The notes under the pieces: generated by a model
The model's database searches: none
Told to the model about the DNA's origin: nothing
What the model saw: only the letters and a program-made list of their open reading frames with translations
DNA from: Rhizobium sp. CIAT894
GTDB lineage: Bacteria; Pseudomonadota; Alphaproteobacteria; Rhizobiales; Rhizobiaceae
Length of the DNA: 64,000 nucleotides
Assembly (NCBI RefSeq): GCF_000172795.2
Contig: NZ_CP020947.1
Span: forward strand, 189,001 to 253,000
Direction: 5' to 3'
Part shown: piece after piece, positions 1-64,000 of the stretch
How positions within the stretch are numbered: the stretch's first letter is position 1
How the letters are laid out: each line of letters opens with the position of its first letter
Translations under genes and position numbers: made by a program

Positions 1-301
1 GAAAGGCGATGTTGTCGGCGACCGACATATGCGGAAAGAGTGCATAATTCTGGAAAACGACACCCATTTCGCGCCGATGCGGCGGCAGATGGTCGATGCG
101 GCGGCCGTCGAGACAGATGCTGCCGCCGGTCGGGTTTTCGAAACCCGCTGCCATCATCAGCAAGGTTGTCTTGCCGGAACCCGAAGGTCCGAGAAGGCTG
201 ACGAACTCGCCTCTCTCGATGTCGAGCGACAGGTCTTTGACGACCTGAAGCGTGCCAAAGGATTTGGAGACTCTTTCAAAGCGTATGCGCGGCGTAGCCA
301 A
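1..301 (-). CDS. ABC transporter ATP-binding protein, polyamine-type (partial)
   Basis: This is the N-terminal 100 residues of an ATPase that energises an ABC importer; the window edge cuts the rest. Walker A GPSGSGKTT lies at residues 38-46, and the Q-loop glutamine is near residue 84 in a VFQNYALFPH stretch typical of the PotA/FbpC (MOI) importer subfamily. I chose the TTG start at 301-299 because GGAGGG sits five bases upstream and the protein then begins MATPRIRFERVSKSFG, as expected for the family. It lies downstream of the solute-binding protein gene on the same strand, so the two should serve one importer. The substrate cannot be read from this part; a polyamine or similar small cation is a guess from the family. 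Confidence 0.85.
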   Translation of the reverse strand, partial: MATPRIRFERVSKSFGTLQVVKDLSLDIERGEFVSLLGPSGSGKTTLLMMAAGFENPTGGSICLDGRRIDHLPPHRREMGVVFQNYALFPHMSVADNIAF

Positions 302-361
302 GGCGGCCCTCCGTTCGGATTATCGGTGCTCAAGGAGACGAAGTGACGAGGATGTGCGGAA

Positions 362-399
362 GCCCCCATGGATCCTCGGCACGAGCGATCCGTGGGGGC
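362..399 (-). terminator. Strong hairpin between binding-protein and ATPase genes
   Basis: GCCCCCATGGATC (362-374) pairs with GATCCGTGGGGGC (387-399), with a single G-T wobble, and the loop itself can pair CTCG with CGAG. It lies just after the stop codon of the solute-binding protein gene. No U-run follows on the minus strand, so it may be an mRNA-stabilising or attenuating hairpin rather than a full terminator. Confidence 0.6.
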
Positions 400-411
400 G
401 ATATTGTGCCG

Positions 412-1461
412 CTACTGTGCCAACCAGGCGTCGAACCTTTTGGTCAGCGCTTCCGAATTGTCGATCCAGAAGTCCGTATCGAGGCTGACGGCGCCCTGCA
501 TGTTGGCCGGGGTCGTCGGCAGGTCCGCCAACTGGTCGGGCGGCAGGGTCTTGCCGGCTTCTGTGTTCGTAAGACCGTAGGCTATATATTGCGGCAGTTT
601 TGCCTGATTTTCAGACTTGCTGGCGAAGGCGACGAAGTCAAAGGCCGCATCCTTGTTTTCGGCACCCTTGAGGACGACCCAGCTGTCCACGGCGTAGATG
701 CTGCCCGGCCAGACAACCTTGAACTTCCTGCCTTCCGAGCGGTTGATGCCGGTGATGCGGCCGTTATAGGCGCTGGTCATGGCAACCTCGCCGGAAGCAA
801 GCAGTTGCAGCGGCTGGGCGCCCGAGGTCCACCAGACCAGGCTCGGCTTCAAGGCGTCAAGCTTGGCAAAGGCGCGGTCGACGCCTGCCGGTGTCGCCAG
901 GACCTCGTAAACCTGGTCGGCCGGCACGCCATCGGCCATCAGCGCGGATTCGAGCGTGTATTTCGGCCCCTTGCGCAGCGCACGCTTGCCCGGAAATTTC
1001 TTCACGTCCCAGAAATCGGCCCAGGATTCGGGGCCTTTGGCAATCTTTGCGCCGTCATAGGCGATCGCTGTCGACCAAACGATGGAGCCGACACCGCAAT
1101 CGCTGACGGCGGATGGAAGGAATGCATCCTTGCCGCCGAGCTTGCTCCAGTCCACCTTTTCAAAAAGACCGTCGGCACAGCCGAGCGCAAGCTCGTCCGC
1201 CTCGACTTCCACGGCATCCCAGGAAGGATTGCCGGCTTTGACCTTCGCCTGAAGTACACCGATGCCGCCATCCCAGGCCTCATCGAGCAAGGGCTTGCCG
1301 GTGCCTTCGGAAAAGGGTTGGAAAAAAATCTTTCGTTGAGCATCCTGAAAGTTCCCACCCCAGGAAGCTATGGTGAGGTCCCTGGCCACGCTCGGCCCCG
1401 CAGCAACTGCCAATGACAGCAGTCCCAGCGCTGCAATTGTAGACCTGTTCTTGAGTTTCAT
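412..1461 (-). CDS. ABC transporter solute-binding protein, spermidine/putrescine-like
   Basis: A 349-residue periplasmic binding protein of the extracellular solute-binding family 1 (PotD-like). A signal peptide covers about residues 1-26 (basic start, hydrophobic core, cleavage near PSVARD). The mature protein opens LTIASWGGNFQDAQ, the usual first beta strand of PotD-type binding proteins, and contains WDAVEVEADELALGCADGLFE typical of this group. It should deliver its ligand to the importer whose ATPase gene follows downstream. A divergent LysR-type regulator gene shares the 468-base upstream region and may control it. The ligand is not readable from sequence: polyamine, amino-acid derivative or opine-like compound are all possible. 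Confidence 0.85.
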   Translation of the reverse strand: MKLKNRSTIAALGLLSLAVAAGPSVARDLTIASWGGNFQDAQRKIFFQPFSEGTGKPLLDEAWDGGIGVLQAKVKAGNPSWDAVEVEADELALGCADGLFEKVDWSKLGGKDAFLPSAVSDCGVGSIVWSTAIAYDGAKIAKGPESWADFWDVKKFPGKRALRKGPKYTLESALMADGVPADQVYEVLATPAGVDRAFAKLDALKPSLVWWTSGAQPLQLLASGEVAMTSAYNGRITGINRSEGRKFKVVWPGSIYAVDSWVVLKGAENKDAAFDFVAFASKSENQAKLPQYIAYGLTNTEAGKTLPPDQLADLPTTPANMQGAVSLDTDFWIDNSEALTKRFDAWLAQ

Positions 1462-1929
1462 TCGCTTCCCCTGTTTGTTGAGCGTCTGCCAGACGCCTGG
1501 TTGACAGCCACGATCTTCTGGATCGTTGGCGATCTCGTCGGCCGCGCCAGTGGGATAAGCAAAGCCCGGCTGCAGCAGGCTTGCCGTGTGTCATCTCCAA
1601 GAGGCGGACGGTTTTGCTACGGACAATGCTGGCGGATGTCCCAAGGGGCGGAAAGGCGTTTTTTGTTGCCCTCGGTGGAGACGTGGATGCACCGCTCCCG
1701 ATCGACCTCTCCGGCCAGGCATTGCTCACGCCCCCCCGGATTCGACGGGACTCGCCGGTGAAAAGGGGTCGATACCGCAATTGTCAATTGACCGGTAAGT
1801 GGTGCATCATATGCACCACCGTGCACCACTCTTCGTTACACCGAAGGTCCGAAGCCTATGTAATATGGGAGGCGTAGACGGCATTCCGACTTCGGTTCGG
1901 TCGAACCACTTTCCTTGTGAGGGACAGGA
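1462..1929. promoter_or_regulatory. Divergent intergenic region between binding-protein gene and LysR gene
   Basis: These 468 bases contain no credible gene. They should hold the promoters for both the binding-protein gene on the minus strand and the regulator on the plus strand. The clearest signal is the inverted repeat at 1799-1819, described separately. A second small one, CAATTG followed by TCAATTG, lies around 1779-1790. I could not assign -35/-10 boxes with confidence. Confidence 0.5.
1799..1829. promoter_or_regulatory. Candidate LysR operator: inverted repeat plus third half-site
   Basis: GTGGTGCAT (1799-1807) and ATGCACCAC (1811-1819) form a perfect 9-base inverted repeat with a 3-base spacer. 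A third GTGCACCAC follows at 1821-1829. It lies about 100 bases upstream of the LysR gene and 340 bases upstream of the divergent binding-protein gene, a usual position for a LysR-type binding site. Regulator assignment is inference. Confidence 0.55.
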
Positions 1930-2901
1930 TTGCGCAGAGGGAAATCGCTGGCAGATGAACCGGAAGGGGTTCAGAAACGCGGACGTTTGCCACCATTATC
2001 CATGGTGCGCGCTTTCGAGGCGGTCAGCCGGCTGGGCTCGATGCGCAGAGCCGCGGATGATCTCAATCTCAGCCACACCGTCATATCCCGTCACGTCCGC
2101 AACCTCGAAGCCTGGCTTGGCACGCGGCTTGTCGATGCCGGACCGCGCGGCATCAGGCTGACGGCGGAAGGCCGGGTTTTTGCCGAGACCGTCGGAACCG
2201 CTTTCGACCTCATTGCCAAGTCGACGGCGGAATTGCGCCCAGCGGTCAACCGCACCGTCTTGCGCATCTGGTGCGTGCCGGGCCTCGCAACGCGTTGGCT
2301 GACGCCGCGCTTCAATCAGCTCCAGCTTGCCTTGCCCGGAATCGATTTCGTGATGCGCGCAACCGATCTCGAACCGGATTTCACGCGTTATGAGGCCGAT
2401 GTGGACATCCGCTACTCCGACGAGCCAAGAGGAAATGTCCGCTGGATCTTGCTGGAGAGGCCCCGCATGTTTCCGGTTACAAGCCCCGAATGGATCAGCA
2501 GGAATGCGCCGATACGCACCCTCGACGATCTGGTGCGCCAGCCGTTGATCCACGAGGAAAGCCGCGACCAGTGGCGGCAATGGTTTCACAAGGCCGGCTT
2601 CGAGCATGAAGTCGTTTTGAATGGTCCACGCCTCTGGTCGGCCAATCTGACGGTCGACGCGGCGGTCGCGGGCCAAGGAATAGCGCTTGCTACGCGTTTG
2701 ATCGCTGCGGATGACCTGCGCGCTGGGCGGCTGGTCGAATTGCTTGAAACGGATGTTCGGCTCGGCGGCTATTATTTCGTCGGATCGCGAGAACGCTGGA
2801 ATGAAGTGACCTTGGCGCGGTTCCGCGCATGGATGCAACAGTCAATCGCTGAAACTATTGGTGGTCATTCCTCAGATGAAACCAGCAAGCCGGGGCGATA
2901 G
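1930..2901 (+). CDS. LysR-family transcriptional regulator, GcvA-like
   Basis: A 323-residue LysR-type regulator. The N-terminal winged helix-turn-helix spans about residues 20-80, with the recognition region at 41-60 (AADDLNLSHT then VISRHVRNLE). The LPPLSMVRAFEAVSRLGS opening is characteristic of GcvA-type members. The rest is a periplasmic-binding-like effector domain. I took the TTG at 1930 as start because the LPPL motif lies upstream of the ATG at 2002 and GAGGGACAGGA precedes the TTG. It is divergent from the polyamine-type importer genes and probably regulates them. The effector is unknown. Confidence 0.85.
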   Translation: MRRGKSLADEPEGVQKRGRLPPLSMVRAFEAVSRLGSMRRAADDLNLSHTVISRHVRNLEAWLGTRLVDAGPRGIRLTAEGRVFAETVGTAFDLIAKSTAELRPAVNRTVLRIWCVPGLATRWLTPRFNQLQLALPGIDFVMRATDLEPDFTRYEADVDIRYSDEPRGNVRWILLERPRMFPVTSPEWISRNAPIRTLDDLVRQPLIHEESRDQWRQWFHKAGFEHEVVLNGPRLWSANLTVDAAVAGQGIALATRLIAADDLRAGRLVELLETDVRLGGYYFVGSRERWNEVTLARFRAWMQQSIAETIGGHSSDETSKPGR

Positions 2902-2948
2902 CAGAGGGTTGGACACGCTTTCCCGGTTTGAAAAGGGCGCGCAGCCGC

Positions 2949-3452
2949 TCACGCCCCGGATATGGCCAATCGCACGGTCTCGCTGACGAACCCGGTCTTT
3001 CCGTTGGTGTAGAAATCAAAATCGCCGCCTGCCTCCACAGCCAGGCAGCGTTTCAGCTCGGCATAGTCCCGGGCTCTTTCCGGGTGATCCCGGAGATAGT
3101 CGCGGAACAGGATGCGCTCGCGGTGCGCGCGATTGTCGGGTCCGCAGAGATAGAGCTTGAATCCGTAACCCTGGTGATCCCGGGTGAAGGCCCAGCGTTT
3201 CTCTCCCCGATCGCCGTGGAAGACGAAACCGGCAGCGCGCATCGCATCGATCGCCGTCGGCAGAACGTCGTCGGAGATCGTGACGATATCGAGGTCGATC
3301 TTCGGCTTGGCGGCCAGGCCGGGCACCGATGTACTGCCGATATGGTCGATGGAAAGCACGAGATTGCCGAGCAGGATGGAGATCTCGGCGCTGATTTCGG
3401 CAAAGAGCCGCGGCCAGGACGGGTTGTAGTCGACCACTTTGACGGCGCGCAT
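2949..3452 (-). CDS. GrpB/UPF0157 family nucleotidyltransferase-like protein
   Basis: A 167-residue protein of the GrpB family, related to the nucleotidyltransferase fold. GSTSVPG at residues 39-45 and KIDLDI at 51-56 match the nucleotidyltransferase-type GS motif and the acidic metal-binding strand. Members have no settled role; some are joined to dephospho-CoA kinase. It starts 20 bases after the phnN stop and is the last gene of this minus-strand run, so it is probably transcribed with the phosphonate genes. Whether it takes part in phosphonate use is unknown. Confidence 0.8.
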   Translation of the reverse strand: MRAVKVVDYNPSWPRLFAEISAEISILLGNLVLSIDHIGSTSVPGLAAKPKIDLDIVTISDDVLPTAIDAMRAAGFVFHGDRGEKRWAFTRDHQGYGFKLYLCGPDNRAHRERILFRDYLRDHPERARDYAELKRCLAVEAGGDFDFYTNGKTGFVSETVRLAISGA

Positions 3453-3472
3453 GCCCTTCCTCGCGATTGTCG

Positions 3473-4066
3473 TCAGTGCACCTGGGCGAGCAGCCCGTCG
3501 AGGATCGCGATCATCTTCTGCTCGGCCTCTTCGAGCGACCCGCTATTGTCGAGTTCCGTCACGTCGTAGTCGCCGCGCACCGTCAGCGGGCCGCGGGCAA
3601 GCCGTGCCATGATGTCCTCATGCGTTTCACGTCCGCGCGCTTCCAGCCGGCCGGCCAGCACTTCGGGGCGAGCGGTGACGTTGATGACTTTCAGCCGCGG
3701 GAAGGCGGCCTGGAAGCGGTGAAGGGCGGAGCGCGAGCCATTGGCGACGACGACATGACCCTTGGAAAGGGCGACGGAGACTTCGGCCGGAATGCCGTAT
3801 TTCAAGCCGTGCGCTTCCCACCAGACAGCGAAGGAGCCGGACTGCTCCATGGCCGCAAAACCTTGGAGCGAGACCGAAAGATGATTTTCGCCACCGGCAT
3901 CGCGGTGGCGGGTAATGACGCGGCGGATGAAATGCACATTGTCACGTCCGGAAAAACGCTTGGCCGCGAGGTTCATCAGCGTGTCCTTGCCGGCGCCGCT
4001 CGGTCCGACGACGACGACCATGATTCCGCGCTCGGCGCCGGCTCCCGGGTGAGGTTCATGCGTCAT
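3473..4066 (-). CDS. phnN: Ribose 1,5-bisphosphate phosphokinase PhnN
   Basis: A 197-residue P-loop kinase that converts ribose 1,5-bisphosphate to 5-phosphoribosyl diphosphate (PRPP), the last step of the C-P lyase pathway. Walker A GPSGAGKDT lies at residues 21-29, and the guanylate-kinase-like body includes FIRRVITRHRDAGGENH, the usual substrate-binding region. Its start overlaps the phnM stop by four bases (ATGA), which points to translational coupling. The length fits known PhnN proteins (about 185-200 residues). Confidence 0.92.
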   Translation of the reverse strand: MTHEPHPGAGAERGIMVVVVGPSGAGKDTLMNLAAKRFSGRDNVHFIRRVITRHRDAGGENHLSVSLQGFAAMEQSGSFAVWWEAHGLKYGIPAEVSVALSKGHVVVANGSRSALHRFQAAFPRLKVINVTARPEVLAGRLEARGRETHEDIMARLARGPLTVRGDYDVTELDNSGSLEEAEQKMIAILDGLLAQVH

Positions 4067-5202
4067 GCGACACGGCGTCCCTGGCGCCAGACGGAGCGTG
4101 TCACCGGCACGCCATGCGAACGGTGGACGCGGACGAGATCGGCGCGCAGCCCGGTGGCGATCCGGCCGCGATCGTCGAGGCTGACGGTGCGGGCGGGCGT
4201 CGACGTCACCATGGCGATCGCCTTCGGCAGGGTAATGCTCTCGACCTCGTCGGCAAGGATGAAGGGCGCATGCAGCAGGCTGAGCGGCACGTAATCGGAG
4301 GACAGCACGTCGAGCACGCCCATCTCGGCGAGGTCGCGGGCGGCGATATTGCCGGAATGGGACTTGCCGCGCACGATGTTCGGCGCGCCCATCAGCACGC
4401 TCATGCCATGTTCGTGCGAGGCGCGGGCGGCATCGAAGCTGGTCGGGAATTCGGCAAGCCGCACGCCGTTGTCGATCGCCTCGTCGACATGGGAGAGCGT
4501 CGCGTCGTCATGGCTTGCCACGGTAATGCCGCGCTCGGCGCAGACCTTGGCGATAGCGTTGCGATGCGGCGTCGAATTGCGCGCCGATTCCGCCTGGCGC
4601 TTGGCGACGAAACGGGCGAAGACCTCGTCGCTCAGGCCCCGCTTCTTCTGGTAGTAGAAGATATATTGATCCATCGTCTGGAACTGCCGCTGGCCGGGCG
4701 CATGATCCATCAGCGAGACGAGCCGGACATGCCGGTCGTGTTCGAAATCGGCGAAATGTTCGAGCACATTGTCGGCCGAGACCTCGCAGCGCAGATGCAG
4801 CAGGTGCTCGGCGCGCAGCCGGCCTTCCTTCTCGGCCGATTGGATTGCGTCGGCCATGTCGCGCATCTCGCCATGCTCGAAGCCGCCGTCCTCGTCCGCG
4901 CCCATGCGCAGGCAGTCGAATACCGTGGTGATGCCCGAGGTGACGATCTGGGCGTCATGGGCCTGAACTGCGGCGATCTTGTCCCAGCGAATGCCGGGAC
5001 GCGGCTGGTAATGGCCTTCGAGATGATCGGTGTGCAGTTCGACGAGGCCGGGAATGATATAGTCGCCTTCGAAATCTTCGCCGGCCACCGAATTGCCCTC
5101 GGAGATATCGGCAATCTTTCCGTCGCGAATGAGGATCGAGCCTGCGAGGATATCATCCTCGAGAACGATGCGGGCGTTGGAAAACACGGTCTCTTTGCTC
5201 AT
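4063..5202 (-). CDS. phnM: Alpha-D-ribose 1-methylphosphonate 5-triphosphate diphosphatase PhnM
   Basis: A 379-residue amidohydrolase-superfamily enzyme. In the pathway it removes diphosphate from ribose 1-methylphosphonate 5-triphosphate made by the PhnGHI(L) complex. HTDHLEGH at residues 57-64 is the metal-binding motif; SHDDAT and a late SSDYVPLSLL provide further metal and active-site residues expected of PhnM. I chose the ATG at 5202, giving MSKETVFSNARIVLEDD, because the in-frame upstream extension to 5334 lies inside the preceding gene. It is coupled by ATGA overlap to phnN and follows the 2H-fold gene by 13 bases. Confidence 0.93.
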   Translation of the reverse strand: MSKETVFSNARIVLEDDILAGSILIRDGKIADISEGNSVAGEDFEGDYIIPGLVELHTDHLEGHYQPRPGIRWDKIAAVQAHDAQIVTSGITTVFDCLRMGADEDGGFEHGEMRDMADAIQSAEKEGRLRAEHLLHLRCEVSADNVLEHFADFEHDRHVRLVSLMDHAPGQRQFQTMDQYIFYYQKKRGLSDEVFARFVAKRQAESARNSTPHRNAIAKVCAERGITVASHDDATLSHVDEAIDNGVRLAEFPTSFDAARASHEHGMSVLMGAPNIVRGKSHSGNIAARDLAEMGVLDVLSSDYVPLSLLHAPFILADEVESITLPKAIAMVTSTPARTVSLDDRGRIATGLRADLVRVHRSHGVPVTRSVWRQGRRVA

Positions 5203-5215
5203 CTCGTCAGGTCTT

Positions 5216-5911
5216 TCAGCTTTTGGCGCCGGAAAGCGGCAGCCAGGAATGAACTTTGAACGGGGCGCCGCGCGTCTCCTCGGTGAAGACGGCAAGGCCG
5301 GAAATCGCAAGCGGCCGGCCGATGAAATCGGCAAAACGCTCGGTCAGGATAGCTTTCATCACCTCGGCGCGTGTCTCGGGCACCTGGCCGGTGAGCGTCA
5401 TGTGGAAGCCGAAATCCTCCATCACATAAGGATAACCCCAGCGCTGCAGATTAGAGCGCTGGCTGTCGCTGAGCTTCTCCGGGTTGCGCCGCGCCACGTC
5501 GGCCGGAGAAAGCGCTGCGCGGAACGGTTCGAATGACTTTACCACCTTCGCGGCGAAATCCTGAAGAGGTTGATGAAGAGAACCGGGAACGAGAGCAAAA
5601 AAACGGCCGAGCTGGCCGAGCACCAGCTCAGGGATCTCGAAGGCGTGCGTGCGCGCGGCAAACTCCTCGACGACGGTCATGAGATCCTTTTCGGTGACGG
5701 AGGCGGCGAGCGAAAACGGCGCCTTGATCGTCGCGTGAAAGCCGTAGCGGCGCGGGTCGGCGGTCAGCTCGAACTGCTCTGCCGCACCGAGGGTCTCATG
5801 CTCCGGCGCCGGATAGGTTTCGCCGGCAAAGGCATCGCGGCCGAGCCAGAGCGAGGCCGCGCCGGTCAGGGGATCATCCTTCGGCGGCGAGAAATAGAGA
5901 GCGTAGCGCAA
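5216..5911 (-). CDS. DUF1045 (phosphonate-operon) protein, 2H phosphoesterase fold
   Basis: A 231-residue protein of the DUF1045 family found in phosphonate operons. Two H-x-T motifs, H59-A-T61 in YGFHATIKAPF and H170-M-T172 in GFHMTLTGQ, are the paired catalytic signatures of 2H phosphoesterases, which open or hydrolyse cyclic phosphates on ribose. I chose the TTG at 5911-5909, with AGGA eight bases upstream, because the protein then begins MRYALYFSPP; the longer open frame runs into phnE2. It lies directly before phnM and phnN. No metallo-beta-lactamase PhnP is present in the window, so I infer that it may hydrolyse 5-phosphoribosyl 1,2-cyclic phosphate. This function is not shown by sequence alone. 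Confidence 0.85.
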   Translation of the reverse strand: MRYALYFSPPKDDPLTGAASLWLGRDAFAGETYPAPEHETLGAAEQFELTADPRRYGFHATIKAPFSLAASVTEKDLMTVVEEFAARTHAFEIPELVLGQLGRFFALVPGSLHQPLQDFAAKVVKSFEPFRAALSPADVARRNPEKLSDSQRSNLQRWGYPYVMEDFGFHMTLTGQVPETRAEVMKAILTERFADFIGRPLAISGLAVFTEETRGAPFKVHSWLPLSGAKS

Positions 5912-6054
5912 GGCTTTTATCCTGGGGATCGTCGAAACGGGGGAGCGCAATGTGCAGTGATTTGGCGGCGAACCGCAAGCAGGTTCCCGGCTAAAAGATT
6001 TCCGTGACAGAATGATGATGACGGCAGCGCTGCCACCGTTTTGGACCGGTTGGG

Positions 6055-7398
6055 TCAGTGCGCCTTCGTGCCCATCAGCCGGTGGCGCAGCGCGTTCGAG
6101 GCGGCGTCGAAGAGGAAGACGACGATCAGGATCAGGATGACCATATAGGCGACGTTTTCCCAGTTGGCGTTGGTGCGCATCGCCTCCCAGAGTTTGAGGC
6201 CGATGCCGCCCGCGCCGACGGCGCCGATGATGGTCGCGCCGCGCACGTTCGATTCCCATTGGTAGAGGGTCTGACTGACGATGACGGGAACGATCTGCGG
6301 CATAATGCCGTAACGATGGACGAGCACGGTCTGAGCGCCGGTCGATTGGATGCCTTCCCGCGGCTTGTTGTCGATATTCTCGAGGCCCTCGGAATAGAGC
6401 TTGCCGAGCGTGCCGGTCTCGGTGAGGAAGATTGCGCCGGAACCGGCGAGCGGGCCGGGGCCGAAGGCGCGCGTCAGGAACAGCGCCCAGATCAGCATGT
6501 CGACCGAGCGCAGGAAATCGAAGAAGCGTTTCAGGATCTGATTGAGCAGGCGGTTCGGCGTGATGTTGCGCGCCGCCATGAAGGCGAGCGGAAAGGCGGC
6601 GAGCGAGCCGAGCAAAGTTCCGAGAAACGCCATGACGATCGTCTGGAAAAGCTTGGTCCAGACATCGCCGTGCTGCCATTCGCTGTTGTTCCAGATATCG
6701 TCGAAGGCGAGCGACAGGTTGGACTGGTCGGGCTTAATGCGCGGGCCGGAGATGATGAGGCCAATGACTTCGCCGGCGGGCTTGTCGAAGAAGGAGGATT
6801 GTGTGTCGAAGATGAAATTCGCCCAGCCGATGAAACGCTTGCGGATTTTCACCCGGTCGACGGAAATGCTGACATTCCCGGCAAAACCGAGATCGGCAAG
6901 CACATTGTCGTCATAAACCGTCATCCAGCCAGGCACCGGCCCGATCACCTTCGGCGCACCGCTCGAAACCTCGACCGGCACGCTGACACCATGGGCGGTG
7001 ACGATTGTCTTGTTCTTCGAGACGGTGACCGTGCGGCTGGTACCGCTGATCGAAACGGTGATGCTGCCATCGGGGTTGTTGACCAGCCAGTCGGGATGGG
7101 GATTGTCGCCGAGCGGCGAGAAGCGCGGGTAACGCACTTCGATCGAGCCGTCGTCCTCGATGCGGAATTCCGGCTGAACGTCGTAGCTTACCCATTGGCT
7201 GAGATAGATGCCGACGCGCTCCCAATGCGCTTCGGCAAAGAGCTTCGGCAGATCGAAGAACCAGACGGCATAGAGGCTGTAGAGCAGCGTCGCGATGAGG
7301 ATCATCAGCCCGCCGAAACGCTGGCGGAACGACCGGTGGAAATAGTCCGGATAGCGCGCTTCTATCTCGTTCATCCGGTTTGCGTCGATCACCGTCAT
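6055..7398 (-). CDS. phnE2: Phosphonate ABC transporter permease PhnE2 (long form)
   Basis: A 447-residue inner-membrane permease. One membrane segment lies at about residues 28-50. A long, apparently periplasmic stretch of about 190 residues rich in polar beta-strand-like sequence follows, and then the binding-protein-dependent transport domain with about five helices (for example IVMAFLGTLLGSLAAFPLAFMA split by short loops) and the GAGGIGLKLWEAM coupling region. Ordinary PhnE proteins are about 260-300 residues, so the long N-terminal insertion is the special feature. It starts seven bases after the phnE1 stop, and the pair should form the heterodimeric channel. Confidence 0.9.
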   Translation of the reverse strand: MTVIDANRMNEIEARYPDYFHRSFRQRFGGLMILIATLLYSLYAVWFFDLPKLFAEAHWERVGIYLSQWVSYDVQPEFRIEDDGSIEVRYPRFSPLGDNPHPDWLVNNPDGSITVSISGTSRTVTVSKNKTIVTAHGVSVPVEVSSGAPKVIGPVPGWMTVYDDNVLADLGFAGNVSISVDRVKIRKRFIGWANFIFDTQSSFFDKPAGEVIGLIISGPRIKPDQSNLSLAFDDIWNNSEWQHGDVWTKLFQTIVMAFLGTLLGSLAAFPLAFMAARNITPNRLLNQILKRFFDFLRSVDMLIWALFLTRAFGPGPLAGSGAIFLTETGTLGKLYSEGLENIDNKPREGIQSTGAQTVLVHRYGIMPQIVPVIVSQTLYQWESNVRGATIIGAVGAGGIGLKLWEAMRTNANWENVAYMVILILIVVFLFDAASNALRHRLMGTKAH

Positions 7399-7405
7399 GG
7401 CAGCC

Positions 7406-8365
7406 TCAATGTTGCAGAAGGAAGGCCTGCTCGCCGACGAGGCGGCGGCGCAGCCATGCGGAGAACTGGTCTACGGCAACGATCGTCACGAACAGCAGCA
7501 GAACGAGCGCCATCGTCTTGGCGCCGAAGCCGCGCGAGATCGAAAGCTTCAGCTCCTCGCCGATACCGCCGCCGCCCACAGCGCCGATGATCGTCGAGGC
7601 GCGCACGTTGATCTCGAGCCGCAGCAGCGCATAGGAGGTGAAATTCGGCAGCACCTGCGGCAGGGCGGCGAAACGCACCCGCTCCCACCAGTTGGCGCCG
7701 ACGGCTTTCATGCCCTCATGCGGCTTCATGTCGATATTCTCGGCGACCTCGTAGAAGAGTTTGCCGAGCGCGCCGATCGTATGCAGGGTGATGGCGATGA
7801 TCGCGGCGACCGGCCCGATCGACAGGATCGCCGAAAACAGGCCGGCGATGACGATCTCGGGAAAGGCGCGCAGGAATTCCATCAGGCGCTTGGTGAAGAC
7901 GCGCAGCGGCCATGAACGCGTCAGGTTGCGGGCGGCAAAGAAGCTCAACGGAACGGCAAAGACGAAGGCGACGATCGTCGAGATCAGCGCCACGTTGATC
8001 GTGACGATCATCAGCTCGAAATATTCGGGAATGTAGAAGGCGCCCCAGACGTAGACGCGGCCCTTATCGAAATTGAATTCCTCGCCGCCTTTGTCGTTGA
8101 CGCTCGCGATGTCGAACAGCGCGCGCCAGACGTCGTTCCAATCCTTGGGGATGAGCCAGCTGAGGAAATCGAAGAGATGCGGCAGACGGTCGAAGAAATG
8201 GCCGGCATTGCTTTCGTCGGCGAAGCGGACGGAACTCACGAAAGCCGCAATGAGGATAACCAGGCCAAGCACAGTGTAGAAGCGGCGCTTGGCGACCATC
8301 CGGCCCCAGGCGGTGCCGATCTCCTCGGTGCTCTGCATGTGCGGCTGTGTATCGGCAATAGTCAT
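7406..8365 (-). CDS. phnE1: Phosphonate ABC transporter permease PhnE1
   Basis: A 319-residue inner-membrane permease that pairs with PhnE2. It has an N-terminal membrane segment (about residues 27-47), a short external region with FDKGRVYVWGAFYIPEY, then about five helices of the transport domain and the conserved GAVGGGGIGEELKLS coupling loop. I chose the ATG at 8365 (MTIADTQPHMQ) since the longer open frame overlaps phnD. A strong hairpin lies between phnD and this gene, which could lower permease expression relative to the binding protein. Confidence 0.9.
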   Translation of the reverse strand: MTIADTQPHMQSTEEIGTAWGRMVAKRRFYTVLGLVILIAAFVSSVRFADESNAGHFFDRLPHLFDFLSWLIPKDWNDVWRALFDIASVNDKGGEEFNFDKGRVYVWGAFYIPEYFELMIVTINVALISTIVAFVFAVPLSFFAARNLTRSWPLRVFTKRLMEFLRAFPEIVIAGLFSAILSIGPVAAIIAITLHTIGALGKLFYEVAENIDMKPHEGMKAVGANWWERVRFAALPQVLPNFTSYALLRLEINVRASTIIGAVGGGGIGEELKLSISRGFGAKTMALVLLLFVTIVAVDQFSAWLRRRLVGEQAFLLQH

Positions 8366-8390
8366 GGATGCCCGCCCGGTTACAAAGAAA

Positions 8391-8412
8391 GGGCGGCCGT
8401 TTCCGGCCGCCC
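8391..8412 (-). terminator. Hairpin with T-rich tail after phnD
   Basis: A 9-base perfect stem, GGGCGGCCG (8391-8399) with CGGCCGCCC (8404-8412), and a 4-base loop. On the minus strand it is followed by TTTCTTTG, as in an intrinsic terminator. It lies between the phnD stop and phnE1, so it probably acts as partial terminator or 3' end stabiliser that keeps phnD levels above the permeases. Confidence 0.7.
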
Positions 8413-8429
8413 CGCATTCGAAAGGCCGA

Positions 8430-9335
8430 TCAGCCGCCGATGGCAGCTTTGCGGACTTCGACAACAGTGTTGTAGAACTCGTGCTTGACGGGGGCATAGC
8501 CCTTGTAATCACCGCCTTCGACGGCTGCGAAGCACTTGTGATCCTTTTCCGGCAACGCCGTGAAGAAGGCTGCGAGCTTCGTCTGCCATTCTTCGCCAAG
8601 CGCGTTGCGAACGACGAGCGGGCCGTTCGGGATCAGCGGCGAACGCCAGACTTCAACCAGCTTGTTCGGATCGACGGCGCCCTTGTCGACTTCCTTGCGG
8701 AAGGTGCCGGAGGTGTAGCCGTCCTTGAAATCACCGATGCCAGAGGAGTCGTCGACGGCAACGTCGACCTTGCCGTCGTAAGCGGCGAGAAGGTTGTTCT
8801 CATGGCCGCCATTGAACTGCGTGGAAGCGAAGAACTTGTCGTTCGGCATGCCCGTATCCTTCGGGATCTGCGTCAGCGGAACGAGATAGCCCGAGGTGGA
8901 ATCCGGATCGGCATAGCCGAGCTTCTTGCCCTTGGCGTCCTTGATGGTCTTGATGCCGGAGGACTTCAGGGCAAGGCCGATCGAGTGGTAGCCGGTCGAA
9001 CCGTCCTTCTGCTGCGTCGTCAGGATCGGCGTGACAGCCTTCGGATCCTTGATGTAGACGGCTGCGTAGCCGGAAGCGCCGAGTTCGGCGAAGTCGAGCG
9101 TGCCGCCGAGCAGGCCCTGGATAACGCCGTCATAGTCGGCGGCCGGGAACAGCGAGACCTTCTCGAAGCCGAATTCCTGCTTCAGATGGTCGGCAAGGCA
9201 GGCATAGTTGCGCAGGCGGTCGGTTTCGTTCTCGCCGCCGAGGATGCCGATGCGGAATTCCTTGAGGTCTGCAGCATGGGCGCCGCCGGCGAGCGCGAAG
9301 AGCGCCGTTGCCGCAAAGAGTGCTTTTTTCAACAT
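8430..9335 (-). CDS. phnD: Phosphonate ABC transporter substrate-binding protein PhnD
   Basis: A 301-residue periplasmic binding protein. The signal peptide covers about residues 1-22 (ends GGAHAAD). The mature part begins LKEFRIGILGGENETDR, typical of PhnD proteins, and has the TSGYLVPLTQ and DVAVDDSSGI segments expected to line the phosphonate site. It captures phosphonates in the periplasm and hands them to PhnE1E2 powered by PhnC. It lies between phnC and phnE1 in the usual rhizobial order phnC-D-E1-E2. Confidence 0.93.
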   Translation of the reverse strand: MLKKALFAATALFALAGGAHAADLKEFRIGILGGENETDRLRNYACLADHLKQEFGFEKVSLFPAADYDGVIQGLLGGTLDFAELGASGYAAVYIKDPKAVTPILTTQQKDGSTGYHSIGLALKSSGIKTIKDAKGKKLGYADPDSTSGYLVPLTQIPKDTGMPNDKFFASTQFNGGHENNLLAAYDGKVDVAVDDSSGIGDFKDGYTSGTFRKEVDKGAVDPNKLVEVWRSPLIPNGPLVVRNALGEEWQTKLAAFFTALPEKDHKCFAAVEGGDYKGYAPVKHEFYNTVVEVRKAAIGG

Positions 9336-9419
9336 ATGTCTCTCCTATTGACCGGTGTCCCCGGTCTCCCGTTACGAAGAAGTGTGCCCTTGACGCGGGC
9401 GCTCGATCGCGGCCGCCTC

Positions 9420-10268
9420 TCAGAGGCCGGCCAGCGCCAGCGGTTGGATGCCGGCGGATTGATTGTCAGCCCGCTCGGGAGCGACAGTGATGGAGGTCGA
9501 GGTCATCGTTTCGTCGATGCCGGCGCCATCCTTGTCCGTCCCGTAAATCGCCTTCACCGCTTCGGCGGTCAGCTCCGACGGCTTGCCGTCGAAGACGACG
9601 CGGCCACGGGCCATGCCGACGATGCGCTCACAATAGTTGCGGGCAGTATCGAGCGTGTGGAGGTTGGTGATGACGGTGATGCCCTCGCGTTCGTTGATAT
9701 CGCGCAGCGCATCCATGACGATCTTGGCGTTCAACGGATCGAGCGAGGCGATCGGCTCGTCGGCTAGCACCATCTTCGGCTTCTGCATCAGGGCGCGGGC
9801 GATCGCCACGCGCTGCTGCTGGCCACCGGAAAGCGTGCCGGCCGGCTGCAGCGCCGTCTGCTCGATGCCGAGGCGCTCCAGGGCTGCGATGGCATGCACG
9901 CGCTCCTCGCGGGTGAAGATGTTGAGCAGGCTCATCAGCGTCGAGCGGTGATTGAGGCGGCCGAGCATGACATTGGTCAACACGTCGAGGCGCGGCACCA
10001 GGTTGAACTGCTGGAAGATCATCGCGCAGTCGCGCTGCCAGTTGCGCAACGCCCGGCCGCGAAGCCTGGAGACTTCGACGCCGGCGAAATGAATGGAACC
10101 GGAACTCGGTTCCTGCAGGCGGTTGATCATGCGCAGCAGCGTCGACTTGCCGGCGCCGGAGCGGCCGATGATGCCGACCATCTGGCCCTGGGGGATATCG
10201 AGCGTGACGGTATCGACGGCGAGCTTGTTTCCGAAACGACGTGTGACATCTTTCAGCTCGAACATCAT
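9420..10268 (-). CDS. phnC: Phosphonate ABC transporter ATP-binding protein PhnC
   Basis: A 282-residue ATPase of the phosphonate importer. It has Walker [12 protein letters not shown] near residues 34-44, signature [15 protein letters not shown], and Walker [13 protein letters not shown], with the PIASLDP variant common in PhnC. I chose the ATG at 10268 because AAGGGA lies five bases upstream; a GTG at 10283 is possible but lacks a ribosome site. It is the first gene of the importer unit and is preceded by a 114-base gap with direct repeats, so it probably has its own promoter. Confidence 0.93.
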
Positions 10269-10331
10269 GCTGGTCCCTTGCACTTCAGGCCTTGGTCAGC
10301 ACCGCATTAGTCCCGCTTGATGAACCTCGAA

Positions 10332-10361
10332 TGTCACATTTATGTAAGTCGTGTCACATTT
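10332..10361. promoter_or_regulatory. Direct repeats upstream of phnC, possible Pho-box-like site
   Basis: TGTCACATTT occurs at 10332-10341 and again at 10352-10361, with TGTAAG at 10343 between them. TGTCAC followed 11 bases later by TGTAAG resembles two half-sites of a rhizobial Pho box (CTGTCAY repeated every 11 bases). The repeats read on the plus strand whereas phnC is on the minus strand, so the PhoB assignment is uncertain. Confidence 0.4.
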
Positions 10362-10382
10362 CCCCGCGCCTATATCTGGGGT

Positions 10383-11000
10383 TTAACCGTCGTAGCGCGC
10401 CAGAAAATCTTCCGCGCTCAGGTTGCGGAAATCCTGAAGCGCCAGGCGCAGACGATCATGCTCCCAGTCCCACCAGGCAAGCCTGTCCATCCGCTCGCCG
10501 ACCGCTTTCGGAAAGCGCTCGCGGATCAGCTTGGCCGGCACGCCGCCGACGATCGTATAGGGTGCGACGTCCTTTGATACGACCGCGCCGGCGCCGATGA
10601 CGGCGCCGTTGCCGACGCTGACGCCGGGCAGGATGGTCGCCCCATGGCCGATCCAGACGTCGTGGCCGATCGTCACGCGGTTGGCCCGCCGCCAGGCGAA
10701 GAAATCCGTGTCCATGTCCGCGTCCGGCCAGTAATTGGCGGCGCGATAGGTGAAATGATGCAGTGTCGCCCGCCAGGTCGGATGGTTGGTGGCGTTGATG
10801 CGTACAGCGGCGGCGATATTGACGAACTTGCCGATGGTCGCGCACCAGACGGCGCCGTCCTGCATAATGTAGGAATAGTCGCCGAACTCGGCCTCGCTGA
10901 TGCGGCAGCGCTCGGAGACCTCTGTATAACGCCCGAAGGTAGAGTCGCTGACGTCAGCCGTTTCGTGGATAGAGGGCTCGGTGCCCAGCTTGCGGCTCAT
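10383..11000 (-). CDS. Phosphonate-operon hexapeptide-repeat acyltransferase
   Basis: A 205-residue left-handed beta-helix acyltransferase of the group found in phosphonate operons (chloramphenicol/xenobiotic acetyltransferase-like). Hexapeptide repeats run from about residue 12 to 165, for example VTIGHDVWIGHGATIL, GVSVGNGAVIGAGAVV and APYTIVGGVPAKLI. The conserved INATNH stretch near residue 70 holds the likely catalytic histidine. Its start overlaps the phnL stop by four bases (ATGA), so it is translationally coupled to the C-P lyase genes. It may acetylate an aminophosphonate or other intermediate, replacing the GNAT enzyme PhnO of E. coli; the substrate is inference. Confidence 0.85.
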   Translation of the reverse strand: MSRKLGTEPSIHETADVSDSTFGRYTEVSERCRISEAEFGDYSYIMQDGAVWCATIGKFVNIAAAVRINATNHPTWRATLHHFTYRAANYWPDADMDTDFFAWRRANRVTIGHDVWIGHGATILPGVSVGNGAVIGAGAVVSKDVAPYTIVGGVPAKLIRERFPKAVGERMDRLAWWDWEHDRLRLALQDFRNLSAEDFLARYDG

Positions 11001-11704
11001 GCGGCGATCTTTCCAGGCGAGAACTGCTGGACATCGAGGATGCGATCGGCAACGGCTTCCCGCACTTCCTCATCATGGAAAATGCCGAGGAGAGCCACAC
11101 CCGCCTTCTTCTTTTCCGCGATCATGCCGACGACCACGGCGCGGTTTTTTGCATCGAGCGAAGCTGTGGGTTCGTCGAGAAGCAGGATCCTATGTTCGGT
11201 GATAAAGCCGCGCGCGATATTGACGCGTTGCTGCTCGCCACCGGAAAAGGTGGCAGGCGGAAGCTGCCAGAGCGTCTCCGGCAGGTTGAGCTTGGCGAGC
11301 AGGGCACCCGCCTTTTCCCGTGCCTTGACGGCTTCCTCGCCGCGCGCCGTGAGCGGTTCGGCAACCACGTCGATCGCCGCCACGCGCGGCACGGTGCGCA
11401 GGAACTGACTGACATAGCCGAGCGTATGGCGCCGCACATTGAGCACGGTGCGCGGATCGGCGGAGGCCAGATCGACGATGCGCCCGTCGTGGCGGATCAG
11501 GATCTGGCCGCTGTCGACGGCATAATTGCCGTAGATCATTTTGAGCAGCGAACTCTTGCCGATGCCCGAGGGGCCGCCGAGCACGACGCATTCGCCTGCT
11601 GCGACCGAAAAAGCGACGTCGGAGACGACGGGCAATCTGATGCCGTCGCGCAGGTGCATGGTGAAGCTCTTCGAGACTTCGGAAACGACGAGGGGCGTTG
11701 GCAT
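10997..11704 (-). CDS. phnL: C-P lyase system ABC-type protein PhnL
   Basis: A 235-residue ABC ATPase that is part of the C-P lyase machinery rather than a transporter. Walker A GGPSGIGKSSLL, signature FSGGEQQRVNIARGF and Walker B ILLLDEPTASLD are intact. The KSFTMHLRDGIRLPVV opening is characteristic of PhnL. PhnL acts with PhnGHI in attaching the phosphonate to the ribose of ATP. A repeat element of about 125 bases separates it from phnK, unlike the tight phnG-K spacing. Confidence 0.92.
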   Translation of the reverse strand: MPTPLVVSEVSKSFTMHLRDGIRLPVVSDVAFSVAAGECVVLGGPSGIGKSSLLKMIYGNYAVDSGQILIRHDGRIVDLASADPRTVLNVRRHTLGYVSQFLRTVPRVAAIDVVAEPLTARGEEAVKAREKAGALLAKLNLPETLWQLPPATFSGGEQQRVNIARGFITEHRILLLDEPTASLDAKNRAVVVGMIAEKKKAGVALLGIFHDEEVREAVADRILDVQQFSPGKIAA

Positions 11705-11726
11705 GATGTCTTCTTTCCTGGTTTCT

Positions 11727-11830
11727 AGAGCAATTCCAGGAAAAGTGCCAAGCGGTTTTCCGTCCGGAATTGCGTAAATACAAAAGGTTAGAGCGGTTCT
11801 GCGCTTCCGTGAAAAGCGGAACCGCTCTAG
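11727..11830. repeat. Rhizobial intergenic repeat, copy A (two hairpins)
   Basis: Two adjacent hairpins fill the phnK-phnL gap. The first pairs GCAATTCC (11730-11737) with GGAATTGC (11766-11773) and contains the core AAAAGTGCCAAGCGGTTTT. The second pairs AGAGCGGTTC (11790-11799) with GAACCGCTCT (11819-11828). The same layout recurs at 16529 and 54016, and partly at 40686. Confidence 0.75.
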
Positions 11831-11831
11831 C

Positions 11832-12608
11832 TCAGACCTGGAGGATCGAGGAGACGAGCAACTGCGTGTAGGGTTCTCTGGGATCGTCGAGCACCCGGTC
11901 GGTCAGCCCGTGTTCGATGACATAGCCGTCCTTCATCACCATCATCCGGTGGGAGAGCAGGCGGGCGACGGCAAGATCGTGGGTGACGATGATGGCCGAG
12001 AGGCCGAGATCGTTGACGAGGCCGCGCACGAGATCGAGCAGGCGGGCCTGCACCGAAACGTCGAGGCCGCCTGTCGGTTCGTCCATGAAGACCAGGCGCG
12101 GGCCGGTGACGAGATTGCGGGCGATCTGCAATCGCTGGCGCATGCCGCCGGAAAAGGCGCGCGGCTGGTCGTCGATGCGGTCGGCATCGATCTCGACGCG
12201 TTCCAGCCAGTCGATGGCGGTGGAGCGGATATTGCCGTAATGCCGGTCACCGATCGCCATCAGCCGCTCGCCGACATTGGCGCCGGCCGAGACCGCCATG
12301 CGCAGGCCGTCGGCCGGATTCTGGTGCACGAAGCCCCAGTCGGTCCGCATCAGGAAGCGGCGTTCGGCCTCGTTCATATGGTAGAGGTCGCGGTAGCTGC
12401 CGTCGCGCATGTGGTATTCGACACTGCCGGTCGTCGGCATCAGCCGGGTGGAAATGCAGTTGAGCAGCGTCGTCTTGCCCGACCCGGATTCGCCGACGAT
12501 GGCGAGAACTTCACCGGGCCAAAGCTCGAAGGAGACGTTCCGGCAGCCGATGCGATTGCCGTAGAACTTCGAGAGGTCATGGACTTTGAGAAGCGGTATG
12601 TCGGTCAT
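11832..12608 (-). CDS. phnK: C-P lyase system ABC-type protein PhnK
   Basis: A 258-residue ABC ATPase similar to dipeptide-transporter ATPases, which binds the C-P lyase core complex at PhnJ. Walker [16 protein letters not shown], signature FSGGMRQRLQIARNL and Walker B LVFMDEPTGGLD are present. The ATG at 12608 (MTDIPLLKVHDLSKFYG) overlaps the phnJ stop by four bases, which decides the start over a longer frame that reaches into phnJ. The length fits PhnK (about 250-260 residues). Confidence 0.93.
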   Translation of the reverse strand: MTDIPLLKVHDLSKFYGNRIGCRNVSFELWPGEVLAIVGESGSGKTTLLNCISTRLMPTTGSVEYHMRDGSYRDLYHMNEAERRFLMRTDWGFVHQNPADGLRMAVSAGANVGERLMAIGDRHYGNIRSTAIDWLERVEIDADRIDDQPRAFSGGMRQRLQIARNLVTGPRLVFMDEPTGGLDVSVQARLLDLVRGLVNDLGLSAIIVTHDLAVARLLSHRMMVMKDGYVIEHGLTDRVLDDPREPYTQLLVSSILQV

Positions 12609-13480
12609 TCTGCAGCCTCCCGGGCCAGCATCTCGCCGGCATGTCCGTGTGCGCGGCGATCTTCGCAATGATCGGTGTCGGAGCAGACGAACATGCGCCC
12701 GCCCTTGTCGTCGAGGATGACCTCATCGAGGTAGACATCACCAGCGCCGCAGAGCGCGCAAGGCCTGTCGAAGCGCTGGATCTCGAAGGGATGGTCCTCA
12801 AAATCCAGGCTGACGACGTCGGTATAGGGCGGCACGGCATAGATGCGCTTTTCGCGACCGGCGCCGAAAAGCTGCAGCGCTTCCGACCTGTGCATCTTCG
12901 GATTATCGAATTTCGGCGTTGGCGAAGGATCCATGACATAGCGCCCGTGCACTTTGACCGGATAGGCATAGGTCGTGGCGATGCGGCCGTTGCGGGCGAT
13001 ATCCTCGTAGAGTTTCACATGCATGAGACCGTATTCCTCGAGCGCATGCATCTTGCGCGTTTCGGTCTCGCGCGGTTCGAGGAAGCGTAGCGGCTCGGGG
13101 ATCGGCACCTGGTAGACGAGCACCTGGCCGGGCCCGAGCTTCTCTTCCGGGATGCGATGGCGCGTCTGGATGATCGTCGCATCGCCGGTGCGCGTCGTCA
13201 CCGCGACATTGGCGACCTTCTGGAAGAAGGCGCGGATCGAAACGGCATTGGTCGTGTCGTCGGCGCCCTGATCGATGACCTTCAGCACGTCGCCAGGCCC
13301 GATGATCGAGGCCGTCACCTGCACGCCGCCGGTGCCCCAGCCGTAAGGCATCGGCATTTCTCTGCTGGCGAAGGGCACCTGGTAGCCCGGAACGGCGATC
13401 GCCTTCAGGATGGCGCGGCGGATCATCCGCTTGGTCTGTTCGTCGAGATAGGCGAAGTTGTAGCTGGCGAGATCGCTCAT
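12605..13480 (-). CDS. phnJ: Alpha-D-ribose 1-methylphosphonate 5-phosphate C-P lyase PhnJ
   Basis: The 291-residue radical SAM enzyme that breaks the carbon-phosphorus bond, releasing methane (from methylphosphonate) and 5-phosphoribosyl 1,2-cyclic phosphate. The C-terminal cysteines show the spacing C-x2-C-x21-C-x5-C (CALC then CSDTDHC), the same as in E. coli PhnJ for cluster binding and the catalytic cysteine. The start at 13480 (MSDLASYNFAYLDEQTKR) overlaps the phnI stop by four bases. An in-frame extension to 13822 lies inside phnI and is not used. Confidence 0.96.
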   Translation of the reverse strand: MSDLASYNFAYLDEQTKRMIRRAILKAIAVPGYQVPFASREMPMPYGWGTGGVQVTASIIGPGDVLKVIDQGADDTTNAVSIRAFFQKVANVAVTTRTGDATIIQTRHRIPEEKLGPGQVLVYQVPIPEPLRFLEPRETETRKMHALEEYGLMHVKLYEDIARNGRIATTYAYPVKVHGRYVMDPSPTPKFDNPKMHRSEALQLFGAGREKRIYAVPPYTDVVSLDFEDHPFEIQRFDRPCALCGAGDVYLDEVILDDKGGRMFVCSDTDHCEDRRAHGHAGEMLAREAAE

Positions 13481-14583
13481 TCGGCGGCTTCCTTCATGTC
13501 TTCGCCGGCATTGCGGGCGGCTTCGAATTCGCGGCGCATGCGGCGGACGAGATCGAGTTCGGCCTGGAAGTCCACATAATGCGGAAGTTTCAGGTGTTCG
13601 ACGAAGCCGGTCGCCTGGACATTGTCGGAGTGCGAGATGACGAATTCCTCGTCCTGCGCCGGCGCGGTGATATCCTCGCCGAGCTCTTCGGCGCGAAGCG
13701 CGCGATCGACCAGCGACATCGCCATCGCCTTGCGCTCGCTCTGGCCGAATACCAGGCCGTAGCCGCGGGTGAATTGCGGCGGCGCCTTGGCCGACCCCTT
13801 GAACTGATTGACCATCTGGCATTCGGTGACCCGGATGACGCCGAGCGAGACGGCAAAGCCGAGCTCCGGCACGTCGAATTCCACCTCGACCTCGCCGATG
13901 CGGATTTCGCCGGTGAAGGGATGATTGCGGCCGTAACCGCGCTGGGTGGAATAACCGAGCGCCAGCAGGAAACCTTCGTCGCCGCGGGCAAGCGCCTGCA
14001 GGCGCAGATCGCGGGTCATCGGGAATTCCATCGGCTCGCGGGTAAGGTCGCCGATCTCGTGATCCTCAGGCATGTCGCCATCGGCCTCGATCAGCCCCTC
14101 CTCGCCGAGGATCTCGGAGACGCGCATGACACGGCCGGTCTCGGCCGGACGCTGGGCGGGCGCTTCGACCGCTTCATCCTCGAGCAGCGAGGGATCGAGC
14201 AGCCGGTGCGTATAGTCGAAGGTGGGCCCAAGCAGCTGGCCGCCCGGCAGGTCCTTGTAAGTCGCCGAGATGCGACGCTCGATCGTCATATCAGCCGTAT
14301 CAAGCGGCTTGGAATAACCGAAGCGTGGCAGCGTCGTGCGATACGCGCGTAGCAGGAAGATCGCCTCGATCATGTCGCCGCGCGATTGGCGGACGGCAAG
14401 GGCTGCGAGCGTGCGGTCGAAAAGCGAGGCCTCGGCCATGACGCGGTCGACGGCGAGGGCAAGTTGTTCGACGATCTGCCCGATGCCGATCGCCGGCAGC
14501 GAACGGTCGCCGCGGCGTCGGTCGGCGAGCAGCCGGTGGGCATTGGCGATGGCGGCCTCGCCACCCTTGACGGCAACATACAT
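13477..14583 (-). CDS. phnI: C-P lyase core protein PhnI
   Basis: A 368-residue core component. PhnI is the nucleosidase of the C-P lyase complex and, with PhnG, PhnH and PhnL, replaces adenine on ATP by the phosphonate. It begins MYVAVKGGEAAIANAHRLL, highly typical of the family, and carries the RRISATYKDLPGGQLLGPTFDY segment. The length agrees with known PhnI (about 354-370). It is coupled to phnJ by ATGA overlap and follows phnH by four bases. Confidence 0.95.
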   Translation of the reverse strand: MYVAVKGGEAAIANAHRLLADRRRGDRSLPAIGIGQIVEQLALAVDRVMAEASLFDRTLAALAVRQSRGDMIEAIFLLRAYRTTLPRFGYSKPLDTADMTIERRISATYKDLPGGQLLGPTFDYTHRLLDPSLLEDEAVEAPAQRPAETGRVMRVSEILGEEGLIEADGDMPEDHEIGDLTREPMEFPMTRDLRLQALARGDEGFLLALGYSTQRGYGRNHPFTGEIRIGEVEVEFDVPELGFAVSLGVIRVTECQMVNQFKGSAKAPPQFTRGYGLVFGQSERKAMAMSLVDRALRAEELGEDITAPAQDEEFVISHSDNVQATGFVEHLKLPHYVDFQAELDLVRRMRREFEAARNAGEDMKEAAE

Positions 14584-14587
14584 GAGC

Positions 14588-15196
14588 TCAGATCTCCGTT
14601 GCTGTGATCTTGGTGGTGCGCGGCAGGCAGACGAAGCGCTTGCCCGAGGTCAGCACGATGTCGATGCCGCGCGGAAAGAGCGCGCGGTTCTCGGTCCACA
14701 GCCTGAGGAAGGTCTCCGGCAGGCCGACAGGCGCGATCTCCGCCACGGTCTGGATGCCGGGACCCGTCAGCGCCAGCCTGTGCCCATCCTCCAGTTCGGC
14801 AAGCTCAATGATCAAGGTCGTCGAACGGTCGGGATATTCCTGCGTGCCCGCCGCAAAAAGCCCGAAGGAGCAAAGCGCGGTGCCGGCCTCGGTGAAGGCA
14901 AAGCGTGCTTCGGCTTTTTCGGTGGTCAACGGCGCGCCGGTGTGGAAACCGAGCCACTCCGGTGCGGCGGATTTCGCCAGTCGCTGGGAAAGCCAGACTG
15001 ATGTGTCGTGGTCGCAAAGCGTCAGCGCGATCGCGCCGGCGGCGATGCCGAGCGGTGTCGGCGGCGCAGCATCGGGCTGAACCGTCTGGATCGTCCCGGG
15101 TCGGGCCATACCATCCATCAGCATCTTGAAGACGCTTTGTGCATGGAAGACCGGCTCGGCAAAGCCGCCGGTCAGGGCTTCTGTCTTGAGACCCAT
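14588..15196 (-). CDS. phnH: C-P lyase core protein PhnH
   Basis: A 202-residue core component of the PhnGHIJ complex, with a fold related to PLP-dependent transferases but without cofactor. FHAQSVFKMLMDGMARPGT near residue 17 and the FRSLMDA-like opening are family features, as is the CLPRTTKI tail. Its start shares one base with the phnG stop (TGATG), so translation is coupled. The length is close to E. coli PhnH (194). Confidence 0.93.
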   Translation of the reverse strand: MGLKTEALTGGFAEPVFHAQSVFKMLMDGMARPGTIQTVQPDAAPPTPLGIAAGAIALTLCDHDTSVWLSQRLAKSAAPEWLGFHTGAPLTTEKAEARFAFTEAGTALCSFGLFAAGTQEYPDRSTTLIIELAELEDGHRLALTGPGIQTVAEIAPVGLPETFLRLWTENRALFPRGIDIVLTSGKRFVCLPRTTKITATEI

Positions 15197-15672
15197 CAGT
15201 TGTCTCCCCGCACCATGGTGAAGAAATCGACGCGAGTCGCCGCCGTCTCGTCGGCCTTGCGGCGCTCAGTAGCGGCGATCCGTCCGGCGATCGGCAAAAG
15301 CAGCGCCTGCTCGACGAAATCCTGTGTCGCCTCCTCCTGCCAAAGCGCGTCGAAGATCGCCGCAAGCCGGGCCTTCTCGCGGTCGGTGCCGAGCGCCTGC
15401 GCATGGCCGACCGAGCCGGAACCGAGCCGGACGGTTGCCCGCGTCACCGTCACTTCGCCGAGATTGAAGGGCGCTCCGCCGCCGCCGATGCGGCCGCGCA
15501 CCATCACCAGCCCGGTCTCCGGTCCGCGCACCGGATGCGCCGCAGGCTTTTGCGGCAGGGCATCCCAGACCGCCCGGAGTTCGCTGCGTTCTGCTCGCGC
15601 CAGCAGATCGGCGGCGCGTTTGCGCCCGGATGCCGTCTGTGACGCAGCGTCTTTGCTGTCCGCTGATATCAT
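15196..15672 (-). CDS. phnG: C-P lyase core protein PhnG
   Basis: A 158-residue core component of the C-P lyase complex and the first gene of the phnGHIJK unit. The family motifs MVRGRIGGGGAPFNLGEV (about residues 57-74) and VGHAQALGTD are clear. I chose the ATG at 15672 because GAGGGA lies seven bases upstream; the alternative upstream start at 15708 would translate through the inverted repeat at 15690-15707. That repeat lies directly before the gene and is the likely PhnF operator. Confidence 0.92.
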   Translation of the reverse strand: MISADSKDAASQTASGRKRAADLLARAERSELRAVWDALPQKPAAHPVRGPETGLVMVRGRIGGGGAPFNLGEVTVTRATVRLGSGSVGHAQALGTDREKARLAAIFDALWQEEATQDFVEQALLLPIAGRIAATERRKADETAATRVDFFTMVRGDN

Positions 15673-15689
15673 CGCCGCTTCCCTCAAAA

Positions 15690-15707
15690 TGTCTATTGAT
15701 ATAGACA
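15690..15707. promoter_or_regulatory. Candidate PhnF operator in front of phnG
   Basis: TGTCTAT-TGAT-ATAGACA is a perfect 7-base inverted repeat with a 4-base spacer, 18 bases upstream of the phnG start and in the phnG/phnF divergent region. GntR/HutC regulators such as PhnF bind TCTATA-type inverted repeats. Binding by PhnF here is inferred from position and form. Confidence 0.7.
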
Positions 15708-15790
15708 ATCATACAAGATACACCTACGCTTAAATCGATGTCGTGACAAGCGTATGACGTCGTGGGCGTGAAAAGACGGGTAGGGATGGC

Positions 15791-16528
15791 ATGGCGGGAT
15801 TGAAGCAGGTGCAAAGACAGACCGGCGTGGCGCTCTGGCGCCAGATCGCCGATCGGATTCGCGAGGCGATCGGCAACGGCGCCTATGACGAGACCGGAAT
15901 GGTGCCGCCGGAAACCGTTCTGGCGCTGCAGTTGGGTGTCAACCGGCATACGGTGCGCAGCGCCCTGGCAGCCTTGGCGCAGGAGGGAATTGTCCGTGCG
16001 GTACAAGGTCGCGGCACGCTGATCGAGCGCAAGGAGCGGCTGAATTTCCCGATCACCCGGCGCACGCGCTTCACTTCAGGCATCGGCGACCAGGCGCGCG
16101 AGATGCGCAGCCTTCTGCTCGATGAGGCGAAGGAGGAAGCAAGCGCCAAGGTTGCCCGCTGGCTGGGCTTGAAGCAGGGAGAACAGGTGATCCGGCTGGA
16201 AACATTGCGCCAGGCAGACAGGCGGCCGGTTTCAAAGGCGACGAGCTGGTTTCCCGCAGCACGCTTCGCCGGCATCGGCGAGGCCTATCGCAAGCACGAA
16301 TCGATCACCAAGGCCTTTGCCGACCTTGGCCTGCCGGACTATGTCAGGGCGACGACAGAAGTGACGGCGGCCCATGCGAACACATCAGACCTGGCCGACC
16401 TGGAGCTCACCCCCGGTGCGATCCTGCTGATCGCCAAGGCGATGAACACCGATCTTGACGGGGTGCCGGTGCAGTATTCGATCAGCCGCTTCGCAGCCGA
16501 CCGGGTGCAGTTCACCATCGAGAATTAA
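15791..16528 (+). CDS. phnF: GntR/HutC-family phosphonate regulator PhnF
   Basis: A 245-residue regulator, divergent from phnG. The N-terminal winged helix (about residues 12-78) includes VALWRQIADRIREAI and NRHTVRSALAALAQEG, followed by a UTRA effector domain from about residue 95 to 240 (VIRLETLRQADRRPVS). It most likely represses the phn genes by binding the inverted repeat at 15690-15707 and is relieved by a phosphonate or pathway intermediate. The ligand is unknown. Confidence 0.9.
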   Translation: MAGLKQVQRQTGVALWRQIADRIREAIGNGAYDETGMVPPETVLALQLGVNRHTVRSALAALAQEGIVRAVQGRGTLIERKERLNFPITRRTRFTSGIGDQAREMRSLLLDEAKEEASAKVARWLGLKQGEQVIRLETLRQADRRPVSKATSWFPAARFAGIGEAYRKHESITKAFADLGLPDYVRATTEVTAAHANTSDLADLELTPGAILLIAKAMNTDLDGVPVQYSISRFAADRVQFTIEN

Positions 16529-16652
16529 AGCATGTCGCGCAAAAGTGTGCAGCGGTTTTGCCAGGCAAAGCGCGAAGCGCTTTTGCCGCAAACATGCGTA
16601 AAACAAAGAGCTAAAGCGCGTCGCATAAATCAAGTTTGACGCGACGCGCTTT
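16529..16652. repeat. Rhizobial intergenic repeat, copy B (two hairpins)
   Basis: GCATGT (16530-16535) pairs with ACATGC (16592-16597) around the core AAAAGTGTGCAGCGGTTTT and an inner GCAAAGCGC/GCGCTTTTGC stem. A second perfect 12-base stem pairs AAAGCGCGTCGC (16613-16624) with GCGACGCGCTTT (16641-16652). It lies between the convergent phnF and gpmA ends. Confidence 0.75.
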
Positions 16653-16659
16653 GAGAACA

Positions 16660-16685
16660 GCCTTCCCCGTCGGGACAGGGAAGGC
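16660..16685 (-). terminator. Hairpin downstream of gpmA
   Basis: GCCTTCCC (16660-16667) and GGGAAGGC (16678-16685) form a perfect 8-base stem starting 9 bases after the gpmA stop. The bases that follow on the minus strand (TGTTCTC) are only weakly U-rich, so termination is likely but not certain. Confidence 0.5.
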
Positions 16686-16693
16686 CAATGGAT

Positions 16694-17329
16694 TCAATGT
16701 GCGCCGGACATGTCGCCAAGCACTTCCTTGGAAGCCACGGTGGAATCGGCCTTCAGTTTGTAAACCATCGGGACGCCGGTCGCGAGGTTGAGGGCGAGCA
16801 CGCCTTCCTTGGTCAGCTTGTCGAGCACCATGACCAGCGAACGCAGCGAATTGCCATGTGCTGCGACCAGCACCTTCTCGCCGCGCAGCACGCGCGGCAG
16901 GATTTCGGTGAGGTAGTAGGGCCAGACGCGGGCGCCGGTGTCGCGCAGGCTTTCGCCACCCGGAGGCGGCACGTCGTAGGAGCGGCGCCAGATATGCACC
17001 TGCTCCTCGCCCCATTTGGCGCGCGCATCGTCCTTGTTGAGGCCGGAGAGATCGCCATAGTCGCGCTCGTTCAGCGCCTGGTCGCGGATCGTCGGCAGAT
17101 CGGGCTGGCCGACCTTGTCGAGGATGAGCTTCAGCGTGTGCTGCGCGCGCACCAGCGCCGAGGTATAGGCGACGTCGAATTTGATTCCGTATTCGGCAAG
17201 TGCGGTGCCGCCGGCATTGGCTTCCTGGATACCGAGCTCGGTCAGATCCGGGTCCTTCCAGCCGGTGAAGAGATTCTTCAGGTTCCAGTCGCTCTGGCCG
17301 TGGCGAACGAGGACGAGGGTACCGCTCAT
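16694..17329 (-). CDS. gpmA: 2,3-bisphosphoglycerate-dependent phosphoglycerate mutase
   Basis: A 211-residue histidine-phosphatase-type mutase interconverting 3- and 2-phosphoglycerate in glycolysis and gluconeogenesis. The catalytic phosphohistidine is in [10 protein letters not shown] (residues 6-15), followed by [15 protein letters not shown]. The second histidine is in [12 protein letters not shown]. It is shorter than the 250-residue E. coli enzyme, as usual in alphaproteobacteria. It follows dapB by 21 bases and is probably cotranscribed with it. Confidence 0.93.
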
Positions 17330-17350
17330 GAATATGCCTCCGATATGTCG

Positions 17351-18175
17351 TTATTGGGAAGAAAGCCCGAGCACGTCGAGCATGGAATAGAGACCCGGCT
17401 TCTTGTCGCGCGCCCAAAGCGCCGCCTTGATGGCGCCGCGCGCGAAGATCGAGCGGTCTGCTGCGCTGTGCGACAGGGTGACGATTTCGCCTTCGCCGGC
17501 AAAAAGCACCGAATGTTCGCCGATGACGGAGCCGCCGCGCAGCGTCGCAAAACCGATCGTGCCGGCCTCGCGGCCGCCGGTATGGCCGTCGCGCACCCGG
17601 ACTGATTTCGAGGCAAGAGAGATATTGCGGCCCTTGGCCGCCGCTTCGCCGAGCAGAAGCGCGGTGCCGGAAGGGGCGTCGACTTTGTGCTTGTGGTGCA
17701 TTTCCAGGACCTCGATATCCCAATCAACAGGATCGAGCGCCTGCGCCGCCTGCTCGGTCAACACGGCGAGCAGGTTGACCCCGAGGCTCATATTGCCCGA
17801 TTTGACGATGCGGGCATGGCGGGCCGCGGCGGCGATTTTCGTATCGTCGTCGACCGAGCAGCCGGTCGTGCCGACGACATGGACGATGCGGGCTTGCGCG
17901 GCGAGGCCGGAAAATTCCACGGTTGCACCTGGCGAGGTGAAGTCGAGCACGCCTTCGGCATGCAGGAAGGCCTGGAGCGGATCGTCGCCGATAATGACAC
18001 CGGTCGGCCCGAGGCCGGCAATCTCGCCGGCATCCTTGCCGATGAAGGGCGAGCCGGCGCGCTCGACCGCGGCATGCAGCGTCACGCCTTCCATGGAATG
18101 AATGAGCCGGATCAGCGTCTGACCCATGCGCCCGGCTGCGCCAACCACCACCAGTTTCATCGCAGCATCGCTCAT
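17351..18175 (-). CDS. dapB: 4-hydroxy-tetrahydrodipicolinate reductase DapB
   Basis: A 274-residue NAD(P)H-dependent reductase of the diaminopimelate/lysine pathway. The Rossmann motif [10 protein letters not shown] is at residues 9-18, the VVGTTGCS loop near 104, and the catalytic [16 protein letters not shown] near 160-175. I chose the ATG at 18175 ([12 protein letters not shown]); the longer frame overlaps the upstream exporter gene. Spacing of about 20 bases on each side suggests one operon from the MsbA-like gene to gpmA. Confidence 0.95.
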
Positions 18176-18194
18176 GTCAGTCTCTCGTGTCAGG

Positions 18195-19982
18195 TCAGTT
18201 TGAATCGGAGGCCGAAGGCCTCTGCAGGTTGTTGAGACGAGCGTAAAGACCGTCGCTGACCTTCGCAAGCGTCTCGTGATTGCCTTGCTCGACGACGCGG
18301 CCCTGCTGCATGACGACGATCTTGTCGGCGCGCACCACGGTCGAAAGCCGGTGGGCGATGACGACGACGGTGCGTCCGGTCATCGCCTCGTCGAGCGCCT
18401 TCTGAACCGCCGCCTCGGATTCGGTGTCGAGGGCAGACGTCGCCTCGTCGAGAAGCAGGATCGGCGCATTGCGCACCAGGGCGCGCGCAATCGACAGCCG
18501 CTGGCGCTGGCCGCCCGACAGCGTCACGCCGTTTTCTCCGACTGCAGTCTCGTAACCCTGCGGCTGTGCCGAGATGAAGTCATGCGCATAGGCAAGCCGG
18601 GCCGCCTCTTCCACCTCGGCGTCCGTCGCTTCCGGCCGGCCGTAGCGGATATTGTCGCGGATCGTGCCCTCGAACAGGTAGGGCTGCTGTGAGACGTAGG
18701 CGAGCTGCTGGCGCAGCGACTTCTTGGTGATGTGGGCGATGTCCTGTCCATCGATCAGGATTTCGCCTTCGCGCGGATCGTAGAAGCGCGGAATGAGGCT
18801 GATGACGGTGGATTTGCCGGCGCCCGAGGGACCGACCAGCGCCGTGGTGGCGCCGCCCTCGGCGATGAAGCTGACGCCGCTGAGCACGCTGTCATTGCCG
18901 TAGGCAAAGGAAACATTGCGGAATTCGATCCTCGCCTGCGTCACTGCCAGCGGCTTTGCGTCCGGCAGGTCACGCTGGCGCGGTTCCATGTCGAGCAGTT
19001 CGTAGATCATCCGCGCATTGACGACGGCACGCTCCATCTGCACCTGCAGGCGGGCAAGCCGGCGGGCAGGGTCATAGGCAAGCAGCAGCGCCGTGACGAA
19101 GGAGAAAAAAGCGCCTGGCGGCACATTGTAATAGATCGAGCGGTAGGCGGCATAGGCGAGCACGCTGGCGACGGCAAAGCCTGCGAAACTCTCGGTCAGC
19201 GGAGAGGTGCGTTCGGAAAGCCGGGCAATCCGGTTCGCGCGGCTTTCGGCGCCGGTGATGAGTTTGTTGACCTTGCGCTCCAGTTCGTCTTCCATCGTGA
19301 AGGCTTTGACGATGGCAATACCCTGGATCGTCTCCTGCATGGCGCCGAGGACGTGGCTGTTCAAATGCACCGCCTCGCGGGTCGCCGAGCGCAGCCGCTT
19401 GGAAACATAGCGCAGCGCATAAAGCAGCGGCGGCGCCATGATGAACACGGCGAGGCTGAGCAGCGGGTCCTGGAGGACCATCACGCCGATCAGCGAGATA
19501 AAGGTCAGGAGATCGCGCACTGTCGAGGTGATCGTCAGGTTGAGCACGTCGCGGATGCCGCTGACGTTCTGGCTCACCTGTGCGGCGATATGGGCCGAGC
19601 GCGCCTCGCTGAAGAAGCCGACCGACAGCGTCATCAGATGCGAATAGAGCCGGCGCTGGTAACGCGCGACGATATTGTTGCCGACTTTCGAAAGCGCCAC
19701 CGCCTGGCCGTAGCTCGCAAAACCGCGCAGCACGAAGGCAATGAAGATCGAAAGACAGATGATCCAGACGACGTCGGCACGGCGGTTGGCGAAGGCCTCG
19801 TCGATGATCGCCCGCATGATCCAGGCGGTAAAGGCCGTCGAAAGCGCCACCACGATGAGACAGACGATCGCAAAGACATAGCCCCAGAGATGATCGCGGC
19901 CGTTTTCAGCGATGATGCGTTTCAGGATGCCGGTTACGGTATCGCTGTTGACGCCCTGCGTTCTGCTTTCCGCCGCTTCCAA
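18195..19982 (-). CDS. MsbA-like ABC exporter (fused membrane and ATPase domains)
   Basis: A 595-residue half-transporter. An N-terminal membrane domain of about six helices (residues 30-310) is followed by an ATPase domain with Walker [10 protein letters not shown], signature [15 protein letters not shown] and Walker [13 protein letters not shown], then the H-loop VIAHRLST. It should work as a homodimer exporting lipid A core, other lipids or drugs. Start choice is uncertain: I took the TTG at 19982 with AGGAAA upstream; a GTG at 20012 lacks a ribosome site. It may be MsbA itself, but a lipid flippase role cannot be proven from sequence. Confidence 0.88.
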
Positions 19983-20071
19983 AAATGAGGTTTCCTGTCT
20001 CGGACCAAGCACCGCGCGAAGGCGAGGCGCACTTTTGCCGGGGTCTATAAAGAGTTGGGACCGGTTTGGCT

Positions 20072-20102
20072 AGAGCGCCGCGCGTCCGGACAGGACGCGC
20101 TC
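20072..20102. repeat. Hairpin related to the intergenic repeat family
   Basis: GCGCGTCC (20080-20087) and GGACGCGC (20093-20100) form a perfect 8-base stem. The flank TAGAGCG resembles the second hairpin of copy A. It lies downstream of glk on the minus strand and could also work as its terminator, though no U-run follows. Confidence 0.45.
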
Positions 20103-20134
20103 AGGGACGCCCCATTTGCCGTGTGCGCCGGCGC

Positions 20135-21160
20135 CTAACGCCGCCAGCGGCGGCCCTCCGTCGAGACGCCGAAATTGGCGGGCATGCGTGCATAGGAGGA
20201 AAGCCCGGCGAGCGCGGCCAGGGGATGCGTCACCACATAGGTCGGGATGGTGCGAAGCAGTGCGCTGTGCGGCGCCTTGTCCTCGAAGGCTGCGCGGAAT
20301 TCCGGCTTTTTCAGCGCCGGGAGAATCTTCTGCGAGATGCCGCCGGAGAGATAGACGCCGCCGCGCGCCATGAACACCATCGCCATGTCGCCCGCCACGC
20401 GGCCGAGATAGGTGGCAAACAGCGAGACGGTCTCGACGGCCGCCTTGTCGCTGCCGGCAAGCGCATGCGAGGTGATGTCGGCCGGATCCTTCATCGTCGG
20501 CTGGATGCCGTCGACGATGCAGATGGCGTTGTAGAGATTGACGAGGCCGCGCCCGCAAAGGATCTGCTCGGCCGAAACACGGCCTTCGATCGTCTCGATA
20601 TGCGGGAAGAGCTGATAGTCGCGTTTGCTGCGCGGCCCGAGATCGACATGGCCGCCTTCGCCGGGAACCGGGATCCAGCTGTGCTGGGCATGCACCAGCC
20701 CGCCGACGCCGAGGCCGGTGCCCGGTCCGAGCACGACGCGGGAAGCGATCATGTCGCCGGTGGCATCGCCGATGCGTTCGCGGTTCTCATCCGAAAGGGC
20801 GGCGACTGCCAGCGCCTGCGCCTCGAAATCGTTGACGACGAGCACGTCCTCGATGCCGAGGCCCTCGATCATCGTCTTTGGCCGTACCACCCAGTCGCAA
20901 TTGGTCAGTGGGATCTCGTCGTCGTTGATCGGGCCGGCGACAGCAAGGATTGCCGAGCGCGGCTGCACCGCTGTTTTGTCGAGCACGCCCTTTTGGATCG
21001 CTTCGTCGATCGTGGCAAAATCCGCCGTGCGCACGTTTGGAAACTGCTTCGGCTCGGCATAGGCATCGGTCAGGATGGAGAAGCGGGCATTGGTGCCGCC
21101 AATATCGCCGATCAGGATCGGGAAAGGCATGGGAGCGGTGCTGTTGTTCGGTTTTGGCAT
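20135..21160 (-). CDS. glk: Glucokinase
   Basis: A 341-residue bacterial-type glucokinase phosphorylating glucose with ATP. The phosphate-binding opening [16 protein letters not shown] (about residues 15-30), [12 protein letters not shown] with the catalytic aspartate, [15 protein letters not shown] and the [12 protein letters not shown] segment are all present. The length matches rhizobial Glk. It ends upstream of the exporter gene and starts 17 bases after the mgsA stop, so mgsA and glk are probably cotranscribed. This places two triose/hexose control points together. Confidence 0.93.
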
Positions 21161-21177
21161 GGCCGGTTCCGTGCTGA

Positions 21178-21558
21178 TCAGGCTTCGAGTGTCGGAAGAA
21201 GTTTTATAGCGGTCGCGTGGTTGAGCGCCATCGGAATATCGTAAACGATGGCGAGCCGCATCAGCGCCTTGACGTCGACATCGTGCGGCATCGGCGTCAG
21301 CGGGTCGACGAAGAAGATCAGGGCGCCGACCTCGCCGGTCGAAATCAGCGCGCCGATCTGCTGGTCGCCGCCGAGCGGCCCGCTTTTCAGCCTCGTGACG
21401 TCGAGATCCGGGGCGGCGTCGAGCACGCGCCCGCCGGTCGTGCCGGTGGCGACGATCTTCCAGCGGGAGAGAAGGTCCCGGTTGGCGCGGGCGAAGTCCG
21501 CCATGTCGTCCTTCTTCTGGTCATGCGCAATCAATGCAAGGCATTTGCCGCCGGCCAT
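21178..21558 (-). CDS. mgsA: Methylglyoxal synthase
   Basis: A 126-residue enzyme turning dihydroxyacetone phosphate into methylglyoxal and phosphate, a bypass that releases phosphate from triose phosphates. The family blocks [14 protein letters not shown] (residues 6-19), ATGTTG and the phosphate-binding [12 protein letters not shown] are clear, as is [19 protein letters not shown] chose the ATG at 21558, five bases after GGAGG; a TTG one codon upstream is possible. It precedes glk in the same direction. Confidence 0.93.
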
Positions 21559-21643
21559 CAACCCCTCCGCCCGAGCAATTCAATCGATTTGACCGCTTCT
21601 ATACCAACAGTTTGCGATTTGAAAGACAAGGCGCCGGTGCTCA

Positions 21644-22738
21644 TTACTGGATCGCCGGCTTGTCGTTCGGAACGGGGCCGACATCGGGCAGTTCTCCATC
21701 GGTATCGGCAGCAGGTTCCGCGGCCGGAGCGGCGGTAAGCGCGCTTGCGGCGGAAGGCCCGCCCGCGGCGGAAGATCCGCCATAGGTGGCGGCCTGCATC
21801 GAGGCGACGGGCGCGGCGTCGAGCACGGCGGCGCAGGCCTTCGGCAGATCGGAGACCATCATCTCGCGCGGCGGCTTCGGCGGTTCGGCGCCGGGCTTCG
21901 GCGGCTTCGGTGCGGCCCAGGGTGCCGGCGTGAACCACCAGGCGAGCGACTTGTCGCAGCCGTCGCCTGCCGCGACCGGGGCCTGCGGCGTGCATCCGGC
22001 GGCACCGGGCGGGCACTTGATGCGAATATGGAAATGCGAGTCATGGCCGTATTCCGGCCGGAGCTTGCCGAGATTGGTGCGGTCGCCTCTCCAGGTGTCG
22101 CACATCTTCTTCTTGATCGCCGGATTGACGAAGATGCGCTCGACTTCGGGATAGCTCGCCGCCAGCATCAGGAGCCGCGCCCGCGAGTCCGTCCAGACCT
22201 TGGGGTCGACTGTCAGGAACTTGTCCTTCTGCAGCATGGTGGTGAAGGGCAGGTCCTCGCGCTCCTGGGCGCTCATGCGCCGCGCCGGCATCGGCGTGAA
22301 CCAGACATCGGCATCGAGGCCGATCTGGTGCGAGGCGTGGCCATTGAACATCGGCCCGCCGCGCGGCTGGGCGATATCGCCGACGAGGAGGCCCGGCCAG
22401 CCGGCATATTTGGCTCCATCCTGCGAAAGCCGCTCGAGCAGCGCGATCATGGCCGGATTGCCCCAGCGGCGATTGCGCGAAAGCCGCATCGCCTCCCAGG
22501 TCGGCCCGTCGGTCGGCAGCGCCACTGCCCCGGTCATGCAGCCCTTTGCGTAAAAGCCGATCGGCTGCGCCGGTCCTTGCGTCGGCAGGCTGACGGCGCC
22601 GAACTGCCCCTTGGCACTGCCGGGGCTCGGCGTCTTCTGCTCGGCGCCGACATCGCCGACGGCAAGGCTTGCGCCGATTACGCCGGCAAGCGTCAGTTTG
22701 CCGAATGTCCTGAAAGCCTGAGCGAAGCCGAAAGCCAT
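21644..22738 (-). CDS. mepA: Penicillin-insensitive murein endopeptidase MepA
   Basis: A 364-residue LAS-family metallopeptidase that cuts DD and LD cross-links in peptidoglycan. A signal peptide covers about residues 1-32. Zinc ligands are in SHQIGLDADVW (H137, D144) and in GHDSHFHIRIKCP. The family core ends near residue 270; a proline/alanine-rich tail of about 90 residues follows, making this protein longer than E. coli MepA (274). AGGAAACAGT directly precedes the ATG. The role of the tail is unknown. Confidence 0.92.
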   Translation of the reverse strand: MAFGFAQAFRTFGKLTLAGVIGASLAVGDVGAEQKTPSPGSAKGQFGAVSLPTQGPAQPIGFYAKGCMTGAVALPTDGPTWEAMRLSRNRRWGNPAMIALLERLSQDGAKYAGWPGLLVGDIAQPRGGPMFNGHASHQIGLDADVWFTPMPARRMSAQEREDLPFTTMLQKDKFLTVDPKVWTDSRARLLMLAASYPEVERIFVNPAIKKKMCDTWRGDRTNLGKLRPEYGHDSHFHIRIKCPPGAAGCTPQAPVAAGDGCDKSLAWWFTPAPWAAPKPPKPGAEPPKPPREMMVSDLPKACAAVLDAAPVASMQAATYGGSSAAGGPSAASALTAAPAAEPAADTDGELPDVGPVPNDKPAIQ

Positions 22739-23013
22739 ACTGTTTCCTTGAAGCGCTGCCGAAGTGATTTGCGTGCGAATCTACCGTGAAAAGCGATTTT
22801 GGTGAATCGATGTTTTGGCTGGCGGGGACAGGCCGCCGCGGTGACGGATCGCCGCAGCGTGTTGCGGCCGCCTGTGTCCGATGACGCCTGCAACCTTGGT
22901 TCGGCCAAGCAGGGTCAAAATTTCGCGAGCCCGGCAAAAACCAAACTCTCTCCTGTTTTTCGCCCGTATTTTTCGTATTGTCGAACCCACCAATCAATGA
23001 GGGGAAAGCGTGA

Positions 23014-24846
23014 ATGGCGGCTTTGTGGTCGAAGATCGGTTTGTTTCTGACGCTTGCGGCGGCTCTGGCGCCGTTAACGGCAACGGCTGAGGACCAGCCG
23101 TTTCAGATCGGAAGTTCGGTCGTCAGCGAGATGAAGTACAAGCCGGGCTTTGCACATTTCGACTACGTCAATCCAGATGCTCCGAAAATTGGAGATCTCC
23201 GTCTTTCTGCAAGCGGTGCTTTCGACACCTTCAATCCTCTGCTTGCAAAGGGCCAGACAGCCGTAGGTCTGTCGCTTGTTTACGACACGTTGCTGAAGCC
23301 GGCCGATGACGAGCTTCTCGTATCCTACGGCCTGCTTGCCGAAGGGCTCTCCGTTCCCGATGACGTATCGAGCGCGACCTTTCGGCTGCGGAAGGAAGCG
23401 AAATGGGCCGATGGTCAGCCGGTGACGCCCGAAGACGTCATCTTCAGTCTGGACAAGACCAAGGACCTAAATCCGCTTGCCGGCAATTATTATCAGCATG
23501 TCGTCAAAGCGGAAAAAACCGGCGAGCGTGACGTCACCTTCACCTTCGACGAAAAGAACAATCGTGAACTGCCGAATATTCTCGGCCAGTTGATGATCGT
23601 CCCGAAACATTGGTGGGAAGCTCCGGGACCGGACGGCAAGCCGCGCGACATTACCAAGACGACGCTGGAGCCCGTGATGGGATCCGGGCCTTACAAGATC
23701 GCATCCTTCTCGCCCGGCGCCACAATCCGTTATGAACTGCGGGACGACTATTGGGGCAAGGACCTCAATGTGAATGTCGGCCAGAACAATTTCCGCAACG
23801 TCATCTACACTTATTTCGGTGATCGGGATGTCGAGTTCGAAGCCTTTCGCGCCGGCAACAGCGACTATTGGCAGGAAACCACTGCTGCCCGCTGGGCGAC
23901 GGGATATGATTTTCCCGCGGTGAAGGAAGGACGCATCAAGAAGCAGGAGGTTGCAAACCCGCTGCGCTCCACCGGCATCCTGCAAGCGCTCGTGCCCAAC
24001 ATGCGGCGTGATCTCTTCAAGGACATCAAGGTCCGCGAGGCCTTGAACTACGGGTTCGACTTCGAGGAGTTGAACCGCACCGTTGCTTTCAACAGTTACA
24101 AACGCATCGACAGCTATTTCTGGAACACCGAACTTGCCTCTTCCGGCCTGCCGCAGGGGAGGGAACTGGAAATTCTGCAGGGCATGAAGGACAAGGTGCC
24201 GGCAGAAATCTTCACCTCGCCTTATACCAATCCCGTCGGCGGCGATCCGCAGAAGAGCCGCGACAATCTCCGCAAGGCGATCGCGCTTCTGAAAGAGGCC
24301 GGCTGGGAGCTGAAGGGCAATCGCATGGTCAACAGCAAGACCGGCCAGCCGATGAGTTTTGAGATCCTGTTGTCGAGCCCGATGCTGGAGCGCTGGGCGG
24401 TGCCTTATGCCAGCAATCTCAAGAAAATCGGCATCGATGCGCGGGTCCGCACGGTCGATGCCTCGCAAGCCGTCAATCGCGAACGCAGCTTCGACTATGA
24501 TATGATTTGGAATGTCTGGGCGGAAACCATGAATCCGGGCAACGAGCAGGCCGATTATTGGGGCTCCGGTTCGGTCAACCAGCAGGGCTCTCACAACTAT
24601 GCCGGCATTGCCAACCCGGCCGTCGATGAGCTCATCCGCATGATCATCTTTGCGCCGAACCGCGATGAGCAGGTCGCGGCGATCAAGGCAATGGACCGGG
24701 TATTGCTGGCAAACCACTACGTCATCCCGCTGTTCTATCGCGATACCTATAACGTCGCCTATTGGAACACCGTCACCCATCCGGCCGAGTTTCCGGCATA
24801 CAGCCTTGGTTTCCCCGATGCCTGGTGGTCGACCTCGGCGAAATGA
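23014..24846 (+). CDS. yejA: YejA-type peptide ABC transporter substrate-binding protein
   Basis: A 610-residue family 5 solute-binding protein. The signal peptide covers about residues 1-24 (ends TATAEDQ). MKYKPGFAHFDYVNPDAPKIG split over about residues 38-58 is a YejA hallmark, and the FNPLLAKGQTAVGLSLVYDTL region is typical. It should bind oligopeptides or peptide-like compounds in the periplasm for YejBEF; members also import antimicrobial peptides such as microcin C in other bacteria. GGGGAAAG precedes the ATG. A 150-base gap with a short GC hairpin (24903-24917) separates it from yejB. Confidence 0.9.
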   Translation: MAALWSKIGLFLTLAAALAPLTATAEDQPFQIGSSVVSEMKYKPGFAHFDYVNPDAPKIGDLRLSASGAFDTFNPLLAKGQTAVGLSLVYDTLLKPADDELLVSYGLLAEGLSVPDDVSSATFRLRKEAKWADGQPVTPEDVIFSLDKTKDLNPLAGNYYQHVVKAEKTGERDVTFTFDEKNNRELPNILGQLMIVPKHWWEAPGPDGKPRDITKTTLEPVMGSGPYKIASFSPGATIRYELRDDYWGKDLNVNVGQNNFRNVIYTYFGDRDVEFEAFRAGNSDYWQETTAARWATGYDFPAVKEGRIKKQEVANPLRSTGILQALVPNMRRDLFKDIKVREALNYGFDFEELNRTVAFNSYKRIDSYFWNTELASSGLPQGRELEILQGMKDKVPAEIFTSPYTNPVGGDPQKSRDNLRKAIALLKEAGWELKGNRMVNSKTGQPMSFEILLSSPMLERWAVPYASNLKKIGIDARVRTVDASQAVNRERSFDYDMIWNVWAETMNPGNEQADYWGSGSVNQQGSHNYAGIANPAVDELIRMIIFAPNRDEQVAAIKAMDRVLLANHYVIPLFYRDTYNVAYWNTVTHPAEFPAYSLGFPDAWWSTSAK

Positions 24847-24996
24847 GCGGGCTTGCATTGCAGGGGGCCTCGGCTCCAAATGGCACAAGCGAATCACGAC
24901 AAGCCGGCGGGGCCGGCAAGGGAAGGCTGACGGATTGAGCGGCATTGAACTGGACGGCAGGCAGGCAAGAAGAACATGTCCGGAGGCTGAAGGCTG

Positions 24997-26085
24997 ATGG
25001 GCGCTTATGTCATTCGCCGACTGCTTCTGATGATCCCGACCATTATCGGCATCATGGCGATTTCCTTCACTGTCATTCAGTTCGCCCCCGGCGGCCCCGT
25101 CGAGCAGGTAATCGCCCAATTGACCGGTCAGGCCGACAGTGCCGATCAGCGCCTGTCCGGTGGCGGCGATCTGCTCGGTGATGGAGGAGGGGACGAAGGC
25201 TCCAAATATCGCGGTGCCCAGGGGCTCGATCCGGAGCTGATCGCCAAGCTCGAAAAGCAATTCGGCTTCGACAAGCCGCCGCTGACGCGGTTCGGCGAAA
25301 TGATGTGGAATTACATCCGCTTCGATTTCGGCGAGAGCTTCTTCCGCAACACCACGGTGCTCGACCTCGTCAAGGAAAAGCTGCCGGTGTCGATCTCGCT
25401 CGGCATCTGGATCCTGATCTTCTCCTATGCCATCTCCATACCGCTCGGCATCCGCAAGGCGGTCAAGGACGGATCGACCTTCGATGTCTGGACGTCGGGC
25501 GTCATCGTCGTCGGTTACGCCGTGCCGAGCTTCCTTTTCGGCATTCTCCTGATCGTGCTCTTTGCCGGCGGCTCCTTCTACGATTGGTTTCCGCTGCGCG
25601 GCCTCATCTCCGACAATTTCGACCAGCTTGCCTGGTGGCAGAAGCCGCTCGACTATTTCTGGCACCTCACGCTGCCGCTGATTTCTCTTTCGCTTGCCGC
25701 CTTCGCCACCACGACACTGTTGACCAAGAATTCCTTCATCGAGGAGATCAAGAAGCAATATGTCGTCACCGCCCGCGCCAAGGGCCTGAACGAGCGGCAG
25801 GTGCTCTACGGCCATGTCTTCCGCAACGCCATGCTGATCATCATCGCCGGTTTTCCCGGCGCCTTCATTTCCGCTTTCTTCACCGGCTCGCTGCTCATCG
25901 AGAACATTTTCTCGCTGGATGGCCTCGGCCGCCTCGGCTACCTCTCGGTGGTCAACCGGGATTACCCGATCGTTTTCGCGACCCTCTATATATTCTCGCT
26001 GCTCGGCCTCGCCGTCAGCCTGATCTCCGACCTGATTTACACCTGGATCGATCCGCGCATCGATTTCGAGCGGAGGGATGTCTGA
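24997..26085 (+). CDS. yejB: YejB-type ABC transporter permease
   Basis: A 362-residue inner-membrane permease. It begins [19 protein letters not shown], the usual first helix of OppB/DppB permeases, has an extra soluble stretch at about residues 40-75 typical of YejB, and carries the conserved [16 protein letters not shown] coupling helix near residue 248. Its stop shares a base with the yejE start (TGATG). It forms the channel with YejE. Confidence 0.92.
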
Positions 26086-27233
26086 TGGACGCCGCCGCAA
26101 ATCCTGCCGTTGCAACTCCCGTCAAGCCGCCGCGCAAGGGGCTGCTGTCGCCGACCAACATCCGCCGCTGGAAGAATTTCCGGGCAAACGGTCGTGGCTA
26201 CTGGTCCTTGTGGCTGTTCCTGCTGCTGTTCGTGCTCAGCCTGTTTGCCGAATTCCTCGCCAACGACCGGCCGATCATCGCCTCCTACAAGGGCGAAATT
26301 CTCTTTCCCGTGCTGATCGATTATCCCGAGGAGAAGTTCGGCGGCTTCCTTGCGGAAACCGACTATCGCTCCTCGGTGATATCGGACGAGATCAATGCCA
26401 ATGGCTGGATGATCTGGCCGCCGGTGCGCTATTCCTACCGTTCGGTCAATTCAAATATTCCGCATTCGGCACCGACCGCTCCCTTCTGGCTGATGAGCAA
26501 GGAGGAGCGTTGCTCCGGTTATGCGCAAGGGGTGAACGATCCCGGCTGCACGCTCGGCAATCTCAACTGGCTCGGCACCGACGACCAGGCCCGCGACGTG
26601 CTGGCGCGCGTCATCTACGGCTTCCGCATATCGGTGCTCTTCGGCCTGGCGCTGACCATCTGCTCGGCGATCATCGGGGTGACGGCAGGGGCCGTGCAGG
26701 GTTATTTCGGCGGCTGGACCGATCTCTTGCTGCAGCGCTTCATCGAGATCTGGTCGTCGATGCCGGTGCTTTACATCCTGCTGATCATCGCCGCCATTCT
26801 GCCGCCCGGCTTCTTCGTGCTGCTCGGCATCATGCTGCTCTTTTCCTGGGTCGGCTTCGTCGGCGTGGTGCGCGCCGAATTCCTGCGCGCCCGCAATTTC
26901 GAATATGTCCGCGCCGCCCGCGCCCTCGGCGTCAACAATCGTACCATCATGTGGCGCCACCTGCTGCCGAACGCCATGGTGGCGACGCTGACCTTCCTGC
27001 CCTTCATCCTCTCCGGGTCGATCACGACGCTGACCTCGCTCGATTTCCTCGGTTTCGGCATGCCGCCGGGCTCCCCCTCGCTCGGCGAGATGATCGCTCA
27101 GGGCAAGTCCAACCTGCAGGCTCCTTGGCTCGGGCTGACGGCCTTCTTCGCCATGTCGATCATGCTGTCGCTGCTGATCTTCATCGGCGAAGCCGTGCGC
27201 GATGCCTTCGATCCGAGGAAGACGTTTCAATGA
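26085..27233 (+). CDS. yejE: YejE-type ABC transporter permease
   Basis: A 382-residue inner-membrane permease of the OppC/DppC type. A first helix lies at about residues 40-60, followed by a long periplasmic loop containing GWMIWPPVRYSYRSVN, a YejE feature, and then five helices with the coupling motif FEYVRAARALGVNNRTIMWRH. I chose the ATG at 26085 because it overlaps the yejB stop by one base. It ends with a four-base overlap with yejF. Confidence 0.92.
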   Translation: MDAAANPAVATPVKPPRKGLLSPTNIRRWKNFRANGRGYWSLWLFLLLFVLSLFAEFLANDRPIIASYKGEILFPVLIDYPEEKFGGFLAETDYRSSVISDEINANGWMIWPPVRYSYRSVNSNIPHSAPTAPFWLMSKEERCSGYAQGVNDPGCTLGNLNWLGTDDQARDVLARVIYGFRISVLFGLALTICSAIIGVTAGAVQGYFGGWTDLLLQRFIEIWSSMPVLYILLIIAAILPPGFFVLLGIMLLFSWVGFVGVVRAEFLRARNFEYVRAARALGVNNRTIMWRHLLPNAMVATLTFLPFILSGSITTLTSLDFLGFGMPPGSPSLGEMIAQGKSNLQAPWLGLTAFFAMSIMLSLLIFIGEAVRDAFDPRKTFQ

Positions 27234-28867
27234 GTGACATGACAGAACCGCTCCTTTCCGTCCGCGATCTCTCGGTTGCCTTTCACCAGGGCGGCGAGAC
27301 ATCGCTCGCCGTCGATCGCATCTCTTTCGATATCGCCAAGGGCGAGGTCGTGGCGCTCGTCGGCGAATCCGGCTCCGGCAAGTCGGTCTCGGCCAATTCG
27401 ATCCTGCGGCTCTTGCCTTATCCCTCGGCAAGCCATCCCTCCGGTGAGATCCTGTTCAAGGGTACGGACCTTCTGAAGGCGCCGGAGCGGGTGCTGCGGG
27501 AAGTCCGCGGCAACGACATCACCATGATTTTCCAGGAGCCGATGACCTCGCTCAATCCGCTTCATACGATCGAGAAGCAGATTGCCGAGATCCTGGCGCT
27601 GCACCAGGGCCTCAGCGGCCAGGCGGCGCGGGAGCGCGTGCTGGAATTGTTGAACCAGGTCGGCATCCGCGAGCCGGAAAAACGATTGAAGGCTTATCCG
27701 CACGAACTGTCGGGCGGCCAGCGCCAGCGCGTCATGATCGCCATGGCGCTTGCCAACCGGCCGGAACTGCTGATTGCCGACGAGCCGACCACTGCGCTCG
27801 ACGTCACCGTGCAGGCGCAGATCCTCGAATTGCTGCGGCAGCTGAAGGCCGTGCACGGCATGTCGATGCTGTTCATCACCCATGATCTCGGCATTGTCCG
27901 CAAATTCGCCGATCGCGTCTGCGTCATGACCAAGGGCAGGATCGTCGAGACCGGAACGGTCGAGGAGGTTTTCGCCAATCCGAAACACGAATACACTCGC
28001 CACCTCCTCGCCTCCGAACCGCGCGGCGAGCCGCCGCTGGCCGATTCCTCGAAGCCGGTGGTGATGGAAGGCTCGGACATCCGTGTCTGGTTCCCGATCA
28101 AGGCGGGGCTGATGCGCCGCGTTGTCGATCACGTGAAGGCGGTCGACGGCATCGACCTTTCGCTGCGCGCCGGCCAGACGCTCGGCGTCGTCGGCGAGTC
28201 CGGTTCCGGCAAGACCACGCTCGGCCTGGCGCTCACGCGGCTGATTTCCTCGCAAGGCCGGATCGCCTTTGTCGGTAAGGATATAGCCGGCTATTCGTTC
28301 AGCGAGATGCGGCCGTTGCGCAACCAGCTGCAGATCGTCTTCCAGGATCCTTACGGCTCACTCAGCCCGCGTATGTCGGTCGGCGATATCATCGCCGAAG
28401 GGCTGAAGGTGCACGAGCGATCCTTGACGGCGGAGGAACGTGATCAGCGCGTCTGCTGGGCACTGGGGGAAGTCGGCCTCGATCCCCTGACCCGCTGGCG
28501 CTATCCGCACGAATTCTCCGGCGGCCAGCGCCAGCGCATCGCGATCGCCCGCGCCATGGTGCTGAAGCCGCGTTTCGTCATGCTCGACGAGCCGACTTCG
28601 GCGCTCGACATGAGCGTGCAGGCGCAGGTGGTCGATCTCTTGCGCGATCTGCAGCAGAAGCATGATCTCGCCTATCTCTTCATCAGCCACGACCTGAAAG
28701 TGGTGAAGGCGCTTGCCAACGACGTCATCGTCATGCGTTTCGGCAAAGTGGTGGAGCAGGGCCCGTCGTCTGAAATCTTCCGCGCGCCGAAGGATGATTA
28801 CACCAGAGCGCTGATGGCCGCCGCCTTCAACATCGAGGCGGTGCCGACATCAGCCGTCCAGCAGTAA
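27230..28867 (+). CDS. yejF: YejF-type ABC transporter ATP-binding protein (two ATPase domains)
   Basis: A 545-residue fused double ATPase. The first domain has Walker A GESGSGKS near residue 46 and [15 protein letters not shown]; the second has GESGSGKT near residue 322 and [15 protein letters not shown]. Both Walker B aspartate-glutamate pairs are intact ([16 protein letters not shown]). The ATG at 27230 overlaps the yejE stop by four bases, so all four yej genes form one operon. It drives uptake through YejBE. Confidence 0.93.
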
Positions 28868-28875
28868 AGAAGATC

Positions 28876-29835
28876 ATGTCCGCACGTCCTCCCATTCTCG
28901 TCGATATCAAGTTCAATCCCGAAGGCGTCGCCAGGGTGCTGAAGACGGCCTTTGCCGATCGCGGCAGTATCAATCTCGCCGATCCGGCCGATCGGGCGCG
29001 TGATCTCCGCGAGGCCGAATATGCGCTGCTCTGGAAGCCCGACGCCGACCTTTTCGCGCGGGCGCCGAACCTCAAGGTGATTTTCTCTGGCGGCGCCGGC
29101 GTCGACCATATCATCGGCATGGCCGGCCTTCCCGAGATCCCGATCGTCCGTTTCGTCGACCGCAGCCTGACGACCCGCATGAGCGAATGGGTGGTCATGC
29201 AATGCCTGATGCATCTGCGTGGGCAGCACGCCCATGACAGCCACCAGCGGCAGCGCCAATGGGCCAAGCTGATCGCGCCTGAGGCGGCGGAGGTGACGGT
29301 CGGCGTCATGGGCCTCGGAATTCTCGGGCTGGATGCGGTCGCAAAGCTGAAGGTCATGGGTTTTAACGTCATTGGCTGGTCGCGCACCCGCAAAGAGATC
29401 GCCGGCGTCGAAACCTTCGACGCCGGTGAGTTGGATGGGTTCCTCGGAAAGACCGACATCCTCGTCGGCCTGTTGCCGCTGACGCCTGAGACGACAGGCT
29501 TCTATGATAGCGGGCTATTCAAAAAGCTCCGCAGCAACGGCGCGCTGGGGCGCCCGGTTTTCCTCAATGCCGGCCGCGGCAAGAGCCAGGTCGAAGCCGA
29601 TATCGTATCCGCCGTCCGGGATGGCACGCTCGGCGGCGCTTCCCTCGATGTCTTCGAGGTGGAGCCGCTTGGCCCCGACCACCCGTTATGGGACTTGGAG
29701 AATGTCTTCATCACGCCGCATGATGCGGCGGTCTCCGAAGAAAACGCCCTGTTCCGGCATGTCGAGACGCAGATCGCCCGTTTCGAACGCGGCGAACCGC
29801 TGCAATTCGTCGTCGACCGCGCCGTCGGCTATTAG
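28876..29835 (+). CDS. D-2-hydroxyacid dehydrogenase, glyoxylate/hydroxypyruvate reductase-like
   Basis: A 319-residue NAD(P)-dependent dehydrogenase of the GhrA type. The Rossmann motif VGVMGLGILG is near residue 140, followed by GWSRTRKE, where arginines favour NADPH. The catalytic Arg (NAGRGKSQ), Glu (DVFEVEPL) and His (ITPHDAAVS) are all present. It starts nine bases after yejF and may be read from the same transcript. Likely substrates are glyoxylate or hydroxypyruvate; the true one is not decided by sequence. Confidence 0.85.
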   Translation: MSARPPILVDIKFNPEGVARVLKTAFADRGSINLADPADRARDLREAEYALLWKPDADLFARAPNLKVIFSGGAGVDHIIGMAGLPEIPIVRFVDRSLTTRMSEWVVMQCLMHLRGQHAHDSHQRQRQWAKLIAPEAAEVTVGVMGLGILGLDAVAKLKVMGFNVIGWSRTRKEIAGVETFDAGELDGFLGKTDILVGLLPLTPETTGFYDSGLFKKLRSNGALGRPVFLNAGRGKSQVEADIVSAVRDGTLGGASLDVFEVEPLGPDHPLWDLENVFITPHDAAVSEENALFRHVETQIARFERGEPLQFVVDRAVGY

Positions 29836-29924
29836 CAACCGGAACCTTCCAGACTCCCACCCGTTTCTTCTGCGGAAATTCTTCGCGGGCCGGATCGCCC
29901 CGTCAAGGACAGCGGAAGGAAACG

Positions 29925-30281
29925 ATGATGGCGCATCAGACGGAAACACGCTGGGAAAAGTCCGACGGCAAGCTTCATCGGGAAGAGCAGATCCCGCCGG
30001 TGAAGGCAAGACAGGGGCGCACGGGTTATCGCATCCTGCTGGTACTGCTTGCCGCGCTCGTGCTCGCTTTCGTGGTCTGGATCCCGGTCGAGATCTGGGG
30101 TAAGCGCGAAGCGAACGAGGTGGCGCCGCAGCAGCCCGGCCAGCAACTGCAGTCGCAGCAGCCTGGCACGGCACCTGCGCCAACACTGCAGAACGGCACT
30201 GCGGTTCCGACCGAGACTGAGAACACAGCCCCAGCCGCCCCCGGCGCCGCTCCGGCCCAACCTGCCACGCCGGCGCAATGA
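29925..30281 (+). CDS. Hypothetical single-pass membrane protein with Pro/Ala/Gln-rich tail
   Basis: A 118-residue protein with no family I recognise. A charged N-terminus (about 1-35) is followed by one membrane helix at about 36-56 (ILLVLLAALVLAFVVWIPVE) and a low-complexity tail rich in proline, alanine and glutamine. It is probably anchored with the tail in the periplasm. GGAAGGAAACG precedes the ATG, a good ribosome site. It lies between the dehydrogenase and pncB on the same strand. Confidence 0.65.
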   Translation: MMAHQTETRWEKSDGKLHREEQIPPVKARQGRTGYRILLVLLAALVLAFVVWIPVEIWGKREANEVAPQQPGQQLQSQQPGTAPAPTLQNGTAVPTETENTAPAAPGAAPAQPATPAQ

Positions 30282-30410
30282 GCGCCCGGCAGATGATCTC
30301 GCGCCTCCCGCTGCCACGCGGCGGCGGGACGTTTATTGATTTGTCTGGACTTTCTTTGCCGATTTTTCGATAAGAAGGCGCACGAGCCGGTTTCGTGCGC
30401 CAACCCCGCA

Positions 30411-30439
30411 CTTGGCAGCACTCGGGAACTTGGCAGCAC
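30411..30439. promoter_or_regulatory. Direct repeat upstream of pncB
   Basis: CTTGGCAGCAC occurs at 30411-30421 and again at 30429-30439, an 18-base period, 31 bases before the pncB start. It may be a tandem binding site for a regulator of NAD salvage, or a simple local duplication. Confidence 0.4.
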
Positions 30440-30469
30440 CTGACCGGAGTGGACAGGGGCAGGAATTTC

Positions 30470-31774
30470 ATGGCCAGGACCGATATCGCAAGACGCGTCT
30501 ACAATCACGCTTGGAAGCTCGATCCGATCGTCCGCAGCCTGATCGATACCGACTTCTACAAGCTGCTGATGCTGCAGATGATCTGGAAGCTCTACCCCGA
30601 CGTGAACGCGTCCTTTACGCTCATCAACCGCACCAAGCGCGTGCGCCTAGCCGATGAGATCGACGAAGGCGAATTGCGCGAACAGCTCGACCATGCCCGC
30701 ACGCTGAAACTCTCCAAGAAGGAGATGATCTGGCTGGCGGGTAATAGCTTCTACGGCCGTGCCCAGATCTTCGAACCGGAATTCCTCGCCTGGCTTTCCA
30801 ACTTCCAGCTCCCCGAATACGAGCTGTCGAAGAAAGACGGGCAATATGTCCTGGATTTCCATGGGTCCTGGAAGGAAACCACCATGTGGGAGATTCCAGC
30901 GCTTGCCATCGTCAACGAGCTGCGGTCGCGCTCGGCGATGAAGGCGCTCGGTCCCTTCACCCTCGACGTGCTCTATGCCCGCGCCAAGGCGAAGATGTGG
31001 GCGAAAGTCGAACGGCTGAAGGAGTTGCCCGGCCTGCGCATCTCGGATTTCGGCACCCGCCGCCGTCACAGCTTCCTTTGGCAGCGCTGGTGCGTCGAGG
31101 CGCTGAAGGAAGGCATCGGCCCGGCCTTTACCGGCACCAGCAACGTCTTGCTGGCGATGGATTCCGATCTCGAGGCCGTCGGCACCAATGCTCACGAACT
31201 GCCGATGGTGGCTGCCGCCCTGGCGCAAACCGACGAGCAGCTGCGCAATGCGCCCTACAAGATCCTGCGCGACTGGAACAAGCTTTATGGCGGCAATCTT
31301 CTGATCGTCCTGCCGGATGCCTTCGGCACCGCGGCCTTCCTGCGCGACGCGCCGGAATGGGTGGCCGACTGGACAGGCTTCCGCCCGGACAGCGCGCCGC
31401 CGATCGAAGGTGGCGAAAAGATCATCGACTGGTGGAAGAAGATGGGCCGCGACCCGCGCCAGAAACTCTTGATCTTCTCCGACGGTCTCGATGTCGACGC
31501 CATCATCGATACCTACCGGCATTTCGAAGGCCGCGTGCGCATGAGCTTCGGCTGGGGCACCAATCTGACCAACGATTTTTCCGGTTGCGCGCCAACCGAA
31601 ATCTCCGGCCTCAACCCGATCTCGATCGTCTGCAAGGTCAGCGACGCCAACGGTCGTCCGGCGGTAAAACTCTCCGACAATCCCCAGAAGGCGACCGGCG
31701 AACCGGCGGAGGTCGAACGCTACCTGAAATTCTTCGGTGCCGAAGACAGGATCGATCAGACCGTTCTGGTGTAA
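30470..31774 (+). CDS. pncB: Nicotinate phosphoribosyltransferase
   Basis: A 434-residue enzyme of NAD salvage that joins nicotinate with PRPP at the cost of [20 protein letters not shown] near residues 20-36 is the family opening. [11 protein letters not shown] and [11 protein letters not shown] contain the phosphorylated-histidine region and substrate-binding residues, and [12 protein letters not shown] is close to the C-terminal phosphate site. I chose the ATG at 30470 with GGCAGGAA upstream. Its last 19 bases overlap the end of a convergent small gene. Confidence 0.94.
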
Positions 31775-31998
31775 CTCCGCGACAAGGTGCCGCCATTCCG
31801 TGGCGCATCGCCATGGCCCGCCATCGCATCCTCGATCGACCAGCCGAACCGCCAGGCGTCGAACATCGAGTACCATTCCTGGAAATCGGTGATCGGCAGG
31901 ATATCGGGTTTCGACATCGGATTGTCGTCCAGGCTGCGGCCGCGCGCACGGTCCCGTACACCACGCTCCTGCATCTCCAGCAGATTCTCGAACATCAT
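31756..31998 (-). CDS. Hypothetical small protein
   Basis: An 80-residue protein with no domain I recognise. Its sequence ([20 protein letters not shown], then [12 protein letters not shown]) has a protein-like composition with aromatic and acidic residues, unlike an antisense shadow. A G-rich tract precedes tandem ATGs at 31998 and 31995; an in-frame GTG at 32001 is also possible. It is convergent with pncB, overlapping by 19 bases. An inverted repeat at 32010-32024 lies directly upstream. Confidence 0.55.
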
Positions 31999-32416
31999 CA
32001 CCCCCCGGGTCCTATCCGATAGGATTTATGCAACCATGCTAATAAAGCATTGTCGAGTCCGGATTCGATAATTCGGGTTTTTCACAGGATTAGCACCATT
32101 GCGCTAATTCAGGGGTGACCGGGACCGGAACCGGCCAATACCAAACAAGAAGCATCATGGCGCTGGTGAACCGCTCAGGCGATGCATCATGCGCCACAAA
32201 CGTCTTGTGACGGGGAGGCTCGGCTTCCTGGCTGGGGTCCGCCGCCAAGCCTCCCGGGCTGGCCGACCTTGAACAGGCCGGCAGCACCGACACGTTGCCG
32301 CGTTCCGGCCGTTGCGATCCAACCAAGATCTTATCGATGGCTAACCACCGGTTAATATCCACCGGACCTGTTCCGATTCCGCGCAGTCCTGCCCAGGGGC
32401 GGCGTCCTTCGGCCGC
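31999..32416. other. Gene-poor stretch with one inverted repeat
   Basis: I see no convincing gene here. TCCTATC-C-GATAGGA (32010-32024) is a perfect 7-base inverted repeat just before the small hypothetical gene and could be its operator. A 90-codon frame on the minus strand (32090-32362) has no family resemblance and ordinary shadow composition. Confidence 0.5.
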
Positions 32417-32626
32417 TCAGGCCGCCAGTCTGCGAAACCGGGTTCTGATCCGGTCGAGGTAATAGTGGCCGGGGGACGCCGCCACTGTCATCGCATGGGC
32501 TTCCGAGGAGGGAACACCGTCGAACAGGCGCTCCTCGCCATTCTTGAAACAAATCCTGAGCCGTCCATCGTCCTGGCTGAAATAGACGGATTTGATGATC
32601 TTCGACTTCACCGAAAGTTCTTCCAC
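32417..32626 (-). CDS. KTSC-domain protein
   Basis: A 69-residue protein made of one KTSC domain (about residues 8-62): a beta strand with IIKSVYFSQDDGRLRICF, then VPSSEAHAMTVAASPGHYYLDRI. KTSC proteins are often single-domain and found near lysyl-tRNA synthetase relatives or phage genes; their role is not settled. I took the GTG at 32626 with GGAG nine bases upstream. No partner gene is adjacent. Confidence 0.7.
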   Translation of the reverse strand: MEELSVKSKIIKSVYFSQDDGRLRICFKNGEERLFDGVPSSEAHAMTVAASPGHYYLDRIRTRFRRLAA

Positions 32627-32826
32627 CTGTTTAATCTCCGTTTTTAAGTTTGGCGGAGGATAAACTCAAACGTGCAAAGACGCGGTGAAGCAGCTTGGTA
32701 AAAATTCTGGAATCTTTCGACGCCGAGAGGATGCTTGCGAGAACTGCACCATCAGGGCCTGCGGAAGCTTCGTCCCGTCAATGTAACGGCGACTAACGCC
32801 GTACACCTATCAGTCTGACATGAATG

Positions 32827-33327
32827 TCAGAGCGATTTCGCCACCGTCGCCAGCGGGAGGAAAAGCTGCAACGGTTTGGCTTCGAAAGCGATGAATCCGA
32901 AATGGCGGTAGAATGCGGCGACTTGCTCGTCTTTCGCATCAACGGCCAAGGCAAAAACACCCAGTTCCGAACGCAGAGCACGGCTGGCAGCGTCCCATAT
33001 CAGGGCTGCACCGAGCCGTTGGCCTTGAAAGTCCCTGTCGATCGCCAGCCGTCTGACACGTGCAACGGGAATGACCGGATAAGGCGGAAGGCGGCGGGCC
33101 TTGTCGTCTGGAATATCTTTCAACGCCACGTCACCGGCAGAAAGCGTATAATACCCGGCGATACGGGTGGAACTTTCCGGACAGGCGACGTAACAAAGCG
33201 CCGCGCGGCGTTTGATATCTTGCCCTGCCTGTTCCTTTAAATATCGGTCCAGCACGAAAATACCGCAGGCGAAATTCTTGCGGTCATGGCCGGAGTTCAG
33301 GGCTTCGATTGTAAATTGCACCGTCAC
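32827..33327 (-). CDS. GNAT-family acetyltransferase toxin (TacT/AtaT-like)
   Basis: A 166-residue Gcn5-related acetyltransferase. The acetyl-CoA loop QGQRLG lies at residues 101-106, and Y140 (in AFYRHFGF) is in the position of the catalytic tyrosine of TacT-type toxins. It starts by ATGA overlap with an upstream DUF1778 antitoxin gene, the usual order for this type II toxin-antitoxin class, whose toxins acetylate the amino group of charged tRNAs. The target tRNA here is unknown. Confidence 0.85.
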   Translation of the reverse strand: MTVQFTIEALNSGHDRKNFACGIFVLDRYLKEQAGQDIKRRAALCYVACPESSTRIAGYYTLSAGDVALKDIPDDKARRLPPYPVIPVARVRRLAIDRDFQGQRLGAALIWDAASRALRSELGVFALAVDAKDEQVAAFYRHFGFIAFEAKPLQLFLPLATVAKSL

Positions 33328-33611
33328 CGTGCCTTCAAGATCAAGGCGTCATGGGCCGTCCTGGCGCGTTTGAGGGCATCCGTCGGCTCCGGCGGGTCGA
33401 GCAGCATATCGACAAAACGCATCTGATCCTCGATCGAAAGACGGATAAGCTGGTTTTCCTCGATCGTTCGCCGCGCCGCATCCTGTGCCGCTGAGACGAC
33501 GAAGTCGCTGAGGCTGCGGCCCTCCATCTCGGCGGCGCGCTTGACGATTGCCAACGCTTCAGGACTGATGCGAGCTTCCAATCGGGTCGTGCGGGCGGTT
33601 TGCTGCGGCAT
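33324..33611 (-). CDS. DUF1778 antitoxin (ribbon-helix-helix)
   Basis: A 95-residue antitoxin. The N-terminal ribbon-helix-helix (about residues 8-50: RLEARISPEALAIVKRAAEM, then GRSLSDFVVSAA) should bind its own promoter; the C-terminal half (IRLSIEDQMRFVDMLLDPPEP) is the usual segment that wraps the GNAT toxin. GGAGAAG precedes the ATG. It is the first gene of the two-gene operon. Confidence 0.87.
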   Translation of the reverse strand: MPQQTARTTRLEARISPEALAIVKRAAEMEGRSLSDFVVSAAQDAARRTIEENQLIRLSIEDQMRFVDMLLDPPEPTDALKRARTAHDALILKAR

Positions 33612-33819
33612 AATTTCTTCTCCTTATCTAATTGTACGGCAAAACGCCGGACAAGCAAGGATAACCGCAGTGCCGCTTCGTTCCCGGCATGAGACGGCAT
33701 GAATGCACACGTCGGAGACGACCGCCTGGATGCTGAAATTGCCCATCCCATTTCGATGCGAACTGGTCTTTGCCAAACGACGTCAGATAGTGGGAGACAT
33801 AGGATGCGGGAATGCATCA

Positions 33820-33909
33820 TGGCGGACAGGGTGGGATTCGAACCCACGGTACGCTTTCACGTACACACGCGTTCCAGGCGTGCGCCTTAAACCACTCGGC
33901 CACCTGTCC
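33820..33909 (-). tRNA. tRNA-Ser (GGA)
   Basis: A class II serine tRNA of 90 bases with encoded CCA. Acceptor arms GGACAGG and CCTGTCC pair over seven bases, the anticodon loop carries GGA, a long variable arm follows, and the T-loop GGTTCGAATCC is standard. Its 3' end faces the toxin-antitoxin pair. Confidence 0.95.
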
Positions 33910-34138
33910 TTCTTGGGCGTTCGCGCCTGGATAGGAGCAAATCGTCGGAACGGCGCGATATATACCGATGAATTTTTGTCGATCAACCGAAATCTAACAG
34001 TTTTTTGACTTCTTCAGATAAAACTCGCCTCCGCCCGTCCATTGTGCTTCATCTCATCGGCGACTATGTAATTCTCAAGGTGGAGAATGGCGCGGGTTCG
34101 CCGGAATTGTCCGGCATATCGAAGCGTCGGAGGAATTG

Positions 34139-34456
34139 ATGCGTTTCCTGTTGCGTCTGGCCAGCCTTGTCGCGCTTGCGGCGGCCGTTATTGCCGGGAC
34201 CATCGATTCGATCCAGTCGGTTGCGGCGTCCGCCGTCGTGATGACGCCGATTTCCGATGCCTGGCAGGATGTCAGCCCGACAACCCTGACGTCGCTGCAA
34301 TCCTTACTTTCCTATTATATCCACCCGCGCTTCTACACCTTCATCTTCCAGTGGCTGATGCTCCAGCCTGCCTTTGCTGTCTTCCTGGTGATCGCGCTGC
34401 TTCTCTGGATGATCGGCTACAAGAAGCCGCCGGTGGCCGGTCGTTTCACGGCATAG
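34139..34456 (+). CDS. Hypothetical small membrane protein
   Basis: A 105-residue protein with two likely membrane segments: residues 3-20 (FLLRLASLVALAAAVIAG) and about 74-92 (AFAVFLVIALLLWMIGY). The middle part (SDAWQDVSPTTLTSLQSLLSYYIHP) should lie in the periplasm. GGAGGA precedes the start; I took the ATG at 34139, though the TTG just before it is possible. Similar small proteins are common in Rhizobiales but I know no function. Confidence 0.7.
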   Translation: MRFLLRLASLVALAAAVIAGTIDSIQSVAASAVVMTPISDAWQDVSPTTLTSLQSLLSYYIHPRFYTFIFQWLMLQPAFAVFLVIALLLWMIGYKKPPVAGRFTA

Positions 34457-34760
34457 TCAAGCCGGTTTTGCCGCCATGGTTCGATCGGCCGCCGATCTTT
34501 CCATGACCCTGAGATGGCTGTCGGATTGGCGGGAAATTTTGCATTCAGGCGGCGGAAATGTCTAAAAATCAGCCCCGGGGAATGGATTTTCAGCAATCGC
34601 TGCAAATCTTTACCGCCTGAAAAATTTCTGGTGAATTTTTCCGTGAGCCATGCAAGGATGCGCGCAGCCAGGCCTCCGGGGGGAGGTCGGTGGTTCCGCA
34701 GACATGTCCGAAAAGGGCTTGCGGGAGGACCCCAACGAATAGCAACAACAGGGCTGCACA
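34457..34760 (+). promoter_or_regulatory. Structured leader region of the nucleoside importer operon
   Basis: These 304 bases hold no gene but several hairpins. GAAAAATT (34619-34626) pairs with AATTTTTC (34634-34641). GGCCTCC (34671-34677) pairs with GGAGGTC (34682-34688). CCGCA (34696-34700) can pair with TGCGG (34720-34724). They precede the BMP-family binding-protein gene and could be an operator plus a regulatory leader RNA; no known riboswitch class is recognised. Confidence 0.4.
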
Positions 34761-35753
34761 ATGAAAAAATCCCTTCTCACTCTCCTTGCCGTGGCTGCCA
34801 TGTCGACGACGGCGCTTGCCGCCGATGTCAAGCCGGCGCTGGTTTACGGCACCGGCGGGAAGTTCGATAAGTCTTTCAACGAAGCGGCCTATAACGGCGC
34901 CGAGAAATTCAAGGCCGAGACCGGCATCGCCTATCGCGACTTCGAACCAACAGGCGACACCCAGGGCGAACAGGCCATCCGCAACTTCGCAAGCCGCGGT
35001 TTCAATCCGGTGGTTGCCGTTTCCTTCGCCTGGACTTCGGCGATCGAGAAGGTCGCTGCTGAATTCCCGGATACCAAGTTCATCATCGTCGACTCCGTCG
35101 TCGACAAGCCGAACGTCCGCTCGGTCGTCTACAAGGAAGAAGAAGGCTCCTATCTCGTCGGCATTCTCGCCGGCATGGCATCGAAGACCGGCAAGGTCGG
35201 CTTCGTCGGCGGCATGGACATTCCGCTGATCCGCAAGTTCGAATGCGGTTACGAGCAGGGTGCGCGCGCTGCCAAGGCCAATGTCGAAGTTTTCCAGAAC
35301 ATGACCGGCACCACCGGTGCAGCCTGGAATGACCCGGTTCGCGGCGGCGAGCTCACCAAGAACCAGATCGACCAGGGCGCCGACGTTATTTACGCGGCAG
35401 CCGGCGCCACCGGCCTCGGCGTTCTGCAGACCGCCGCCGACAACAAGAAGCTGTCGATCGGCGTCGACTCCAACCAGAACCATCTGCATCCGGGCTCGGT
35501 CCTGACCTCGATGGTCAAGCGCGTCGACCTCGCCGTCTACAATGCCTATACCGACACCAAGAACGACAAGTTCACCGGTGGCGTCCAGGCGCTCGGCGTC
35601 AAGGAAGATGGTGTCGGCGCCGCGATCGACGACAACAACAAGTCGCTGATCACGCCGGAAATGCAGGCGGCCGTCGACAAGGCCAAGGCCGATATCATCG
35701 CGGGGACCATCAAGGTTCACGACTATACCTCGGACAACGCTTGCCCGAAGTGA
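34761..35753 (+). CDS. BMP-family nucleoside ABC transporter substrate-binding protein
   Basis: A 330-residue periplasmic binding protein of the basic-membrane-protein (Bmp/PnrA) family, which bind nucleosides. The signal peptide covers about residues 1-20 (ends TTALAAD). Family blocks include LVYGTGGKFDKSFNEAAYNG, FASRGFNPVVAVSFAW and GFVGGMDIPLIRKFECGYEQG (each a part of longer conserved stretches). No lipobox is present, so it is soluble. The following ATPase, two permeases, cdd, punA, deoC and deoA support nucleosides as ligand. Confidence 0.9.
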   Translation: MKKSLLTLLAVAAMSTTALAADVKPALVYGTGGKFDKSFNEAAYNGAEKFKAETGIAYRDFEPTGDTQGEQAIRNFASRGFNPVVAVSFAWTSAIEKVAAEFPDTKFIIVDSVVDKPNVRSVVYKEEEGSYLVGILAGMASKTGKVGFVGGMDIPLIRKFECGYEQGARAAKANVEVFQNMTGTTGAAWNDPVRGGELTKNQIDQGADVIYAAAGATGLGVLQTAADNKKLSIGVDSNQNHLHPGSVLTSMVKRVDLAVYNAYTDTKNDKFTGGVQALGVKEDGVGAAIDDNNKSLITPEMQAAVDKAKADIIAGTIKVHDYTSDNACPK

Positions 35754-35785
35754 TCCGCGCCCTGATGTAATCGACGATTGAGATC

Positions 35786-35827
35786 GGGCGTATGGCGGAG
35801 GGGATTTTCGCCATACGCCCTTTTCTT
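35786..35827 (+). terminator. Intrinsic terminator after the nucleoside-binding-protein gene
   Basis: A perfect 12-base stem, GGGCGTATGGCG (35786-35797) with CGCCATACGCCC (35809-35820), followed by TTTTCTTATTT. It lies 30 bases after the binding-protein stop and before the ATPase gene. Partial read-through would give high binding protein and lower transporter levels. Confidence 0.85.
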
Positions 35828-35841
35828 ATTTGGAGCCTGCA

Positions 35842-37353
35842 GTGACAGATAAGCCCGCTATCGAGCTTGTCGGCATCGACAAGAAATTCGGTGCCGTCCA
35901 CGCCAACAAGGACATCAACCTCACCGTTGCCAAGGGGACGATCCACGGCATCATCGGTGAAAACGGCGCCGGCAAATCGACGCTGATGTCGATCATCTAT
36001 GGTTTCTACCACGCCGACAGCGGCGAGATCCGCGTCAACGGCAGTCCCGTCACCATCCGCGACAGCCAGGCGGCAATCGCCGCCGGTATCGGCATGGTGC
36101 ACCAGCATTTCATGCTGGTCGACAATTTCACAGTGCTCGAGAACGTCATGCTCGGCGCCGAAGGCGGCTCGCTGCTGGCGAGAGGCGTCGCATCGGCCCG
36201 CGCCGAGCTCAAGCGGCTGGAAACGGAATACGGTCTCGAAGTCGATCCGGACGCGCTGATCGAAGAGCTGCCGGTCGGCCTGCAGCAGCGCGTCGAAATC
36301 CTCAAAGCCATGTATCGCGGCGCCGAGATCCTGATCCTCGACGAGCCCACAGGCGTGTTGACGCCGGCTGAAGCCGATCACCTCTTCCGCATCCTCAAGG
36401 TGCTGCGCGACCAGGGCAAGACGATCATCCTCATCACCCACAAGCTGCGCGAGATCATGGCGATCACCGATACGGTCTCGGTCATGCGCCGCGGCGAGAT
36501 GGTCGCGACCCGCAAGACGGCGGAAACGACGGTGGAGGAGCTTGCCGAACTGATGGTCGGCCGCCGCGTGCTGCTGCGCGTGCAGAAGGGTGAAGCCAAT
36601 CCGGGCGCCGCCGTGCTCACGGTGCGCAATCTCACGGTCAAGGACAATCGCGGCGTCACCATGGTCGACAACGTCTCCTTCGAGGTGCGTGCCGGCGAGA
36701 TCGTCGGCATCGCCGGTGTCGCCGGCAACGGCCAGTCCGAGTTGCTCGAAGCGATTGCCGGCATCCGCAAGCCTGTCTCCGGCGAAATCCTTCTCGACGG
36801 ACAGACGATCGACAAGGCCGATCCCGCCCGGCTGCGCGAACTCGGTCTCGCTCATATTCCCGAGGACCGCCATCACATGGGCCTGGTGCTGAAATTCGAG
36901 GAATATGAAAATTCCGTCCTCGGCTATCACAGGCGCCCGGGCTACAGCCGCGGCCCGCTGCTCGATCTCGAAGCGATCCGCAAGGATGCGATGGAGAAGA
37001 TCGAAAAATACGACATCCGCCCGCCGAACCCGCGGCTGAAGACGGCGAATTTCTCCGGCGGCAACCAGCAGAAGATCGTCGTTGCCCGCGAAATCGAACG
37101 TGACCCGAAGATGCTGATCATCGGCCAGCCCACGCGCGGCGTCGATATCGGCGCCATCGAATTCATCCACCGCCGGATCATCGAAATGCGCGATGCGGGC
37201 AAGGCGATCCTGCTCGTCTCCGTCGAACTCGATGAAATCCGCGCCCTTTCAGACCGTATCCTTGTCATGTTTGCCGGCCACGTGGTCGGCGAAAAGACGC
37301 CCGATGCCGGTGAACAGACCCTCGGCCTGATGATGGCCGGCATTGCCGCGTGA
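35842..37353 (+). CDS. Nucleoside ABC transporter ATP-binding protein (two domains)
   Basis: A 503-residue double ATPase of the sugar/nucleoside (RbsA-like) class. Domain one has Walker A GENGAGKST near residue 40 and DEPTGVL. Domain two has a degenerate Walker A (GVAGNGQSEL) and signature FSGGNQQKIVVAREI, normal for this class. I chose the GTG at 35842, six bases after GGAG, giving MTDKPAIELVGIDKKFG. It energises import through the two permeases that follow. Confidence 0.92.
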   Translation: MTDKPAIELVGIDKKFGAVHANKDINLTVAKGTIHGIIGENGAGKSTLMSIIYGFYHADSGEIRVNGSPVTIRDSQAAIAAGIGMVHQHFMLVDNFTVLENVMLGAEGGSLLARGVASARAELKRLETEYGLEVDPDALIEELPVGLQQRVEILKAMYRGAEILILDEPTGVLTPAEADHLFRILKVLRDQGKTIILITHKLREIMAITDTVSVMRRGEMVATRKTAETTVEELAELMVGRRVLLRVQKGEANPGAAVLTVRNLTVKDNRGVTMVDNVSFEVRAGEIVGIAGVAGNGQSELLEAIAGIRKPVSGEILLDGQTIDKADPARLRELGLAHIPEDRHHMGLVLKFEEYENSVLGYHRRPGYSRGPLLDLEAIRKDAMEKIEKYDIRPPNPRLKTANFSGGNQQKIVVAREIERDPKMLIIGQPTRGVDIGAIEFIHRRIIEMRDAGKAILLVSVELDEIRALSDRILVMFAGHVVGEKTPDAGEQTLGLMMAGIAA

Positions 37354-37360
37354 GGCCTTT

Positions 37361-38464
37361 ATGAGCACTGCATCAGTTCCGCTGCCAAACTGGATCAATT
37401 ACGGCCTGATCCCACTTCTGAACCTCGTCGTCGCCTTCCTGATCTCCGGTTTCGTCGTCTGGCTGATCGGCGAGAGCCCGCTCGGTGCGCTGTCGCTGCT
37501 GCTCGAGGGTTCGCTCGGCAGCGGCGAGGGCATCGGCTTCACCCTGTATTATGCGACGAGCTTCATCTTTACCGGTCTCTCCGTGGCTGTTGCCATCCAT
37601 GCCGGTCTCTTCAACATCGGCTCGGAAGGCCAGGCCTATGTCGGGGGCCTCGGCTGCGCGCTCGCGGCGTTGGCGCTCGACAAATACGTTCCCTGGTACG
37701 TGACGATGCCGATCGCGATCGTCGGCGCCGGCATCTTTGGTGCGGCCTGGGCCTTCATTCCCGCTTTTCTGCAGGCCAAGCGCGGCAGCCATATCGTCAT
37801 CACGACGATCATGTTCAACTACATTGCTGCCGCCCTCATGGTGTATCTGCTGGTGCACGTGCTGATCGTGCCGGGCAAGATGGCGCCGGAAACCCGCACC
37901 TTCCTCGAGGGTGGACAATTGCCGAAGCTTGGCTGGGTCATGAGCATCTTCGGCAGTAAGCTGGGTGCCGCACCCTTCAACGTCTCCTTCCTCATCGCCC
38001 TTTTCGCCGCCTGGTTTGTCTGGATCCTCATCTGGCGCACCAAGCTTGGCTTCGAGATGCGAACGTTGGGCGTGAGCTCGACGGCTGCCGCCTATGCCGG
38101 CATTCCCTATGCGCGCATCGTCATCATCGCCATGCTGCTTTCCGGTGCGCTCGCCGGTATGATGGCGCTCAATCCGGTCATGGGCTCTTCCGCCCGTCTG
38201 CAGGTCGAATTCGTCGGCGGCGCCGGCTTCGTCGGCATCGCCGTCTCGCTGATGGGCCGCAATCATCCGCTCGGTATTATCTTCTCCGCCATCCTTTTCG
38301 GCATTCTTTATCAGGGCGGCGACTGGATCTCCTTCGAGATGCCGAACATCACCCGTGAGATGATCCTGGTCATCCAGGGCTTGGTGATCCTGTTCGCCGG
38401 CGCGCTGGAATATATGTTCCGGCCGGCGATGGTGCACCTCTATCAACAGTTCAAGCGAGCCTGA
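37361..38464 (+). CDS. Nucleoside ABC transporter permease 1
   Basis: A 367-residue permease of the branched-chain/ribose type (BPD_transp_2, NupP/YufP-like) with about nine helices. GLFNIGSEGQAYVGGLG and RTLGVSSTAAAYAGI are typical of the class. I chose the ATG at 37361, seven bases after the ATPase stop; an in-frame ATG at 37343 lies inside that gene. It pairs with the next permease. Confidence 0.9.
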   Translation: MSTASVPLPNWINYGLIPLLNLVVAFLISGFVVWLIGESPLGALSLLLEGSLGSGEGIGFTLYYATSFIFTGLSVAVAIHAGLFNIGSEGQAYVGGLGCALAALALDKYVPWYVTMPIAIVGAGIFGAAWAFIPAFLQAKRGSHIVITTIMFNYIAAALMVYLLVHVLIVPGKMAPETRTFLEGGQLPKLGWVMSIFGSKLGAAPFNVSFLIALFAAWFVWILIWRTKLGFEMRTLGVSSTAAAYAGIPYARIVIIAMLLSGALAGMMALNPVMGSSARLQVEFVGGAGFVGIAVSLMGRNHPLGIIFSAILFGILYQGGDWISFEMPNITREMILVIQGLVILFAGALEYMFRPAMVHLYQQFKRA

Positions 38465-38474
38465 GGAACGGACG

Positions 38475-39446
38475 ATGGATTATTATGACATCTTCATCAG
38501 CGTTCTGAGCTCGACGATCCGTCTGTCGATCCCGCTGATCTTCACCGCTCTTGCCGGTCTGTTTTCGGAACGTGCCGGCATCTTCGATATCGGGCTCGAG
38601 GGCAAGATGCTGGGCTCCGCCTTTGCCGCCGCCTGCATTGCCTATCTCACCGATTCGGCCTGGCTGGGGCTCGGCGCCGGCATCGTCTGCTCGGTGGCGC
38701 TCAGCCTGGTGCACGGCTTCGCCTCGATCACCAATCGCGGCAACCAGATCGTCTCGGGCGTGGCGATCAACTTCTTCATCGCCGGCATCACCATCGTGCT
38801 CGGCCAGGCCTGGTTCGGCCAGGGCGGGCGCACGCCGCAGTTGTCTGCGGAAGCGCGCTTCGCGCCGATCATCCTGCCGGGCGCAGATGCCCTCCATGAT
38901 ATACCGATCGTCGGGCCGCTCTACGCCAACGTTATTTCAGGCAACAATATTCTCACCTATCTCGCCTTCCTCGCCGTGCCCTTCTCCTGGTGGGTGCTGT
39001 ATCGCACCCGCTTTGGCCTCAGGCTGCGCGCCGTCGGCGAAAATCCGGGCGCGGTCGATACCGCCGGCATCTCGGTTGCCTGGCTGCGCTATCGCGCTGT
39101 CATGTGCGCCGGCATTCTCTGCGGCTTTTCCGGAACCTATCTCGCGATCGCCCAGTCGGCCGCCTTCATCAAGGACATGTCGGCCGGCAAGGGTTATATC
39201 GCGCTCGCCGCCCTCGTCTTCGCCAAATGGAAGCCGGTGCCGGTGATGTTTGCCTGCCTGCTTTTCGGTTTCCTCGATGCGCTGGCGAATTTCATGCAGG
39301 GCAAGCAGGTGCCATTGATCGGCGAGGTGCCGGTTCAGGTCTTCCAGGCGCTGCCCTATATCCTCACCTGCATCCTGCTTGCCGGCTTCATCGGCGTCGC
39401 GATCCCGCCGAAGGCCGGCGGCGTGCCCTATACGAAGGAGCGTTGA
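38475..39446 (+). CDS. Nucleoside ABC transporter permease 2
   Basis: A 323-residue permease of the NupQ/YufQ-like group with about eight helices. SIPLIFTALAGLFSERAGIF near the N-terminus and GLRLRAVGENPGAVDTAGI in the coupling region are family features. It follows permease 1 by 10 bases, and cdd starts right after it, linking uptake directly to deamination. Confidence 0.9.
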   Translation: MDYYDIFISVLSSTIRLSIPLIFTALAGLFSERAGIFDIGLEGKMLGSAFAAACIAYLTDSAWLGLGAGIVCSVALSLVHGFASITNRGNQIVSGVAINFFIAGITIVLGQAWFGQGGRTPQLSAEARFAPIILPGADALHDIPIVGPLYANVISGNNILTYLAFLAVPFSWWVLYRTRFGLRLRAVGENPGAVDTAGISVAWLRYRAVMCAGILCGFSGTYLAIAQSAAFIKDMSAGKGYIALAALVFAKWKPVPVMFACLLFGFLDALANFMQGKQVPLIGEVPVQVFQALPYILTCILLAGFIGVAIPPKAGGVPYTKER

Positions 39447-39447
39447 T

Positions 39448-39837
39448 ATGTCTCACGATCTGTTCGAAGCGGCCCGCGGCGCCATGGCCTTTGCCCATGC
39501 GCCTTATTCGAAATTCCCGGTCGGCGCGGCGATCCGCGCCGAGGACGGCAAGGTCTATACCGGCGCCAACATCGAAAACCTCTCCTTTCCGCAGGGATGG
39601 TGCGCCGAGCCGACGGCAATCGGCGCCATGATCATGGGCGGCGCCAGGAAGATCGTCGAAATGGCTGTCATTGCCGAGAAGCTGCCGCTCTGTCCGCCCT
39701 GCGGCGGCTGCCGTCAGAAGATCTCCGAATTCGCCTCCAAGGACACGAAGATCTATCTCTGCGATGAGGCCGGCGTGCAGAAGACCATGACGATGGAAGA
39801 GCTTCTTCCTTTCAGCTTCGAGACGGAACTCGGATGA
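39448..39837 (+). CDS. cdd: Cytidine deaminase
   Basis: A 129-residue tetrameric-type cytidine deaminase converting (deoxy)cytidine to (deoxy)uridine. The catalytic C-A-E (GWCAEPTAIG, about residues 51-60) and P-C-x2-C (CPPCGGCRQKI) supply the zinc ligands and the proton-shuttling glutamate. APYSKFPVGAAI and TGANIENLSF are substrate-binding blocks. Its end overlaps the punA start by four bases (ATGA). Confidence 0.94.
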   Translation: MSHDLFEAARGAMAFAHAPYSKFPVGAAIRAEDGKVYTGANIENLSFPQGWCAEPTAIGAMIMGGARKIVEMAVIAEKLPLCPPCGGCRQKISEFASKDTKIYLCDEAGVQKTMTMEELLPFSFETELG

Positions 39838-40634
39838 AGGCGACGGTCAGCCTGCTCGCCGCATTGCTCGGTGGCATCAAGCCGCGTCACGGCATCGTGC
39901 TCGGCTCCGGTCTCGGTTCGCTCGTCGCAGAGGTAGAGGACGCCGTCCGCGTTCCCTATCGCGACCTGCCTGGCTTTCCCGTCAGCGCCGTTTCCGGCCA
40001 TGCGGGCGAAGTCGTCGCCGGCCGTCTCGGGGGCGAGCCCGTGGTCATGCTCTCCGGCCGCGTGCATTATTACGAAAAGGGCGATGCCAATGCCATGCGC
40101 CTGCCGATCGAGGTGTTGAAGGCGCTCGGCGTCGAAGCGTTGATCCTGACCAATTCGGCCGGATCGCTGCGCGACGACATGCCGCCGGGCTCGGTGATGC
40201 AGATCACCGACCACATCAACTATTCCGGCATGAACCCGCTGATCGGTGAGGAAAGCGATCATCGTTTCGTCGGCATGACCAATGCCTATGATGCCGGCCT
40301 GGCCGTGGCGATGCAGAGGGCGGCGGTGAAGCTCAAGATCGAGCTGGCGCAAGGCGTCTATATGTGGTTTTCCGGCCCGAGCTTCGAAACGCCGGCCGAA
40401 ATCCGCATGGCGCGCATCCTCGGCGCCGATGCAGTCGGCATGTCGACAGTGCCCGAGGTTATCATCGCAAGAATGCTCGGCCTCAGGGTTGCCGCCGCTT
40501 CGGTTATCACCAACTATGGGGCAGGCATGACCGGCAATGAGCTCAGCCATGAAGAAACCAAGGACATGGCGCCCCTCGGCGGCGCCCGTCTCGCCGCCAT
40601 ATTGAAAGAGATGATTGCGGCCGGAACAGGATGA
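39834..40634 (+). CDS. punA: Purine nucleoside phosphorylase
   Basis: A 266-residue trimeric-type (class II fold, PNP/MTAP family) phosphorylase that splits purine nucleosides with phosphate into base and (deoxy)ribose 1-phosphate. IVLGSGLGSLV (residues 20-30) is the phosphate loop, GRVHYYEKGDA and ILTNSAGSLR are conserved, and GPSFETPAEIRMARILGADAVGMST (in parts) contains base- and sugar-contact residues. A long hairpin starts at its stop codon. Confidence 0.93.
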   Translation: MKATVSLLAALLGGIKPRHGIVLGSGLGSLVAEVEDAVRVPYRDLPGFPVSAVSGHAGEVVAGRLGGEPVVMLSGRVHYYEKGDANAMRLPIEVLKALGVEALILTNSAGSLRDDMPPGSVMQITDHINYSGMNPLIGEESDHRFVGMTNAYDAGLAVAMQRAAVKLKIELAQGVYMWFSGPSFETPAEIRMARILGADAVGMSTVPEVIIARMLGLRVAAASVITNYGAGMTGNELSHEETKDMAPLGGARLAAILKEMIAAGTG

Positions 40635-40671
40635 TTTTAGGCCGGGTCGGCCTAAAATCTGAATCCTGTTC
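40625..40671. terminator. Long bulged hairpin at the end of punA
   Basis: GATTTTAGGCCG (40633-40644) and CGGCCTAAAATC (40648-40659) form a perfect 12-base stem with a 3-base loop. Beyond a 3-base bulge, AACAGGAT and ATCCTGTT extend it. The stem includes the punA stop codon. No clean U-run follows, so it may stabilise or partly terminate the transcript before deoC. Confidence 0.65.
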
Positions 40672-40685
40672 TACATTAAATAGCG

Positions 40686-40735
40686 AGAGCATGACGTCAT
40701 GAGAAAACCGCTCACACTTTTCGGCATCATGCTCT
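40686..40735. repeat. Rhizobial intergenic repeat, copy C (short, inverted)
   Basis: AGAGCATGA (40686-40694) pairs with TCATGCTCT (40727-40735). The interior AAAACCGCTCACACTTTT is the reverse complement of the family core. It lies between punA and deoC. Confidence 0.7.
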
Positions 40736-40748
40736 AGAGGAAGTAAAG

Positions 40749-41525
40749 ATGAATAGCCATTCCATCCGGGAAACGGCGGCGGTCGCCCTTTCCCTTCTCG
40801 ATCTGACCAATCTCAAGGACGATTGCACCGAGGCACAGATCGACGCGCTCTGCGCCCGCGCGCAGACGCCGTATGGCAGCAGCGCCGCTATCTGCATCTG
40901 GCCGCGCTTTGTCGCCCAGGCCCGCAATATCCTCGGCACTGGCCACGCCGTGCGGATCGCCACCGTCGTCAATTTCCCCTCCGGCGAGATGGAAGTGGCC
41001 GACGTCGCCGCCGAAACCCGCGAGGCGATTGCCGATGGCGCCGACGAGATCGATCTGGTCATCCCCTATCGCAAGCTGCTTGCCGGCAACGAGAAGGCGG
41101 TGACCGATATGGTCAAGGCGGTGCGCACCGAATGCACCGGCCCCGTCTTGCTGAAGGTCATCATCGAAACCGGCGAGCTGAAGGATGCGGCGTTGATCCG
41201 CCGCGCCTCCGAGCTCGCCATCGAAGCCGGCGCCGATTTCATCAAGACCTCCACCGGCAAGGTCGCCGTCAACGCGACGCTCGAAGCCGCCGACATCATG
41301 ATCCGCGCCATTCGCGAGGGCGGCCGCAAGGTCGGCTTCAAGCCGGCCGGCGGCATCGGTTCGGTGGCCGATGCTGCACTTTATCTCAGCCTTGCCGAAA
41401 CCATCATGGCGCCGGACTGGGCGATGCCGTCGACCTTCCGCTTCGGCGCCTCAGGCCTGCTCGACGATATCCTGGCGGTTCTGAGCGGAGCACAGTCTGC
41501 ACCTGCCGCGGCATCGAGCTATTGA
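40749..41525 (+). CDS. deoC: Deoxyribose-phosphate aldolase
   Basis: A 258-residue class I aldolase cleaving 2-deoxyribose 5-phosphate into acetaldehyde and glyceraldehyde 3-phosphate. LLDLTNLKDDCTE resembles the DeoC opening. LLKVIIETGELKD carries the lysine/proton-relay region, and GADFIKTSTGKV contains the Schiff-base lysine; VGFKPAGGI is the second conserved lysine. It comes just before deoA, with one base between genes. A repeat and hairpin precede it. Confidence 0.94.
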   Translation: MNSHSIRETAAVALSLLDLTNLKDDCTEAQIDALCARAQTPYGSSAAICIWPRFVAQARNILGTGHAVRIATVVNFPSGEMEVADVAAETREAIADGADEIDLVIPYRKLLAGNEKAVTDMVKAVRTECTGPVLLKVIIETGELKDAALIRRASELAIEAGADFIKTSTGKVAVNATLEAADIMIRAIREGGRKVGFKPAGGIGSVADAALYLSLAETIMAPDWAMPSTFRFGASGLLDDILAVLSGAQSAPAAASSY

Positions 41526-41526
41526 A

Positions 41527-42834
41527 ATGATCCCGCAGGAGATCATCCGGCGCAAACGCGACGGCGACGAGCTCGACCCCGCCGATATCCGGTCCTTCAT
41601 TGCAGCCCTCGCGGCCGGTCAATTGTCGGAAGGTCAGATCGGCGCCTTCGCCATGGCCGTCTGGTTTAAGGGCATGTCGCGCGAGGAAATCGTCGCCTTG
41701 ACGCTGGCGATGGCCGATTCCGGCGATCGGCTGCAATGGGCGGATATCGACCGCCCGATCGCCGACAAACATTCGACCGGCGGCGTCGGCGACAATGTTT
41801 CGTTGATGCTGGCGCCGATTGCCGCCGCCTGCGGCCTCGCCGTCCCGATGATATCGGGGCGCGGCCTCGGTCATACCGGCGGCACGCTGGATAAGCTCGA
41901 ATCCATTCCAGGCTATATGATCACTCCGGATGCCGAGTTGTTCCACAAGGTGGTGAAGGACGCGGGATGCGCCATCATCGGCCAGACCGGGGCATTGGCG
42001 CCTGCCGACGGCAGGCTCTATGCCGTGCGCGATGTGACCGCCACCGTCGATTCCATTCCGCTCATCACTGCGTCCATTCTCTCGAAGAAACTGGCGGCCG
42101 GGCTTGAGACGCTGGTGCTCGATGTCAAGGTCGGCAACGGCGCCTTCATGGCCGATCGCGCCCAGGCGGAGATTCTGGCGCGGTCGCTGGTGGAGGTTGC
42201 CAATGGCGCGGGTGTGAAGACCTCGGCGCTGATCACCGACATGAACCAGCCGCTCGCCGATAGTGCCGGTAATGCGGTTGAAATGCGCAATTGCCTGGAT
42301 TTCCTGGTGGGTGGGAAGGCGGAGACACGGCTCCAGGCCGTCGTTCTTGCCTTCGCCGCCGAAATGCTGGTGAAATCAGGCATTGCCGCCTCGTCCGGGG
42401 AAGCTGACGCGATGGCGCGCCGGGCCTTGTCGTCGGGGAGGGCGGCCGAGGTCTTCGCGCGCATGGTCTCCATGCTCGGCGGTCCGGCCGATCTCGTCGA
42501 AAACCCCGAAAGATATCTGGCCAGGGCGCCGGTGGAAAAACCTGTCCCGGCCGGCCGGTCCGGCTGGCTTTCCGCCTGCGATGCCCGCGGTATCGGTATC
42601 ACCGTCATCGATCTCGGGGGCGGAAGACGCCATCCCAAGGACCGGATCGACCACCGCGTCGGCTTCTCCGAACTCCTGCCGCTTGGCACCCGCGTCAGTG
42701 CGGGCGACCCGATCGCGCTGGTCCATGCCGCCGACGAAGCGGCGGCGGAGAAGGCGGCGGCGGCCCTTGCCGCGCATTACCGCATCACCGAGGAAAAACC
42801 GGAGCAGACGCCGGTGATAACAGGCCTTGTCTGA
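41527..42834 (+). CDS. deoA: Thymidine phosphorylase
   Basis: A 435-residue pyrimidine nucleoside phosphorylase splitting thymidine or deoxyuridine into base and deoxyribose 1-phosphate. ADKHSTGGVGDNVS (about residues 80-93) and SGRGLGHTGGTLDKLE are the signature blocks, and KLAAGLETLVLDVKVGNGAF (as family) is present. It ends a plus-strand run cdd-punA-deoC-deoA and is convergent with a protease-like gene, three bases apart. Confidence 0.94.
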   Translation: MIPQEIIRRKRDGDELDPADIRSFIAALAAGQLSEGQIGAFAMAVWFKGMSREEIVALTLAMADSGDRLQWADIDRPIADKHSTGGVGDNVSLMLAPIAAACGLAVPMISGRGLGHTGGTLDKLESIPGYMITPDAELFHKVVKDAGCAIIGQTGALAPADGRLYAVRDVTATVDSIPLITASILSKKLAAGLETLVLDVKVGNGAFMADRAQAEILARSLVEVANGAGVKTSALITDMNQPLADSAGNAVEMRNCLDFLVGGKAETRLQAVVLAFAAEMLVKSGIAASSGEADAMARRALSSGRAAEVFARMVSMLGGPADLVENPERYLARAPVEKPVPAGRSGWLSACDARGIGITVIDLGGGRRHPKDRIDHRVGFSELLPLGTRVSAGDPIALVHAADEAAAEKAAAALAAHYRITEEKPEQTPVITGLV

Positions 42835-42837
42835 TCC

Positions 42838-43371
42838 CTACTGCTTGAGGCTGAGCGAACCGTCGGCGACGGAATAGGAGGCGAGTTTCCGCAGGAAGCT
42901 CATGCCGACCAGCGTCGTCGTCAGCGCATCGTCCTTGAGGACGAAGGCTTCGACCTCGCGCACGCGGATACCGCCGATTTCGACCCGGTCGAGCATCACA
43001 TGCGCCGCCTTCGTCTGGCCGTTTGCGGTGTTCACGCCATAGCGGAAATCGAGTTGGTTGGCCGTGTAGCCGAGCCGGCGGGCAAGCGTCTCGTTGAGCG
43101 CGACATAGGTGGCGCCGGTATCGATCAGGCCCTGCACCGGCTTGCCGTTGATCTTGAAGCTGCCGGTATAATGGCCCTGCGCATCCGCCTGCAGGCGGAT
43201 CGCATTGCTGGCGGAGACCGGCGCGGGTGCGGCGGGCTTGTCGCCTTCAGGCGATACGTAATTGGCGGAGAGGGCGTCGGCAGGCTGCTGGCTGGTGCTT
43301 CCGAAGAAGGAGGGCGCCTGTGTGGCCAGCACCGCGGCGATGCTGGCAAATATGACGGTACGCACGAGCAT
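42838..43371 (-). CDS. TIGR02281-type retroviral-like aspartic protease, membrane-anchored
   Basis: A 177-residue clan AA aspartic protease. One N-terminal membrane segment (about residues 4-20) is followed by a linker and a single pepsin-like half-domain with the catalytic D-T-G in VQGLIDTGATYVALN (near residue 85), so it should act as a dimer in the periplasm. MSFLRKLASYSV is the usual late block. The start may instead be the ATG at 43407. It is unrelated by function to the nucleoside genes around it. Confidence 0.82.
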   Translation of the reverse strand: MLVRTVIFASIAAVLATQAPSFFGSTSQQPADALSANYVSPEGDKPAAPAPVSASNAIRLQADAQGHYTGSFKINGKPVQGLIDTGATYVALNETLARRLGYTANQLDFRYGVNTANGQTKAAHVMLDRVEIGGIRVREVEAFVLKDDALTTTLVGMSFLRKLASYSVADGSLSLKQ

Positions 43372-43470
43372 GAAACAGAAATCCTTCCTGTATAAACCCG
43401 GCTTCATGCAGGGCCTCATGCTTCAAGCTTGCTAAGCCTCAAATCCTGATAAGTCGCTAATATCGATACA

Positions 43471-43500
43471 AAAAGGCCCGGAACGAACCATCCGGGCCTT
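43471..43500 (-). terminator. Intrinsic terminator of upp
   Basis: AAGGCCCGGA (43473-43482) and TCCGGGCCTT (43491-43500) form a 10-base stem. On the minus strand it is followed by TTTTTG. It lies 35 bases after the upp stop. Confidence 0.85.
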
Positions 43501-43534
43501 AAAACTCTTTCGATTTGGTAAAGGAAGGCTGAAA

Positions 43535-44164
43535 CTATTTGGTACCGTACATGCGGTCGCCGGCATCGCCGAGGCCGGGCACGATATAGCCCTTCTCATT
43601 GAGATGACTGTCGATCGATGCGGTGAAGACTGGAACATCGGGATGGGCGGCGCGGAAGTTGCGGATGCCTTCCGGGGCGGCAAGCAGGCAGAGGAAGCGG
43701 ATATTGTGAGCGCCGCGTTCCTTGAGCTTGTCGATCGCCGCGATCGACGAATTGCCGGTTGCCAGCATCGGATCGACGACGATGATCAGGCGCTCGGCCA
43801 CATCCTCCGGCGCCTTGAAGTAATATTCGACCGGCTGCAGCGTCTCATGGTCGCGGTAGACGCCGATATGCGAGACGCGGGCGGACGGCACGAGATCGAG
43901 CATGCCTTCGAGCAGCCCGTTGCCGGCGCGCAGGATCGAGGCGAAGACCAGCTTCTTGCCTTCGAGGATCGGCGAGTCCATCGTCTGCAGCGGCGTCTCG
44001 ATCGTTGCCATCGTCAGTTCGAGATCGCGGGTCACTTCGTAGCAGAGAAGGGTGGAGATTTCGCGCAGCAGCCGCCGGAAACTTCCCGTCGATGTCTCCT
44101 TGCGCCGCATGATGGTGAGTTTGTGCTGCACCAGCGGGTGATCGATGACCGTAACGCCGTCCAT
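43535..44164 (-). CDS. upp: Uracil phosphoribosyltransferase
   Basis: A 209-residue enzyme making UMP from uracil and [19 protein letters not shown] near the start, [13 protein letters not shown] and the PRPP-binding [12 protein letters not shown] are clear, and [16 protein letters not shown] at the end is the uracil-contact region. I chose the ATG at 44164, matching the 208-residue E. coli enzyme. It recycles the uracil freed by DeoA or related phosphorylases. Confidence 0.95.
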
Positions 44165-44281
44165 GGGGAAGCCTTTCATTCTTTCTATCGAATGTTTCTT
44201 TCACGGAAATCGGCCCGACTGCAAGAGTGGAGGCCGATTTGCGCCGATCATCCCCAGCCTGTTAAGGCTGACATTCAGCCC

Positions 44282-45250
44282 TCAAAGCCGGGCGAGCAGG
44301 GCCTTGCGCGTCTCTTCGTCGACGAAGGCAGCCTCGATCGCCGTGCGCGTCATGGCATCGATCTCGGCGTCGCTGAAGCCGAAAGCCCCGGCGGCAAGTT
44401 CATACTCCCGCGCCAGCGAGGTATGAAAGAAAGGCGGATCGTCCGAGCTGATCGTTACCCGCACACCGGCTTCCTTCAGCCGGCGCAGCGGATGCGACGC
44501 GAAATCGGGAAAGACCTTAAGCGCGATATTGGAGCCTGGGCAGATCTCGAGCACGGTACCGAGATCGGCAAGCCGCTTCACCAGATCGAGATCCTCGATG
44601 GCGCGCACGCCATGGCCGATGCGCGAGGGGCGCACGGCATCGAGCGCGTCGGCGACGCTGAAGGCGCCGCAGACCTCGCCGGCATGGATGGTGAGCCCCA
44701 GGCCGGCATCGCGGGCGATATCGAAAGCTCTGATATAATCGGCGACGCGTCCCATCCGCTCCTCGCCGGCAAGATTGAAGCCTGTTATCAAAGGATTGCC
44801 GGCCTTGGCTGCGTATTCGGCGGCACCGATAACGCTCTCCGGGCCGAAATGCCGCTCACCGGTGACGATCAGCCGGGCCTCGATGCCGCTCTTTTCCCGA
44901 GCGCGCCGGATGCCTTCGCAGACACCCGATATATAGGCATCGGCGCCGAGCCCGATGCGCTTGCCGTGGTCGGGCGACACGATGAGTTCGCTATAGATCG
45001 TATTGATACCGGCGAGTTCGTCGAGATAGGTTTCGGTCAGAAGAGCATAGTCCTCCTCGGTCCGGTAGACCTCGGAAACCTTGTCGTAACATTCGAGGAA
45101 GCTTGCGAAATCATGCCAGACATAGGCGCCGCCACGAAGCTCGCCGCTGATGTCGACGCCGTATTTGCGCGCCTGCGCCTCGGTCAGAGCTGGAGGCGCC
45201 GCACCCTCCAGATGGCAGTGCAGCTCGACCTTCTTCAAAGGCGATGTCAC
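44282..45250 (-). CDS. add: Adenosine deaminase (or adenine deaminase) family enzyme
   Basis: A 322-residue zinc deaminase. HCHLEG (residues 11-16) gives two zinc histidines, TIHAGEVCG the third histidine and catalytic glutamate, and ISSDDPPFF the catalytic aspartates. In the family these convert adenosine to inosine; some bacterial members with a DDP-x-F pattern prefer adenine. The ATG overlaps the deoB stop by four bases, which supports nucleoside salvage. Exact substrate remains open. Confidence 0.85.
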
Positions 45251-46467
45251 AGAAAACTCCTCCCATGCGGTCCGGCCGGAATGCCGAGATGGCGCGCGAT
45301 GCTCTCGCCGATATCGGCATAGCTGCGGCGAACGCCGATCGAGCGCGACCGGATGCCGGGCCCGTAGGCGATAACGGGCACGCGCTCGCGCGTATGGTCC
45401 GTACCGCGCCAGGTCGGGTCGCAGCCATGGTCGGCGGTGAGCACGACGAGATCGCCCGGCTTCAGCTTCTTATGGACCTCGCCCAGGCGCGCATCGAAGG
45501 CTTCGAGTGTTGCGGCATAACCCGGCACGTCGCGGCGATGGCCGTAAATCATGTCGAAATCGACGAAATTGGTGAAGACGAGATCGCCGTCCTCGGCCTC
45601 GTCGATGGTGGAAAGCGTCGCATCCATCAGTTGCTCGTTGCCGGTCGCCTTGATGACCCGCGAAATGCCCTGATGCGCGAAGATGTCGCCGATCTTTCCG
45701 ACAGCATGCACATGCCTGTTGTGTTCGATCAGCCGGTCGAGCAGCGTCGGCTCCGGCGGCAGCACGGAGAAGTCGCGCCGGTTTCCGGTGCGCTGGAAGG
45801 TAGAGCTGGAATGACCGACGAACGGCCGGGCGATGACGCGGCCGATATTGTAGCGATCAAGCAGTCCGCGGGCTGTACCGCAGAAGGCGAGCAGGCGATC
45901 GAGGCCGAAATGCAGCTCATGCGCCGCCACCTGGAAGACCGAATCCGAGGAGGTGTAGCAGATCGGCTTGCCGGTGCGGATATGCTCTTCGCCGAGCTGG
46001 GCAATGATCTCTGTTCCGGAGGCATGGCAGTTGCCGAGAATGCCCGGCACGCCTGTCTCATTACAGAGCGCCTCGATGAGTTCGGCCGGAAAGGCGTCGC
46101 CCTCCGTCGGGAAATAACCCCAATCGAAACTGACGGGTGTTCCTGCGATTTCCCAATGGCCTGACGGCGTATCCTTGCCGCGGGAGATTTCGCTGGCTGC
46201 GCCGTAAATGCCGTAGACCTTCTCCGGGATTGGCATGCCTGCCGGAAACCGCCCGGAGGCGGAGCGGGCGATCTGCATCAGCCCGAGTTCGGACATATTG
46301 GGCAGGCAAAGCGGTCCCTCGCGCAATCCGGCGCGGTCTCCGGCACCCGCCGCGCAGAACTCGGCGATATGGCCGAGCGTATCGGCGCCCTCGTCGCCGT
46401 AGGCCGCCGCATCCGGCGCTCCGCCGACGCCGAAAGAATCCAGAACGAAAAGAAAGGCACGCGCCAT
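45247..46467 (-). CDS. deoB: Phosphopentomutase
   Basis: A 406-residue alkaline-phosphatase-superfamily mutase converting (deoxy)ribose 1-phosphate to the 5-phosphate. [13 protein letters not shown] (residues 7-19) carries the first metal ligand, and the C-terminal [24 protein letters not shown] (split here as family blocks) holds further metal ligands. I chose the ATG at 46467 ([13 protein letters not shown]). It bridges PunA/DeoA products to DeoC. Confidence 0.94.
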
Positions 46468-46578
46468 TTTACACCCGAGAGAGCCGATCGCCGGCCTCCG
46501 GACTGTCGGAGGCGGCTGAGACCCAGCCATATAATGCCGAGCCTGGCTTGGCAAATTCCAGAGGAGGCAAAAGAGGCG

Positions 46579-47160
46579 TCAGCAATCGCCGCAGGGGATC
46601 GAGTCGCCTTGCCGCTGGCGGTAGAAATAACTGCGGCTGATGGTGATCGTGCGCATGCCATCCGGCATGAAGTTCGGCGCAAACAGGAACATCGTGTAGG
46701 GGATGCTGAGCTCGGTGCGAACCAGGAAGCTGTTCGCCGTCTTCATATCGGACGGCACGTCGGACACTGCTGTGTTCTTGGCATAGGGCACTGTCCCGTC
46801 CTGCGCCCAGGACCACAGCACCTTCGCATTGGCGCCGGCGTCGACGGTGATCCCGGTGATCTTCAATTTGAGCGACGTCGTGTTGTAGGGCACGAAGATC
46901 GAGTTTGCGACAGACGGCATCTGCGCAAGCGCGCTCTTGGTAACGGATTGCTGCTGGGTGACGAGGTCGGCCACCGTGCCTGCGGCGCGTGTCGCCCGCT
47001 TGCTGACGCTGAGGCCGATGGTGATCTCGAAAGCGCCGATATAGAGCATGATGAGCACGGGAAAGAGGATCGCGAATTCGATCGCTCCGGCGCCCTTGCG
47101 GTCTCGAGCCAGCCGCCGCGCCGTCAATACCAGCCTGGTGAACGGGTTGCGACGCGCCAT
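46579..47160 (-). CDS. TadE/TadG-like pseudopilin
   Basis: A 193-residue TadE-family protein. A basic cytoplasmic start leads into DRKGAGAIEFAILFPVLIML (about residues 20-39), a prepilin-like segment with the glutamate after the expected cleavage site, then a long periplasmic part with C-terminal cysteines (SIPCGDC). TadE/TadG proteins are minor components needed for Flp pilus assembly. Its ATG adjoins the previous gene's stop, so the two are coupled. Confidence 0.82.
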   Translation of the reverse strand: MARRNPFTRLVLTARRLARDRKGAGAIEFAILFPVLIMLYIGAFEITIGLSVSKRATRAAGTVADLVTQQQSVTKSALAQMPSVANSIFVPYNTTSLKLKITGITVDAGANAKVLWSWAQDGTVPYAKNTAVSDVPSDMKTANSFLVRTELSIPYTMFLFAPNFMPDGMRTITISRSYFYRQRQGDSIPCGDC

Positions 47161-47795
47161 TATGGATACTGCTCGTTCTGGAAGGCCGCGGTGGCGACGA
47201 TCAGATAATAATTCGGCATCGAACCGTCGGAGGGCCGTACCGTCGTGATATAAGGCCGGACCAGATCCGTAATGATTTCCCAGCGGTAGTAGGCGCGGAC
47301 CATGTTGATGGTGCCGGCGCCGCCCGGCGTATATTTGAAGGCCGCCGTGTTGATGTCGGCATATTTGTTGGTGGAAAGTTTGGGAATCGTCGTCGGAATG
47401 GCCGAGAAGGTGCTGAACGTCTGTACATCCACGTAGAGCTTGCTCGGCGTGGCGACTTCGCTCGCCGAGCAGCGGATCAGGATCGAGATCTCATTGCAGA
47501 AAGCCTGGCGGAACTGCGCCTGGGTCATATCGGTCGTGCGGCCGAGATTGTAGGTAATCTGCCCGGTTCGCATCTTGCGGCTCATCGTATCGACGCCGTT
47601 GGAAACGAGTTCTTCGGCGGCAAAGGCGACGAAAGTTTCGAGGATTGCGAAAATCACCAGGAAATAGGGAATGGCGAGCAGGGCGAATTCGATCGCCGCA
47701 GCACCGTCGCGCGAGCGGACGAGAGCGCGAAACCGTGAGAAACGGAACGGCGCTGGGGAGTGCGCTTTATCCATCTTCTGATCAATTACCGTCAT
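47160..47795 (-). CDS. TadE/TadG-like pseudopilin
   Basis: A 211-residue TadE-family protein, paralogous in layout to its neighbour. SRDGAAAIEFALLAIPYFLV (about residues 28-47) is the prepilin-like membrane segment, with an IEF glutamate. A periplasmic domain of about 150 residues follows, with two cysteines (FCNEISILIRCSAS). It is probably cut by the CpaA peptidase and joins the pilus machinery encoded divergently. Confidence 0.82.
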   Translation of the reverse strand: MTVIDQKMDKAHSPAPFRFSRFRALVRSRDGAAAIEFALLAIPYFLVIFAILETFVAFAAEELVSNGVDTMSRKMRTGQITYNLGRTTDMTQAQFRQAFCNEISILIRCSASEVATPSKLYVDVQTFSTFSAIPTTIPKLSTNKYADINTAAFKYTPGGAGTINMVRAYYRWEIITDLVRPYITTVRPSDGSMPNYYLIVATAAFQNEQYP

Positions 47796-47910
47796 GGCCT
47801 GGACCCGAGCGACATTCTGTGTCCGTCACACTAGGGTCCGTTCGTTGATTTTCCGTTTCAATCTGATGCGACGATTTTAACGAATGGCCGGAGAACGTGC
47901 GGTAAGCCGA

Positions 47911-48321
47911 TCAGGGCGAGGTGGTGCCGGTGGTCGCCTGCTGTGCATGCTGCTCGCAGTTCGGCGTGCAGGACAGCACGGAGCGTTCGGTCTGCCGGTA
48001 GACGCGCACCGTATTGCCCTCATCGATCGACACCAGAATACGCTCGTCGAGGATTGCATTGCCATCGGCGTCGAGCAGCACCAGATTGGTGGTGCCGAAG
48101 CTGCGTCCGGTCAGCACGATGGTCTTGGCGTCGGCGACGGTCGCGTCCGCGACCTTGGCATTGCCGACGATGACCTTGCTGACCGCGCGGTCGAGCTTCA
48201 ATACGCGCGCGTGATCCATATAGACGCGCAGCATGTCATCGTCTGCGGCCGCGGAAACTCCCGAAATACCGAAAACGGCGATCATGCCGGCAAAGAAAAT
48301 GGTTTTGCCGCTCGATGACAT
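47911..48321 (-). CDS. CpaC N-terminal-like (pilus assembly) periplasmic protein
   Basis: A 136-residue exported protein. The signal peptide covers about residues 1-25 (ends GVSAAAD). The rest matches the N-terminal domain of CpaC-type secretins: LDRAVSKVIVGNAKVADATV parallels the corresponding strand in the CpaC encoded at 50462. The secretin part is missing. I chose the ATG at 48321 with GAGGA upstream. It may be a helper for the secretin or a relic of duplication. Confidence 0.75.
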   Translation of the reverse strand: MSSSGKTIFFAGMIAVFGISGVSAAADDDMLRVYMDHARVLKLDRAVSKVIVGNAKVADATVADAKTIVLTGRSFGTTNLVLLDADGNAILDERILVSIDEGNTVRVYRQTERSVLSCTPNCEQHAQQATTGTTSP

Positions 48322-48699
48322 TTGGTCCTCTTTCACGATCACAGCGCAATATCCGCATAGAATGGAAAAAAATGGTGAACGAAGCCTTAAGCCATCCCTT
48401 TTGTTCCGCTATGAGGCGCGATGATCCGATTTGGTGCGGCGCGCGGCGGGCTCGGGCTCGGTTGAAGCGGCACCTGTCCCGTTTCTGGATGAATCCAGCG
48501 GTAATCTCGGAAGTATTGTTAAATATTGAGGTGAGTCGGTAATGGAATACTTACTGTGTATAGGGCCCTTTGTCTCGTTCGCATCTCGTTAACTCTTTTC
48601 CTTAAGTCGATGGAAACGGCCATTCGCTAGGTTGCAGTCATCCGATCAACGGCAACAGTTGGCGGACGTGCTGAACATCAACTGGAGTTAGGAGTTACC
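48322..48699. promoter_or_regulatory. Divergent promoter region in front of pilA
   Basis: These 378 bases hold no credible gene and separate the divergent minor pilus genes from pilA. The part nearest pilA is relatively AT-rich, and GGAGTTACC precedes the pilA ATG. I could not assign promoter boxes reliably. Confidence 0.5.
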
Positions 48700-48888
48700 A
48701 TGACCAAGCTTTTTAGCCGCTTTCTGAAGGACGAATCCGGCGCGACCGCAATCGAATACGGCCTGATCGCCGCCCTCATTTCCGTAGCGCTCATCACCGG
48801 TGCAACGAGCCTTGGCGGCAAGATCGGCAACACGTTTAACGGCCTGAGCACTAAGATGGACACCTCGGTCACCGCGAGCGGCGGCTAA
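48700..48888 (+). CDS. pilA: Flp/Fap-type major pilin
   Basis: A 62-residue type IVb prepilin. The leader MTKLFSRFLKDESG ends at G14; the mature protein begins ATAIEYGLIAALIS, with Glu+5 and Tyr+6 as required for Flp pilins. The hydrophobic helix runs to about residue 38, and a short polar tail follows. It should be cleaved by the CpaA peptidase encoded 122 bases downstream and assembled by the Cpa/Tad machinery into an adhesive pilus. Confidence 0.95.
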   Translation: MTKLFSRFLKDESGATAIEYGLIAALISVALITGATSLGGKIGNTFNGLSTKMDTSVTASGG

Positions 48889-49010
48889 TAGCTGCTGCCT
48901 GACGGCATTGGCATATGCCGGCCGGATGTCCTCCGGCCGAGCTATTCGAGCGGGCTCACAGGCTGAACGGCCGTGAGCCTTTTCGCATCTCGTTATGATC
49001 GGGAATATCG

Positions 49011-49523
49011 ATGATCGCAGCTGCAGTCTTCCTGATACTGCCACTCTGCCTCGCCATGGCGGCTTTCTCTGATCTGTTCACCATGACGATCCCGAATCGC
49101 ATTTCCCTGATCCTCGTCGCCACCTTCTTTCTCCTCGCACCGCTCTCCGGCCTGGGCTGGGAGATGATCGGCATGCATTTCGCCGCCGCCGCCATCGTCT
49201 TCTGTGCCTGCTTCGCGCTTTTTGCCTTCAATGTGATGGGCGGCGGCGACGCCAAGCTGTTGAGCGCCACCGCGCTCTGGTTCGGTCTGAATGAATCGCT
49301 ACTTTTCCTGATGACCGATGTCGCCGCGATCGGCGGTCTCATCACACTGCTCATCCTGCTGGTGAGAACACAGTCCAATACCATCCTGGCCATCGGCCTG
49401 CCGGTGCCGAACTCGGTCCTGCTCGCCAAGAAGATCCCCTACGGCATCGCGATCGCGATCGGCGGCTTCATGGCCTTCCCCTCCTCGCCGCTGTTCATCG
49501 CCGCGTTGGAAAGCCTGAAATAA
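49011..49523 (+). CDS. cpaA: Prepilin peptidase CpaA
   Basis: A 170-residue inner-membrane aspartic peptidase (A24 family, short Tad type) cutting the pilin leader. The two catalytic aspartates are D21 (FSDLFTMTIPNR) and the one in MGGGDAKLLS, the GxGD motif. About six membrane segments are visible. There is no N-methyltransferase domain, as normal for CpaA/TadV. Confidence 0.93.
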   Translation: MIAAAVFLILPLCLAMAAFSDLFTMTIPNRISLILVATFFLLAPLSGLGWEMIGMHFAAAAIVFCACFALFAFNVMGGGDAKLLSATALWFGLNESLLFLMTDVAAIGGLITLLILLVRTQSNTILAIGLPVPNSVLLAKKIPYGIAIAIGGFMAFPSSPLFIAALESLK

Positions 49524-49633
49524 CGGCATTTTAAATGCCCGTTAACTTAAAATCTAAGCGTTCCATTAACCATAATTATACCATTTGCTGAGCATTCTGC
49601 GGGGCGAACATATCGTGCCCTGAGGAATGATCG

Positions 49634-50449
49634 ATGAAACCGGCCCGCCTTATAATTCTCGCTGTCGCCGTGGCGGCCGCCGGCCTTGCCGGCCTGCTGG
49701 CGATGCAAATGGCAGGCAGCGGCGGTGTCGTCACCCAGGTTCAGTCGGTCATCGAGAAGGAACCGACGGTCAACGTCCTCGTCTCCACCGGCAATCTGGC
49801 GGTCGGCGCAAGGCTGGACGAGCAGTCGGTGCATTGGATGGCCTGGCCGCAGGGCGGCGTCGTCCCGGGCCTCATCACCGAAACTGACAAGCCGGATGCG
49901 ATCAAGGATCTGCAGGGCGCCGTCGTGCGTCTGCCGATTTTCGAAGGCGAACCGATCCGGCCGGAAAAGATCGCCGATTCCAACAGCCGCATCCTGTCCT
50001 CGCTGTTGCCGGCCGGCAAGCGCGCCGTGGCGACCGAGATATCGGTTGCAACTGGTGCCGGTGGTTTCATCCTGCCGAACGACCGCGTCGATGTCATCAT
50101 GGTCCGCAAGGGCACCGAAGCCGACAAGCTTATCACCGAAACCGTGCTCAGCAATGTCCGCGTCCTCGCCATCGACCAGCAGATCCAGGAAAAGGACGAC
50201 GGCTCGAAGGCCGTAGTCGGCACCACCGCCACTCTCGAGCTCACGCCTGACCAGACGAAGGTTCTCGCCGTTGCCCAGCAGATGGCGGACCGGCTGTCCC
50301 TGGCGCTGCGCTCGGTCGCCGATGCGCAGGAACAGGATACCAGCGCCGCCGATTATCTGCTGAGCGGCGACAACGGCAGTGCCATCATCCAGGTCATAAA
50401 ATCGGGCGCCATCGTTACGGATGCCAGCGCAGCGCCGAAGGCGGAGTAA
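49634..50449 (+). CDS. cpaB: Flp pilus assembly protein CpaB
   Basis: A 271-residue periplasmic assembly protein. One N-terminal membrane anchor (about residues 5-22) is followed by an SAF domain near residues 45-110 (VLVSTGNLAVGARLDE) and the RcpC/CpaB core (RAVATEISVATGAGGFILP, then NDRVDVIMVRKG). It should link the secretin CpaC to the inner-membrane apparatus. It is followed closely by cpaC. Confidence 0.92.
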   Translation: MKPARLIILAVAVAAAGLAGLLAMQMAGSGGVVTQVQSVIEKEPTVNVLVSTGNLAVGARLDEQSVHWMAWPQGGVVPGLITETDKPDAIKDLQGAVVRLPIFEGEPIRPEKIADSNSRILSSLLPAGKRAVATEISVATGAGGFILPNDRVDVIMVRKGTEADKLITETVLSNVRVLAIDQQIQEKDDGSKAVVGTTATLELTPDQTKVLAVAQQMADRLSLALRSVADAQEQDTSAADYLLSGDNGSAIIQVIKSGAIVTDASAAPKAE

Positions 50450-50461
50450 GAGGACGTGCAA

Positions 50462-51961
50462 ATGGGCAATTCAACGCGGCGCACCCGGCTTCTCCTGACA
50501 GGCTGCCTTTCGCTGGCAGTCGGCGTCTCCGGAACGGCGCCGGCCTCATTCGCGCCGTTTCTCGCGGCAGGCGAGGCGCGTGCCGATTCCGAGAACCTGA
50601 TCCGCATCTCTCAGACCGGCCGCGATGCCCACCGCCGGCTGAAGCTCGGGCTGAACAAGGCCGTCGTCGTCGATTTGCCGGAGGATGCGCATGATATCCT
50701 CGTATCCGATCCGACCATGGCCGATGCCGTGACCCGCACCTCGCGGCGCATCTATCTGTTCGGCAAGAAGGTCGGCCAGACGAATATCTTTGTCTTCGGC
50801 GCCGGCGGACAGGAGATCGTCAATCTCGACATCGAGATCGAGCGCGACGTCTCCGGCCTCGAAGTCAATCTCCGCCGTTTCATTCCAGACTCCAACATCA
50901 ACGTCGAAATCGTCTCCGACAACATCGTGTTGACCGGCACGGTGCGCACGCCGCAGGACGCCACGCAGGCGGCCGATCTGGCGCAGGTCTTCCTGAAGGG
51001 TGGCGAGGCGACGACCAGAACCGAGACGGCATCCGGCACCGGCGGTGACAGCTCGGTGGCGCTCTTTGCCGAAGGCCGCCAGGCCTCACAGGTCGTCAAT
51101 CTCCTGCAGATCGAGGGTGAGGACCAGGTCACCCTCAAGGTGACGATCGCCGAGGTGCGCCGCGAGGTGCTGAAGCAGCTCGGCTTCGACAATCTCGTTT
51201 CCAATTCTTCCGGTATGACGGTCGCCCAGCTCGGCAGCCCCAGTGCCGACAGCGCCACATCGACGGTTGGCGGCGGCCTGGCGGCGCTCTTCAAGAGCAC
51301 GATCGGCAAATACGACATCTCCACCTATCTCAACGCACTAGAGCAGGCCAAGGTTGTCAAGACGCTCGCCGAGCCGACGCTGACGGCGATATCGGGGCAG
51401 GCAGCGACCTTCAATTCCGGCGGCCAACAGCTTTATTCGACGACCGACAGCGACGGCAACGTCACCGTCACGCCGTTCAACTACGGCATCAACCTCGCCT
51501 TCAAGCCTGTCGTGCTGTCATCGGGACGCATCAGCCTGCAGATCAAGACCAATGTCTCCGAACCGGTGGCCGGTAGCGGCAACGCCACCTATCAGCGCCG
51601 TTCGGCGGAGACTTCGGTGGAACTGCCCTCCGGCGGTTCGATCGCGCTCGCCGGCCTGATCCGCGATAATGTGTCCCAGACGATGGGCGGCACGCCCGGC
51701 GTCTCGAAGATCCCGCTGCTCGGGACGCTGTTCCGCCAGAAGGGTTTCGAGCGTCAGGAAACCGAGCTCGTCATCATCGCCACTCCGTATCTGGTACGCC
51801 CGGTGGCGCGCAATCAGCTCAACCGGCCGGACGATAATTTCAGCCCCGAGAACGACGGCGCAACCTTCTTCCTCAACCGTGTCAACAAGGTCTACGGCCG
51901 CCGCGAGGCGCCGGTCGCCGATGCGCAGTTCCACGGCTCGATCGGGTTCATCTACAAATGA
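50462..51961 (+). CDS. cpaC: Flp pilus secretin CpaC
   Basis: A 499-residue type II/III secretin forming the outer-membrane channel. The signal peptide covers about residues 1-35. An N-terminal pilus-assembly domain (GLNKAVVVDLPEDAHDILV) and a BON-like part (NVEIVSDNIVLTGTVRTPQ) precede the secretin core with VKTLAEPTLTAISGQ and VELPSGGSIALAGLI. I chose the ATG at 50462, seven bases after AGAGGA; an in-frame GTG at 50456 is too close to that site. Confidence 0.93.
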   Translation: MGNSTRRTRLLLTGCLSLAVGVSGTAPASFAPFLAAGEARADSENLIRISQTGRDAHRRLKLGLNKAVVVDLPEDAHDILVSDPTMADAVTRTSRRIYLFGKKVGQTNIFVFGAGGQEIVNLDIEIERDVSGLEVNLRRFIPDSNINVEIVSDNIVLTGTVRTPQDATQAADLAQVFLKGGEATTRTETASGTGGDSSVALFAEGRQASQVVNLLQIEGEDQVTLKVTIAEVRREVLKQLGFDNLVSNSSGMTVAQLGSPSADSATSTVGGGLAALFKSTIGKYDISTYLNALEQAKVVKTLAEPTLTAISGQAATFNSGGQQLYSTTDSDGNVTVTPFNYGINLAFKPVVLSSGRISLQIKTNVSEPVAGSGNATYQRRSAETSVELPSGGSIALAGLIRDNVSQTMGGTPGVSKIPLLGTLFRQKGFERQETELVIIATPYLVRPVARNQLNRPDDNFSPENDGATFFLNRVNKVYGRREAPVADAQFHGSIGFIYK

Positions 51962-52716
51962 GCGGGGCAGGATCGGCAGCAATGGACGAGAACAGAGATC
52001 AGGCGATGGCCCATATGAAATCGACGACACCCCGCCTCGGAATCTCGAAGGTGCTTCTATCCGCAGCCGCCATTTCGGCGGCGATCCTTTCCGGATGCGC
52101 CGGCCCGCACGACCAGCTGACAACAGGCGGTATTCCCGATGATTACCGCGCCCGCCACCCGATCATCGTGACGGAGGCCGAGCAGACGGTGGATATACCA
52201 GTCGCTTCCACCGATCGCCGCCTGACCAGCGCTCAGCGTGACCTCATCCGCGGTTTTGCCGCAAACTACACCGCGCGCGCCTCGGGCCCGGTTTACGTGC
52301 TGTCGCCGCAAGGCTCGCCGAATTCGGCGGCAGCCTATCAACTGCGCAATCAGGTCCGTGCCGAGTTGGCTTCGAGGGGGATAGCAAGCTCGAAAATCAT
52401 CTACACCTCCTATGCCGCGGCCGGGCCCGGCGACGCGGCGCCGATCCGGTTGAGCTTTACCGGCACCACCGCAATCACCACGCAATGCGGTCAGTGGCCG
52501 AAAGACATTTCGAGCGATCTCACCAACCAGAATTACTATAATTTCGGCTGCGCCTCGCAGAACAACCTTGCCGCTCAGGTCGCCAATCCCGAGGATCTGG
52601 TGGCACCCCGCGGCATGACCCCGATCGACGCGCAGCGGCGCAATAACGCGATCCAGGAATACCGGACGACGACGTCGACGATCGAAGATGTCGCCGGCAG
52701 CGACAGCAGCTTCTGA
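51958..52716 (+). CDS. cpaD: Pilus assembly lipoprotein CpaD
   Basis: A 252-residue CpaD-type protein. A lipobox LSGC with C47 follows a hydrophobic stretch (about 32-45), so it is a probable outer-membrane lipoprotein supporting the secretin. The core has ELTPAQR-like LTSAQRDLIRGF and a conserved NFGCASQNNLAAQVANPEDL (in part). The ATG at 51958 overlaps the cpaC stop; an internal ATG at 51982 would give a more usual leader length. Confidence 0.9.
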   Translation: MSGAGSAAMDENRDQAMAHMKSTTPRLGISKVLLSAAAISAAILSGCAGPHDQLTTGGIPDDYRARHPIIVTEAEQTVDIPVASTDRRLTSAQRDLIRGFAANYTARASGPVYVLSPQGSPNSAAAYQLRNQVRAELASRGIASSKIIYTSYAAAGPGDAAPIRLSFTGTTAITTQCGQWPKDISSDLTNQNYYNFGCASQNNLAAQVANPEDLVAPRGMTPIDAQRRNNAIQEYRTTTSTIEDVAGSDSSF

Positions 52717-52730
52717 GGCGGAACGGGACG

Positions 52731-54008
52731 ATGAGCGCGATCGAATACGAAATCAAGAATCCCAGCGAGCTTCGCCACGCCGAAGAGGCGGTGCGCATGG
52801 CGGATCTGGAAAATATGCGGCCGCTGCCGCGCATCTCGGTGCATGCCTTCTGCGAGAGCGAGGCGCTGCAGCATATCATGGAACGCTGCGCCAACGACCG
52901 GCGCGTGGCCAAGGTCAGCATGCGCATCACCAGCGGCGGCATCGCCGCTGCCGCCAATATGTTTTCCGGCGCCCCGACGCCGAACCTCATCATCCTCGAG
53001 ACCAAGGCGAATGCGGCAAACCTCCTTGGCGAACTTGCGCCGCTCGCCGCGGTCTGCGATCCCAGCACCAAGGTCGTCATTATCGGTTACTACAACGATA
53101 TCGGGCTTTATCGCGAGCTCATCCGCAACGGCATCTCCGAATATATGGTCCAGCCTGTCGCCATGCCCGATATCCTGGCGTCGATGGCATCGATCTTCGT
53201 CGATCCGGAAGCCGAGCCGCTCGGGCGCAGTGTCGCCTTCATCGGCTCGAAGGGCGGCACCGGCGCTTCGACCATCGCCCATAATTGCGCCTTCGGCATT
53301 TCCAATCTCTTCTCCACCGAGACGATCCTGGCCGATCTCGACCTGCCTTATGGCACGGCGAATATCGACTTCGACCAGGATCCGGCCATGGGCATCGCCG
53401 AAGCGGTCTTCGCGCCCGATCGTCTCGATGAGGTCTTTCTCGACCGTCTGCTGACGAAATGCTCCGAGCATCTTTCCCTGCTTGCGGCCCCCTCGCTGCT
53501 CGATCGTGCCTACGATTTCGACGGCCAGGCTTTCCAGCCGGTGCTCGATGTCCTGCAGCGCAGCGCGCCCGTTACCGTGCTCGATGTTCCGCATGCATGG
53601 TCGGAATGGACGCGCTCGGTACTATCAAGCGTCGACGAAGTGGTCATCACAGCGGTTCCCGATCTCGCCAACCTGCGCAATGCCAAGAACATGCTGGACG
53701 CGCTGCGCAAGATGCGGCCGAACGACAAGCCGCCGCATCTCATCCTCAATCAGGTCGGCATGCCGAAACGCCCGGAGATTTCACCGTCGGATTTCTGCGA
53801 GCCGCTGGAGATCGATCCGATCGCCATCATTCCCTTCGACATCAATCTTTTCGGCAATGCCGCCAATAGTGGCCGGATGATTTCGGAAGTCGACCCGAAG
53901 TCGCCGACGGCGGAAACTTTTTCGCAGATATCGCACATCGTCACCGGCCGTGTCGCGATCAGGAAGGCGAAGAAGGGCGGCCTGCTGGGCCTCCTGAAGC
54001 GCAAGTAG
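52731..54008 (+). CDS. cpaE: Pilus assembly ATPase-like protein CpaE
   Basis: A 425-residue protein with an N-terminal receiver-like domain (about residues 35-155) and a C-terminal ParA/MinD-like domain with deviant Walker A KGGTGASTIAHN near residue 174. CpaE proteins place the pilus machinery at a cell pole in Caulobacter. It continues the cpa operon 14 bases after cpaD. A repeat element separates it from cpaF. Confidence 0.92.
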   Translation: MSAIEYEIKNPSELRHAEEAVRMADLENMRPLPRISVHAFCESEALQHIMERCANDRRVAKVSMRITSGGIAAAANMFSGAPTPNLIILETKANAANLLGELAPLAAVCDPSTKVVIIGYYNDIGLYRELIRNGISEYMVQPVAMPDILASMASIFVDPEAEPLGRSVAFIGSKGGTGASTIAHNCAFGISNLFSTETILADLDLPYGTANIDFDQDPAMGIAEAVFAPDRLDEVFLDRLLTKCSEHLSLLAAPSLLDRAYDFDGQAFQPVLDVLQRSAPVTVLDVPHAWSEWTRSVLSSVDEVVITAVPDLANLRNAKNMLDALRKMRPNDKPPHLILNQVGMPKRPEISPSDFCEPLEIDPIAIIPFDINLFGNAANSGRMISEVDPKSPTAETFSQISHIVTGRVAIRKAKKGGLLGLLKRK

Positions 54009-54015
54009 ACGATGA

Positions 54016-54082
54016 GCAATTCCAGCAAAACTGTGCAGCGGTTCTGCCAGGTAAAGCGCAAAGCGCTTTTGCCGAGAATTGC
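54016..54082. repeat. Rhizobial intergenic repeat, copy D
   Basis: GCAATTC (54016-54022) pairs with GAATTGC (54076-54082) around the core AAAACTGTGCAGCGGTTCT and an inner AAAGCGC/GCGCTTT stem. It lies inside the cpa operon between cpaE and cpaF, so transcription must cross it or restart after it. Confidence 0.7.
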
Positions 54083-54120
54083 CTGAAAATAAAAAGATAG
54101 AGCAGATTGGATTAAGCGGC

Positions 54121-55596
54121 ATGTTTGGAAAACGCGGAAACGAAGGTTCCGGAAAGGTCGGAGGCGCGATTGCTCCCCCGCCGCCGGCTCCGGCCGCAGC
54201 CCCTGCGGCCTCTTCCCCCTCTATTCTGGTCGAACCCTCGCGCGAGCCTGCACGACAGCAGGTGACGCCGCCGCCGATGCAGACGCCGCAGCGCAAGCGC
54301 CCTGTTCGCACCGATGAATATTACGACACCAAGGCGCAGGTCTTTTCCGCGCTGATCGATACGATCGATCTCTCGCAGCTTTCCAAGCTCGACGGCGAAA
54401 GCGCCCGCGAGGAAATCCGCGACATCGTCAACGACATCATCACCATCAAGAACTTTGCGATGTCGATCTCCGAGCAGGAAGAGCTGCTCGAGGATATCTG
54501 CAACGACGTTCTCGGCTACGGTCCGCTGGAGCCATTGCTGGCGCGCGACGATATTGCCGACATCATGGTCAACGGCGCCGGCCAGACTTTCATCGAAGTC
54601 GGCGGCAAAACGATCGAATCGGAGATCCGCTTCCGCGACAATGCGCAGCTTCTCTCGATCTGCCAGCGCATCGTCAGCCAGGTCGGCCGCCGCGTCGACG
54701 AATCGAGCCCGATCTGCGACGCCCGCCTGCCTGATGGCTCGCGTGTCAACGTCATCGCACCGCCGCTGTCGATCGACGGGCCGGCGCTCACCATCCGCAA
54801 GTTCAAGAAGGACAAGCTGACGCTCGATCAGCTCGTCCGCTTCGGCGCGATCACGCCGGAAGGCGCGACCGTGCTGCAGATCATCGGGCGGGTGCGCTGC
54901 AACGTCGTCATTTCAGGCGGCACCGGCTCGGGCAAGACGACGCTTTTGAACTGCCTCACCAACTATATCGACAGGGATGAACGCGTCATCACCTGCGAGG
55001 ATACCGCCGAACTGCAGCTGCAGCAGCCGCATGTCGTGCGTCTGGAAACACGCCCGCCGAATATCGAAGGCGAGGGCGAGATCACCATGCGCGATCTCGT
55101 CAAGAACTGCCTGCGTATGCGTCCCGAGCGCATCATCGTCGGCGAAGTGCGCGGACCTGAAGTTTTCGACTTGCTGCAGGCGATGAACACCGGTCACGAC
55201 GGCTCGATGGGCACCATTCACGCCAACACGCCGCGTGAATGCCTGAGCCGTATCGAATCGATGATCGCTATGGGCGGTTTCACCCTGCCGGCAAAGACGG
55301 TCCGTGAGATTATTTCGAGTTCGGTTGATGTGATCGTTCAGGCCGCACGTCTTCGCGACGGTTCGCGCCGTATCACCCAGATCACCGAGGTGATCGGCAT
55401 GGAAGGCGACGTCATCATCACCCAGGACCTGATGCGCTACGAGATCGAGGGCGAGGACGCGGGCGGCCGCCTGATCGGACGGCACATGTCGACCGGCATC
55501 GGCAAGCCGCATTTCTGGGATCGCGCCCGCTACTTCAACGAGGAAAAGCGTCTTGCCGCCGCCCTCGACGCGATGGAAGCGAAAACGAAGGAATAG
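54121..55596 (+). CDS. cpaF: Pilus secretion ATPase CpaF
   Basis: A 491-residue hexameric secretion ATPase of the TadA/VirB11 class that powers pilus assembly. A proline/alanine-rich N-terminus (to about residue 70) precedes the N-terminal domain and the ATPase core: Walker [11 protein letters not shown] near residue 267, [16 protein letters not shown], and the [13 protein letters not shown] histidine box. I chose the ATG at 54121 (MFGKRGNEG); a frame starting at 54079 would begin inside the repeat. Confidence 0.94.
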
Positions 55597-55601
55597 GCGA
55601 A

Positions 55602-56609
55602 ATGTTCGGGTTCGATCCGATAGTGCTGGCCATCACCGTCCTCGCCGCCGTCTCCGCGGCGGCGGTCGCCTACGCCCTGTTGTTTTCCCGGATCGAGGCC
55701 GACAAGAAATCGGCAAGCCGCATCAACCGCGTCAAATCGGCCGAAGTCGACCGGGTCAAGGTCAAGGCTGCGCGCGATCGGGTGCAGGAGCTGTCGAAGC
55801 GCCGTAAATCGGTGCAGGACAATCTCAAGGATCTGGAAAAGCGCCAGCACGAAAAGACCAAGAAGACCCTGTCGCTGAAGTCCAGGCTGGTGCAGGCTGG
55901 TCTGGCGATCACGGTGGCGAAATTCTATCTCATCAGTGCCATCTTCGCCTGCGTGCTGCTGCTCGTGGCCTTTGTCGTCGGGGCATCCCCGATGGTGATG
56001 ATCGGCATCGCCGTCGTCGCCGGTCTCGGCCTGCCGCGCTGGATCGTCGGCTTCCTGATCAAGCGCCGCCAGAACAAGTTCCTCAACGAACTCCCCAATG
56101 CGCTCGACGTCATCACCCGCTCGATCAAATCCGGTCTGCCGCTCAACGATGCGATCCGTCTGATCGCCACCGAGGGCACCGAGCCGGTCAAGAGCGAGTT
56201 CCGCCGCGTGATCGAGGCGCAGCAGGTGGGGCTCAGCATTCCCGACGCCTGCGGGCGCATGACGCTCCATATGCCGCTTCAGGAAGTCAACTTCTTCGCC
56301 ATCGTCATCGCCATCCAGTCGCAGGCCGGCGGCAATCTCTCCGAAGCGATCGGCAACCTCTCCAAGGTGCTGCGCGAGCGCAGGAAGATGAAGGCCAAGG
56401 TCCAGGCACTTTCCATGGAAGCCAAGGCGTCGGCCGTCATCATCGGTGCTCTGCCCTTCATCGTCGCGACCCTCGTCTATCTCACCTCGCCGAACTACAT
56501 GATGATCCTTTTTACCGATCCGCGCGGCCACCTCATCATGGGCATTTCGGGGATCTGGATGTCGATCGGCATCTTCGTCATGCGCAACATGGTCAATTTT
56601 GACATCTAG
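55602..56609 (+). CDS. tadB: Pilus assembly membrane protein TadB
   Basis: A 335-residue GspF-domain inner-membrane protein with an N-terminal helix, a charged coiled region (about 40-95), and three or four further helices. The GspF core holds ELPNALDVITRSIKSGLPL near residue 165. With TadC it forms the membrane platform for CpaF. It begins five bases after cpaF. Confidence 0.92.
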   Translation: MFGFDPIVLAITVLAAVSAAAVAYALLFSRIEADKKSASRINRVKSAEVDRVKVKAARDRVQELSKRRKSVQDNLKDLEKRQHEKTKKTLSLKSRLVQAGLAITVAKFYLISAIFACVLLLVAFVVGASPMVMIGIAVVAGLGLPRWIVGFLIKRRQNKFLNELPNALDVITRSIKSGLPLNDAIRLIATEGTEPVKSEFRRVIEAQQVGLSIPDACGRMTLHMPLQEVNFFAIVIAIQSQAGGNLSEAIGNLSKVLRERRKMKAKVQALSMEAKASAVIIGALPFIVATLVYLTSPNYMMILFTDPRGHLIMGISGIWMSIGIFVMRNMVNFDI

Positions 56610-56624
56610 CCGGAAGGACGCACC

Positions 56625-57611
56625 ATGTCGCAGGACCTTGCCGCAACTCTCACCAATCCGAGCATGCTGATCGCGCTCCTCGTCGCGATCGCCGTCTTCG
56701 CCACCTTTTACACGATTGCCGTCCCCTTCTTCGAGCGTGGCGATCTCAGCAAGCGGATGAAGGCCGTTTCGACCGAGCGCGAGCAGATCCGCGCGCGCGA
56801 ACGCGCCCGCATGAATACCGAACCCGGCGCCGGCAAGGCCTCGCTCCGGAGCCAGAACAACCGTTCGGTCCGCCAGATCGTCGAGCGCTTCAACCTGCGC
56901 AAGGCGCTGGTCGACGACAATACGGTCAACAAGCTGCGCGCCGCCGGTTTGCGCTCGGAAAATGCGCTGAATACCTTCCTCGTCGCGCGTTTCCTGCTGC
57001 CTTTCCTGTTCCTGGCGCTTGCCGCCTTCTGGGTCTTCGGCCTCGGCAATCTCGCCGAAAGGGGCATGCCGATCCGCCTCTTCGCCATCATCGGCGTCGG
57101 TTATCTCGGTTTCTACGCGCCGAACATCTATATCTCGAACCGCATGGGCAAACGCCAGTACTCGATCAAGCGCGCCTGGCCGGATGCGCTGGACCTGATG
57201 CTGATCTGCGTCGAATCCGGCATCTCGATCGAGGCTGCGATGCGCCGTGTGTCGGAAGAACTCGGCGAGCAGTCGCCGGCGCTCGCCGAAGAAATGGTGC
57301 TGACCACGGCCGAACTCTCCTTCCTGCCGGATCGCCGCGTGGCGCTCGAAAATCTTGCGACGCGCACCCAGATCGAGCTGGTCCGCTCGGTGACCCAGGC
57401 GCTGATCCAGGCCGATCGCTACGGCACACCGGTCGCCCAGGCGCTGCGCGTTCTCGCCCAGGAAGGACGCGACGAACGCATGAACGAAGCGGAAAAGAAG
57501 GCGGCCGCCCTGCCGCCGAAACTGACAGTGCCGATGATCCTGTTCTTCCTGCCGGTGCTGATCGCCGTCATTCTCGGTCCGGCCGGCATCCAGGTGTCGG
57601 ACAAGTTCTGA
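56625..57611 (+). CDS. tadC: Pilus assembly membrane protein TadC
   Basis: A 328-residue GspF-domain protein and partner of TadB. WPDALDLMLICVESGISIE near residue 185 and LPPKLTVPMILFFLPV at the end are family blocks; about four helices are visible. GGAAGGA precedes the ATG, 15 bases after tadB. It is the last gene of the uninterrupted cpa/tad run. Confidence 0.92.
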   Translation: MSQDLAATLTNPSMLIALLVAIAVFATFYTIAVPFFERGDLSKRMKAVSTEREQIRARERARMNTEPGAGKASLRSQNNRSVRQIVERFNLRKALVDDNTVNKLRAAGLRSENALNTFLVARFLLPFLFLALAAFWVFGLGNLAERGMPIRLFAIIGVGYLGFYAPNIYISNRMGKRQYSIKRAWPDALDLMLICVESGISIEAAMRRVSEELGEQSPALAEEMVLTTAELSFLPDRRVALENLATRTQIELVRSVTQALIQADRYGTPVAQALRVLAQEGRDERMNEAEKKAAALPPKLTVPMILFFLPVLIAVILGPAGIQVSDKF

Positions 57612-57685
57612 TGCCTGACGCCGTTAAATCGATTCCGGTCTAAGCAATTATGCCGTAACCTTCGATCTCAAACGGGGGTTCCGCG

Positions 57686-58318
57686 ATGTCTTCTACAGGC
57701 GTTTTCATCAGCATCATGGCGGCCCTGGCCGTCGGGGCCATGAGCCCCGGCCCGAGCTTCGTCGTCGTCTCGAGGATTGCCATTTCGCGGTCGCGGCTGG
57801 ACGGTCTTGCGGCCGCGCTTGGCATGGGCGCCGGCGGTGTGGTTTTTGCCGTGCTGGCGCTCGCCGGTCTGACGGCGCTGCTGTCACAGTTCGAATGGCT
57901 CTATGTGCTGCTGAAAGTCGCAGGCGGCGCCTATCTCATCTATATCGCCGTCAACATCTGGAAAGGTGCTGCGCAGCCGCTCGAGGTTTCCGACGCCGTC
58001 CATAGCCGCCGTGCGCCGAGGCTGAGCTTCACGACCGCGCTGCTGACCCAACTGAGCAACCCGAAGACCATCATCGTCTATGCCAGCCTCTTTGCCGCGC
58101 TTCTGCCCAGGACGGTACCGCTTGATCTGATGATTGCGCTGCCGCTCGGCGTCTTTGCGGTGGAAGCTGGGTGGTATTCGATCGTGGCATTCGCCTTTTC
58201 GGCCCGCCATCCGCGGCGGCTCTATCTCGCGGCGAAAAGTTGGATAGACCGGGCCGCCGGTGCCGTCATGGGCGGTCTCGGACTTCGTCTTATACTGTCC
58301 GGCCTGAGCGCCCGCTAA
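57686..58318 (+). CDS. LysE/RhtB-family amino acid exporter
   Basis: A 210-residue inner-membrane exporter. The opening AVGAMSPGPSFVVVSRIAISRS (in part, residues 13-34) is the LysE/RhtB signature, and LLTQLSNPKTIIVYASLFAA is the second. About six helices are expected. It lies between tadC and the convergent tadD and has no clear pilus role. Likely cargo is an amino acid such as homoserine, threonine or lysine; the sequence does not decide. Confidence 0.87.
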   Translation: MSSTGVFISIMAALAVGAMSPGPSFVVVSRIAISRSRLDGLAAALGMGAGGVVFAVLALAGLTALLSQFEWLYVLLKVAGGAYLIYIAVNIWKGAAQPLEVSDAVHSRRAPRLSFTTALLTQLSNPKTIIVYASLFAALLPRTVPLDLMIALPLGVFAVEAGWYSIVAFAFSARHPRRLYLAAKSWIDRAAGAVMGGLGLRLILSGLSAR

Positions 58319-58326
58319 GGCGATTG

Positions 58327-59166
58327 TCAGTTGGTATTGCTGCCGTCCGCGGCACCCGGCGTCTTGTCCTTGGCGGCGAGCTTCTGCCACGAATTCTGCT
58401 GCGAGAGCATGCCGCGGAGATAGGCGACATTGGCATCGGCCTGTTGCGGCGAAAGTTCGCGCCGGGCGATCTGCTCGGCCTCCGGGAAACGTCCCTGCAG
58501 GCCGACGACGAGCGCAAGGTTCTGCCTGACGCGGCTGTCGGCGGTGGGTTGGCTGGCGGCTGAGCGCAGATAGGTTTCGGCGGTGCGCAGATCGCCGGTC
58601 AGAACGTAGGACATGCCGAGGTTCGAAAGGATCGACGGCTCGTTCGGCTGGATGTCGAGCGCATCGCGATAACGTTGCCGGGCATCGCTCGCCCGGCCCA
58701 TCTGGTCGAGGATCGCGCCCTCGGCCGAGATCAGCCTCCAGTCCGGACGGTCCGGCGTCTGGGCGCGGCCGATCGTGTCGAGCGCCTGCTGGAATTGGCC
58801 GGCTGCCGCCTGCGCCTTGCCGTAGGCGGCCAGCACATTGCGGTCGGCGGGATTGCTGATCGCCACCTGCTGCATGACGGCGAGCGCCTGCGCATCACGG
58901 CCGTTCATGCGCAGCAGATTGGCATAGTTGACGCCGGTGACCGGATCGCGCGGGTTCTTTTCGTAAGCCTGACCGAGGCGGTCGGTCGCCGAGCGCAGCT
59001 CGGTCGCGTCCATCTCTTCGACCGGCTTGGTGAGCTTCGGCACCGAGCCTGTCGTCATCCGGTCCTTGGTCGTCGTCGAGCAGCCGGCAAGCGCAAGGAC
59101 GATCAGCGATGCCGCAGCGCCCTGCAGGATACGATTGGTGAGTGTGGTTGTGAGCGAGGCAGGCAT
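58327..59166 (-). CDS. tadD: Pilus assembly TPR lipoprotein TadD
   Basis: A 279-residue protein with a lipoprotein signal (LALAGC, C29) followed by tetratricopeptide-like repeats from about residue 65 to 235 (for example DPVTGVNYANLLRMNGRDAQ, PNEPSILSNLGMSYVLTGDL). TadD is a pilotin-like helper for Flp pilus biogenesis. I chose the ATG at 59166. It is on the opposite strand to tadC, beyond the inserted LysE gene. Confidence 0.88.
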   Translation of the reverse strand: MPASLTTTLTNRILQGAAASLIVLALAGCSTTTKDRMTTGSVPKLTKPVEEMDATELRSATDRLGQAYEKNPRDPVTGVNYANLLRMNGRDAQALAVMQQVAISNPADRNVLAAYGKAQAAAGQFQQALDTIGRAQTPDRPDWRLISAEGAILDQMGRASDARQRYRDALDIQPNEPSILSNLGMSYVLTGDLRTAETYLRSAASQPTADSRVRQNLALVVGLQGRFPEAEQIARRELSPQQADANVAYLRGMLSQQNSWQKLAAKDKTPGAADGSNTN

Positions 59167-59249
59167 GATGCGTTCCTGGATTCCGAAATCGGCGCCTGAC
59201 CTCGAACGCGGAACAGGAAAGGTTTGACGCAATCTTCGCTCCAGCAATA

Positions 59250-59269
59250 GTCTGTTAACCCTAACAGAC
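59250..59269. promoter_or_regulatory. Inverted repeat between tadD and the aminopeptidase gene
   Basis: GTCTGTTA (59250-59257) and TAACAGAC (59262-59269) form a perfect 8-base inverted repeat with spacer ACCC, 84 bases upstream of tadD and 39 bases upstream of the divergent aminopeptidase gene. It is a candidate operator for one or both. Confidence 0.5.
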
Positions 59270-59308
59270 CGTTAAGGAACGATTCCTGACGACCGCCGAA
59301 GGACGATC

Positions 59309-60700
59309 ATGGCCCCCTATCAATTTATCGAGAGACCGACCCCTTTCAACACGAAGGGCGGTTCGACGCTGCCGATCTTTGCCGTCACCCCTGCCCATAT
59401 CGAGACCGGCACGATCGATCCGATCGCGCTCGACTGGGCGCGCAAGGCGGACTACAGGGCCGAAAGCGGATCGCTGCTGCTGATCCCGACGGCCGACGGC
59501 CATCTCGGCGGCGCGCTTTTTGGCCTCGGCACCAATCCGTCCGAGCAGCCTTACATCACCGGCAGGCTCGCCCGTGCGCTGCCCGCCGGCGACTGGCACA
59601 TCGAGACGGCACCGCTGACGGCAAATCGCCTGGCCCTTGGCTTCGGGCTCGGCAGCTATCGTTTCGACCGCTACAAATCCGAAAAATCGCCGGCGGCGAC
59701 GCTGATGATTCCCCGTGATGCCGACAGCGCCGACATCAAGCGCCAGCTCGCCGGCGTCTTTCTCGCCCGCGACCTGATCAACACGCCGACGAACGACATG
59801 GGGCCGGACCAGCTCGAGGCCGTTTTCCGTGGCCTGGCCGCCCATTACAAGGCGGAGATGTCGGTTATATCTGGCGACGACCTGCTCAAGCAGAACTTCC
59901 CGCTGGTTCATACCGTCGGCCGCGCCAGCGCCGATGCGCCGCGCCTTCTCGAGCTGCGCTGGGGCAAGAAGGGTCATCGCAAGGTGACGCTCGTCGGCAA
60001 GGGGGTCTGCTTCGATACTGGCGGCCTCGACATCAAGCCCGCCGCCTCGATGCTGCTGATGAAGAAGGACATGGGTGGTGCTGCCAATGTTATGGGGCTT
60101 GCCCTGATGATCATGGACGCCAAGCTGAAGGTCGACCTGCGCGTCATCGTGCCGGTCGTCGAAAACGCCATCTCGTCCAACGCCTTCCGCCCCGGCGACA
60201 TCTACCGCAGCCGCAAAGGCCTGACCGTCCAGATCGACAATACCGACGCCGAAGGCCGTCTGATCCTTGCCGATGCGCTTGCCTATGCCGACGAGGAAGA
60301 GCCTGAACTCCTCATCGACATGGCGACGCTGACCGGTGCTGCCCGCGTTGCTCTGGGTCCGGATCTGCCGCCCTTCTTCACCGATGACGCCAATCTGGCG
60401 CATGACCTGACCGAAGCGAGCCTGGAGACCGACGACCCGATCTGGCGCCTGCCGCTCTATTCCGGCTACGAAAAGGATATCCGCACCAAGTTCGCCGACC
60501 TCACCAACGCGCCGGCCGGCGGCATGGCGGGAGCGATCACCGCCGCCCTCTTCCTCAAGCGTTTCGTCAGCAAGGCGAAGAGCTGGGCGCATTTCGACAT
60601 TTACGGCTGGGCTCAATCCGAACGGCCGCATTCGCCGGGCGGCGGCGAAGCACAGGCGATCCGCGCGCTCTTTCACCACATCCGCGAGAGCGTGCGCTGA
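59309..60700 (+). CDS. Leucyl aminopeptidase family (M17) protein
   Basis: A 463-residue M17 metallo-aminopeptidase. The C-terminal catalytic domain has VGKGVCFDTGGLDIKP (near residue 230) and NTDAEGRLILADAL (near 310), giving the two-zinc ligands and the catalytic lysine and arginine. The N-terminal domain is divergent, as usual for PepB/LAP relatives in rhizobia. It removes N-terminal residues from peptides in the cytoplasm. Confidence 0.92.
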   Translation: MAPYQFIERPTPFNTKGGSTLPIFAVTPAHIETGTIDPIALDWARKADYRAESGSLLLIPTADGHLGGALFGLGTNPSEQPYITGRLARALPAGDWHIETAPLTANRLALGFGLGSYRFDRYKSEKSPAATLMIPRDADSADIKRQLAGVFLARDLINTPTNDMGPDQLEAVFRGLAAHYKAEMSVISGDDLLKQNFPLVHTVGRASADAPRLLELRWGKKGHRKVTLVGKGVCFDTGGLDIKPAASMLLMKKDMGGAANVMGLALMIMDAKLKVDLRVIVPVVENAISSNAFRPGDIYRSRKGLTVQIDNTDAEGRLILADALAYADEEEPELLIDMATLTGAARVALGPDLPPFFTDDANLAHDLTEASLETDDPIWRLPLYSGYEKDIRTKFADLTNAPAGGMAGAITAALFLKRFVSKAKSWAHFDIYGWAQSERPHSPGGGEAQAIRALFHHIRESVR

Positions 60701-60846
60701 GCCAGACGCAAAACCAGCGCCGAGGCGCATGGCATGATGGGATTCGTGCCATGCTCGCCGGTGCCGATCGTTAAAATTTTATTCACCTTGCCGGGCGGCA
60801 ATTTCCAGCGCCCCTTGCATGTGCATGGCAACTGCCGGAAAATGAA

Positions 60847-60856
60847 ACGCTAGCGT
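60847..60856. promoter_or_regulatory. Palindrome upstream of the MarR-like gene
   Basis: ACGCTAGCGT is a perfect 10-base palindrome 20 bases upstream of the GTG start. Such sites are typical of MarR autoregulation, but a 10-base palindrome can arise by chance. Confidence 0.35.
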
Positions 60857-60876
60857 AACGATTTTCCGGAGGGGCC

Positions 60877-61227
60877 GTGCCGATCGAACTGACCGCCTCG
60901 CAGGCGCTGGGGCTCTGGCATGGCGTGGCGCTCGATCAGGTCCGCCACGATGACCGCGATTTGACGTTGCGCCAGATGGCGATCCTGCTGCATATCTACC
61001 TGGTGCCGCCGCCGCATACGGTGCGCGGGCTTGCTGCGACCCTTGACGTCACCAAGCCGGTTATTACACGGGCGTTGGATACGATGGGCGAGATGGGCCT
61101 GGTCGACCGCGTGCGCGACGATGCCGACCGGCGCAACGTCATTATCAAGCGCACGGTCGGCGGTGCGCTCTATCTGGAAAAGCTCGGCGATCTCGTTCGT
61201 GATCAGGGACGCCGCCTACCGATCTAA
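60877..61227 (+). CDS. MarR-like winged-helix regulator
   Basis: A 116-residue single-domain winged-helix protein. The helix-turn-helix lies at about residues 45-70 (TVRGLAATLDVTKPVITRAL) and the wing near DRVRDDADRRNVIIK. The GTG at 60877 has GGAGG directly upstream. It starts 25 bases before an NlpC/P60 hydrolase gene, and the two probably form an operon. Ligand and targets are unknown. Confidence 0.8.
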   Translation: MPIELTASQALGLWHGVALDQVRHDDRDLTLRQMAILLHIYLVPPPHTVRGLAATLDVTKPVITRALDTMGEMGLVDRVRDDADRRNVIIKRTVGGALYLEKLGDLVRDQGRRLPI

Positions 61228-61252
61228 CGGGCGATGTGAAAGGAAATGCGAA

Positions 61253-62110
61253 ATGACGATGCTCGACCGCCGTCTGCACGCCTATAGGCCGGATCTCGCG
61301 GAAGCGGGGCTCGAAGGCAAGGTGGAGGCGTCGCGCTTCGTGCAAGGCGCCCCGGCCCGCATTGCCGTTCCGGTCGCGGCCTTGCGCCCTGAACCGGATC
61401 TTGCGCGCGGCATCGATACCGAACTGCTTCTCGGCGAAGACGTGACGGTTTTCGATCGCGCCAACGGCTGGTGCTGGGTGAAGGCCGCCTCGGACGACTA
61501 TGTCGGCTATCTCCCCACAGAAGCGCTTTCGCAAGGCCTGCCGGCGCCGACCCATATCGTCACCGTGCCACGCAGCTTCCTCTATCCGGAGCCGGAACTG
61601 CGTAAACCGCACCAGGACGTGCTGTCGATGGGAAGCCGCATTCACGTCGCCGGCGAGGCGGAAGTGCGCGGCAATCACTACGTCGTGCTGACGAACGGCA
61701 CGGCGATCTTCGCCAGCCACGTGCAGCCGATCGGCGCTCTCGAGGGTGCCGATTATGTTGCGATCGCCGCCCGTTTTCTGGAGACGCCCTATCTCTGGGG
61801 CGGCCGCTCCGGCCTTGGCATCGATTGCTCCGGCCTCGTCCAGCTGGCGATGCTGATGACCGGCAGGCCGGCGCCGCGTGACACCGACATGCAGGCGGCC
61901 GGACTGGGCGAGCCGATCGACCGCGCCGAAATCCGCCGCGGCGATCTGGTGTTCTGGAAAGGCCATGTCGCCATTTTCGAAGATCCCCAAACCATTCTCC
62001 ACGCCAACGGCTACAGCATGACGGTGGCGCGCGAGAATTTCGAGGCCGCCGTCAAGCGCATCGGCCGGCTCTATGAGCAGCCGACCGGCTATCGCCGTCC
62101 ATTCAAGTGA
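61253..62110 (+). CDS. NlpC/P60-family cell-wall hydrolase with SH3-like domains
   Basis: A 285-residue protein. The N-terminal part (about 30-160) holds bacterial SH3-like repeats (TVFDRANGWCWVKAASDDYVGYL in part). The C-terminal NlpC/P60 domain has the catalytic cysteine in LGIDCSGLVQ (near residue 198) and histidine in KGHVAIF. No signal peptide is visible, which is odd for a murein peptidase. The ATG at 61253 follows AGGAAATGCGA. It overlaps the amidase gene end by eight bases. Confidence 0.87.
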   Translation: MTMLDRRLHAYRPDLAEAGLEGKVEASRFVQGAPARIAVPVAALRPEPDLARGIDTELLLGEDVTVFDRANGWCWVKAASDDYVGYLPTEALSQGLPAPTHIVTVPRSFLYPEPELRKPHQDVLSMGSRIHVAGEAEVRGNHYVVLTNGTAIFASHVQPIGALEGADYVAIAARFLETPYLWGGRSGLGIDCSGLVQLAMLMTGRPAPRDTDMQAAGLGEPIDRAEIRRGDLVFWKGHVAIFEDPQTILHANGYSMTVARENFEAAVKRIGRLYEQPTGYRRPFK

Positions 62111-63494
62111 TTGGCGGCCGCGGCCGGGATCTTACCCCGCCGGTCCAGCCCTCGAAGGCTTTCGACAGTCTCAGAACCAGCATGTCGTCAAAACGCGGCC
62201 CGACGATCTGCAGCCCGATCGGCATGCCCGACCGGGAGAAGCCGCAATTGATCGAGGCCGCTGGCTGCTCCGACATGTTCCACGGCACGGTGAAACCGAT
62301 ATGCTCGAAGGGCAGGGTCGGATCGTTGGTCGGCGACGCCCATTCGGCGGGATAGGAGACGATCGGATTGGTCGGCGACAGCAGGGCGTCGACCTGGGTG
62401 AACAATTGCCCGCAGCTCCTGCGCATCTCTATCGTCTGGTTGAAGCCTTTGACCGCATCGGCGCCGCTGATACCGGCACCGCCCTTCGCCCAATCCCTGA
62501 TATAGGGCAGGATACTGTCGCACCTGTTGTCGTCCAGGTCGGCAATCTCGCCCCAGAGACGGGCGCGCCAGAAATTGTCGAGCCCATCCAGCATCGCGCG
62601 GGTCAGCACCGGCTGCACGGATAGGATGGTCGCGCCGGCCTTCTCGAAATGTTTTGCCGCCGCTTCGACCGCCACCCTGATCTCGTCTTCCACGGCAAGC
62701 CCGCAGCCGGTATCGAGCATCAGCCCGATCCTCATGCCCGCTACGTCGATGTCGAGATCCATCCAGTTGAAATCGTTTGGTGGCAGGCTGGTGCCGTCGC
62801 GCCAGTCCGGCCGTGACAGCGTCGCCATCGAGAAGGCCGCATCCTCGACCGTGCGCGTCATCGGCCCGACGCAGCGCCCGACATAATAGGGATCGGCCGG
62901 AATGCGCCCATGGCTCGGTTTGAAGCCGAAGATGCCGGTCCAGCCGGCCGGAAGCCGCACCGACCCGCCGATATCGGTGCCGATATGCAGCGGTCCGTAG
63001 CCGGCCGCCGCCGCAGCAGAAGCCCCGGCGCTCGATCCGCCGGGATTCTGCGAAATGTCCCAGGGGTTGCGGCTGAGCGGATGAAAGCTCGAAAGGCCGG
63101 AGGAGAGCATGCCGTAATCGGGGCAGGTGGTCTTGGCGAAGATCACCGCACCATCCTCCCGCAGCCGGGCGGCGGCCGGCGCATCGGCCTCCGCGGGCTT
63201 CAGCTCCGTCGCCTGGGTGCCGAGCGGTACCGGCTGGCCCTTCGTGGCGATCAGTTCCTTCAGCGTCGCCGGAATGCCGTCAAGCGCGCCGAGCGGTCGT
63301 CCTTTCGCCCAGCGCGCCGTCGAAGCCTTCGCCTGCGCGCGCGCCGCTTCCGGATCATAGAGATAGAGTGCGGAAATCGAAGGCTCCCAGGCGGCGATAT
63401 GGTCTTCGAGGGCAAGCCAATATTCGAGCGGGGAGAGGCTTTTGTCGTTAAAGTGCTGCCGGAGTTCGCGGATGGTAAGGTCGGTTTCGGTCAT
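62103..63494 (-). CDS. Amidase (amidase signature family)
   Basis: A 463-residue hydrolase of the amidase signature family. The Ser-cisSer-Lys triad is visible: lysine in ATLKELIATKG (near residue 80), serines in GGSSAGASAAAAAG and GTDIGGSVRLPAG. I chose the ATG at 63494 (MTETDLTIRELRQHF); the longer open frame enters the permease gene upstream. It follows a dipeptide-type ABC permease by 31 bases and probably hydrolyses an imported amide. Substrate is unknown. Confidence 0.88.
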   Translation of the reverse strand: MTETDLTIRELRQHFNDKSLSPLEYWLALEDHIAAWEPSISALYLYDPEAARAQAKASTARWAKGRPLGALDGIPATLKELIATKGQPVPLGTQATELKPAEADAPAAARLREDGAVIFAKTTCPDYGMLSSGLSSFHPLSRNPWDISQNPGGSSAGASAAAAAGYGPLHIGTDIGGSVRLPAGWTGIFGFKPSHGRIPADPYYVGRCVGPMTRTVEDAAFSMATLSRPDWRDGTSLPPNDFNWMDLDIDVAGMRIGLMLDTGCGLAVEDEIRVAVEAAAKHFEKAGATILSVQPVLTRAMLDGLDNFWRARLWGEIADLDDNRCDSILPYIRDWAKGGAGISGADAVKGFNQTIEMRRSCGQLFTQVDALLSPTNPIVSYPAEWASPTNDPTLPFEHIGFTVPWNMSEQPAASINCGFSRSGMPIGLQIVGPRFDDMLVLRLSKAFEGWTGGVRSRPRPPIT

Positions 63495-63525
63495 CGCATC
63501 GTCTTTCGGGCATCTTGGGAGGATA

Positions 63526-64000
63526 TCAGCGGCTCGCCTCGCGCGGGTCGAGAAGATCCCGCAAGCCATCGCCGAGCATGTTGAAACCGAAGACGGTGAG
63601 CGCAATGGCAAGGCCGGGCAGGATCGCCAGCCAGGGAGCGAGCGCCAGATAGGTCTGCGCATCGGCAAGCATCCGGCCCCATGTCGGCGCTGGCGGCGCC
63701 ATGCCGAGCCCGAGGAAGCTGAGACCCGCTTCGGTGAGGATGGCAAGCCCCAGCTGGATCGCACCATGTACGATGATCTGGCTGATGATATTCGGCAGCA
63801 CATGGCGCAGCGAAATGGTCAGGCGTGTATTGCCGATCGCCCGCGCGGCGAGCACATAGTCGCGGCTCCAGGCCTGCAGCGAGGTCGCAAGCGTCACCCG
63901 GGCAAAGACCGGGATCATGAAGACGGCGATTGCGGTGATCGCGGTGAACCGCCCCGGCCCGAGAAAGGCGCCGAGCACCATTGCCGACAGGATCGGCGGC
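63526..64000 (-). CDS. Dipeptide-type ABC transporter permease (C-terminal part)
   Basis: The C-terminal 157 residues of a DppC/OppC-type permease; the window edge removes the N-terminal part. The coupling motif DYVLAARAIGNTRLTISLRHVLPN and the tail FNMLGDGLRDLLDPR are typical (each shown in part). At least three helices remain. It lies upstream of the amidase gene in the same direction, suggesting uptake and cleavage of one compound. Confidence 0.88.
   Translation of the reverse strand, partial: PPILSAMVLGAFLGPGRFTAITAIAVFMIPVFARVTLATSLQAWSRDYVLAARAIGNTRLTISLRHVLPNIISQIIVHGAIQLGLAILTEAGLSFLGLGMAPPAPTWGRMLADAQTYLALAPWLAILPGLAIALTVFGFNMLGDGLRDLLDPREASR

Follow-up and report, generated by a model that had tools for sequence, protein, structure and literature searches.

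A DUF1045 (RcsF) 2H phosphoesterase probably takes the place of PhnP in the C-P lyase gene cluster of Rhizobium sp. CIAT894

PhnP is a protein of the metallo-beta-lactamase fold, and E. coli phnP mutants obtain no usable phosphorus from phosphonate and accumulate ribosyl 1,2-cyclic phosphate (18.6 ppm; PMC3463581). The proposal that DUF1045 (RcsF) stands in for PhnP is already in print and dates from 2009 by the account of a 2023 review. In that review (PMC10574752), 54 operons were covered, PhnP being present in 27 and rcsF, a 2H phosphodiesterase gene, in the 16 without phnP, and it was suggested, citing Podzelinska 2009, that RcsF could process the cyclic intermediate. In Martinez 2013 (PMC3840354), RcsF was proposed to carry out the PhnP step, and a fosmid with rcsF and without phnP allowed E. 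coli lacking phnHIJKLMNOP to grow on methylphosphonate. This growth is genetic support for the cluster and not for a single gene; the rcsF of the fosmid appears to be a DUF1045 gene, judging by its description and gene position. The DUF1045 proposal was repeated from the 2014 Hove-Jensen review (PMC8235418), the RcsF proposal was repeated as well (PMC5649143, PMC6981132), and a DUF1045 protein of Phaeobacter was raised under phosphorus limitation (PMC10132767). No enzyme assay of DUF1045/RcsF was reported in the literature searched, which was available in part. The present analysis adds a wider exclusion survey, a natural fusion to PhnN and a degenerate paralogue clade, and makes the test more direct.

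The window analyzed here is a stretch of 64,000 nt of the Rhizobium sp. CIAT894 genome, and all positions in Table 1 refer to it. The original prediction had placed a 2H phosphoesterase gene at 5216..5911; these coordinates were borne out, and the gene was found to lie on the minus strand, which had not been mentioned. It encodes a protein of 231 amino acid residues from a TTG start preceded by AGGA, a length common to many of its closest homologues among the matches listed, whose nearest named proteins were from Rhizobium (homologues here are the best 251 proteins of 4055, 6101 and 1264 matches). The protein matched PF06299 with 196 bits (Pfam) and, over its full length, the TIGR03223 model “putative phosphonate metabolism protein” with 277.3 bits against a curated cut-off of 248.95. 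The family of TIGR03223 and PF06299 also goes by the names “RcsF” and “mlr3352-like”. The NCBIfam scan gave only TIGR03223 (E up to 0.001), and the PhnP profile TIGR03307 was not matched. The two His-x-Thr/Ser motifs by which the 2H superfamily is recognized were present as H59-A-T61 and H170-M-T172, as the paired H-x-T motifs of the original prediction would have it. With a score above the curated cut-off and a setting within a C-P lyase cluster, the window DUF1045 protein is an ordinary phn-linked member of its family.

When the PDB was searched by sequence with the window protein and a 96-row profile, no meaningful match was obtained, and a fold comparison was therefore needed. The AlphaFold2 model (pLDDT 95.7) was predicted to adopt the 2H fold, and its best matches among solved structures were YjcG, the Arabidopsis CPDase and LigT, with AKAP18, Usb1, ASCC1 and mitoribosomal proteins also on the list. 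The predicted fold was close to that of the Arabidopsis cyclic phosphodiesterase (1JH6, 1FSI), whose substrate is the ADP-ribose cyclic phosphate, although the two share 12% identity and the window protein is longer (231 vs 181 residues). Among the other relatives, E. coli LigT/ThpR and B. subtilis YjcG, the substrates of LigT are RNA or nucleotide 2′,3′-cyclic phosphates. A generic 2H enzyme thus seems to be insufficient for the PhnP step, given that the LigT of E. coli does not rescue phnP mutants on phosphonate. The E. coli PhnP (TIGR03307) shares with DUF1045 the proposed reaction and the position in the pathway; the two nevertheless belong to separate families, the window protein having a predicted 2H fold.

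Table 1. Features of the C-P lyase gene cluster in the window
Feature	Position	Strand	Evidence or remark
phnN, ribose 1,5-bisphosphokinase	3473..4066	-	TIGR02322 222 bits, cut-off 156
phnM, ribosyl phosphonate triphosphate diphosphatase	4063..5202	-	TIGR02318 521 bits; ATG 5202
DUF1045/TIGR03223 2H phosphoesterase (RcsF), proposed phosphoribosyl 1,2-cyclic phosphate phosphodiesterase	5216..5911	-	TTG start 5911, stop 5216-5218
His170 codon, second HxT motif	5402..5404	-	H170 in 78/78 phn-linked copies
His59 codon, first HxT motif	5735..5737	-	H59 in 78/78 phn-linked copies
phnE2, ABC permease	6055..7398	-	TIGR01097 246 bits, cut-off 217
phnE1, ABC permease	7406..8365	-	TIGR01097 245 bits; listed ORF from 8599, start inferred at MTIADTQP
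phnD, phosphonate-binding protein	8430..9335	-	TIGR03431 293 bits
phnC, ABC ATPase	9420..10283	-	TIGR02315 321 bits
Hexapeptide-repeat acyltransferase within the cluster	10383..11000	-	PF00132; unmentioned in the original prediction
phnL	10997..11704	-	TIGR02324 333 bits
phnK	11832..12608	-	TIGR02323 411 bits; listed ORF from 12668, start inferred at ATG overlapping phnJ
phnJ, C-P lyase	12605..13480	-	PF06007 490 bits; start inferred at MSDLASYNF
phnI	13477..14583	-	PF05861 548 bits
phnH	14588..15196	-	TIGR03292 207 bits
phnG	15196..15708	-	TIGR03293 161 bits
phnF, GntR-family regulator, divergent from phnG	15791..16528	+	TIGR02325 315 bits

On the minus strand, phnGHIJKL lie upstream of the DUF1045 gene and phnMN downstream. 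Curated NCBIfam and Pfam models agreed with the original prediction that phnGHIJKLMN are present and phnP is absent from the cluster; phnI and phnJ were identified by Pfam, their ORFs having no NCBIfam match. The gene sits directly before phnM and phnN, again as predicted, with 13 nt between its end and the phnM start, and phnM and phnN overlap by 4 nt. A phnP gene elsewhere in the genome, which the original prediction had named as evidence against itself, was looked for with the TIGR03307 profile in all 6 contigs of the genome (100% complete) and none was found, the best match reaching 24.4 bits where the cut-off is 272. The 143-nt gap between phnE2 and the DUF1045 gene (5912-6054, minus strand) contains one CTGTCAC, which resembles half a Pho box and may be there by chance.

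The survey of anticorrelation between DUF1045 and PhnP that had been suggested along with the original prediction was run on Pseudomonadota. An even sample of 397 genomes was searched for PhnJ, PhnP, DUF1045 and PhnN. PhnJ was above its cut-off in 103 genomes, a sub-cut-off match with internal stops (G040) having been dropped from 104. PhnP was counted only for the 25 of 45 matches above the curated cut-off; all 25 genomes carried PhnJ, PhnP lay within 20 kb of phnJ in each of them (25/25), and clusters that have PhnP also have it near phnN by coordinates. Four of the 20 dropped PhnP matches (77-86 bits) fell in genomes with both DUF1045 and PhnJ (G205, G227, G303 and G307), on contigs other than that of phnJ. 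DUF1045 was found in 90 genomes, three of which (G180, G234 and G349) had weak matches only (28-38 bits), and PhnN in 114 (E up to 1e-20). Among 14 named control genomes, PhnJ and PhnP were each above cut-off in one and PhnN was found in one, E. coli in every case, and weaker PhnP matches occurred in three more; DUF1045 was found in 0/14, so that these controls include no positive control for it.

DUF1045 only was found in 76 of the 103 PhnJ genomes, PhnP only in 25, both in 0 and neither in 2; counted by genus (n = 61), the figures were 44, 16, 0 and 1. A second sample comprised 180 genomes of the family to which G394 belongs; 17 of these had PhnJ, three of them already counted, and the 17 were divided into 15 with DUF1045 only and 2 with PhnP only, with none having both or neither. 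The two draws combined gave 117 PhnJ-bearing Pseudomonadota genomes, 89 with DUF1045 only, 26 with PhnP only and 2 with neither, and DUF1045 and PhnP co-occurred in 0/117. Nearly every sampled C-P lyase genome thus has exactly one of the two genes, and it is on this that the weight of the survey rests. PhnJ trees were built from the rows with a fetched phnJ, including plasmid and named-genome loci besides the survey genomes, and the PhnP/DUF1045 label required two changes only, with 102 rows and with 116 rows alike; forcing the PhnP rows into one clade was weakly rejected (p-AU 0.041, 116-row tree). Fisher p values for the exclusion are therefore overstated, since the genes are clumped by lineage and were exchanged only twice.

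In the 76 genomes of the first draw, DUF1045 lay no more than 20 kb from phnJ in 59; in 6 others it was on a different contig but no more than 5 kb from phnN, and in 11 it was elsewhere, although four of these 11 (G091, G155, G227 and G235) had other phn genes beside it. PhnN accompanied DUF1045 and PhnJ in 74/76 genomes, being absent from G016 and G032, and was present in 25/25 PhnP genomes. The two genomes with neither gene, G320 and G323, have C-P lyase clusters (L096, L097) without PhnP and without DUF1045, and the phnN match of G320 lacks the first 29 profile positions. When seven of the ORFs of these clusters were scanned for a replacement gene, the only phosphodiesterase domain among them was in an EAL/GGDEF signaling protein. 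Simple loss is likely here, as both genomes adjoin a PhnP-bearing relative in the PhnJ tree. PhnN matches without PhnJ or DUF1045 were all from one family, code f47 (G023, G058, G062, G127, G139, G198, G232, G244, G256 and G376).

Among the 251 homologues listed, a natural DUF1045-PhnN fusion of 421 residues (P0146) was found as one sequence on 25 contigs. TIGR03223 covers its residues 11-237 and the PhnN model TIGR02322 residues 245-420, with 163 bits against a cut-off of 156. No further fusion was found in the 20 loci first checked or among all loci examined, and a search of open papers aimed at a DUF1045-PhnN fusion turned up no mention of one. In 12 Comamonadaceae/Burkholderiales genome loci, DUF1045 and phnN are separate neighbors behind phnF. 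DUF1045 also adjoins phnN or phnM in Paracoccus, Loktanella, Mesorhizobium, S. chiapasense, Acidovorax and S. meliloti plasmids, and the operon setting of the TIGR03223 members of S. meliloti, Mesorhizobium, Paracoccus, Loktanella and Acidovorax is similar to that of the window.

The genome that contains the window has a second DUF1045 copy, unmentioned in the original prediction (L081:9619-10326; G000, contig 1, 3245769-3246242). It is 41% identical to the window protein, has lost the Thr of both HxT motifs, and is flanked on one side by the allantoinase gene puuE and on the other by an FAD-dependent oxidoreductase with a divergent MnmC2-type methyltransferase. Nine such paralogues outside phn clusters group as a single clade (SH-aLRT 99) that falls within the phn-linked copies of Rhizobiaceae. 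Both HxT/S motifs are intact in 2/9 of them, both His are lost in two copies, and R142 and Y160 are lost in 9/9. A copy was classed as phn-linked when one or more phn genes were found in its locus, and 78/78 such copies keep both motifs as well as Y56 and Y160; from the 117 rows behind these counts, the reference row, the L158 fragments and three duplicated loci were excluded. The motifs are thus maintained in phn-linked copies, and a copy relocated to another setting could lose them. This contrast is not a clean test, since the motifs are also kept in 17/17 orphan copies without phn neighbors and in 4/4 copies beside phnM without phnJ.

The absence of phnP, the mutual exclusion, the fold, the motif conservation, the adjacency and the PhnN fusion together support the original prediction that DUF1045 replaces PhnP. 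From these features we infer that the window protein very probably carries out the reaction of PhnP on another fold, and that inference extends to its substrate, to which bond is cleaved and to its role in vivo. In the proposed mechanism, PhnJ would release 5-phosphoribosyl 1,2-cyclic phosphate, the two His-x-Thr motifs (H59/T61 and H170/T172) would hold the cyclic phosphate, water would attack and the bond to O2 would break; the product, ribose 1,5-bisphosphate, would then be phosphorylated by PhnN to PRPP. That ribose 1,5-bisphosphate is the product is indicated by the fusion of DUF1045 to PhnN.

Other readings of the same data were weighed. An unrecognized enzyme might open the ring, and DUF1045 might act on a side product, such as the dephosphorylated ribosyl 1,2-cyclic phosphate or 2′,3′-cyclic nucleotides. 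Strong DUF1045 matches in 11 genomes without PhnJ, a position away from both phnJ and phnN in 11 genomes with PhnJ, and the two PhnJ genomes without either gene would all suit this idea; however, one of the two genes is present in 115/117 PhnJ genomes and both in 0, DUF1045 occurs fused to PhnN, and nothing else does the step in E. coli, where phnP mutants starve on phosphonate. We consider it distinctly unlikely. It is highly improbable that DUF1045 cleaves the alternative bond of 5-phosphoribosyl 1,2-cyclic phosphate, yielding ribose 2,5-bisphosphate: 2H enzymes acting on 2′,3′-cyclic phosphates do give a 2′-phosphate, but on a 1′′,2′′-cyclic phosphate they give the 1′′-phosphate (PMC5283653), and PhnN, which its models name as ribose 1,5-bisphosphokinase, occurs with DUF1045 in 74/76 genomes, and one fusion of the two is seen. 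A non-catalytic partnership of DUF1045 with PhnM or PhnN would be consistent with the tight phnM/phnN adjacency, the PhnN fusion and the motif loss tolerated in the paralogue clade, but is scarcely credible for a protein whose motifs are intact in 78/78 phn-linked copies.

DUF1045 without PhnJ was observed in 14 genomes, with 3 weak matches (28-38 bits) and 11 strong ones. In G268 (L089:7759-10501), G355 (L116) and G393 (L082), phnM, DUF1045 and phnN occur together without a PhnJ match. On a plasmid of Mesorhizobium sp. AR07 (L049:11027-12702), DUF1045 directly follows a phosphonopyruvate hydrolase gene, no C-P lyase gene being annotated in that stretch, and a copy of Qingshengfaniella has no phn gene nearby. 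These PhnJ-less copies may represent decayed clusters or a different use; given the 11 genomes and the 17/17 orphans with motifs, some DUF1045 copies may have another role. The three trios and the PhnJ-less orphans with intact motifs raise the idea, which we regard as doubtful, that DUF1045, PhnM and PhnN form a module also working without C-P lyase. Such a module could salvage ribosyl 1,2-cyclic phosphates of different origin for PRPP synthesis, C-P lyase being one supplier only. Alternatively, the clusters of G268, G355 and G393 may have recently lost their core genes.

If replacement of PhnP by DUF1045 is confirmed, 89/117 sampled C-P lyase genomes complete the pathway through an enzyme overlooked by any survey for phnP alone, and clusters described as “phnP-less” ought to count as complete. 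The pathway would then provide a clear example of one step served by either of two unrelated folds. Both the fusion of DUF1045 to PhnN and the degenerate paralogue offer ready test proteins.

Several further loci were observed. Two stretches (L042:7171-8028 and L045:7164-8021) belong to a second rhizobial type of C-P lyase cluster, which has a transporter of the dipeptide ABC type and, besides DUF1045-phnN, an annotated phosphodiesterase (calcineurin-like in L042). G170 has two further C-P lyase-type loci (L158, contig 103) in which DUF1045 is fragmented across frames; an intact DUF1045 copy is present in the main cluster of that genome. Plasmid p2-T1 of Acidovorax sp. T1 (L043) is a conjugative IncP plasmid with a C-P lyase cluster and DUF1045, and aroA lies ∼8 kb from phnN, which suggests a glyphosate setting.
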